In this document: positions 1-32,517 of the stretch, in pieces
How positions within the stretch are numbered: the stretch's first letter is position 1
Layout of the letters: each line of letters begins with the position of its first letter
Virus record (IMG/VR): IMGVR_UViG_3300034374_008660
Location: 1-32,517 of that record
Length of the DNA: 32,517 nt
DNA from: a virus
Strand: one strand, 5' to 3'
Translations under genes and position numbers: made by a program
The notes under the pieces: generated by a model
Told to the model about the DNA's origin: nothing
What the model saw: the letters and a program-made list of their open reading frames with translations, nothing else
Databases searched by the model: none

Positions 1-498
1 ACTCGTTACGTCAAAGCTAACATTTTGACCGACAGTCATAGTGATGTCGCCAGTCCCAGTTCTTCGCCTGATCCAAATAGAATAAGTGTAGGTCAATCCA
101 CTTGTACCAGATATTGTCCTGCGAATGCCGCCATCTGCAGGGGTGGTTCCATCATTTTTCCAGGTAGATGCAGTCGTTCCACCGGCTGGGTCGTCTACCC
201 CTGTTGCGCTGACTTTTGTCGCGGATGTGAGCGTATCCCATGCCGCGTTTGAAAAATCCTCACTATACGTCAACAAATTCGTCACCGCCGTCTTGATCAG
301 CCCATCGCTGCCAACATACGTCCCACTACTGGCGCGGGTGTGTGTAATCAGCTGTTGGCCGCTGATAACGTCGACCAGATCCTTGCGGTCGGCAAACTGC
401 TGATCAAGGCTCGGGCGTGTGCCAGCAATGTCCCATAGCTGGTTGCCAAAGCCGTTATATTGATTAATGGCTGTTTGTTTTGTTGCTAGCGTTCTCAT
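1..498 (-). CDS. Phage tail/adhesin-type structural protein, C-terminus off the window edge
   Basis: Read on the minus strand from an ATG at 498-496, the frame is open to the left edge, so only about 166 N-terminal residues are present. It begins MRTLATKQTAINQYNGFGNQ and contains phrases common in phage tail and head-fibre proteins: THTRASSGTYVGSDGLIKTA, then NLLTYSEDFSNAAW, which usually precedes a carbohydrate-binding or concanavalin-like beta-sandwich. The start overlaps the stop of the upstream gene by one base (TGATG), implying translational coupling with 498-950. Base composition is clearly richer in GC than most of the window, as in other accessory stretches here. The assignment to a surface-exposed tail or adhesin protein is inferred from family phrases. 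It is in an open frame too long to be chance, but the exact role is unknown. Confidence 0.75.
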   Translation of the reverse strand, partial: MRTLATKQTAINQYNGFGNQLWDIAGTRPSLDQQFADRKDLVDVISGQQLITHTRASSGTYVGSDGLIKTAVTNLLTYSEDFSNAAWDTLTSATKVSATGVDDPAGGTTASTWKNDGTTPADGGIRRTISGTSGLTYTYSIWIRRRTGTGDITMTVGQNVSFDVTS

Positions 499-950
499 CA
501 GCCAAGTTCAGAAACGTAAAGAACTCCACTAGAACCAGAGGCACAAATTACAGCAATATTGGGACTGCCAGAAGGTACGCCAATATCTAGACGTTCTCCA
601 TTTGCAATAAAGTGACCACTTAATGTTGCGGTTTGTGATCCAGAACCTACGCTATAAAATGTATTAGTTCCAGCAGCTCGCATACTGATGCGATTAACTC
701 CTGATGTAAGTGCCGTATTTGTATTGCCTGTGCTTACTGTAATTACTCGTGGAGTAACAGGAATTCCAAGGGGTTCAGTTTCTAGTCGACCTCCTGTAAC
801 TGTAGTTCCGCTAATAGAAATATTTCCTGAATCAACAACAATATTTCCAGACGCAATTGTTGTTACACCTGTAACACTAAGTGAATCACCACTTACCGTA
901 GAAACCTTGTAATGGTCATATAAAATTGTTCCTTCCCATACGTTGGGCAT
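498..950 (-). CDS. Small beta-rich virion/tail protein
   Basis: A 150-residue protein starting MPNVWEGTILYDHYKVSTVS. It is rich in Ser, Thr, Gly and Val in alternating patterns such as DSGNISISGTTVTGG, typical of beta-helical or beta-sandwich tail and fibre proteins. No signal peptide, membrane segment or catalytic motif is seen. It is first in a minus-strand pair with the partial tail gene downstream (stop and start overlap by one base) and diverges from the plus-strand virion gene at 1034. A structural role, possibly a fibre-tip or decoration protein, is inferred from composition and context only; I do not recognise a named family. Confidence 0.7.
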   Translation of the reverse strand: MPNVWEGTILYDHYKVSTVSGDSLSVTGVTTIASGNIVVDSGNISISGTTVTGGRLETEPLGIPVTPRVITVSTGNTNTALTSGVNRISMRAAGTNTFYSVGSGSQTATLSGHFIANGERLDIGVPSGSPNIAVICASGSSGVLYVSELG

Positions 951-1033
951 TGTTTTGCACTGCTCTGTTTTTATTATTTTAACATCTGTTGAATCTTTTA
1001 TGCTGATAAAATAAACATAAAAGAAATGCGATC

Positions 1034-2362
1034 ATGTACATTCGTTACGTCAATGATTTGGGTAACGGGCATTCTGGTTATGCCACGATTGCATCAGGTA
1101 TTCCTATCCAAACAACAGGTACTGACTCTATCGCAGTAACATCATCTGATGTAAATGGAATTGGTGTTCGTCCTGCAACAGTAGCAGGTGATGCATTTGG
1201 AAGGCTCAGGGTATCAAACCCATATACATTATTTGACTCATCTCAACGCTATCATGATAACGGATTGTGGGCTACATCAACTGGTGTAAGCGGAGCCGCA
1301 ACCTTTAATGCAGACCAAGGTCTAGTTGACATGACTCTTGGTACTACATCAGGTGATTTTGTATTACGTGAAACTTATAAAGTGTTTCCGTACCAGCCTG
1401 GTAAATCACTTCTGACAATGAATACATTTGTCATGGAGTCTGGTCAAGAAAACCAACGGCAACGTGTTGGTTACTTCTCTTCAAGCAACGGTATCTTTAT
1501 TGAGCAAAGCGGAGTAGCGTCACCTGCAATCGTAAAGCGTTCATCAGTATCTGGTTCTGTTGTTGATACCAGAATTGAGCAAGGAGATTGGAGTATAGAT
1601 ACGCTCCAAGGCTCTGGGGAATCTGGATATACTTTAGATCTAACCAAAGCTCAAATCTTCTGGGCAGACCTTGAATGGTTGGGTGTTGGTACTGTTAGGG
1701 CTGGCTTTGTTATTGATGGTGAATTTGTACATTGTCATTCATTTCATCATGCAAATAAAATTGAAAGTACTTATATAACAACGGCATCACTGCCATGTCG
1801 TTATGAAATTGAAAACTTAGATACTGTTAGTGCCAGCGGTACATTAAAGCAAATTTGTTCAACAGTATTGTCAGAAGGTGGTTATCAACTTATAGGTGAG
1901 CCACACTCAGTGGCGACACCTATTACATCTCCTTATACTTTATCAAGCAGTGGTGTTAACTATCCCGTTGCATCCATTAGATTAAAGTCAAGTGATTCAG
2001 ATGCAATTGTAATCCCAGTAGGAATTAATGTACTTGCTATTACCAATAACACAAAATACAGGTGGTCAGTTGTTAAAAATGGAACAACTTCTGGAGGTAC
2101 TTGGTCTGATTTAGGTTCAACTTCATCAGTTCAATACAACCTCAGTGGCACATCCTTTAGTGGTGGTAACGTATTAGCTCAAGGCTATGTTGTCGGTTCT
2201 AATCAGGGGTCTACTGCTACTGCTGTAGATCGTACAAACTTGTTTAAATTTCAACTTGAACGTGAGCCTTTTACGCCAACACCTTATGAGTTAACTGTTG
2301 TTGTTAGCGCTGACTCTGACAGTTCTGACTTTGTAGCAGCAATTGATTGGGAAGAAGTTTGA
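1034..2362 (+). CDS. Cyanophage-type virion structural protein
   Basis: A 442-residue protein starting MYIRYVNDLGNGHSGYATIA. The N-terminal third carries a phrase often seen in cyanophage structural proteins (GDAFGRLRVSNPYTLFDSSQ, about residues 53-72). The remainder is a series of beta-strand-like segments, including RRVGYFSSSNGIFIEQSG-type and WADLEWLGVGTVRAGFVIDG segments that suggest a beta-sandwich of lectin or fibre type. There is no membrane segment or catalytic motif. It opens a plus-strand run with the Dps-like gene 27 bases downstream. The start is the ATG at 1034; an ATG at 1026 is in another frame. There is no strong Shine-Dalgarno sequence, which is common in cyanophages. Surface or fibre function is inferred. 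Confidence 0.75.
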   Translation: MYIRYVNDLGNGHSGYATIASGIPIQTTGTDSIAVTSSDVNGIGVRPATVAGDAFGRLRVSNPYTLFDSSQRYHDNGLWATSTGVSGAATFNADQGLVDMTLGTTSGDFVLRETYKVFPYQPGKSLLTMNTFVMESGQENQRQRVGYFSSSNGIFIEQSGVASPAIVKRSSVSGSVVDTRIEQGDWSIDTLQGSGESGYTLDLTKAQIFWADLEWLGVGTVRAGFVIDGEFVHCHSFHHANKIESTYITTASLPCRYEIENLDTVSASGTLKQICSTVLSEGGYQLIGEPHSVATPITSPYTLSSSGVNYPVASIRLKSSDSDAIVIPVGINVLAITNNTKYRWSVVKNGTTSGGTWSDLGSTSSVQYNLSGTSFSGGNVLAQGYVVGSNQGSTATAVDRTNLFKFQLEREPFTPTPYELTVVVSADSDSSDFVAAIDWEEV

Positions 2363-2389
2363 TAAAATAACAATATCAACAAAATAACT

Positions 2390-2935
2390 ATGTATACTCC
2401 TGCACCAGGTATGCAACTCGCTGATGTTGCCTTGAAGCAACCTGAGGAAGCTGCAAGTAAACCCAAAGCATCATTAAAACAAAAGCCTAAAACAAATCTT
2501 GATCAATTCATTCGTGAATTAACTGGTCTTGCTTCGTATATGAATGAGCTTAGGCTCCAGGCTCACTTAATTCATTTCAATTACGAGGCAGGTAATTTTC
2601 TTGGGGTGCATAAATTTCTTAAGAAACAATATCTTGCCCATGAAGAACACTTTGATCGCATCGGTGAACTAATCCGTTCTATGGATTATTTTTTACCTAT
2701 GTGTTCAGAAGGACTGCGTGAAGCATGTCCTTCGTTTAAACATGTGAAGAAGTACCAGGCAAAAGATATGTTGCTTACGTATCTAAGTAACCTGGAAGAT
2801 CTTGGTATGGCAACTAAAAAAACTGAGGCTGCTGCTGCCAAAATCAAAGCTATTGACGTTCAGAACTATCTCAGTGAGTTGTGTGAACACGCATTTAAAT
2901 CCGCTTGGATGGTAAAGGCATCTTTAAGAGGCTGA
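2390..2935 (+). CDS. dps-like: Dps-like ferritin-family protein (miniferritin)
   Basis: A 181-residue four-helix protein. Residues 37-178 fit the Dps fold: HFNYEAGNFLGVH (62-74) places His62 and His74 exactly 12 residues apart, as in the Dps ferroxidase site. Asp89 and Glu93 follow at +15 and +19 from the second His, matching the D58/E62 pair of Listeria Dps. The C-terminal helix ends KSAWMVKASL, close to the family's usual KTAWMLRA ending. The ligand normally at +4 from the second His (Asp) is Lys78, so metal binding may be altered. The first 35 residues are Lys- and Pro-rich (KPKASLKQKPK), like the DNA-binding tails of some Dps proteins. Dps normally assembles as a 12-mer that oxidises and stores iron and coats DNA. 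Here it lies between a virion gene and two small genes, so it could protect phage or host DNA or be packaged. Family assignment is fairly firm; role is inference. Confidence 0.8.
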   Translation: MYTPAPGMQLADVALKQPEEAASKPKASLKQKPKTNLDQFIRELTGLASYMNELRLQAHLIHFNYEAGNFLGVHKFLKKQYLAHEEHFDRIGELIRSMDYFLPMCSEGLREACPSFKHVKKYQAKDMLLTYLSNLEDLGMATKKTEAAAAKIKAIDVQNYLSELCEHAFKSAWMVKASLRG

Positions 2936-2938
2936 GCG

Positions 2939-3148
2939 ATGAGCAACGAATCCAAACTCCTGACACTGCTCGCCGAGCAGATTGAGCACTGCAAAGCGCA
3001 GGATTTCACTGACGCTGAAATAGCTCAGGCTGTAATTGATAGCACTGCTGATTGGTTTGAAGACACTCTGAGCCTAATCGGCATGTCGCCTGTTGTTATC
3101 CCAACGCTTATGCGTTGGCAAGCACATCAACATGAGCACCTCCAATGA
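2939..3148 (+). CDS. Small hypothetical protein
   Basis: A 69-residue, mostly helical acidic protein starting MSNESKLLTLLAEQIEHCKA. It starts three bases after the Dps-like stop, with AGAGG shortly upstream as a possible ribosome binding site, and its stop overlaps the next start (ATGA). It has no recognisable domain, membrane segment or metal motif beyond a His-rich end (HQHEH). Base composition is markedly richer in GC than the upstream gene, suggesting a different origin for this pair. Function unknown. Confidence 0.7.
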   Translation: MSNESKLLTLLAEQIEHCKAQDFTDAEIAQAVIDSTADWFEDTLSLIGMSPVVIPTLMRWQAHQHEHLQ

Positions 3149-3456
3149 AAGAATCACAACGCACAAGTCGCTTTGTCGAGCTGCGCGACCACGACCACCT
3201 AGCCGAGATTGACTCCTTCCTGGAAGTCACCGAATGGCACAATGGCGAGGGGTTTGACTTGCATCTCAGTCGCGGTGAGCAGTCGATCAACCTGAGCTGG
3301 GGCGAGTGGTCGGCATTGCTCGTTGCGCTCGGTGACTGGATTGACCAGCGTCAGCCTGAATCAACGTGCCCGCACATCATCTCCACCAACGAAGGCACGA
3401 GCTACTGCAAACTGGCGGAATCGACCGCTGAATTGCTCGCAAAGCTGCGCAGCTAA
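3145..3456 (+). CDS. Small hypothetical protein, GC-rich
   Basis: A 103-residue protein starting MKESQRTSRFVELRDHDHLA, overlapping the previous stop by four bases (ATGA). Its middle segment FDLHLSRGEQSINLSWGEWS looks like a small alpha/beta fold and two Cys residues lie near the C-terminus. Codon use and GC content match the upstream gene and differ from the AT-richer phage core. It is the last gene before a row of hairpins and an intrinsic terminator, so the plus-strand unit from 1034 likely ends here. Function unknown. Confidence 0.7.
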   Translation: MKESQRTSRFVELRDHDHLAEIDSFLEVTEWHNGEGFDLHLSRGEQSINLSWGEWSALLVALGDWIDQRQPESTCPHIISTNEGTSYCKLAESTAELLAKLRS

Positions 3457-3493
3457 AGCTAAACTGAACAAGCCATTTGTATCGGTCAAGCAT

Positions 3494-3588
3494 CCCAGTC
3501 GGCAGCTGGGTTACCAAGTCGGGTAAGGCGCGTGAGCCTCCGACACTTCTGCTATCACTAGGCCAGGGTGTAAGCCCTGGTTTTTTTT
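3494..3588 (+). other. Row of three hairpins ending in a terminator: structured 3' UTR or small RNA
   Basis: Between 3457 and 3588 are three consecutive hairpins. The first is CCCAG (3494-3498) with CTGGG (3506-3510). The second is compound: GTCGG (3518-3522) with CCGAC (3540-3544), enclosing AGGC (3526-3529) with GCCT (3536-3539) and a three-base bulge. The third is the terminator at 3563-3588. There is no tRNA T-loop or acceptor stem. It could be a small RNA, a stable 3' end left after mRNA processing, or simply a GC-rich relic. The structure is visible; the RNA-gene interpretation is a guess. Confidence 0.35.
3563..3588 (+). terminator. Rho-independent terminator of the Dps-containing unit
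   Basis: A perfect six-pair stem CCAGGG/CCCTGG with loop TGTAAG is followed immediately by eight T residues. It ends the plus-strand run of genes from 1034 to 3456 and faces the opposing terminator at 3625-3649. Confidence 0.85.
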
Positions 3589-3624
3589 GTTCACGCAAAG
3601 GGAACATCTTGTTTGATTATATAC

Positions 3625-3649
3625 AAAAAATCCCGGTAGTTAACCGGGA
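3625..3649 (-). terminator. Rho-independent terminator of the glycan cassette
   Basis: Read on the minus strand, CCCGG and CCGGG pair around a seven-base loop (TTAACTA), then A and six T residues (3630-3625). It lies about 70 bases beyond the stop of 3718-3984 and closes the minus-strand unit 3718-6514. Confidence 0.8.
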
Positions 3650-3717
3650 AATGTATCCGTAACCACTCCAGAGACTCTTTGTTCAAGGAAGGGATTTGGA
3701 CTATTATCCCTAGAGCT

Positions 3718-3984
3718 TTATTGCTCTGGTGTCAGCATATCATGACATTGGGAATTGCCGTCAAACTTGATGTGATCCAACAAGCTACCTGTAGGTTTAA
3801 ATTTGTTGGCTGCAAACTTTTCTACGGTCTGCTCCAGGGCTTCAATCGTTTCAAGCCGTGAGACGCAATCAACCAATGCACTGAGGGTAACCGGGTGCTC
3901 AATACGGGAACCAAACGCTACAGCCTCACGAAGATGTGCTGCAGCAGCATTAATTGATTCCTTGACGGAACTACTAAGGGCCAT
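3718..3984 (-). CDS. Small hypothetical protein ending the glycan cassette
   Basis: An 88-residue, largely helical protein starting MALSSSVKESINAAAAHLRE, with heptad-like spacing in LSALVDCVSRLETIEALEQTVEKF-type segments (about residues 33-58) suggesting a short coiled coil. It is the last minus-strand gene after two methyltransferases and a glycosyltransferase, 37 bases beyond the preceding stop, and is followed by a terminator. No catalytic motif is seen and I cannot name a family. Position suggests co-expression with the sugar genes but does not prove a shared role. Confidence 0.7.
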   Translation of the reverse strand: MALSSSVKESINAAAAHLREAVAFGSRIEHPVTLSALVDCVSRLETIEALEQTVEKFAANKFKPTGSLLDHIKFDGNSQCHDMLTPEQ

Positions 3985-4021
3985 GGATAGTTTTAAAACT
4001 ACAACTAATCTAATCTAAATA

Positions 4022-4642
4022 TTACAGTTTAACAACAAAAATAAAGTCGTCATACCGACCCTTTGTAGTACGGACATCATACAACTGAACATTCTTTTGC
4101 ATATCTTTATCTAAAGCATTTGTTAATACTTTGGCATCTTCGTCTGGGTTCTGAATATCTTCAATTGCCAGCACACCACCTGGATTAAGTAAAGGCAGAT
4201 ACTGTTTAACGGTAAACAATTGGCTTGTTAATGTGTGAGGACCATCGTCAATAATGACATCAAACCCACCCCATTCAACTTTTAAATCTTCAACAAACTT
4301 AGTGTCATACGCATTACCTTCATAGAATGAGTAATCGTTTTCATTTTGATCCATGCACTGCCAAATCCATGGATTTACAATATCAACAAGATCAACAAGG
4401 CATAAAGAAAACTTCGGCAAATAACTTTGCCACAACAGTGATGACCCTCCATGTTGCACGCCAATCTCAAGTAGCTGACCTTGCTTGTCAACAAATGAAG
4501 AAAGGATTTCCTCATAGATCCCTGTGTAGTTGTGAATTGTATTCTTGTCGGTGCCACCAGGCTTACCGAAGCCATTGATGTTGTATTCATCAATGATATC
4601 TACCAGGGTATCAGACGGTTGCATCCACTTGGGTTTAGTCAT
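4022..4642 (-). CDS. Class I AdoMet-dependent O-methyltransferase (macrocin/CmcI-like)
   Basis: A 206-residue Rossmann methyltransferase. Motif I is LLEIGVQHGGSS (about 57-68). The acidic strand VDLVDI follows (83-88). DVIIDDGPHTLTSQ (128-141) is the metal-binding type loop of macrocin and mycinamicin sugar O-methyltransferases, and GGVLAIEDIQ (155-164) ends the core. By family it would transfer a methyl group from AdoMet to a sugar hydroxyl. Its ATG overlaps the stop of the upstream methyltransferase by one base (TAATG), so the two are probably translated together. Partner genes (GT2 glycosyltransferase and C-methyltransferase) point to a methylated sugar. The acceptor is unknown. Confidence 0.75.
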   Translation of the reverse strand: MTKPKWMQPSDTLVDIIDEYNINGFGKPGGTDKNTIHNYTGIYEEILSSFVDKQGQLLEIGVQHGGSSLLWQSYLPKFSLCLVDLVDIVNPWIWQCMDQNENDYSFYEGNAYDTKFVEDLKVEWGGFDVIIDDGPHTLTSQLFTVKQYLPLLNPGGVLAIEDIQNPDEDAKVLTNALDKDMQKNVQLYDVRTTKGRYDDFIFVVKL

Positions 4643-5877
4643 TAGTTGATCTCCTTGACTTCGATGGTGGGAAGCATAGTAATGATACGACCACGATAGC
4701 GTGGACGCAGAGAAGATTCAATAAAATCTTTAAAATTATGTGCCAGGACAATCAAGTTGTCTGGTTGATCTCGATACAAATATTCACGATCTTTGATTGG
4801 AAACCCTGTGCCACCAATAAACTTGCTTTGTTTTGATGGCGTATCATCAACGACATACGCACCAGGGACATTGAGGTAATTGAGACCTAAAGCGTTGAGA
4901 TATACTGTGCCTTTAGCTGCTGCACCAAAGAATGCAGTACGTCCTTGCAATTGCTGGATCCAATCAAGATCATTGACAATTTTTTCTTTTACTTCAAAAT
5001 CAAAGATGTCGTAATTAAAGTCGAACTCAGCATTTACAAAACCATCTGCTGCACCATCTGGTGCCGACGCTTCTTTATTGGTCATCCATAGGAGCATGCT
5101 TCCGCCATGGATGTCAGTCTCTTTGGCATAAATAATTTTTAAACCGTACTGTTTAAAGAGCTTTATCAGGGGAGTAACAAGCCAGTAATAGTAATGCTCG
5201 TGGTAAAACTGATCAAACTGTAATGTCTTTAATGTATTCAATGTATATGGAAACTCCAGGATCCAAACACCGTCAAGGTGTTTTTGAATACCACGCAAAA
5301 ATTTGTGGATGTTTTTGGTATGCTGGAAGACATTTGTTGATGTAATAATATTTGCTTTAGGCAGATCTATCTCGTCTGAAAAGAAACCATGGACAAACTC
5401 AATTCCTTTTGCTTCGTTGGTTTCTTTGAATGACTCACTGGCATCAACGTTAATGCAACGCAACTGTTTTTTACCTGCACATTCTTGAAATGTTTCGAGC
5501 AAGGTGCCATCATTGCCACCAATATCAATAACTACATCATGCCGTAAGTGTGTTAATGAATTATAAAGTTTTTTGCAGTGATCCTTATAGGGTTTGCTGA
5601 CGCCTGAATTATAAACATAATCTTTATATAGCAATCGTGGGTTTACTGCCGTATCTAAGTGAATGCATTTATCGTCATCAATAGTTGCACGCAGCGAATA
5701 CCGTTTAGCAAGAAGAGATTCTTCCCTGGAATTGTGCAGTTGGTTTGCCAGGGGTTGGTATCCTAAATCCAAAAACACACTATCATCACATCCATCGCAA
5801 TTGCTCTGTTCGGACTGGGTCGAACTGCCAGTATTGGATTGGATGGTTTTTATGAAAAGGTGTTCGATAAACTTCAT
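4642..5877 (-). CDS. Sugar C-methyltransferase-type protein with partial N-terminal zinc motif
   Basis: A 411-residue protein with the three-part layout of NDP-hexose 3-C-methyltransferases. First is an N-terminal zinc-binding region (CDGC at 27-30, then FLDLGYQPLANQL). Second is a Rossmann methyltransferase (VVIDIGGNDGTLL, 115-127; YHEHYYYW near 224-231). Third is a C-terminal domain with FFGAAAKGTVYLNALGL and VVDDTPSKQSKFIGG. Family members usually have a second Cys pair; here only C71 with His73 is visible, so the zinc site may be incomplete. The N-terminus overlaps the preceding glycosyltransferase by 92 bases in another frame. No later ATG precedes CDGC, so the ATG at 5877 is kept. The likely role is methylating a nucleotide sugar used by the adjacent glycosyltransferase. 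Confidence 0.8.
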   Translation of the reverse strand: MKFIEHLFIKTIQSNTGSSTQSEQSNCDGCDDSVFLDLGYQPLANQLHNSREESLLAKRYSLRATIDDDKCIHLDTAVNPRLLYKDYVYNSGVSKPYKDHCKKLYNSLTHLRHDVVIDIGGNDGTLLETFQECAGKKQLRCINVDASESFKETNEAKGIEFVHGFFSDEIDLPKANIITSTNVFQHTKNIHKFLRGIQKHLDGVWILEFPYTLNTLKTLQFDQFYHEHYYYWLVTPLIKLFKQYGLKIIYAKETDIHGGSMLLWMTNKEASAPDGAADGFVNAEFDFNYDIFDFEVKEKIVNDLDWIQQLQGRTAFFGAAAKGTVYLNALGLNYLNVPGAYVVDDTPSKQSKFIGGTGFPIKDREYLYRDQPDNLIVLAHNFKDFIESSLRPRYRGRIITMLPTIEVKEIN

Positions 5878-6514
5878 TGCCAGGTAAACCGCCCCACTTC
5901 TTCGTATAGTAGTCCAAATTTGCTGCGAATGTATACTGATTTTTTTGTTTAAAAGTTTCGCAACTATTAAGAGTGCTGCTGCGGATGTGACAATTATTTA
6001 ACGGAAAAGATGTCATTGACACACCAGCAAGCTTCTGACGGTAGCGGTAGTCATTGTCTTCAAAATAACCTGGGTAGAAATTTTCATCAAGAAGACCAAC
6101 CTCTTGAATTAACTTTGGGGTTAAAACGATTCCACACATTTCATCATCGCCTTGTCCCAGGGTCATGCCATTGGGGTGGCTATCAATAGCAATGGACAGA
6201 CGCTCAAGTTCACCACGGGCTAGGTACCAGTCAAATCCAGTAAATAACCAATAGTTGAAACTGGTGTTTTGTTTGATTACTAGGTTAACTGCACCAGGGT
6301 AGCCGGTGTTCTGATTAGTTGTTAGTACTTTTATGTCATCAATGTATTTAGATTTTTTATCAAAGATTTTTTCTAGGGTTTTTTTAACTGTTTGATCTTG
6401 GCCGCAAGAGTTGTCAATAATGAAGTATGTGCCAACGGGATAGTCAATTGACTTGAAATGCTGGTAAAGTTTACTGCCATCGCGCAGTACAGCAGTACAG
6501 ATGTTCTCAATCAT
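5786..6514 (-). CDS. Family 2 glycosyltransferase (rhamnosyltransferase-like)
   Basis: A 242-residue GT-A fold protein and the first gene of the minus-strand sugar cassette. FIIDNS (31-36) is the nucleotide-binding strand. NTGYPGAVNLVIK (69-81) is the conserved asparagine-glycine segment. DENFYPGYFEDNDYRYR (143-159) contains the Glu-Asp pair expected at the catalytic base. The ending YYTKKWGGLPGNEVY is typical of the family. It would transfer a sugar from an NDP-sugar to a glycan. It lies just downstream of a divergent promoter region, and its last 92 bases double as the start of the methyltransferase gene. The glycan target, virion or host surface, cannot be told. Confidence 0.8.
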   Translation of the reverse strand: MIENICTAVLRDGSKLYQHFKSIDYPVGTYFIIDNSCGQDQTVKKTLEKIFDKKSKYIDDIKVLTTNQNTGYPGAVNLVIKQNTSFNYWLFTGFDWYLARGELERLSIAIDSHPNGMTLGQGDDEMCGIVLTPKLIQEVGLLDENFYPGYFEDNDYRYRQKLAGVSMTSFPLNNCHIRSSTLNSCETFKQKNQYTFAANLDYYTKKWGGLPGNEVYRTPFHKNHPIQYWQFDPVRTEQLRWM

Positions 6515-6563
6515 GGTGTTGTCAGCTGTATAAGTGACACATCAATTGCTGCCACACACAGAA

Positions 6564-6591
6564 AGCATACCAAAAATAAACCAATAATCAA
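6564..6591 (-). promoter_or_regulatory. Candidate sigma-70-type promoter for the glycan cassette
   Basis: On the minus strand TTGATT (6591-6586) is followed after 16 bases by TATGCT (6569-6564), about 50 bases before the GT2 start at 6514. It is a moderate match to -35/-10 consensus, in an AT-rich divergent intergenic region. Confidence 0.4.
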
Positions 6592-6612
6592 ATCTACCTT
6601 TATTTAAGTTTT

Positions 6613-6620
6613 GATATAGA
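6613..6620 (+). promoter_or_regulatory. Candidate extended -10 promoter for the replication block
   Basis: TG-A-TATAGA (TG at 6612-6613, -10 hexamer 6615-6620) lies 25 bases before the nuclease start and has no clear -35 partner. It fits the extended -10 pattern and the divergent gene arrangement, but is weak evidence alone. Confidence 0.3.
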
Positions 6621-6645
6621 ATAAAACTAATATACGCAACTTCTA

Positions 6646-7494
6646 ATGGTTGTCGCCAAAGACTCTGAAACAGTCCTAGATATTTACCAGCGCGATCCAG
6701 AGCTATTCAATCAACTCAACCAGAAGCCTGCACGGATCACACTCAACGGTAAAAGACACTATAATACTCCGTTTTATACTGGTCCAGCAGCTAGTGTTAC
6801 CACCATAATTTCTGATACTGCATCTGAAGTCAATAAGAAAAAGCTTGAGATGTGGTCCAAAAATAACCCAGGAGTTAAAGAGCAAGCTGCTGAAAGGGGT
6901 ACTGCAATCCATAGTTGTATGGAGCATTACCTAAAGAAAGAAGATTTTGAGGTGCCAGAAGACTATATGGACTTCTGGGATGGTATGCCTAAAATCTTGG
7001 ATCAGTTCCAGGAGGTGATCTGGGCTGAAACTCCTCTACTCGACAAATATCAATTTGCTTTATCAGCGGATGGTGTGGGTAGGGTTTGGGGTCGTGATAA
7101 TGAAGATAGGCCATGGGTTGGTAGTCCTGACATCATTGGTATTGCAAATAACAAACTTACACTTGCTGACTTGAAGACCAGTGTCAAACCTTATAGCAGG
7201 TGGTGGCCCAAGAATTTGGAGAAAGGTAGTACGCAATGGCGAGATCTCCTTTCAGGTAATATGAAGTTTAAAAAGGCTTGTCTCCAGATGGGAGCTTACG
7301 ACTTGGGTATCCAACAAACATTGGGTATGAAGGTGCAACAAGCTGCTGTAATTGTTTCGACTCCAACAAAAACACAACTATTTAAGGTATCGCGTCGTGC
7401 ATTGGACGCATATAATGAGAAGTGGTTGAAAGTAGTAAAGCAGTACTACGAACAGATCAACAACTGTGCAGTGTATGACCCTGACTTGGTGTAA
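6646..7494 (+). CDS. PD-(D/E)XK (RecB/Cas4-like) exonuclease
   Basis: A 282-residue nuclease. AAERGTAIHSCMEHYL (81-96) supplies the helix-borne G-x3-H motif. Glu128 and the pair SPDIIG (160-165) and LTLADLKTS (171-179) give the catalytic Asp162 and Asp175-x-Lys177 of the PD-(D/E)XK fold. Gln214 and Tyr218 in CLQMGAYDLG form the usual Q-x3-Y motif. Proteins of this type occur in many cyanophages and are thought to degrade host DNA or process phage DNA for recombination and replication. It starts the plus-strand run leading to the primase-helicase. Length and full motif set suggest an active enzyme. Confidence 0.85.
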   Translation: MVVAKDSETVLDIYQRDPELFNQLNQKPARITLNGKRHYNTPFYTGPAASVTTIISDTASEVNKKKLEMWSKNNPGVKEQAAERGTAIHSCMEHYLKKEDFEVPEDYMDFWDGMPKILDQFQEVIWAETPLLDKYQFALSADGVGRVWGRDNEDRPWVGSPDIIGIANNKLTLADLKTSVKPYSRWWPKNLEKGSTQWRDLLSGNMKFKKACLQMGAYDLGIQQTLGMKVQQAAVIVSTPTKTQLFKVSRRALDAYNEKWLKVVKQYYEQINNCAVYDPDLV

Positions 7495-7552
7495 AGATCA
7501 CAAGAAGAACCTGCAAAACTTGACTATTTAAAAAAACATTATGATCACAATT

Positions 7553-7561
7553 TGCTATAAT
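7553..7561 (+). promoter_or_regulatory. Extended -10 promoter upstream of 7610
   Basis: TG-C-TATAAT is a perfect extended -10 element. No -35 box at proper spacing is seen (TTGACT at 7520-7525 is 30 bases away). It would start a leader of about 40 bases for the 73-residue gene and could serve the downstream replication genes. Confidence 0.55.
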
Positions 7562-7609
7562 ATTATTAAAAGTAAAAATTTTTTGTTAAATTACTTTGGG
7601 GTATAAATC

Positions 7610-7831
7610 ATGGCTAACGTTTCTCAGGATTACAATGCTGGAACATTCATCGATGACGAAGGTCAATCAGGTGCAACTGAAGGTACTTTTACCAGTCAAG
7701 ATTTAAATCAGTTCCAAGAACTGTTAAATCGTCTTACGTCATCTAAGATGACACAACAGAAACAAAAGTCAAAAGAAGGTCGTAAAGATATCTATGCTGG
7801 TGGTCTTGCCAGTATGATGAGGAATTTTTAA
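7610..7831 (+). CDS. Small hypothetical protein
   Basis: A 73-residue protein starting MANVSQDYNAGTFIDDEGQS. It has an acidic, disordered-looking N-terminus, a Gln- and Lys-rich middle (TQQKQKSKEGRK) and a hydrophobic end GGLASMMRNF. It follows the best promoter candidate in the window, with GGGG about eight bases before the ATG as a ribosome binding site. No family recognised. A strong promoter before such a small gene suggests high expression. Confidence 0.7.
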   Translation: MANVSQDYNAGTFIDDEGQSGATEGTFTSQDLNQFQELLNRLTSSKMTQQKQKSKEGRKDIYAGGLASMMRNF

Positions 7832-7885
7832 TACAGTAGTAAAAAAACTACATTAAAACTTTATCTGTGGTATGACTAATTTGAC

Positions 7886-8149
7886 ATGATACCGTGGATC
7901 CGTGTTTTTATATCTGACTGTATTGATGCTGTTATAAAGTGGCTCAAACGTGTGTGGTTTGAATCCAAGCTAAAAGCACGTCTAACAATGATCGAATGGC
8001 AACATAAAATTAAATTTGAAAAGGAATTGGAAGACAATTTTAAACCCATCTATAGTGAAGAGCCGCACCAGGGGCCTGGGACTGAGGCTGCAAAACTGGG
8101 TGGTCCAATGAGACTCACCGCAAAATGGGTAAAGGAAAACAAAAACTAA
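7886..8149 (+). CDS. Small hypothetical protein with amphipathic N-terminus
   Basis: An 87-residue basic protein starting MIPWIRVFISDCIDAVIKWL. The first 30 residues form a Trp-rich amphipathic or marginally hydrophobic helix that might lie on a membrane. The remainder is charged and probably helical up to KFEKELEDNF, then Pro/Gly-rich. No catalytic motif seen. It sits between two other small genes ahead of the primase-helicase, separated from the next gene by a strong hairpin. Function unknown. Confidence 0.6.
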   Translation: MIPWIRVFISDCIDAVIKWLKRVWFESKLKARLTMIEWQHKIKFEKELEDNFKPIYSEEPHQGPGTEAAKLGGPMRLTAKWVKENKN

Positions 8150-8160
8150 ATTTAGCAAAT

Positions 8161-8183
8161 CCTTAGCCAAATCTTGGCTAGGG
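8161..8183 (+). promoter_or_regulatory. Hairpin containing the ribosome binding site of 8193
   Basis: CCTTAGCCAA (8161-8170) pairs with TTGGCTAGG (8174-8182) with one bulged T and a three-base loop. The 3' arm runs into AGGG (8180-8183), the likely Shine-Dalgarno of the gene starting at 8193. There is no T-run, so a translation-control or mRNA-processing hairpin fits better than a terminator. Confidence 0.4.
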
Positions 8184-8192
8184 TTTCGTAGG

Positions 8193-8393
8193 ATGAAAGA
8201 AACAACCGAAGATGTCCCCATGGAAATTACCGTGCATGAGGGGCAGTGGATTGCGTCAATAGAGCAGTTGATGGAGACTGCAGCTAAAGACGACATCTTT
8301 CTGCTGCCATCAATTATTCATCTTCACGCGTTTGAGGAAGTTAACAAAGAATTCTTTCCAGACAAAACCTTTCGAGCTAAACTGAACTTTTAA
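8193..8393 (+). CDS. Small acidic hypothetical protein
   Basis: A 66-residue protein starting MKETTEDVPMEITVHEGQWI, acidic, with predicted strand and helix segments (IASIEQLMETAAKDD). It starts nine bases after an AGGG that lies in the arm of a hairpin and ends six bases before the primase-helicase start, so the two are likely co-transcribed. No family recognised. Confidence 0.6.
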   Translation: MKETTEDVPMEITVHEGQWIASIEQLMETAAKDDIFLLPSIIHLHAFEEVNKEFFPDKTFRAKLNF

Positions 8394-8399
8394 TTCAAG

Positions 8400-11042
8400 A
8401 TGATGAGCCAAAATTTACTCTCCCTTCGCCCTGGTGAAATTCGTCTTGATCTTCTCAATATCGATTGGCCGCTAACTGCGTTAAACAGGAACAAGGCTCC
8501 GTATATTCCTGGATGGCAAAACAAACCACTTTCGCCCCAGGAGATTGAAACTGAGATTACTGAGGACAGGTGTAAAGCTATTGGCCTGATGGGTGGTCCT
8601 GTCTTCAATGAACCCTATGGTCATGTATGGGTTGATATTGATGGTGAATCAGTATACAAAACCATTGAAGAGGTATCGCAACAAACAGTTGAAGAAGCCT
8701 TACCCAAAACACTGACCATTTGTAGTGGTAAGCCTGGTCGTGAACGAATGCTATACAAGTTATCCAAAGATAAATGGAAGCATTTTGCGCGTAACAAATA
8801 TGTATGGCATGCAGAAGGTGATAATGAAAAACTAGAAATTTTATGGAAGCGGCACCAGGGTGTGCTAATGGGTTTGCATCCTGAAACTGAGGGGTACTAC
8901 ACCAAAGAAGGCTGTGACTTTGGCTGGGTAGATAAACTGCCTGAGCTTCCGCAGTGGTTAATGAATAACATCATTAACAAAAACGTAAGGCAAGGTAGTC
9001 CGTTCCAGCAAACATCCAGGATTTTTGGCCCTAATTTTGCCATCAACTCCTACATGTCAATTGAACGGCAGATGAAAAGGGCAAAAGAAGCGTTATGGAC
9101 CTTGCCTCCTGATGCAGCGGATGACTATGACACCTGGATCATTATTGGACAATCACTACATTCATTAGACGAGAGTCTACTTGAGGAATGGGATGAGTGG
9201 TCCAAGCAATCCGATAAATACATGCAAGGTGAATGCCAAAGACGGTGGCAGTCATTCTCTAAGGGTGGTGGCAGGACCATGGCATCGTTGATTGCTATGG
9301 CAAAAGAAAATGGCTGGCAAGATCCCGAAGCATCAAAAGAACATATGGTTACCAATGTAGATGACGATAGCGTTGAACGTTTGATCCGTGAACTGGAAGA
9401 AGGGGTTGGCATGCCAGACAACAAATCAGTGTTGGAAAAACCAAAGAAAAAGAAAAAAGAAAAGCGTAATGATTGGTTCACTAATGCAGTAAAAGCAAAT
9501 CAAGAGGACGACAAGAAACCAAGTCGTAACCCTTCCAGTGACACAATTGCTGCAATGTTATTGGGTCAGTACCAGGGGAACCTGTTGTACTCGAAAATGC
9601 ATGATCAGTTCTTTATGTATGGTGCCAAGGGGCCAGGGCTTTGGGCTGGTCTGATGGAGATCGAAGTTAAGTCTGACATCAAGAATAAGTTGGATGAGAT
9701 TAAAGGTGCATTGCTACCTCGTGGTTATTCCATGAATCTGATCAATGACATTTATCTGCAGTTAAAGTTGGCAGTGCCGTTTGATGATTGGTCGGAAGAT
9801 AAGAACTTGCTTTTGTTTAATAACGGTGTACTGAATATTAGTGAACGCAGGTTAATGCCATTTGATAAAGAACTGTATATGACCCAGCGCTTACCCTATG
9901 ATTACGACCCATCTGCTAAGTGTGAACCAATCATTCAATGGTTGAAGAATACGCAGGATAACAACTGGAAGCGTGTGCAGGTGCTAAGGGCATGGCTTCG
10001 TGCTGTACTCCTTAGCTGCTCTGATATCCAGAAGTTTGTTGAGATTGTCGGACCAGGGAAATCAGGTAAGTCTAGTTATGCCAACCTTGCTCATGCATTG
10101 GTAGGTGATCAGAACGCAATGATCTCTAGCCTTGAGCATCTGGAAAAGAATAGGTTTGAGACAGCAAATATCTATAAGAAGAAGCTGTTGCTGTTCAATG
10201 ATGTTGAGCGTTATGGCGGATCGGTTTCAGTACTGAAAGCATTGACTGGTCGTGACCTGATCCGTAATGAGCAGAAGTACCAGACTGATAAGCAGAAGCC
10301 ATTTAAATTTGATGGCTTGGTCATGATTACAGCTAATGAACCAATCCAAACAACGGATCCAACCTCTGGTCTTGCCAGGCGTCGTCTCACGATTCCATTC
10401 AACAATCCATTCAAGGGCAGCTCCAGAGAGCAGAAAGTGTTGATTGATATGGATGATAAAGGGAATGCCTTCGGGGAATTTGCTCCGATGCTTCCCGGTT
10501 TGGTCAACTGGGTGCTTGAAATGCCTCATGAAGAAATGCGTGAGTATCTTATGGAAACAGCAAAGAGTGTTCCTTTCTATGCTCAATACAACACTGAGCA
10601 AACTCTTAAATCCAACCCTGTGATGGATTGGTTGCATCACTGCATTGTGTTTGACGTAAACGCTCGTGCATCTGTTGGTCTTGCGAAGCACGCACCACGG
10701 GAAGCATCGACAATATATGCAAACACTGACAAATGGTTGTATGCTTCTTACTGTGAATTCACTAAGAATTCAAATGGTAATGTTTTAGGGCGTTCCAGGT
10801 TTGAGACGTTGTTGCTTGACATCTGTAACCACCAGCTAGGTGTCAATGTTTACAAGTATCGCAACTCTCGGTCAATGTTTCTTGTGAACATTGCAATACG
10901 CAACAGTAATGCCAAGTATGAAACCTATCCCTCAATCGTTGAAGTGGGTCTTCATAAAGATGAATATGAGCAGTTTTATGGTCCGGGGGTGATTGCCTAT
11001 GTTTCACCTAATGAAAAGTACAGCAAGGAGGCAGAGGAGTGA
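8400..11042 (+). CDS. Primase-polymerase / SF3 helicase (D5/P4-type replication protein)
   Basis: An 880-residue protein in three parts. Residues 20-190 form an archaeo-eukaryotic primase-polymerase domain with VWVDIDGES holding Asp79 and Asp81, SGKPGRE (109-115) and RHQGVLMGLHP (151-161). Residues 225-310 resemble the primase C-terminal domain (DDYDTWIIIGQSLHSLD). After a Lys-rich linker (347-356), residues 500-700 are a superfamily 3 helicase: Walker A GPGKSGKSS (551-559), Walker B LLLFNDVE (596-603), motif C VMITANEP (641-648) and arginines at 660-662. It would prime and unwind phage DNA. Start is ATG 8400 (ATG 8403 also possible). Its stop overlaps the speD start by four bases. All key motifs look intact. 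Confidence 0.9.
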   Translation: MMSQNLLSLRPGEIRLDLLNIDWPLTALNRNKAPYIPGWQNKPLSPQEIETEITEDRCKAIGLMGGPVFNEPYGHVWVDIDGESVYKTIEEVSQQTVEEALPKTLTICSGKPGRERMLYKLSKDKWKHFARNKYVWHAEGDNEKLEILWKRHQGVLMGLHPETEGYYTKEGCDFGWVDKLPELPQWLMNNIINKNVRQGSPFQQTSRIFGPNFAINSYMSIERQMKRAKEALWTLPPDAADDYDTWIIIGQSLHSLDESLLEEWDEWSKQSDKYMQGECQRRWQSFSKGGGRTMASLIAMAKENGWQDPEASKEHMVTNVDDDSVERLIRELEEGVGMPDNKSVLEKPKKKKKEKRNDWFTNAVKANQEDDKKPSRNPSSDTIAAMLLGQYQGNLLYSKMHDQFFMYGAKGPGLWAGLMEIEVKSDIKNKLDEIKGALLPRGYSMNLINDIYLQLKLAVPFDDWSEDKNLLLFNNGVLNISERRLMPFDKELYMTQRLPYDYDPSAKCEPIIQWLKNTQDNNWKRVQVLRAWLRAVLLSCSDIQKFVEIVGPGKSGKSSYANLAHALVGDQNAMISSLEHLEKNRFETANIYKKKLLLFNDVERYGGSVSVLKALTGRDLIRNEQKYQTDKQKPFKFDGLVMITANEPIQTTDPTSGLARRRLTIPFNNPFKGSSREQKVLIDMDDKGNAFGEFAPMLPGLVNWVLEMPHEEMREYLMETAKSVPFYAQYNTEQTLKSNPVMDWLHHCIVFDVNARASVGLAKHAPREASTIYANTDKWLYASYCEFTKNSNGNVLGRSRFETLLLDICNHQLGVNVYKYRNSRSMFLVNIAIRNSNAKYETYPSIVEVGLHKDEYEQFYGPGVIAYVSPNEKYSKEAEE

Positions 11043-11398
11043 CGGTAGGTAAGCACCTTATTCTTGACCTGTATCAATGCGATACAGGGCTTCTTGATGA
11101 TTACAACTTCTTGTATAAGGTGATGTATGAAGCAATTGAATTAACTGGTGCCAAGATTCTTAATCACGTAGGGCATGAGTTCGAGCCCCAGGGGGCAACA
11201 CTATTGTTCCTGTTGTCAGAGTCACATGCATCCATTCACACATGGCCCGAGAAGGGCTATGCGGCTATTGACATATACACATGCAGTAATAAATGTTTGG
11301 TGCAGAATATCATCAACTATCTGCTGGTAAAACTAAAAAGTACGAGTTATCAGGTAAAAGAATTAAATCGTAGCACTGTAAAAACTAACGATAGTTAA
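11039..11398 (+). CDS. speD: S-adenosylmethionine decarboxylase proenzyme
   Basis: A 119-residue SpeD of the short bacterial type. It cleaves itself between Glu61 and Ser62 to make a pyruvoyl group; the signature SESHASIHTWPEKGYAAID (60-78) includes His67, and TC at 81-82 supplies the catalytic Cys. GKHLILDLYQCD and FEPQGAT are also family phrases. It decarboxylates AdoMet to feed aminopropyl groups into spermidine synthesis; speD is a known auxiliary gene in cyanophages. The start is GTG at 11039, supported by AAGGAGG (11025-11031) seven bases upstream, one of the best ribosome binding sites in the window, and a GTGA overlap with the primase-helicase stop. Its 3' end overlaps the converging gene by 14 bases. 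Confidence 0.93.
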   Translation: MTVGKHLILDLYQCDTGLLDDYNFLYKVMYEAIELTGAKILNHVGHEFEPQGATLLFLLSESHASIHTWPEKGYAAIDIYTCSNKCLVQNIINYLLVKLKSTSYQVKELNRSTVKTNDS

Positions 11399-12299
11399 GC
11401 TGCTGTTCTAGCTCGCGAATTTTTTTATCTTTGGGATTTTCAATACCCATGGCAGAACTAAGTGCACCACCTCCAGCAAGACCTGCGACAACGCCAATCT
11501 CATCACCAACAAAGCGGCCTATTGCTCTACCAACATTCTCACCAGTAACAGCTTTGGCATCATCAAGCAGAGATCCAAAAACACGACCCATATCAATTGA
11601 TGTGCCAGGGACGGTTTTTCCTTGTTGTAATTCTGCCATCCTGGCAATATTTTGATCTAGATTTTCTACAGCTTCTCTTGCAATAACATTTTCAACTTTT
11701 GCGTAATTGGTGTTAATTGCATTAGCTATTTGGTTTTTGAGTTGAGTTTTTAGCTTGGGGTCCAGTGTTTCGTATGTGTCTAATACGGCTTTTACCTGCG
11801 TTCCTTTTTGAATCATTGGTAATTGCTGTTGGAACTCTTGTGCAGTAATGCCGTATTTTTGAGCAAATACTGTTGGATTAGAAATAGCTTCTTGCGCCAT
11901 CCTGGCTGAGGTCTGTTCAATAATTTCTTTTTTAACCATCCCTTTGCCTTGACGCATTAACTCCCGGCCTCCTTGGGCTAAAGTTTTTTGACCAGCCGTC
12001 CTACCAAGCATTGCCAAAAGTCCTTCTTGGTTTTTTAACGGTAGTGCTGGTCCTGATAGACTTTTATTATTCATCAATAGATGAATATTTTTACCAAGTC
12101 GCGCACCAAGGCGTGTGCCTAACATACCAAGGCCAACACCACCTGCCATAGCACCTAGGGTTTGAATACCTACTTGTGGCAGTGGTGTGTCAGTGCCTAG
12201 CATACCGACACCAGCCAATCCACCACCTAGAATGCCCTCCATTGCTTCTTGGGCCAACTCATTATTTTGAAGCTCTAAAAACTTACCAGCTAAGTTCAT
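11385..12299 (-). CDS. Putative internal virion protein with Gly-rich hydrophobic ends
   Basis: A 304-residue protein starting MNLAGKFLELQNNELAQEAM. Residues 22-70 form a Gly- and Leu-rich hydrophobic stretch (GILGGGLAGVGMLG, GAMAGGVGLGMLG) and a second lies near 270-290 (GVVAGLAGGGALSSAMG). The region between is helical and charged with coiled-coil tendency. Such paired Gly-rich segments occur in phage internal virion or membrane-penetrating proteins, so a role in DNA ejection is possible but inferred. It ends tail to tail with speD, overlapping 14 bases, and is a lone minus-strand gene between plus-strand blocks. Confidence 0.6.
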   Translation of the reverse strand: MNLAGKFLELQNNELAQEAMEGILGGGLAGVGMLGTDTPLPQVGIQTLGAMAGGVGLGMLGTRLGARLGKNIHLLMNNKSLSGPALPLKNQEGLLAMLGRTAGQKTLAQGGRELMRQGKGMVKKEIIEQTSARMAQEAISNPTVFAQKYGITAQEFQQQLPMIQKGTQVKAVLDTYETLDPKLKTQLKNQIANAINTNYAKVENVIAREAVENLDQNIARMAELQQGKTVPGTSIDMGRVFGSLLDDAKAVTGENVGRAIGRFVGDEIGVVAGLAGGGALSSAMGIENPKDKKIRELEQQLNYR

Positions 12300-12318
12300 A
12301 TCTGTTTGTTTTTTATTA

Positions 12319-12347
12319 TTCTAAAACATCCAATCAATGGTTATACT
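12319..12347 (+). promoter_or_regulatory. Candidate promoter and leader hairpin before the GT4 gene
   Basis: TTCTAA (12319-12324) and TATACT (12342-12347) are 17 bases apart. Just downstream AGATAG (12350-12355) pairs with CTATCT (12361-12366) around five T residues, four bases before the ATG, so the start of the message may fold. No Shine-Dalgarno sequence is present. Confidence 0.4.
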
Positions 12348-12369
12348 TTAGATAGTTTTTCTATCTGAA

Positions 12370-13620
12370 ATGTCTAAAAAACCTAAAATTCTTTGGGTAG
12401 CAGATTTCGCAGCCATGACAGGCTTCGGTCGAGTAAGTGGTGCTGTTCTGCCCAGGCTTAAAGATAAGTATGAAATTGTAGTGCTCGCTTGCAATTGGCA
12501 CGGGGATCCGGTACCAGAGCAAAAAGAATTTAAGATGTACCCTGCTGCTAATAAGTTCCAGCAAGCACCCTTTGGTGAGCAGCGTATCCGTGAAATCGTA
12601 GAGAAAGAACAACCAGACATTGTGTTTACGTTAAATGATCCTTGGATTGCTTCAGGACAATATAATCAAATTAAAGATCTGCACCAGCAGAAGAAGTTTA
12701 AATTTGTTGGCTATCTGACCATGGATAGCTACAACTGGATTGGTGGTATTGATCCTCATATCAATGAGTGGGATTCACTGATTGCATTTACAGAGTTTGG
12801 TGGACATGAATTTTTAAAGGCCGGTATCCAGCGGCCTGTCACAATTATTCCCCATGGTCTGGATACTGATGTGTTCTATCCCATGGACAAAGCAGAAGCA
12901 CGTAAAAAACTAGGTCTGCCGGAAGACATCTTTATTGTGCTGAACGCAAACCGTAACCAGTTCCGCAAGCGTCAAGACATCACTATCACTGGCTTTTCCA
13001 AGTTTGCTGTAGGACGTGAAGATACCCGTCTTTATATGCATTGCGGGCTCAAAGATCAAGGCTGGGATCTAATGCAATTGTTTGGTAGGGAAATGCTAAA
13101 GCAAGGTCTTGACCCTAATGGCAGGATCATCATGACAACTAATAGCTCTAATCCTCCAAGCGTATCGGTTGAAATGCTGAATACGATTTATAACGCAGCA
13201 GATGTTTCTGTCAATACTGCCAAGGGAGGAGGATGGGAGCTTATCAACTTTGAGTCTGCTGCATGCCGGGTTGCTCAAGTCGTACCAGATCACACCAGTA
13301 CTAAGGAAATTTTTGAAGGGTATGGCAAGTTGATTCGCACTGAGCATGTGGATGTAGATCCCAATTACGCAAGGGAGATGCATTGTCCCTCCAGTGATCA
13401 CTTTGCTGAGATCCTTACTGAGCTGTACAAGGACCGTGACCTACTGGATGCCACTGCACAGGCCTGCTATGACCGTGTGACAAGCGAAGAGTTCAGCTGG
13501 GATACGATCGCCCATCAATTTGATGAGGAGTTCCAGGAGGCCCTGAAGGTACCTGCAGTAAAGCTGAAGCGTTCTTCCAAGAAGAAAAGTAAAAAGGATA
13601 AAGAACTGGTTAACGCATAA
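12370..13620 (+). CDS. GT4-type glycosyltransferase
   Basis: A 416-residue GT-B fold protein. KILWVADFAAMTGFGRVSG (6-24) is the N-terminal Rossmann glycine-rich loop. IIPHGLDTDVFYP (159-171) is the interdomain segment typical of GT4 enzymes. NANRNQFRKRQD (192-203) supplies the basic nucleotide-binding residues. GGWELINFESAACR (287-300) is the donor-site motif; the first Glu of the usual E-x7-E is Gly287 while Glu295 is kept. The C-terminus is Lys-rich (KRSSKKKSKKDKE). It would transfer a sugar from an NDP-sugar. It is a single-gene unit between a candidate promoter and a clear terminator, separate from the minus-strand glycan cassette. Acceptor unknown. Confidence 0.85.
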   Translation: MSKKPKILWVADFAAMTGFGRVSGAVLPRLKDKYEIVVLACNWHGDPVPEQKEFKMYPAANKFQQAPFGEQRIREIVEKEQPDIVFTLNDPWIASGQYNQIKDLHQQKKFKFVGYLTMDSYNWIGGIDPHINEWDSLIAFTEFGGHEFLKAGIQRPVTIIPHGLDTDVFYPMDKAEARKKLGLPEDIFIVLNANRNQFRKRQDITITGFSKFAVGREDTRLYMHCGLKDQGWDLMQLFGREMLKQGLDPNGRIIMTTNSSNPPSVSVEMLNTIYNAADVSVNTAKGGGWELINFESAACRVAQVVPDHTSTKEIFEGYGKLIRTEHVDVDPNYAREMHCPSSDHFAEILTELYKDRDLLDATAQACYDRVTSEEFSWDTIAHQFDEEFQEALKVPAVKLKRSSKKKSKKDKELVNA

Positions 13621-13645
13621 CGTCTCAAGCAAGACTCATTACTAG

Positions 13646-13670
13646 ACCCTGCCGCAAGGTGGGGTTTTTT
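13646..13670 (+). terminator. Rho-independent terminator of the GT4 gene
   Basis: ACCCTGCC (13646-13653) pairs with GGTGGGGT (13658-13665), including two G-T pairs, around a GCAA tetraloop, followed by T residues to 13670. It lies 25 bases after the GT4 stop. Confidence 0.8.
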
Positions 13671-13759
13671 AATGTAATTTTAGTTCAGGTGTACCAGGAA
13701 ATGGCTGGAGGGGGGTGCAGAAGTGTGGACTTGGGGGGCATTTTCCCTTATATAGAGCC

Positions 13760-13900
13760 AAACGATAATTTGGGCAACGATAATTTGGGATGAATGGTCC
13801 TGGTGCTGAAACATCCGAATTTCGGTGGTTACAACAGGAAGGCGCTGAGTCCCATGTGTCTAAAGCTAATAACCATTTTTGACGCCCCAAATTATCGTTT
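13760..13900. repeat. Two direct and one inverted copy of AACGATAATTTGGG
   Basis: AACGATAATTTGGG occurs at 13761-13774 and 13776-13789 (15-base period) and in reverse complement at 13886-13899. The first and inverted copies match over 15 bases (13760-13774 and 13886-13900). The copies bound a 96-base core containing a 30-codon ORF. The set could be iterons, an operator or the ends of a tiny mobile element. The rest of this 388-base gap (13621-14008) holds the GT4 terminator, two runs of six G (13710-13715 and 13733-13738) and a weak TAGAAT (13977-13982) before the HNH gene. Confidence 0.8.
13790..13882 (+). CDS. 30-residue ORF framed by the repeats
   Basis: An ATG immediately after the second repeat copy opens a 30-codon frame, with the repeat's TTTGGG directly before it. 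The peptide starts MNGPGAETSEFRWLQQEGAE and ends KANNHF at a TGA four bases before the inverted copy. Its charged, low-bias composition looks like real coding sequence or a gene fragment, but it is too short to be sure. It could be a leader peptide, a relic or chance. Confidence 0.3.
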   Translation: MNGPGAETSEFRWLQQEGAESHVSKANNHF

Positions 13901-14008
13901 CTTTCAATAAAGAGAAAAACATACCCAGATCTCCACTTCTACACACTCAAACAGCTCAAACCATCGCAATATGCGTTAGAATGGGACAAAATACATGGTT
14001 TTTGTTAC

Positions 14009-14701
14009 GTGGCGAACCCTTTCAGTGACCGAAAATGTCGCAGGCGCTATGCCAAAGAAGCTCTGAACTACAGACCTTTGACTTCCCTGGAACCAGAGGT
14101 AATGGATAAGGAGGGGTACTACTACGGTCACCCATGCCCCCTGGGTCACAACATCAGGGATAAGACCAAGCACTGGTGCTACAGGTGCGTATGGCGCATC
14201 AGAAGCAATATTTGTGGGATAGACGTGAACTACATGCATATGGACTACAACCGTCTCGCTAATTCAATCTGGACCCAAATTGAGACTGAAGATCCAGGGG
14301 ACTGCTGGGACACCCACACCCTTTCTGAGTATGTTTACTCATCTTCTTACAGGACTCAGTCCAGTGGTAGGCGTACAGATCGAATGAGTACCCATAAGGC
14401 CATCTACAACATGACTTGGGGGGATGTCGGCTCCATGACGGTGACCCGTACGTGTGGAAATAAAAAATGTCTCAACCCTCTTCATTTGGTCTCAAGTTGG
14501 AATAACCCAAATCGACTCAGGAATCTTATGTACTTCGACACCGAGTTTAATTTTGAAAAAATCAAAGCTATGCAAGAGCGTACACAGAGGGGTGAGTCTA
14601 CAGATCCTTTGATCATGACCTATAAAAAGAACATTATTTCCGATCCCAGGCATGTTGAAATTTCCCAGTCTTACAATGAAGAATATGTAGAAAGCACTTA
14701 A
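14009..14701 (+). CDS. HNH endonuclease (homing type)
   Basis: A 230-residue protein with a GTG start at 14009; the ATG at 13995 is out of frame. An N-terminal zinc ribbon is suggested by C43-x3-H47 and C57-x2-C60. DPGDCW (95-100) opens the HNH_3-type core, His129 in STHKAIYN is the first catalytic His, and TCGNKKCLNPLHL (148-160) carries the Cys, Asn and final His159. Such free-standing HNH enzymes nick or cut DNA and often spread by homing. It lies after the repeat-bearing gap, as expected of a mobile gene. Its stop overlaps the next start by one base (TAATG), so it is expressed with the next gene. Confidence 0.8.
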   Translation: MANPFSDRKCRRRYAKEALNYRPLTSLEPEVMDKEGYYYGHPCPLGHNIRDKTKHWCYRCVWRIRSNICGIDVNYMHMDYNRLANSIWTQIETEDPGDCWDTHTLSEYVYSSSYRTQSSGRRTDRMSTHKAIYNMTWGDVGSMTVTRTCGNKKCLNPLHLVSSWNNPNRLRNLMYFDTEFNFEKIKAMQERTQRGESTDPLIMTYKKNIISDPRHVEISQSYNEEYVEST

Positions 14702-15600
14702 TGGCACGCAATAGTTTATCAAAGCAAAATACAAGATCAGCTAAGAATCCATTCAGCTTAGGTTCCTTTGGTGAACTGACGCTTCGTTATCTGACCGGAT
14801 CCCTGGGACCAAAGAATAAAGTAATTAGTGGTGGCTATGGCGAAGGTGAGTACAACCATTGGTATAGCATCACACTGACTCGGCCTGGATGGATTGTTGT
14901 TATTAAGGGTGGCACCAGGCCCAAGTACATCAATGTTTCTGCGTATGATCTGAATCGCAACCCTATTGAAGGCCGTAGTATTTTTGATGCTGATTCAGTA
15001 GCTGTTAACGATGCAGTTGGAAAGTATTATCCGTATTTAGATACGGTAATGGCTACTCAGTCTGACCTGTATAACACCTACGAAAGATTAAGAATTGATA
15101 AAGGAGATGAGCGTTATTACCCCCTGGAGAAAGGAACGTATCTGATTTGTGTATCGGCTACCAGGAATGAGGGTATTAATTATGGTGTTGGAATTGTTGT
15201 TGAATTTCCAGTCACCGAAGTTTTCATCATGTTGGAAGACAACGATGGAAGCTTGATGCTTACTGAGACAGATATTGATGTTACAAATACTATTGATATT
15301 GCTTCTCCTGTAACCGTTCCATTTGTGATACCTGATAATTTCAACGCTTTTACTAAAACAAGCTGCACAATTACAAATGCAGGTTCGGTTGAAATACCAG
15401 AGGGTTCCTCTTGGTTTATTGGTGAAGTAATTCTTGATAGAGATTTCTTTAGGTTTATCTGCGAACCAGGTAATGATTTGTATTACGAGACCATTCATGA
15501 CCACTCCTTGTCCGAATGGAGAGATGCCTGGAATGCAACCCATAAAACAGATAATGAACCATTCCCTGCGGAGTTCGTACCCTACGCCAATCGCCCTTAA
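14701..15600 (+). CDS. Putative virion structural protein
   Basis: A 299-residue protein starting MARNSLSKQNTRSAKNPFSL. After a basic N-terminus comes GSFGELTLRYLTGSLGPKNK (about 21-40), then beta-rich segments (HWYSITLTRPGWIVVIKGG; KGTYLICVSATRNEG) like a jelly-roll domain. The C-terminal part ends in an Asp/Glu- and aromatic-rich tail resembling several cyanophage structural proteins. No catalytic motif. Its ATG overlaps the HNH stop by one base. The structural call rests on composition and similarity of style to cyanophage virion proteins; no firm family match. Confidence 0.65.
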   Translation: MARNSLSKQNTRSAKNPFSLGSFGELTLRYLTGSLGPKNKVISGGYGEGEYNHWYSITLTRPGWIVVIKGGTRPKYINVSAYDLNRNPIEGRSIFDADSVAVNDAVGKYYPYLDTVMATQSDLYNTYERLRIDKGDERYYPLEKGTYLICVSATRNEGINYGVGIVVEFPVTEVFIMLEDNDGSLMLTETDIDVTNTIDIASPVTVPFVIPDNFNAFTKTSCTITNAGSVEIPEGSSWFIGEVILDRDFFRFICEPGNDLYYETIHDHSLSEWRDAWNATHKTDNEPFPAEFVPYANRP

Positions 15601-15638
15601 ACCAAAATTATTTTATTAGGGAGGCAACTTTAAAATAT

Positions 15639-15695
15639 ATGCCTAGAGTAATGGAAGAAATTGGCCCAGGGATAATGCCTGGCATAAGATATTAA
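15639..15695 (+). CDS. 18-residue micro-ORF
   Basis: ATG at 15639 opens MPRVMEEIGPGIMPGIRY and stops at TAA 15693-15695. AGGGAGG (15618-15624) lies about 15 bases upstream, rather far for a ribosome binding site. The composition is coherent and it sits between two virion-type genes. It might be a tiny protein or chance. Confidence 0.3.
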   Translation: MPRVMEEIGPGIMPGIRY

Positions 15696-15696
15696 G

Positions 15697-15725
15697 TTGT
15701 TTCTTTTGATCTAATTGCCTATAAA
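15697..15725 (+). promoter_or_regulatory. Promoter for 15757
   Basis: TTGTTT (15697-15702) and TATAAA (15720-15725) are separated by exactly 17 bases, giving a start about 25 bases before the ATG at 15757. AAGG lies just before that ATG. Confidence 0.5.
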
Positions 15726-15756
15726 ATCTGTTACGCTAATAAAAACAGATTAAGGT

Positions 15757-16473
15757 ATGGCATCTTTAATTGCAAATCTTCCGCCAACCAAGGTGTGGGT
15801 TAGAAAAGAATACTTGCGCGACATGCGTGATGGCTTTGGTGAGTATGCTCTTGGCTATTGGGTTTCTGTTAAATCTTTACCAGGGCGAACATTTTATTTC
15901 GAAACTTATTTGCCTGAATATTGCGCTTTGTATGATAAGTTACCAATCTCAGCTTTTCTAGCATGGGATTCAGATTCTCCTAAAGAACCCCAAAAGCCTG
16001 AACTTGATTTGCCTTTAGAGGAGCTTCAATTTTGGAATTGCTTTAGCTATGACATTACTTTGTTGGAAAAAAATCTTACCTACACAATGGGGTGGGAAGT
16101 GCGTACCAAGACGCATGGCTCCATGTCTGGTAACTATCTTTTCACTATTGATAGCTACAACAGCGACCGCAACAGCGCAGACCTTACCTTCTCGGAAGTT
16201 TCAGACGAACACAAATCCTTCAACATCATTGAGTTGCAAAACGGTCAGTATGCGGCGTATCCAAACAACCGATGCCGTATTATTGATCCTTCTTTGTCGC
16301 CCGAAACGATTAAAACCCCCGACTTCCTTGTCTCCACCCGATACTTTAACGTGGAGTACCCCAACGCAAAATGGGGAAGGTTAGGAGAATCAGAAGAGTA
16401 TTTCTGGGAAACAGAAACAGAAAAAAATAAGTATAAACCCTTTGTTCCTCATGATGAAGAATTTGATAGGTGA
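15757..16473 (+). CDS. Cyanophage-type hypothetical protein
   Basis: A 238-residue acidic, aromatic-rich protein starting MASLIANLPPTKVWVRKEYL. Readable segments include FGEYALGYWVSVKSLPGRTFYFE (about 27-49) and MSGNYLFTIDSYNSDRNSAD (about 124-143). It has mixed alpha/beta character and no visible catalytic motif, signal or membrane segment. AAGG lies just before the ATG and a spaced promoter is seen upstream. It precedes the holin-like gene. The style resembles proteins of unknown function in cyanophages, but I cannot name a family. Confidence 0.65.
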   Translation: MASLIANLPPTKVWVRKEYLRDMRDGFGEYALGYWVSVKSLPGRTFYFETYLPEYCALYDKLPISAFLAWDSDSPKEPQKPELDLPLEELQFWNCFSYDITLLEKNLTYTMGWEVRTKTHGSMSGNYLFTIDSYNSDRNSADLTFSEVSDEHKSFNIIELQNGQYAAYPNNRCRIIDPSLSPETIKTPDFLVSTRYFNVEYPNAKWGRLGESEEYFWETETEKNKYKPFVPHDEEFDR

Positions 16474-16505
16474 TTATAGAATAAAGGTAAACCTACAGGT
16501 TACCC

Positions 16506-16670
16506 ATGGACAAGCTTAACGAAATTGTGGAGTTTGCACTGGCACTTCACGCTGCTGCATCAATTATTGTTGCTGTCACCCCCACTCCCAAAGATGACCA
16601 AATTCTTGGCAAGGCTTACAAAGTAATCGAGTTCTTTGCTCTGGCTATTGGTAAGGCTAAGCAAAAGTGA
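16506..16670 (+). CDS. Small holin-like membrane protein
   Basis: A 54-residue protein starting MDKLNEIVEFALALHAAASI. The N-terminal half (6-25, VEFALALHAAASIIVAVTP-like) is one hydrophobic segment. A short Pro-Thr-Pro-Lys-Asp-Asp turn (25-31) separates it from a second moderately hydrophobic helix (KVIEFFALAIGKAK). This layout, with a charged C-terminus, is that of small phage holins carrying the TPTPKDD-type turn. Holins open the inner membrane so endolysin reaches the wall. It stops at 16670 exactly where the converging minus-strand gene ends (16671), next to the endolysin gene, supporting a lysis role. Confidence 0.65.
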   Translation: MDKLNEIVEFALALHAAASIIVAVTPTPKDDQILGKAYKVIEFFALAIGKAKQK

Positions 16671-16829
16671 TCAGTTGACAGGCTGGTACCACCAAACACA
16701 ACCATTCTGATTTTCAATTGCTTTACGTAAGGCATAAGCCTCATCCTTTGAAAGGGTGAGGCATTTCCTTTCGTCTTTCAATTCATAACAGACATTTACA
16801 TTGATGTCTGGATTTTTTGTTACTTTCAT
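16671..16829 (-). CDS. Small protein coupled to the endolysin
   Basis: A 52-residue protein starting MKVTKNPDINVNVCYELKDE, with two Cys in a compact beta/alpha pattern and a Trp-rich end (CVWWYQPVN). The ATG at 16829 overlaps the endolysin stop in an ATGA, which decides this start over a longer upstream frame that would run into endolysin codons. It ends directly against the holin-like gene. Its role is unknown; coupling to the endolysin suggests a lysis accessory. Confidence 0.6.
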   Translation of the reverse strand: MKVTKNPDINVNVCYELKDERKCLTLSKDEAYALRKAIENQNGCVWWYQPVN

Positions 16830-17923
16830 GGCTTGACGGCTAAGTACCACCCGGTTGACTTTCCTTCGACTTCCCAACGGCGTAACCAATTCTTGCGGCT
16901 GTATTTTACCTTAACGCCACGCTTGGCTTCGGTAGAAACGTAACCACCGTTAATAAGGTCAGCTTCACCGTATGGATCATTCATGATGATGTGATCCTTA
17001 TCGAATCCAATGCAGCATGTCCAATGCCCACCCCCTTTTGGTGCGCTAGCAGATCCGTAATGCAACCAACCAACTGCAAAAGGGTGGCCCTCTTTGATTT
17101 GATTTTCAAGAAGCTCTGTATTTCCCTTGGTACCAAACCACGCTGTCAGTCCCAGGTGCTGCAGGGCTTTTACCTGAGCTGTTGATGCTGTGCTGTCACC
17201 AAACTTTGCACGGATTTTATTATACTCATCATCCGTATCAACCAAGCCGTAGTAGGCAGCAATCATTGCACAACTAGATGAGAAACATTCTCGATAGCCA
17301 TAACCACTTTGGTTATCTAGCTGATAAAAATACGGAACGTTTAAGACTTTACCACCAGGGGGATTTGCTGTGCATTCACGATCCATGATCTGCATCAACT
17401 TATCTGCATAATCAGGATCGGTTGCATAGCCTTCCTTTACAAGAAGTTTGGCGCACTCATTTCGATTGGCTGCACGGTTAACACCCTGGTAACCATCAAA
17501 ATCTTTATACCAGCGATTGACTAGGTATTGAACGCAAGAATAAAGATCAGGGAAATTAATAAAGCCATCTTTAATGGTGACCCATTGCCCATCGATATAT
17601 TCTTGGGTGTCAACAACGGTACCATCTTTACCTTTCAAGTTAAAATAATTATGCTTACCTGAGACATGCTTACCCCATCCAGATTCAAGTGCCCATTGCG
17701 CTGCAACAACTTCTGGAAATTTTGCACCAGCATCTGATGCCGCTTGCCGGATCCCATTCCATGTGTTTTGATACACGGGTTTGGGATCTACAGCAGAACG
17801 ATAAAGATCAGCAAACTCATCAAGTTGTTCTTTTGTCAGTTGCTCTTGTAAATAATTCCAAGCAGCAAGTTGGTGGGGCAGTTCCTTATAGTACTTTGCC
17901 GCATCGGTTAGCTTAATTGTCAT
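16826..17923 (-). CDS. Two-domain endolysin: glucosaminidase plus C39-type peptidase
   Basis: A 365-residue protein. Residues 15-45 are a helical segment (WNYLQEQLTKEQLDEFADLY). Residues 55-185 are a flagellar-muramidase/glucosaminidase-like domain with Glu80 in AAQWALESGWGKH as the catalytic acid, followed by KHNYFNLKG. Residues 195-330 look like a C39-family cysteine peptidase: Cys213 in RECFSSSCAM is the probable nucleophile, His300 in GGGHWTCCIG and Asp316 in MNDPYGE complete the triad. It would cut both glycan and peptide parts of the wall. It is coupled downstream (ATGA) to a small gene and faces the holin-like gene. Confidence 0.85.
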   Translation of the reverse strand: MTIKLTDAAKYYKELPHQLAAWNYLQEQLTKEQLDEFADLYRSAVDPKPVYQNTWNGIRQAASDAGAKFPEVVAAQWALESGWGKHVSGKHNYFNLKGKDGTVVDTQEYIDGQWVTIKDGFINFPDLYSCVQYLVNRWYKDFDGYQGVNRAANRNECAKLLVKEGYATDPDYADKLMQIMDRECTANPPGGKVLNVPYFYQLDNQSGYGYRECFSSSCAMIAAYYGLVDTDDEYNKIRAKFGDSTASTAQVKALQHLGLTAWFGTKGNTELLENQIKEGHPFAVGWLHYGSASAPKGGGHWTCCIGFDKDHIIMNDPYGEADLINGGYVSTEAKRGVKVKYSRKNWLRRWEVEGKSTGWYLAVKP

Positions 17924-17956
17924 CTTAAGTAACGGCTATGTTACTTAAACTATAGC

Positions 17957-18043
17957 TTAATTGGACCAGGGTACACCAGCTTGTTTTGTAGGTGCGTGTT
18001 TTTCATCGAGTTGGCTCTGAAGTGCGGCTTCAATTTCTGCCAT
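17957..18043 (-). CDS. 28-residue peptide downstream of the tail-fibre accessory gene
   Basis: ATG at 18043 opens MAEIEAALQSQLDEKHAPTK and ends QAGVPWSN at TAA 17959-17957. The amphipathic helix and the coherent ending look coding, and it starts about ten bases after the stop of 18054-18422 on the same strand. It may be a very small accessory protein or a fragment of a larger family. Confidence 0.45.
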   Translation of the reverse strand: MAEIEAALQSQLDEKHAPTKQAGVPWSN

Positions 18044-18053
18044 TTTTTCATCA

Positions 18054-18422
18054 CTAAACTTTTCTTTCTAGGAAAGGATACTTAGCCTTTACTGCCAAGC
18101 ACGCATCTTTGTAGGCTTGCACTTGGGCATCATCATCTTTAGCAATACCGTCTAGATAATCTTGCATCGGCGGATATTCCTTAGCACGTTGCAACCTGAC
18201 GCCATGATTGAAAGCCGAAACAATGTCAGCTTCGTCGGCATCACTTATTACAGCGCGAAGGTCATGCTCAAACAAAGTCTTGCTGATGGCTTCCTTTGCT
18301 TCGTATATGACAACGCCATCCTCATCCGTCGAAGATGTAATGGCGTATGGGACGTACCACTGGCCTTTAATGAGGCGCGGAAGCGGATAATCGCTGCCGT
18401 AATTCACGATAGGATCGGACAC
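18054..18422 (-). CDS. Tail-fibre accessory/assembly-type protein
   Basis: A 122-residue protein with GTG start at 18422, beginning MSDPIVNYGSDYPLPRLIKG. The beta-rich N-terminal half (GQWYVPYAITSS) is followed by a helical C-terminal half with EYPPMQDYLDGIAKDDDAQV and CLAVKAKYP. That C-terminal pattern is common in proteins encoded next to tail fibres in phages and cyanobacterial prophages. It lies downstream of the tail-fibre gene and overlaps the RT-like remnant by 56 bases. GC content is high for the window, as in the adjacent fibre tip. A fibre chaperone or capping role is inferred from context. Confidence 0.6.
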   Translation of the reverse strand: MSDPIVNYGSDYPLPRLIKGQWYVPYAITSSTDEDGVVIYEAKEAISKTLFEHDLRAVISDADEADIVSAFNHGVRLQRAKEYPPMQDYLDGIAKDDDAQVQAYKDACLAVKAKYPFLERKV

Positions 18423-18585
18423 GAAATTTTGCAGGCAATACGTACTCGTTGATTATTCTACCAGTGTCGGCGTACCTGAGCCAACCATAAAAAGATCCGA
18501 TGACATGGCGCAGGCTTACTGCTTCGTTCAATGTCATTCGCTTAGTTTCTTGGCTTAATTTGCGGCGTACGCGAGGCGAGCCCCG
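18367..18585 (-). pseudogene. Possible C-terminal remnant of a DGR-type reverse transcriptase
   Basis: An open minus-strand frame (no stop from 18585 to 18367, with an ATG at 18537) runs from the 3' end of the tail-fibre gene into the next gene. From the ATG it encodes 56 residues starting MTLNEAVSLRHVIGSFYGWL. Its segment S15-x2-G18-x3-Y22-A23-D24-T25-x2-I28 aligns with SWSGHAQWADTHNL near the C-terminus of the Bordetella phage BPP-1 DGR reverse transcriptase, as I recall that sequence. The basic SPRVRRKL just upstream also fits an RT thumb. Everything N-terminal to this, including the catalytic YxDD core, is missing. It may be a deletion remnant, an expressed small protein, or a coincidence. 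It overlaps both neighbours in other frames. Confidence 0.4.
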
Positions 18586-20210
18586 TTATTTTCTTGGCTG
18601 GAGATCGATGAATTGTTCAGAAGCAAGCAGAAGGCCCCATTCCACTGACCCAACTGGGCATCGCCCCCCACACGGGCTACACGCCAATTGACGCCAGTCC
18701 AGAAGGGATCACCCAGATACGTCGTGCTGCTACCTCCTGGCCCACCTGCAGGCAGGAACACATCAGCAAGTGGTTGCAGTTCTTTTTGATAAGAGGCATA
18801 GCCAGAGGCCACTTGAGCATAAAACTCATAACCATCGGATGTATCATCATCAAATGCAGTTTGATCGTTGGTCAGATAAACCACCCGTTCGTAAATATTG
18901 ATGCCATCAACAAAATACCAAGCGCGACCATATAGATTTTCAATACCGCGATATGCCATATAATCATCGACATGGGATACATTGTCAGTGCTGTTGACGC
19001 TATGGTTGCCGTCGCCGTCACTTTGACCGGTTGTTACCCCATATGTCCCACCAGTGTCAGATCCATTACCAATAGCTCGTTGGGAGTTGTAATCTTGGTA
19101 CTCGCAAACCAGCAATGTTTGAATTGCAGCTAACTCCAAATAAGACAACACATGCCAGCCAGTGCCACGGGCTTCTGCTTCGGTGCGGAACGTAGCACGA
19201 GTTTTACTGCGGGTATTTGTTTGACCGCTAACACTAGAACTAGTTCCAGAATCATCATAGGTTTGGTATGCACCAATGTAAAAAGCATCTTTGTAACTAC
19301 CGTCAGTTTTAATAAATGCTGGATGAGGCTGGAAACCTTGTGCAATTAAGGCATCACTGCAGCCCAGTTTCACTTCACGAGTGTGTACACCATTCAAGAA
19401 GCCATAACGCACGCTGAATGCTGGGATTTCAACAACAACTTGGCCATCAGTACCAGTCAAATCACTTGATACTGTGCCAGCAGCAGGTGTGGCCGTGGTC
19501 GTTGCCGCAATGCATTCCCACAAATAGCCACTATGGGTAACACGTTGACCGAGGGTAAAGGTACCAGCGGCCCATGCTGGAACACCAACACGTAGCAGTG
19601 AGTTCGTGCTTTCGCTAATTGTGCCGGTGTAAGCGGTATCAAGTGCTTCGGTTTCTACAATGCGAAGCCAGTCACCAGATTTTAGATCGCTATCATCAGC
19701 ATCAAGATAATACTGAACAACACCAGAATCATTGATTACGCAACGACGAATTCGTGATTGAACATCAATATCAACAGTGCCGGTCAGATCACTGGTTTTA
19801 ATACTGGTTCCAAGGAAGTAAAGACCGTAGGTGTCATCATCATGATCCCAGCCAAACACTCCTGATGAAGTAATTTGTTCCCAAGAAGGAGGTGAACCAG
19901 AACCATTAGAAACAAGCACTTGACCAGCGGTCCCAAAATTAGAACCACTAACACCCAATGCTCCATTTACTTGTATTTCAGATTGAAAAATCCCAGATAC
20001 AAAAGTTGCTGTTATACCAGTGACAGTAACTCCTGTTACTGAAGTAAAGCCTGCAGAATCACCTGTAATTACATTTCCAGAAATTACTCCTGTGACTTGA
20101 ACAGCACCACTAAAAACTGGGTTTTTAACTAAACCAGATATTGATACAGTTGTATCAGAACCTCCATTGGTAAAAGTAACTGAATCAACCCTTAGTTCAC
20201 CGTAAGCCAT
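18555..20210 (-). CDS. Tail fibre with C-type-lectin-like receptor-binding tip
   Basis: A 551-residue protein. The first 150 residues are beta-repeat fibre sequence (GVISGNVITGDSAGFTSVTG), including INGALGV-type phrases and a GSGSPPSWEQI junction. The middle contains an extended beta-rich region. The C-terminal part (about 320-551) has TWWHVLSYLELAA-like helical text, then PFWTGVNWRVARVGGDAQLG and an ending NNGARLAY. This fits the formylglycine-enzyme/C-type-lectin fold seen in tail-fibre tips and DGR variable proteins. It would bind the host surface. It is preceded on the same strand by a small tail gene (20246-20530) and followed by the RT-like remnant and an accessory gene. The start is ATG at 20210. 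Confidence 0.8.
   Translation of the reverse strand: MAYGELRVDSVTFTNGGSDTTVSISGLVKNPVFSGAVQVTGVISGNVITGDSAGFTSVTGVTVTGITATFVSGIFQSEIQVNGALGVSGSNFGTAGQVLVSNGSGSPPSWEQITSSGVFGWDHDDDTYGLYFLGTSIKTSDLTGTVDIDVQSRIRRCVINDSGVVQYYLDADDSDLKSGDWLRIVETEALDTAYTGTISESTNSLLRVGVPAWAAGTFTLGQRVTHSGYLWECIAATTTATPAAGTVSSDLTGTDGQVVVEIPAFSVRYGFLNGVHTREVKLGCSDALIAQGFQPHPAFIKTDGSYKDAFYIGAYQTYDDSGTSSSVSGQTNTRSKTRATFRTEAEARGTGWHVLSYLELAAIQTLLVCEYQDYNSQRAIGNGSDTGGTYGVTTGQSDGDGNHSVNSTDNVSHVDDYMAYRGIENLYGRAWYFVDGINIYERVVYLTNDQTAFDDDTSDGYEFYAQVASGYASYQKELQPLADVFLPAGGPGGSSTTYLGDPFWTGVNWRVARVGGDAQLGQWNGAFCLLLNNSSISSQENNGARLAYAAN
18558..18671 (-). other. Candidate DGR variable region (VR-like) at the fibre tip
   Basis: The last 37 codons of the tail-fibre gene align residue for residue in length with typical DGR variable tips of the GGNWNNG...GAFxLNLNN...GARLA type: GG (515-516), G521, GAF (525-527), L529, L531-N-N, and GARLAY near the end. 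Positions that are Asn in template-coded versions are varied here (Asp, Gln, Leu, Cys). No template repeat copy was found in the window. Confidence 0.4.
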
Positions 20211-20245
20211 TTAATTAAACCTTTTTCCTTATTTTACTTTATTTA

Positions 20246-20530
20246 TTACGGCAAAATAACCAATGGACCTTGGATGGTAGCACCACTACTTCCACCATAA
20301 ATAACACCGGAAACTGTCAAATTACCGTTAATTGTCACATTTCCATCAAAAGTACCACTAGCTTTTGGAACATAGTATTGATTCAGGTAGTCTTTAAAAC
20401 CTGAAAATGTAATTTTTTTGTTACGTAAAGCAGGATCAACCTCAAAAACATGAACCAGATTCAGTAAATCTGATTCATTAATTTCAGTTCCACCAATCAG
20501 GGGAAATTCGCTTATTCGTCTATTTGCCAC
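20246..20530 (-). CDS. Small tail-fibre base protein
   Basis: A 94-residue protein starting MANRRISEFPLIGGTEINES. RRISEFPL with DLLNLVHVFEVDP and KNKKITFSGFKDYL is a phrase typical of the N-terminal attachment part of cyanophage tail fibres, while the C-terminal INGNLTVSGVIYGGSSG is a short beta-repeat. It lies 35 bases upstream of the tail-fibre gene on the same strand, so the two are likely co-expressed parts of the fibre. Attachment role is inferred. Confidence 0.65.
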   Translation of the reverse strand: MANRRISEFPLIGGTEINESDLLNLVHVFEVDPALRNKKITFSGFKDYLNQYYVPKASGTFDGNVTINGNLTVSGVIYGGSSGATIQGPLVILP

Positions 20531-20571
20531 CTAAAGATAACCCAAGCCCTATTCAACTATTATAGACTGGA

Positions 20572-20892
20572 TTATTTTTCTCGAATTTCAATACGAGGCA
20601 AAATATCTGTAGTAAAGTTCCAGGCTGCTTGAATACCTGTGACAATACCGCAGGATAATGCAATAACAAGAAGCAGTTCCGCAATGGTGAGATTGCGACG
20701 AACATATACAACTTCAGGCTCCCGGTTAAAGACAGGGGCTTGCTGCTGTTGCATTGCTTGTTGTTGACGGATGGCATTTTCTAGTGCCATGCGTTTCATC
20801 TCCTGGAGCTGCTCAGCAGTAATAGTAGGTTGAACAGGTTGCTGTTCAGTGGGCCGACCAGGGATATTGCTGGAAGGAACTTGATCTTCCAT
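20572..20892 (-). CDS. Small protein with C-terminal membrane segment
   Basis: A 106-residue protein starting MEDQVPSSNIPGRPTEQQPV. A Pro- and Gln-rich N-terminus (AIRQQQAMQQQQAP) leads to a single hydrophobic helix, LTIAELLLVIALSCGIVTGI, then a short charged tail. A tail-anchored membrane protein is suggested. It starts 47 bases from a divergently transcribed HTH gene, so shared promoters are probable. It is first of the minus-strand tail and lysis block. Role unknown; no lysis motif beyond the membrane anchor. Confidence 0.65.
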   Translation of the reverse strand: MEDQVPSSNIPGRPTEQQPVQPTITAEQLQEMKRMALENAIRQQQAMQQQQAPVFNREPEVVYVRRNLTIAELLLVIALSCGIVTGIQAAWNFTTDILPRIEIREK

Positions 20893-20939
20893 GGAAAGTG
20901 TGCAATCATTTTCCTAGACTTTAGCATTAATTTTTAGGG

Positions 20940-21407
20940 ATGGAAACACAGAGTAAAACAGGAATCAAAACTGCATTACAAAATATTGCTGATGAGTTGA
21001 GAGGTATTCGTGTAGTACTTGGTGCCATGTGGCATAGCCGATACAAGAACGAAGAAACTGATGTCGCATCACCAGAAATTTATGCAGATGAATATATTTC
21101 AGTTGATGAGTGTGCTAAACGCCTTTCCGTAACAGATCAAACGATTCGTAACTGGATTCTTCAAGGTAAAAAAGATCCCAAAAAAGGCTGGGTCCAGGGG
21201 GTGCACTATATCACAATCCCAAAAGGTTCCAATAAAATGATGGTTAGGATTCCCTGGAACAATCTAATTCTTTCTTTCTATAAAGGTCCTGAAGCAAACC
21301 TGAGAACGTTTGATGCGCCTATTGCAAAAAATCTTTATACCGCAAGTAATGAATACAAGTACCAGCCAAATCCAAATGTAGCAAAACCCTCTGACGTTAA
21401 CAAATGA
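20940..21407 (+). CDS. Excisionase/MerR-like HTH DNA-binding protein
   Basis: A 155-residue protein starting METQSKTGIKTALQNIADEL. Residues 52-73, YISVDECAKRLSVTDQTIRN with following W, form a winged helix-turn-helix of the excisionase/helix_turn_helix_17 type. A basic wing KKDPKKGWVQGVHY and ITIPKGSNKMMVRIP follow, with PWNNL closing the wing. The N-terminal 30 residues are helical (possible oligomerisation). The C-terminus is disordered-looking. It may regulate the divergent tail and lysis block or the plus-strand genes that follow. Confidence 0.65.
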   Translation: METQSKTGIKTALQNIADELRGIRVVLGAMWHSRYKNEETDVASPEIYADEYISVDECAKRLSVTDQTIRNWILQGKKDPKKGWVQGVHYITIPKGSNKMMVRIPWNNLILSFYKGPEANLRTFDAPIAKNLYTASNEYKYQPNPNVAKPSDVNK

Positions 21408-21408
21408 T

Positions 21409-21870
21409 ATGTCCCATCGTTTTGACCTGTTTGACATTGATCATGTCACATTGAAAGACTGCCTGGTGCAGCTGCCTAAATCTCTGGCTAAACAAGTAAA
21501 ACCCTTCTTGCCACCAGAAGGATCATTTGACGAGGGAACCCTTAAGAGATACTTAAGAATGTTGAGGGATTTCGAGATGGAGGATCCCAATACATCAATG
21601 ACTCTTGCTAATAGATTGCGTCTTGCATTCTTAGATATGCAACCTGAGACAATCTGCAATCGTTTTCCGAATGCTGATCTGCCACTTAAAAGAAGACTCA
21701 GATGTGTTGCAGAATACTTGATTAGGTCAGGAGAATTTGACAAGCTGCGAGATAATAAAGGAAACCTTTTAAAAAAACGTGGTGTCCTAGGTAAGATGGT
21801 CGTCATATACCAGCCGCTACCTAAAATGCTTGTAGTACTAAAAAGACAACAATTGATTCCCCATGTCTGA
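21409..21870 (+). CDS. Hypothetical protein
   Basis: A 153-residue basic protein starting MSHRFDLFDIDHVTLKDCLV. It is largely helical, with segments TLKRYLRMLRDFEMEDP and LKRRLRCVAEYLIRSGEFDKL, and ends in a short beta stretch (KMVVIYQPLPKMLVVLKRQQ). No known motif. It begins one base after the HTH gene stop and overlaps the next gene by eight bases, so this is a tight plus-strand unit. Confidence 0.65.
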   Translation: MSHRFDLFDIDHVTLKDCLVQLPKSLAKQVKPFLPPEGSFDEGTLKRYLRMLRDFEMEDPNTSMTLANRLRLAFLDMQPETICNRFPNADLPLKRRLRCVAEYLIRSGEFDKLRDNKGNLLKKRGVLGKMVVIYQPLPKMLVVLKRQQLIPHV

Positions 21871-22255
21871 TCGACGCGAAAAACTCTTGCTTCAAACACT
21901 CAGCAATCCGGCTGATCCCACAGAAGCAAAAATGCTTGACACTGTAATGAAATTGATCCTTGCGGATATGGGTCAACATTACACCCGATTCTGGGACGCT
22001 GAGGGACCAGGGGTCATGTGTATGCAACCAGGCCAAGAACGTGCTGTGGTGTGGATGACGCTTGAAGAATTGAGTTCTGCTGCGGACAAACTTGATTCAG
22101 AGAATAACGGCGACCTTGCGGAAACCTTTAGGCGTATCCTCAACGCTGCTCAACGCATCAAGCCAGATGAAAAAGCAGGTTACATCATCAACGACGATAC
22201 TGGGTTAAGATATTTGGAAATCGATTACAACAAAACTTCTGATGGGGCTTCGTAG
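21863..22255 (+). CDS. Hypothetical protein
   Basis: A 130-residue acidic protein starting MSDRREKLLLQTLSNPADPT. It is helix-rich (TVMKLILADMGQHYTRFWDA, LEELSSAADKLDSEN) with a short beta element YIINDDTGLRYLEIDY near the end. It overlaps both neighbours (8 bases upstream, 14 downstream), typical of packed phage genes. No family recognised. Confidence 0.65.
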   Translation: MSDRREKLLLQTLSNPADPTEAKMLDTVMKLILADMGQHYTRFWDAEGPGVMCMQPGQERAVVWMTLEELSSAADKLDSENNGDLAETFRRILNAAQRIKPDEKAGYIINDDTGLRYLEIDYNKTSDGAS

Positions 22256-22835
22256 GGGTAACACAAGAACCGAAGATTTTGAATGGATTACAAATCGTGA
22301 TCTTGTTGATTCTGCTCATCTAATCTTGGGTGAGATTGACCTGGATCCCGCAAGTTCAGTCAAGGCTAATGAATACGTTGGTGCTAAAAACTTCTACACA
22401 CCAAAAGAAGATGGGCTGAATGACATGCCCTGGTACGGCAAAGTGTATTTGTTTCCTCCTAGCAAATCATATTTCTGGGATAAGAAAAACGATAGGTGGA
22501 AGGCTACCAGGGGTTTATCTCCTACTTTGACATCAGGTCATGCGCTTTGGTGGCGCACATTAAAAAAGAAATGGTTGGCAAATGAGATTGAACAAGCAAT
22601 ATTCTTTACCAATTTCCCGGACATGATTATGTACGGGCAAGATATGTTCGATCATCCTGTCTGCATTCTCAAGATAAGACCTTCTTTGATCAGGCATTAT
22701 TATGCAGATGGTTCAACAAGAGCCATGAATACCGCCTGCAGCTTAGTGGTGTATTTGCATCCTAAGGAAAACGTAGAAGAAAAAACACAGGAGTTCGTGC
22801 AGATCTACTCAGAAAAAGGCAAGGTGCTTGTTTAA
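22242..22835 (+). CDS. Dam-like DNA adenine methyltransferase family protein, altered catalytic motif
   Basis: A 197-residue protein whose first half follows the phage DNA N6-adenine methyltransferase pattern: EWITNRDLVDSAHLILG (14-30), IDLDPASS (32-39), then FYTPKEDGLNDMPW (51-64). Where the family has the catalytic D/NPPY, this has LFPPSK (70-75): Asn/Asp is Phe and Tyr is Ser. The second half (GHALWWRTLKKKW, FFTNFPDMIMYGQD) resembles phage members of unknown activity. It may have lost methylation and keep a structural or DNA-binding role, or use a changed motif. It overlaps the preceding gene by 14 bases. Confidence 0.65.
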   Translation: MGLRRGNTRTEDFEWITNRDLVDSAHLILGEIDLDPASSVKANEYVGAKNFYTPKEDGLNDMPWYGKVYLFPPSKSYFWDKKNDRWKATRGLSPTLTSGHALWWRTLKKKWLANEIEQAIFFTNFPDMIMYGQDMFDHPVCILKIRPSLIRHYYADGSTRAMNTACSLVVYLHPKENVEEKTQEFVQIYSEKGKVLV

Positions 22836-22894
22836 ATTTTCTTAATGTTTTATCAAGGAATTTGGGTTATATTGGTTGAACTGACTGATTCAGT

Positions 22895-23482
22895 ATGTCA
22901 ATCCTAAGCGACAAAAAAATCAAAGAACTAGCCCTGGAGCAGGGAATGATTACTCCTTTTGAGGAGAAACTTGTTCGCGTTAAGGATGGTAAAAAAGTCA
23001 TTAGCTATGGGTTAAGCTCATACGGCTATGATATTCGCTTTTCTCCTAAACAGTGTTTGATTTTTGGTCGTCCTTCAGAAGGTGATTGCGATCCCAAGGA
23101 TTTTAATCGCGACATCCTTAAACCTGCTGAGTTACATACCGATGAGCGTGGTCAGTACTTCCTGTTGCCACCATATAGCTATTGCCTTGGCGTAGCAGAA
23201 GAGTGTTTAAAGATGCCTGAAGATGTCACTGCTTTGGCTATTGGTAAAAGCACGTATGCACGTTCAGGTATCCTTGCCAACTTGACACCTATTGAAGCTG
23301 CATGGGAAGGTCATCTTACTCTTGAGATCAGTAACTGCACCGGACTATTTAATCGCATTTATGCAGATGAAGGTATTTGCCAACTGATTTTCTTCCGTGG
23401 TGAACCGTGCAGCACTACGTACGAAACTAGGTCTGGTAAGTACCAGGGGCAGCCGCTAGAAGTTGTGGTTAGCAAAGTCTAG
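22895..23482 (+). CDS. dcd: dCTP deaminase
   Basis: A 195-residue trimeric dUTPase-fold enzyme. SSYGYDIRFSP (41-51) is the N-terminal signature, GKSTYARSG (117-125) the phosphate-binding loop with Ser119 and Arg123, and IEAAWEGHLTLEISN (133-147) holds the catalytic Glu138. It turns dCTP to dUTP for thymidine nucleotide supply, matching phage DNA synthesis. Usual length is about 180-195. Downstream it ends against the converging gene in a shared CTAG (TAG stops on both strands at 23479-23482). A TATATT box is a weak promoter candidate about 25 bases upstream. Confidence 0.92.
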   Translation: MSILSDKKIKELALEQGMITPFEEKLVRVKDGKKVISYGLSSYGYDIRFSPKQCLIFGRPSEGDCDPKDFNRDILKPAELHTDERGQYFLLPPYSYCLGVAEECLKMPEDVTALAIGKSTYARSGILANLTPIEAAWEGHLTLEISNCTGLFNRIYADEGICQLIFFRGEPCSTTYETRSGKYQGQPLEVVVSKV

Positions 23483-23841
23483 AAGAAGTCGTACGATCTA
23501 CCTGAAAACGATTGGGGCTTAGCTGCATACTTCATGCCACCAGCAGGCCCCAGGCGATCACCCATGTCATATCGCGCTGGAGACCCGTCAACCAATGGTT
23601 CGTCAATCTGTCGCTTCTGGCGATATTTACCAGCAGATTTTGCTGCTTTCAGAAACTTACGAACACGATTCTGCTTTCTTTCATTGCGAGTATCTGCAAT
23701 GGCCGCAGTACTTCTCTCATCTTCATCCAAGCGTCTTACGTCGACATCGTAGCTTCGTTCAGGGTTCAGGTCAGTGACGTATCCACCTGAACTAGCCGAA
23801 TCTTTAGCGCGATTATAAGTAGGATCTGAAAAGCTTGCCAT
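23479..23841 (-). CDS. Small basic hypothetical protein
   Basis: A 120-residue basic protein starting MASFSDPTYNRAKDSASSGG. The middle RKFLKAAKSAGKYRQKRQID is strongly basic and helical and suits nucleic-acid binding; the ends look disordered. It shares the CTAG stop palindrome with dcd. Its start lies 42 bases from the plus-strand gene at 23883, so the two diverge. No family recognised. Confidence 0.6.
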   Translation of the reverse strand: MASFSDPTYNRAKDSASSGGYVTDLNPERSYDVDVRRLDEDERSTAAIADTRNERKQNRVRKFLKAAKSAGKYRQKRQIDEPLVDGSPARYDMGDRLGPAGGMKYAAKPQSFSGRSYDFF

Positions 23842-23882
23842 AGTAGAATTCTAATTGAGGTCAACCTAGATTTATAAAAAGC

Positions 23883-24230
23883 ATGGATCGTTTCTTAGAT
23901 GCTTTCATCGAGTCAAACGATGAAGTTAAAAGCAGGATGCTTGATGCATCTATGTTTGGTCAAGAGCTGGATGATGAGGAAGCAGACGTGCCTCTTTATG
24001 ACCAATACAACCGTGGATTAGTTGCCACACAGAAAACTCGTCCTAGGATGAACCTGTCTTTAGATCCAATGCAAAAACGATGCGGAGTGACGGGAACGAT
24101 TCCAAGTGCGGAGGAAGGGATTGCGATGGGTGCGATGCCCCAGCCTCGGACATTGATGATCGAACTGGATGCGGAACCCAGCGAAGAGGAGATGGAGATG
24201 TCTCGGAAACGTCGTGGTTTGAGCCGGTAG
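23883..24230 (+). CDS. Acidic hypothetical protein
   Basis: A 115-residue acidic protein starting MDRFLDAFIESNDEVKSRML, with an Asp/Glu-rich stretch near residues 29-36 (ELDDEEADV) and a basic end (MSRKRRGLSR). The 3' part overlaps the next frame by up to 151 bases, so gene boundaries here are uncertain. No family recognised. Confidence 0.6.
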   Translation: MDRFLDAFIESNDEVKSRMLDASMFGQELDDEEADVPLYDQYNRGLVATQKTRPRMNLSLDPMQKRCGVTGTIPSAEEGIAMGAMPQPRTLMIELDAEPSEEEMEMSRKRRGLSR

Positions 24231-24526
24231 ATACTGACGCAACTACTGATTGCCCTGGCGGCGTTTGTCCTGTGCCCTGGGTCGTAGAAAAAAAGCGTCC
24301 TGAATTATTTGATAATGTCTTGAAACCCAAGCATTACAATAGTTCAGGCATTGAGTGCATTGAAGGTATCGAAGCGCAGCTAACGCCAGAAGGATATAAA
24401 GGGTTCCTGCAAGGTAACTGCGCCAAGTACCTTTGGAGGTGGCGTGATAAAGGGGGTATTGAAGATCTGCGGAAGTGTAAGTGGTATCTTGATCGTTTGA
24501 TCTCAATGGTGGATGATGAGCCCTAG
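24080..24526 (+). CDS. DUF3310 protein (T7 gp1.7-related)
   Basis: Residues 82-145 (LKPKHYNSSGIECIEGIEAQ, GFLQGNCAKYLWRWRDKGG, DLRKCKWYLDRLI) are the DUF3310 domain, found in T7 gp1.7, a nucleotide kinase, and in many phages. The ATG at 24080 gives 148 residues but overlaps the preceding gene by 151 bases, and its first 45 residues look like a shifted reading of that gene. The only later in-frame start before the domain is GTG at 24272, after an incomplete Shine-Dalgarno, which would remove the CPGGVC segment. Function is probably nucleotide metabolism. The domain call is firm; the start is not. Confidence 0.75.
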   Translation: MRSDGNDSKCGGRDCDGCDAPASDIDDRTGCGTQRRGDGDVSETSWFEPVDTDATTDCPGGVCPVPWVVEKKRPELFDNVLKPKHYNSSGIECIEGIEAQLTPEGYKGFLQGNCAKYLWRWRDKGGIEDLRKCKWYLDRLISMVDDEP

Positions 24527-24819
24527 AACGGGCTGCAAAGTCCTTCCTCATCATCGTCATCATATTCATCCTCGCCCACTGCCATTGCAAGCTGGGCGAG
24601 TTCAATGTCTGTAGGGATGTCAAAATCCAATTCAATCCCTTCTTCTTGCAGCATATCTTTTACTGCTTGAATCTCCAGGAGCCGCTGGCGATAGAGGTTT
24701 GAGAGTGCGACTACAAGCTGATCCCAGGTTAATTCTTGTGCCTCAAGTTCAACCCGACGCATGGCGAGCTGCAAATGAAGGGGCATTTCAAATTCCCTTG
24801 TTTCTGCAGATTGTCCCAT
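24523..24819 (-). CDS. Small acidic phage protein
   Basis: A 98-residue protein with ATG at 24819, starting MGQSAETREFEMPLHLQLAM. It is helical with a C-terminal acidic run (DEYDDDDEEG). A longer frame begins at a TTG at 24882 and would overlap the lysozyme gene; the ATG is preferred. It shares a CTAG palindrome with the DUF3310 stop (24523-24526). Function unknown. Confidence 0.65.
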   Translation of the reverse strand: MGQSAETREFEMPLHLQLAMRRVELEAQELTWDQLVVALSNLYRQRLLEIQAVKDMLQEEGIELDFDIPTDIELAQLAMAVGEDEYDDDDEEGLCSPF

Positions 24820-24844
24820 GCGTAATCCGATTGCTTCTTTTATT

Positions 24845-25480
24845 TTACTCCCATGACTTGTAATTTGAATCCTCGTCGGCAAGATGAAACTGATTATTGA
24901 ACTCAGCTAGTACATATGGATTAATCTGATTTTCCAGATTTCTGATTGCCCTGATTTCATGGGGTGTTGCAGAATACATCCTGAATGCTTTCAGTAGTAC
25001 TTCTCCTGAGGTCCATGCATTGGCATTCATCTCAGATAAGAATAGACGTACTTCTTCTCTGCGTCGCTCCACAAGGTTACCAATGACCTTGTGTTGGTTA
25101 TCAAAAACCCAATGCGTCATGGCCTCTGCTGCTGAAATCCATTCTTCTTTGTCACAGTAATCGATGATGTCACTGTAAAGAAAAGGATCCCAACCAATTG
25201 AGTGTATGAAGGACACCAGGGCTTCCTCCATAGAGTGATCTAGCCCCAAGTTGAGTTGTCTTAGATCATCTGCAATGACTTGAACTTCTTTCAAAAGATA
25301 TTCAGCCGCCTTCTGCTTGGTACAACAATTACCCTGCTTCACTGGTGAACCATCAGGATAAAACTGAGTACCGTAGCCTACGCTATAAGGTTCTGCACCA
25401 GTCTCTGGATCGGGATATGCCCGTTCATTAAACCCCTCATAGAGCTTGATAAGTTTAATTGCCCGTGAGTAATCGGACAT
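24845..25480 (-). CDS. GH24 (T4-type) lysozyme
   Basis: A 211-residue protein. IKLYEGFNERAYPDPETG (11-28) with Glu15 and Asp24, then SVGYGTQ (33-39) with Thr38, gives the T4 lysozyme E-D-T catalytic set. AAEYLLKEV and a helical core up to FIHSIGWDPF follow the family pattern. A C-terminal extension of about 60 residues (AFRMYSATPHEIRAI) is unusual. It would cut peptidoglycan between MurNAc and GlcNAc. It is far from the holin-like gene, so it may be tail-associated or an extra endolysin. It is followed by the 98-residue gene on the same strand. Confidence 0.85.
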   Translation of the reverse strand: MSDYSRAIKLIKLYEGFNERAYPDPETGAEPYSVGYGTQFYPDGSPVKQGNCCTKQKAAEYLLKEVQVIADDLRQLNLGLDHSMEEALVSFIHSIGWDPFLYSDIIDYCDKEEWISAAEAMTHWVFDNQHKVIGNLVERRREEVRLFLSEMNANAWTSGEVLLKAFRMYSATPHEIRAIRNLENQINPYVLAEFNNQFHLADEDSNYKSWE

Positions 25481-25535
25481 TGTATACAGGCATAATTATC
25501 TGTATTGTATCTAATTTATTCAATAATGGCTATAC

Positions 25536-25835
25536 TTACCATTTCACTTTGTGCGACCAGAACCTGGCCGACATTTTACTTGGATTAGGATCTTGAGCAT
25601 TATGTCTGGCGTAATAAGATTTTTTGCGAGCCTTATCTTTTTCTGTTTTAGGGTTTTTACCTGCGCCTTTAACGCCTTGTTGGCCAAAGCGAATAATTTT
25701 TTCTTCTCCCCCCTGGCACGCCTTCACCACATGTGATTTTGTTTTATGCCCAGGTGTTTTCTTTGGTTTATTGCAAGGCATTGAATCTTTGTGTATTTTT
25801 GCTGCCTTAGCTGCTTTTTTTCTTTTGTCTGACAT
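25536..25835 (-). CDS. Small highly basic phage protein
   Basis: A 99-residue basic, Lys-rich protein starting MSDKRKKAAKAAKIHKDSMP. Cys20 and Cys39 flank KTPGHKTKSHVVKA, and the C-terminus reads KSYYARHNAQDPNPSKMSAR with a WSHKVKW end, a pattern found in cyanophage and other phage proteins of the DUF5872/DUF6321 kind. Nucleic-acid binding is plausible from charge. It starts three bases after the stop of the 666-residue gene. I am not certain of the DUF name. Confidence 0.65.
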   Translation of the reverse strand: MSDKRKKAAKAAKIHKDSMPCNKPKKTPGHKTKSHVVKACQGGEEKIIRFGQQGVKGAGKNPKTEKDKARKKSYYARHNAQDPNPSKMSARFWSHKVKW

Positions 25836-25837
25836 TT

Positions 25838-27838
25838 TTACCCAAACAATGAGACTAGTGATCCAAAGCTTTGATCATCTTCCTCTTCTTCGCTGTCTCC
25901 AAAGAGATCAAAATAATCAGTCTTTTCTTCCTCTTCATTATAATCTTCTGTTTCTTTTTCTTGTGTTCCAAATATATCAAATTTTGATTCAATAGAACTC
26001 ATTGAACTAAATGCAGAAAAAGGATCTCCACCTAAAGATGTGTCTTTAAAATCTTTTAAAAAGTCTCCGCTCATTACATCACTAATAAAATTTTGATCTT
26101 CTGGAGTAATGCCTTCCATAAAATCTTCTTCATAAAACTCTTTTTCTGTTCCTTCATATCCTGACTTTTGCGCTAGTTTGTAAAGATAAGAATCAGATTC
26201 ATACTCTTCTACTGGAACATAATCTTCGTCTCTTTGGATATACTCAATACCTAAAAGTTCTTGTGTTGGTTTTTTCTTTTGTTTGTTTAAAGCTTCAATT
26301 CCCATTCGTATATCAGAAGCAGAACCCGTTCTTAAAACTTCTTTTACTAGTTCTTTGGTTTCCTCTAAGCCTTCTTCAGGGTTAATACCATTTTCTTCAA
26401 AAAACTCATTCCAGCTCTCATCAAATTCTGTAAAACTATCAATGTTACCAATCAAGCCATCTGCATATTGTTCCACAGGAACAAAATCTAAAAACACATT
26501 TTCACCTAAACTAGATTTCTCTTTCCGTAGTTCTGGGGCAAGCTCTTCATTTAAATATCTCAATAAATCTTTTGAAGTTGCAAAATCAGAAGATGGATCA
26601 AAGTTGGCTAATTTACCAATTAAATCATAATGTAATTTCGCAAAATCTTCTTTACTATTAAGGTCTAAACCATATTCATAAGACCATTGTTCCCAGGTCT
26701 TTCCATTAACTATTTCTTTGGGGTTTGTTTTGGCTTTCGTCCAATCTCTATCAACTCTTGCTTTCTGCTCTTGGTATAGTGGTTCTTTTTCTAAAGTGCC
26801 TCCTGTAGGATTAAAATAAAAATCAGCATCAAATATCCCTATCCCACCCGAGTTTTTTTGCAAGTCTTCAAGGAAATTTTGTGTCTTAAGACGCCCAATT
26901 TCTTTTAATTTATTTGAAACTGTTTGAGTTTGTAATATGTTTTCATTGCTTGGATCTACGTCAATATAATCTATAAATTCGTTCATTGAGCGAGAGTAAT
27001 CAAATCGAGGCTTAAGGTAATCGTTGATAAAAGTCTGTGCATATTCTTTTTCTATTTGATATGTTTTTTCGGCATCAGTAGGGTCTTCAATTTCACTTAA
27101 CTCTTCATACCTTTTAGTGAGCGTTTCATCAAACCATTTTTGCCAATTATATGTAACACTGTTGTCGGTACCCACAATACCACCAATAGTATTTTCTAGT
27201 TTTTCTTTTAGATCTTTTCCTCCCATAATCGACAAATACCCTCCTAATCCAGAATCACCAATAAAAGAATTTACAATATTTGATTTCATATTAGAGATGT
27301 CACTAAACCCTGGCATACCCTGAAATACTGCCATTTTGTTTTCTTGGGCTTTCGCTTTGTTTAGTTCATCTACTGTTTGCTTTAATACATCTAAAGTGAG
27401 TGCCCTAAATTGTTTTTCTCCTTCAATATCAGACATTCCCTGAATAAGTGAATCAAGTCTTGATTCTTTTGCTTCGTCAGTAAGCATACTGACATTTCGA
27501 CCTTGCTCTTCTTTTCCGTATGTTTCATAATGCTGTTTTCCCCATTCACCTTTTGTCATTGCTTGGGTATTGTTGACGTTATTCGCCAGATACCTATCGT
27601 ATGCCTCACTTAAATCACTGTGTGCATCGACATAATCAGCATACGCCTGTCCACCAAACAATAATTCTCTATATGCTTGAACTTCGGCATCTGTTAAAGA
27701 ACGCCTTTCTTCCTGGTATTTTTCTGCACTGCTTATTCTTTTGGGTTGGGATTTAGGTTGTGGAGAAGCAACAAATTTTTCTGTATTAGTTGTTTTTGTA
27801 GAAGGTACTGCTGGTACAGGAAAAGTGTTAAACGCCAT
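25838..27838 (-). CDS. Large acidic protein, putative virion component
   Basis: A 666-residue acidic protein, AT-rich compared with its neighbours. The N-terminus is Pro/Thr-rich and disordered-looking; WGKQHYETYGKEEQGR (99-114) and DFAKLHYDLIGK show a W/F...HY...G motif that recurs in phage virion proteins. The body is helical with long coiled-coil-like segments. The C-terminus is Glu/Asp-rich (EEEKTDYFDLFGDSEEEEDD) with low complexity. No catalytic motif. Candidates are an internal virion or scaffold-like protein; the acidic tail suggests DNA mimicry or scaffolding. Ordered with the basic gene and the HNH gene on the same strand. Function inferred. Confidence 0.6.
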   Translation of the reverse strand: MAFNTFPVPAVPSTKTTNTEKFVASPQPKSQPKRISSAEKYQEERRSLTDAEVQAYRELLFGGQAYADYVDAHSDLSEAYDRYLANNVNNTQAMTKGEWGKQHYETYGKEEQGRNVSMLTDEAKESRLDSLIQGMSDIEGEKQFRALTLDVLKQTVDELNKAKAQENKMAVFQGMPGFSDISNMKSNIVNSFIGDSGLGGYLSIMGGKDLKEKLENTIGGIVGTDNSVTYNWQKWFDETLTKRYEELSEIEDPTDAEKTYQIEKEYAQTFINDYLKPRFDYSRSMNEFIDYIDVDPSNENILQTQTVSNKLKEIGRLKTQNFLEDLQKNSGGIGIFDADFYFNPTGGTLEKEPLYQEQKARVDRDWTKAKTNPKEIVNGKTWEQWSYEYGLDLNSKEDFAKLHYDLIGKLANFDPSSDFATSKDLLRYLNEELAPELRKEKSSLGENVFLDFVPVEQYADGLIGNIDSFTEFDESWNEFFEENGINPEEGLEETKELVKEVLRTGSASDIRMGIEALNKQKKKPTQELLGIEYIQRDEDYVPVEEYESDSYLYKLAQKSGYEGTEKEFYEEDFMEGITPEDQNFISDVMSGDFLKDFKDTSLGGDPFSAFSSMSSIESKFDIFGTQEKETEDYNEEEEKTDYFDLFGDSEEEEDDQSFGSLVSLFG

Positions 27839-27850
27839 AACATTAAAAGC

Positions 27851-28222
27851 TTATGCTTCTGTCAATCCTGGTTTTAAATATTCTAAATCATCAGGAAACA
27901 AAGAAACAACGTTCCGATTTCTCCATGCCCTAATATTTTTCATTCTTTCTGGGCAAAAAAACTCTTGTTTTAAGTACCATTCTTCCATGTCATCGCTTCC
28001 TTTGTTTGAATTGCAACGACGACAAGCAGGAAGAAGATTGTGACAATTGGAAGAACCTGATTTAAACCTTGGTACGATATGATCTAAACTTGTTGCGGTA
28101 TCACCGCAATAACCACATTCATGGTTCCAGGCTTCGTATATCTCTTCTCGAAATCGTTTTTTGGCAAGTTTGGGAGTTAGTTCTACAAGTAGAGCGAGGG
28201 GTTCTTCCGCACTTGCAAACAT
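27851..28222 (-). CDS. HNH endonuclease
   Basis: A 123-residue HNH protein. ECGYCG (35-40) and AC-x2-C near 66-70 make a Cys4 zinc site. SLDHIVPR (45-52) carries Asp47-His48. NLLPAC (62-67) supplies the Asn, and RRCNSNKG (68-75) the closing N/K positions of H-N-H. It is of normal length for phage HNH enzymes associated with packaging or homing. It is 12 bases upstream of the 666-residue gene. The second HNH gene in the window (14009) is of another subtype. Confidence 0.85.
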   Translation of the reverse strand: MFASAEEPLALLVELTPKLAKKRFREEIYEAWNHECGYCGDTATSLDHIVPRFKSGSSNCHNLLPACRRCNSNKGSDDMEEWYLKQEFFCPERMKNIRAWRNRNVVSLFPDDLEYLKPGLTEA

Positions 28223-28305
28223 TATTCAACTGCCGTTACACTAATTCTACTTTGGTTAAGCCTGAAATAAAACTAACGGGAATCCTAAAGAAAACCTTAA
28301 ATCCA

Positions 28306-28344
28306 TTGACTTTTTGTGTTGGATGTGTAACCTGAAAAAGTCAA
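28306..28344. promoter_or_regulatory. Inverted repeat, probable operator or hairpin before the Xis-like gene
   Basis: TTGACTTTTT (28306-28315) and AAAAAGTCAA (28335-28344) are perfect ten-base inverted repeats 19 bases apart. TTGACT could also be a -35 box, with TAACCT (28328-28333) a weak -10 after 16 bases. The downstream gene starts at 28361. Confidence 0.5.
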
Positions 28345-28360
28345 CCGCAAACACTTGACA

Positions 28361-28573
28361 ATGGCTTCCAGTGGCACCTGGCTTCCCGTGCACAAGGCGG
28401 AAAAGGTCCTTGGCATAGATCGCAAAGAACTCTTCCGTATGCGTGATGACGGAACCCTAAAGCTTGGACCGCATTACGCAGCGTTTCCTGAGACCCGCTC
28501 CAGGGACACCTACCGCTGGAACGTCTTCAAAGTACGCAAAGCTCTTGCGAAGCTGAATGAAACTTCTTGTTGA
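28361..28573 (+). CDS. Small excisionase-like DNA-binding protein
   Basis: A 70-residue protein starting MASSGTWLPVHKAEKVLGID. It has a helix-turn-helix core (KAEKVLGIDRKELFRMRDDG) and a wing (HYAAFPETRSRDTYRWN), as in phage and cyanobacterial Xis-type proteins. ATG at 28361 is preferred to a TTG at 28355. It overlaps by 47 bases, tail to tail, the integrase-like gene on the other strand and has an inverted repeat at its promoter. It could be a recombination directionality factor or a repressor. Confidence 0.65.
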   Translation: MASSGTWLPVHKAEKVLGIDRKELFRMRDDGTLKLGPHYAAFPETRSRDTYRWNVFKVRKALAKLNETSC

Positions 28574-28952
28574 CAGGAGCGTAGATCAGCTTACGCATTT
28601 TGTAAGCAACCAACAGATTAGGGATGGTCAGCTTGATCGTCCCTTTTTTAATGCTGTCGTTTAGCTTTTCTGTCATGCGTTGCCACTTCTCTTCTGTTTT
28701 GACAGGCTGCCTTTCCTTGAGCTGGAAAAGAGAAACCCACTGTGGGTGCAGTGGGCGGATAGGGCGTTTCTTGCTTTCGATGATGATCTGGTTGTCGTCG
28801 GTCCAGGTAAATCCCTTTAACTCATCAGGAGATTTGCCATATACAGATACCATGCCATACAACCAGCCAGCCTTACGCAGGCCGGAAGTTGTCAGCATTT
28901 GAAAACATTCGTCAATAATACGTTGGTCGTGGAGCGGATTAGCAGAAATCAT
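28527..28952 (-). CDS. Integrase-like protein lacking the catalytic Arg
   Basis: A 141-residue protein starting MISANPLHDQRIIDECFQML. VSVYGKSPDELKGFTWTDDN (36-55) and SKKRPIRPLHPQWV (60-73) resemble the region around the first Arg of cyanobacterial tyrosine integrases (YGLRPxEL), but the Arg is replaced (YGKSPDEL). No later HxLRH or active Tyr box is seen before the stop, so it is not a full integrase. It may be a truncated or recruited fragment. Its partner across the tail-to-tail overlap is the Xis-like gene. Confidence 0.5.
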   Translation of the reverse strand: MISANPLHDQRIIDECFQMLTTSGLRKAGWLYGMVSVYGKSPDELKGFTWTDDNQIIIESKKRPIRPLHPQWVSLFQLKERQPVKTEEKWQRMTEKLNDSIKKGTIKLTIPNLLVAYKMRKLIYAPVNKKFHSASQELCVL

Positions 28953-29060
28953 TCGGTGTACCTAGCTTGTTGCAGTCACTATACACACTCATCTTCTCTT
29001 TTGCCGTAACAATTCTTCTTATAACCCAGCGTTATTGCGGGTTGAATTCATTATAAGCCA

Positions 29061-29294
29061 TTACAATCCACTAGGCAGGACACCACTTGCGAATGCTGCC
29101 CATGCTAAGCCAATCGCCTCGATCGTGGAACGCTCACCTGATCCATATGGCAAGTTGACAACATCACCTGCATGATACACAGCAGGATTACCACTTACTT
29201 GAACCTCACTGTCACCAAACTTTCTTTTTGCTCTTTGTTCAGTTGAGTAAATAAAATTGGTTTCAACGATATCACCAAAGTTAGGTCCTGTCAT
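29061..29294 (-). CDS. Small virion-associated protein
   Basis: A 77-residue protein starting MTGPNFGDIVETNFIYSTEQ. It has a mixed strand pattern and a hydrophobic C-terminal segment (AIGLAWAAFASGVLPSGL). It starts in an ATGA overlap with the stop of the 515-residue virion gene, so it is translated with it and is likely structural. No family recognised. Confidence 0.65.
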   Translation of the reverse strand: MTGPNFGDIVETNFIYSTEQRAKRKFGDSEVQVSGNPAVYHAGDVVNLPYGSGERSTIEAIGLAWAAFASGVLPSGL

Positions 29295-30838
29295 GATGCT
29301 GGACTACCCCCTTGAGAAGGTCTATAAGCTGTACCGTTTTTATCGTACATGATAAACCCTTGCATTAAAATAAAGGTTGATGGCACGTTAAACAACTTTT
29401 GCATCATCGGCATCATCATTGGTGCTTGGCAGTTGTAAGGCGGAACATCCATATAAGACAAGCCATATTTTAATAAATTTGTTGCAGCTTGCTCTTGCTC
29501 TTTTTCTGTTTTCTCTACTAATCTCTGTTCCCATTCGGCCATACCTTCTTCCATCACAGGGAAATCAGATGGCTCAGGTGGGAACACACCCTCTTCATAC
29601 TTCATTGCATAGATATGTTTGCAGTATCTAAATTCATCAAGGAGTGGTGTCCATGTATCGGTTAATGATGTAATAACATTACCTACAGCGGAATAATCAT
29701 TGAACGAAGGTAGGCCTTCTGCTTTTGCTCCAGGGACAGAAGGGTCGCTGGTGCTGCGGGTATACACAGATCCAAAATCCCTAAATACACCAGGATCATC
29801 CCTGGTGCTGCCTGGTATTGTTAATGAGTTTGGCGTGACTGTCGGAGGTATATTGTATTCAGGTGCCGGAGAAATGATCTCCATCTGCCTATTGGTTAAG
29901 GCATCTGTCATTGCTTGGTTGGCAACCTTGCCAGCAATACGCATGACTTCATATCGACCGGGCTTTAAATACGCTGCACGACTAAGAGGGAACTTAGTGC
30001 CTCGACGTTGACCAAGACTTGACAGGTATGCATATTCTCTTCGCGTAAAGTCTTGACAAGAACAACAGTACCTTGTCCCAGTCATAAAGTAACGCCCAAC
30101 ATTCGGCGGTCTAGTTGCTGGTGTAACTAAAATGCGATCAGGTGTTGCTTCTACAGACCCACGTTTTCTTAGGGTAAGAATACCGGTAAAAGGATTTGTT
30201 TCTACAAGAACTGCTTGTACGTAACCATAACGAGTTTGATTTGCAGGATTAATGGTATCTCTTGTGATTGGAACACCGCCTACATCAATAATTCTGTCTT
30301 CTAGAATCTCACCATTAATAGCTTTGATGCCACCTGGCACCCCAGGTACAGCAACATAAAGTGGAGGTGGCAACGGATTCGACGTGCTCCACGTACCTGC
30401 TAATTGTACGTACCAGAACTCATCGTCTTCTGTTACGGAGGCTATAGCTGCTGGCGTGCCACCGCTATCAAGTACATTATCAAAGCGCAGGCTACCCGCT
30501 ATCCGTGCACCAGCCCAGTGCATACCAAGTTCTTTATTCTTGGTTGGAAACCCTTTAAAAACACCTGGAATGGTTGGTGGATTACCTCCTGTTCCAGGGG
30601 TACCTGCAGGAATAGGAATAAAGTATTTAAAAGAGTAATCAAAAGAATTATCAACGATAGAAGCTGTTGCTAATTCGTATCCTCGTCTCCAACGAGACCA
30701 GGCAGATTCTCTGTTTACTGTGTATAAAGAATCAGGAATACTACCGCCAAACTCAGATTTAATTGGTTTAACAGAAAAATCATCTTGTCCCCTTGGTTTA
30801 CCAAAGTTACTAAATGAATTGCCTGAGCGGCGTGCCAT
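29291..30838 (-). CDS. Virion structural protein with a split SWIM-like zinc motif
   Basis: A 515-residue protein starting MARRSGNSFSNFGKPRGQDD. TRYCCSCQDFTRREYAYL (255-272) supplies C259-x-C261 of a SWIM-type finger, but the closing C-x-H (CKH, 406-408, in FRYCKHIYAMKY) lies about 145 residues away. Between are LKPGRYEV and a segment ending DTWTPLLDEF. The rest is Gly/Pro-rich and beta-like. Proteins with this phrase set occur in cyanophage virions as I recall them. It may bind zinc across domains. It lies between two other virion genes on the same strand. Virion placement is inferred from composition and context. Confidence 0.7.
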   Translation of the reverse strand: MARRSGNSFSNFGKPRGQDDFSVKPIKSEFGGSIPDSLYTVNRESAWSRWRRGYELATASIVDNSFDYSFKYFIPIPAGTPGTGGNPPTIPGVFKGFPTKNKELGMHWAGARIAGSLRFDNVLDSGGTPAAIASVTEDDEFWYVQLAGTWSTSNPLPPPLYVAVPGVPGGIKAINGEILEDRIIDVGGVPITRDTINPANQTRYGYVQAVLVETNPFTGILTLRKRGSVEATPDRILVTPATRPPNVGRYFMTGTRYCCSCQDFTRREYAYLSSLGQRRGTKFPLSRAAYLKPGRYEVMRIAGKVANQAMTDALTNRQMEIISPAPEYNIPPTVTPNSLTIPGSTRDDPGVFRDFGSVYTRSTSDPSVPGAKAEGLPSFNDYSAVGNVITSLTDTWTPLLDEFRYCKHIYAMKYEEGVFPPEPSDFPVMEEGMAEWEQRLVEKTEKEQEQAATNLLKYGLSYMDVPPYNCQAPMMMPMMQKLFNVPSTFILMQGFIMYDKNGTAYRPSQGGSPAS

Positions 30839-30844
30839 GACTAT

Positions 30845-31624
30845 TTAAAAGAAACCACCCTGTGCGTAAACATGTGCACCATTGGTATAACCAGAGACGT
30901 TAGGTCCATCAGGGAATACACCAACGTAAAGGCGATCACCACGTTCTAGGTAGATTCCCTTATTGCGTAGAGGTGCAGTTTCACCAAGACCATTTGTATT
31001 ACCTGCTGCCATCACGGGAATTGCAATCTGAGGTAAGTTATCAGAACAATCGACTTGCTGCGTATCTGCTGGTACTGTTTTTGAAAACACTACACGGTAA
31101 TCACCAGAAGCGGGGATTGGTGTTGTCGTACCACGGGTTTGGTAGAAAACAAATGTTGCTGCGGGTTGATGACCGTAGACTGCCCCCTGGTACGTAAAGC
31201 CACTTGATGTGCCACCAGAATATTCAAGTGATGTATTTACTCCAGTTAATGTAGTTGTGCCTGTATATGTATAATACCCATAACCGCTAGCCGGTGCGGT
31301 ACCAACGACTCCGGTGTCTTGAACAAAAACAATTTGACCACTAGACAAAGAAATTACGTTGCCTGAGGTTCCGCTTGAAACTGTATAATCTGCATCGCGA
31401 TAAAAATCATTACGAACAATGGTAATTGAATCAATTACACCACCGCTGTTATTGTCTTCACTCAAGTTAGCATCCATATCCACCAGGAGTGCTGGAGCTT
31501 GTCCGCCTTGAACAGATAGTGTGTTACTTGCTTGGCTTCCAACAATTTGCGATGTAACCCTGACAGCGTCAAACAAAGGACGGTCTGTAAACAAGGGTTG
31601 CTTGTTGGTACTGGTGCTACTCAT
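30845..31624 (-). CDS. Beta-rich virion structural protein
   Basis: A 259-residue protein starting MSSTSTNKQPLFTDRPLFDA. It has long Ser/Thr/Gly-rich strands (VISLSSGQIVFVQDTG, YYTYTGTTTLTG) and a conserved-looking C-terminus, YLERGDRLYVGVFPDG. That pattern, including GDRLYVG, is common in cyanophage structural and decoration proteins. Six bases separate it from the SWIM-like virion gene. No catalytic motif. Role inferred as a capsid- or tail-surface protein. Confidence 0.7.
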   Translation of the reverse strand: MSSTSTNKQPLFTDRPLFDAVRVTSQIVGSQASNTLSVQGGQAPALLVDMDANLSEDNNSGGVIDSITIVRNDFYRDADYTVSSGTSGNVISLSSGQIVFVQDTGVVGTAPASGYGYYTYTGTTTLTGVNTSLEYSGGTSSGFTYQGAVYGHQPAATFVFYQTRGTTTPIPASGDYRVVFSKTVPADTQQVDCSDNLPQIAIPVMAAGNTNGLGETAPLRNKGIYLERGDRLYVGVFPDGPNVSGYTNGAHVYAQGGFF

Positions 31625-31655
31625 TTCACGTTGGCTTTTATTTTACTATTGTATC

Positions 31656-32363
31656 TTATTGGAACAGCTGAGGCATAAGCATAGGCATAAAATTTCCTGC
31701 AAGTGGTTGAAAGAATCTGCTCGTCAATAAAGTCGCTGGGTTTTGTCTTGGTTTAAACAAGTTCCCAAGCATCATCATTTTTGTAAGATTTGATGAATTA
31801 TCCCTAGTGGTTGCTTGAGTTGCTTGAGTTGCTTGTGGTTGCTGTGTACTTGTAGTATCTACAGGAGTTACTGCTTGCTGTCCATACACTTTTTGGATAT
31901 CAGCAAGTTTTTTTACAGGTTGACCATAAAAACTTACTCCCTTTTCTGTTGGAAAAGATGCCCATTCTGGAGCCAGTCTTGCAGCAACTCTAGGACTAAG
32001 GCCTTCTTTTTCTAATGTTGCAAGACCACCAATTGGAAGCAAACGATCTCGAACCAACTTTAATGCTCCAAGGTCTTGCGCTTCTGGTCCAAAATCTTTT
32101 AAATTTAATCCAGAAGCAACCATGTTCCAAGTAGGGGGCAAAAACTGATAGGCGCCTGCAGCAGCACTGCTGTATCTACCCTTACTAACTACAGTGTCTG
32201 GATGGCGGCTTAAATCGTTAAATGTTCCTCCGCCAAACAGTATCCTATAAGGATCCTTGCCAAGATTTGTTCCTTCTGCGTAACGAATAGAGCGCAGTAT
32301 GTTTTGTCCAAAAGGACTAGAACGCGCCCGTCTTAATATATTTATCTCTCTGGGAGATGCCAT
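31656..32363 (-). CDS. Virion-associated muramidase (phage lysozyme-like)
   Basis: A 235-residue protein. ILRSIRYAEGTNLG (22-35) with Glu30 as the likely catalytic acid, then FGGGTFND, LSRHPD and YSSAAAGAYQFLPPTW (64-79), match the lambda-R/COG4678 muramidase family. EAQDLGAL and APEWASFP follow. The last 60 residues are Gln/Thr-rich (TQQPQATQATQATT) then a hydrophobic FLP-type end, unlike stand-alone endolysins. With virion genes around it, a tail-tip lysozyme that opens the wall during DNA ejection is likely. It starts one base after the small gene's stop. Confidence 0.8.
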   Translation of the reverse strand: MASPREINILRRARSSPFGQNILRSIRYAEGTNLGKDPYRILFGGGTFNDLSRHPDTVVSKGRYSSAAAGAYQFLPPTWNMVASGLNLKDFGPEAQDLGALKLVRDRLLPIGGLATLEKEGLSPRVAARLAPEWASFPTEKGVSFYGQPVKKLADIQKVYGQQAVTPVDTTSTQQPQATQATQATTRDNSSNLTKMMMLGNLFKPRQNPATLLTSRFFQPLAGNFMPMLMPQLFQ

Positions 32364-32364
32364 A

Positions 32365-32517
32365 TCACTCTTCTCCTTTACGTTTCTTCATGCCTTCTGC
32401 GTATTTACGCATGAAGTCTTGAACACCTGCTGCTGCGGTATCCAGTTGACCGATACGACCTTCTTCATCCATCGGAATCACTGGTTGTGCTGGGCCAGGG
32501 GGAGTCAATCCTGCCAT
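32365..32517 (-). CDS. Small protein at the window edge
   Basis: A 50-residue protein starting MAGLTPPGPAQPVIPMDEEG with its ATG exactly at the last bases of the window, so whether this is the true start is unknown. The second half is basic and helical (QDFMRKYAEGMKKRKGEE). The stop is one base from the muramidase ATG. A small virion or chaperone protein is possible. Confidence 0.55.
   Translation of the reverse strand: MAGLTPPGPAQPVIPMDEEGRIGQLDTAAAGVQDFMRKYAEGMKKRKGEE

Follow-up and report, generated by a model that had tools for sequence, protein, structure and literature searches.

Genes for Dps-type miniferritins have been described in the Lactobacillus plantarum phages Semele and LP65 (PMC6669764) and in gut phages of the Gratiaviridae and Flandersviridae (PMC8008677), and protection against oxidative stress was proposed in both cases, but these lineages are unrelated to the phage analysed here. 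The closer precedent is Synechococcus phage S-EIV1, which originates from freshwater (an Arctic lake) and whose protein AHV82153, annotated as a 'DNA-binding ferritin-like protein', is an orthologue of the Dps encoded in the window, with 54% identity over 99% of the length. The window is the whole stretch of DNA that was analysed, a 32,517-base IMG/VR virus record from an S-EIV1-like phage. The initial annotation had not recognized a miniferritin as a known phage gene, a view that the annotated S-EIV1 protein and the published phage Dps proteins contradict. A literature search found no dedicated study of Dps in cyanophages or of phage Dps with prohead protease. Marine genomes of S-EIV1-like phages have also been reported to carry hli and ptoX (PMC5332604).

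In canonical Dps proteins, an Asp or Glu at position 67 joins site B of the ferroxidase centre via water, whereas Asn67 of NpDps4 is a non-ligand and iron is nonetheless oxidised with O2; TeDpsA has a centre of the NpDps4 kind (PMC6675082).

A Dps miniferritin in an S-EIV1-like phage

The translated dps ORF (Table 1) matched the Pfam Ferritin family PF00210 at 36.6 bits (E 5e-9), above the curated cut-off of 24.5 bits, and PHROG 3636, labelled DNA binding protein, at E 2e-25. Searching PDB chains with phmmer returned weak Dps and bacterioferritin-type matches (best E 1e-4), while a family profile matched Dps proteins among the PDB sequences at up to E 2e-12 (C. jejuni miniferritin). The weak single-sequence matches combined with strong profile matches indicate that the homology is remote but secure. 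Scores against two cellular Dps equivalog models fell short of their cut-offs, at 17.9 bits versus 300 for NCBIfam NF052461 (cyanobacterial DpsA) and 17.5 bits versus 114 for NF006975. Both full-length homology and a fixed place in S-EIV1-like phages were found, assigning the protein to the S-EIV1-type phage Dps family (PHROG 3636). The dN/dS ratio was approximately 0.06-0.07 between the window gene and its closest relatives and 0.02-0.12 among other family members, values that show purifying selection acting on the coding sequence.

An AlphaFold2 monomer model, derived from an input alignment of 47 rows with the S-EIV1 row left out, had a mean pLDDT of 84.7, with residues 36-180 mostly confident and residues 8-29 below 50. 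DSSP assigned helices to residues 36-64, 70-97, 106-112, 124-151 and 155-180 of the model, consistent with the Dps layout of a four-helix bundle with a BC-loop helix and without a fifth C-terminal helix. VIA-align superposed the model on MrgA (2chp) with a Z of 22.2 and an rmsd of 1.5 A over 147 residues, and on T. elongatus Dps (2c41) with a Z of 22.1; the Foldseek and VIA-align matches were almost exclusively Dps proteins and close dodecameric relatives. The proposal of a Dps-like ferritin with a four-helix-bundle fold, made in the initial annotation, is therefore borne out by Pfam, PHROG and PDB-profile matches above background and by a confident model. Taken together, sequence and model confirm that the window encodes a Dps miniferritin of an S-EIV1-like cyanophage.

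Table 1. Positions of dps, its predicted functional residues and segments, and associated genes. Coordinates refer to the window unless preceded by the handle of another phage sequence.
Feature	Position	Strand	Basis or remark
Virion structural protein gene (PHROG 1645)	1034..2362	+	PHROG 1645, E 3e-125; 27 nt upstream of dps, same strand
dps gene	2390..2935	+	ATG start, 181 aa; Dps-type miniferritin, S-EIV1 phage family (PHROG 3636)
Disordered tail with MYTPAPG motif and Lys-rich stretch, net +3	2390..2494 (codons 1-35)	+	Model pLDDT, family tail charges
His62, predicted ferroxidase ligand (place of E. coli H51)	2573..2575	+	Invariant, 96/96 and 36/36
His74, predicted ferroxidase ligand (place of E. 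coli H63)	2609..2611	+	Invariant, 96/96 and 36/36
Lys78, at usual Asp/Glu ligand place (position 67)	2621..2623	+	Lys/Gly across family
Asp89, predicted ferroxidase ligand (position 78; canonical Asp, not cyanobacterial His)	2654..2656	+	Invariant, 96/96 and 36/36
Glu93, predicted ferroxidase ligand (position 82)	2666..2668	+	Invariant, 96/96 and 36/36
Short helix in BC loop, typical of Dps	2705..2725 (codons 106-112)	+	DSSP of model
Variable-slot genes	L109:6528-8957, L090:5872-6792, L122:6477-8543, L132:6555-8213, L001:18552-20021, others		No Pfam/PHROG match except one weak PCP_red

Predicted ferroxidase centre and N-terminal tail

The intersubunit ligand set of E. coli Dps (H51, H63, D78 and E82) is present in the window protein as H62, H74, D89 and E93. 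Checking the translation against the DNA upheld the residue pattern reported in the initial annotation, namely His62 and His74 spaced 12 apart, Asp89 and Glu93 at +15 and +19 from His74, and a KxAWM ending, here K170-S-A-W173-M174 within the terminal FKSAWMVK. The same annotation had pointed to Lys78, four residues after His74, in place of the usual Asp; this substitution is real, and Lys or Gly occupies the place throughout the family. Across 96 distinct sequences, residue 78 is Lys in 76 and Gly in 20, and Asp or Glu in none. Since a bias towards Lys at this residue could stem from the search peptide HKFLKKQY, the count was redone on a primase-anchored set, i.e., phages gathered via their primase gene and not via dps (n = 36), in which residue 78 is Lys in 32 and Gly in 4 and all four ligands are present in every sequence. 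Lys78 as an invariant signature was ruled out by the sequences with Gly, that of S-EIV1 among them. Further residues invariant in the 96 sequences are Q57, H59, E66, Q80, Y81, H84, D99, C105 and W173; four of them (His59, Glu66, His84 and Cys105) show no variation wherever sequences cover them and lie outside the known ferroxidase ligands.

The Asp or Glu at position 67 that marks the canonical-centre subclass is replaced by Lys or Gly in all sequences, so the phage centre is not canonical, and because Asp is retained at position 78 (Asp89, invariant), a His-type centre of the cyanobacterial kind was ruled out as well. If the Met/Phe rule of PMC6675082 is applied, Met174 of the window Dps falls at the place taken as position 164, and there is no His164. 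Judged from the aligned sequences, the whole phage family is without one of the usual metal-binding residues and keeps the other four. In the simplest reading, such a centre would still act as a ferroxidase, though with site B weakened. Should the Lys point towards the metals, binding of the two irons could suffer, and another role may have been adopted by the family.

A Lys-rich tail had also been noted, and residues 1-35 of the window Dps do contain 6 Lys and 3 acidic residues, a real but modest enrichment; as a family trait the feature fails, being restricted to one clade. Most tails of S-EIV1-like sequences start with MYTPGPQ or similar, continue with a linker rich in Pro and Gln and then a KPKAPxKSK-like stretch, and carry a net charge of +2 to +4, while 29 of the 96 distinct sequences have net-negative tails, including the whole of a second group of loci (L022-L056), which is acidic. 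Since tail charge varies and the ferroxidase site is constant, DNA binding by the tail is a possible clade trait and not a common function of the family. Within the basic-tailed clade, to which the window protein belongs, the tail may bind DNA.

Distribution and gene surroundings

The window and S-EIV1 have in common a run of genes for an exonuclease, an 880-aa primase-polymerase, a SAM decarboxylase and a glycosyltransferase, as well as further genes. A 515-aa window protein is 59% identical to its S-EIV1 counterpart and matched nothing else in 50,697 phage records, and a near-identity search of window positions 8000-32517 against phage records returned nothing. The homology to S-EIV1, together with a gene order partly shared with it, agrees with the earlier attribution of the gene to a cyanophage; at the sequence level a cyanophage origin is well supported, with the host itself presumed. 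In a tblastn search of the phage collection, S-EIV1 was the sole isolate with a relative of the window Dps, and at least 329 stretches in IMG/VR encode relatives. In 84,980 cellular genomes, pattern scans, which detect close relatives only, found none, and a plasmid search yielded one insignificant cellular Dps match. Recent capture of a cyanobacterial Dps gene is not supported, given the lack of a close relative in the cellular pattern scans and a DpsA NCBIfam score far below the cut-off. Additional Dps proteins of uncultured phages are present in BFVD; in A0A6J7WPK9, A0A6J7XDU5 and A0A6J7WIS1, Dps-like folds lie within longer proteins named prohead protease, and it is possible that Dps is fused to head-maturation proteins in other phages.

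Among records longer than 70 kb gathered via the primase, 11 of 12 carry dps (S-EIV1 counted), and where the gene lies near the primase it always shares the strand of the primase and is located 3-10 kb upstream of it. This presence and conserved place indicate that dps is a near-core gene of the lineage and not a stray auxiliary gene. In the second group (L022-L056), dps occupies a different, equally fixed place among structural genes, and most members encode the 515-aa protein family of the window. A small excisionase/HTH-like gene (L037:7630-7893; PHROG 2907, E 1e-3) precedes dps on its strand in this group.

The gene upstream of dps in the window belongs to PHROG 1645, whose homologues are mostly from Synechococcus cyanomyoviruses and also include HMO-2011. 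In 50 of approximately 95 S-EIV1-like loci, dps is immediately preceded by a PHROG 1645 gene of the same orientation, and the gene order, which the initial annotation had suggested looking for in phage metagenomes, thus recurs in those loci but differs in the second group. The two genes are probably co-transcribed. Because the PHROG 1645 gene directly precedes dps, virion association or late expression of Dps is possible, as is its packaging in the virion.

Behind dps is a variable slot, in which a start-stop-overlapping gene of approximately 190-810 aa belongs to a different family from phage to phage (Table 1); at its far end, one and the same small HNH-like gene recurs in convergent orientation. 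A C-terminal PxGSVAG...GR motif is common to several of the large slot proteins. The slot gene of S-EIV1 (L001 in Table 1, 18555-20021; KJ410740 17153-18619) is annotated as 'sulfate adenylyltransferase', a label without Pfam support at E 0.01, and its sequence resembles other slot proteins. Elsewhere in the window, the product of 15757-16473 matches PHROG 3704, labelled ferredoxin (E 1e-91), and its S-EIV1 homologue is annotated PurM; no ferredoxin cysteine cluster was seen by eye, so both labels look doubtful. The 32-kb window also contains three separate endolysin-type genes (16826-17923, 24845-25480 and 31656-32363).

Possible functions and comparison with known Dps proteins

We consider it fairly probable that the phage protein forms a dodecameric ferroxidase cage whose task in the infected cell is to detoxify iron and peroxide, DNA binding being a secondary activity in the basic-tailed clade. 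Based on knowledge of the family, the four-helix-bundle subunits would assemble into a 12-subunit cage, in which the two His of one subunit and Asp89 and Glu93 of its partner would form an intersubunit ferroxidase centre. This centre would oxidise Fe2+ with H2O2 or O2 and the iron would be stored in the cage, removing Fenton chemistry from the infected, illuminated cyanobacterial cell and protecting phage and host DNA. Because the place of the fifth ligand is taken by Lys or Gly, site B is probably weaker, with His74 and Glu93 presumably holding the metal, the arrangement of NpDps4 and TeDpsA, and the basic tail of the window clade may additionally bind DNA. Detoxification is favoured by the profile matches and the confident Dps model, by the purifying selection and near-core status of the gene, and by conservation that resides in the ferroxidase site and not in the charge of the tail; in addition, the active NpDps4 tolerates loss of the position 67 ligand (PMC6675082). 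Moreover, hli and ptoX in S-EIV1-like marine genomes fit the management of photosynthetic redox stress (PMC5332604). Counting against detoxification are the scores far below the cellular Dps equivalog cut-offs and the fact that approximately half of the loci link dps to virion genes, not to known redox genes.

E. coli Dps acts by compacting DNA via its tails, which counts in favour of a similar role here. In such a role, basic disordered tails would condense host or replicating phage DNA against nucleases and radicals, with iron chemistry secondary, and both the Lys-rich disordered tail with its KPKAPxKSK-like stretch and net positive charge in most S-EIV1-like sequences and the DNA binding label of PHROG 3636 are consistent with it. 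We nevertheless regard it as unlikely, as nearly a third of the tails are net negative, those of the entire second group included, while the ferroxidase residues do not change, and protection of DNA without binding is known for some Dps proteins (title of PDB 1o9r).

More doubtful is the proposal that Dps is a virion component, the cage, or its subunits via the N-terminal peptide MYTPGPQ, being packaged in the head or tail to deliver protection or iron. The position of dps directly downstream of the PHROG 1645 gene in about half of the loci points in this direction, as do the location of dps between structural genes and beside a minor-tail-like gene in the second group, the conserved N-terminal peptide with a disordered linker behind it, and the BFVD structure matches to longer proteins named prohead protease. 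In the second group, however, dps lies on the strand opposite the structural genes, the neighbouring tail-like gene of S-EIV1 is likewise on the opposite strand, and the prohead protease names are annotations only. It is less probable still that these elements combine in a phage-specific Dps subfamily with a centre re-tuned by Lys or Gly, which would be borne in the virion via the N-terminal peptide and would deliver an iron- and radical-scavenging cage with the genome. Small-cage ferritins chiefly detoxify, which counts against a function in iron scavenging or storage. Least probable of all, then, is that Dps supplies phage iron proteins such as ptoX in iron-poor water and does not detoxify, for although the conserved ferroxidase site and the ptoX of relatives (PMC5332604) would suit this, relatives are also found in freshwater phages, e.g., S-EIV1.

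With detoxification as the preferred function, the closest comparison is with S-EIV1, whose Dps resembles that of the window in its four ligands, its basic tail and its related gene surroundings, but has Gly instead of Lys at residue 78. The gene after dps encodes a large unrelated protein in S-EIV1, whereas two small ORFs follow in the window, and S-EIV1 has no PHROG 1645 gene directly upstream of dps. The His-type proteins NpDps4 and TeDpsA are similar to the phage proteins in having a non-ligand at position 67 (Asn67 in NpDps4, Lys78 in the window protein), but the phage proteins keep Asp at position 78 (D89), and the residue following their conserved Trp, at the place taken as that of His164, is Met, Phe, Gln or Lys. 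Canonical Dps proteins (Listeria, H. pylori NAP, E. coli and B. subtilis MrgA) and phage Dps have in common the four-helix bundle with a BC helix, the H, H, D and E ligands and the K..W ending, but identity is only about 15-24%, and the fifth ligand is Asp or Glu in contrast to the phage Lys or Gly. Given the phage Dps precedents, what is new here is confined to how widely the family is spread, the near-core position of its gene and the Lys/Gly variant of the metal site. These results imply that miniferritins are not occasional passengers in this widespread lineage of aquatic phages but belong to its near-core genes, and with S-EIV1 as a cultured member, why a phage of an oxygenic phototroph needs an iron and peroxide cage of its own is directly testable. 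The family-wide Lys or Gly, set against the Asp or Glu of canonical Dps, further provides a clear biochemical prediction on a Dps centre lacking the fifth ligand.
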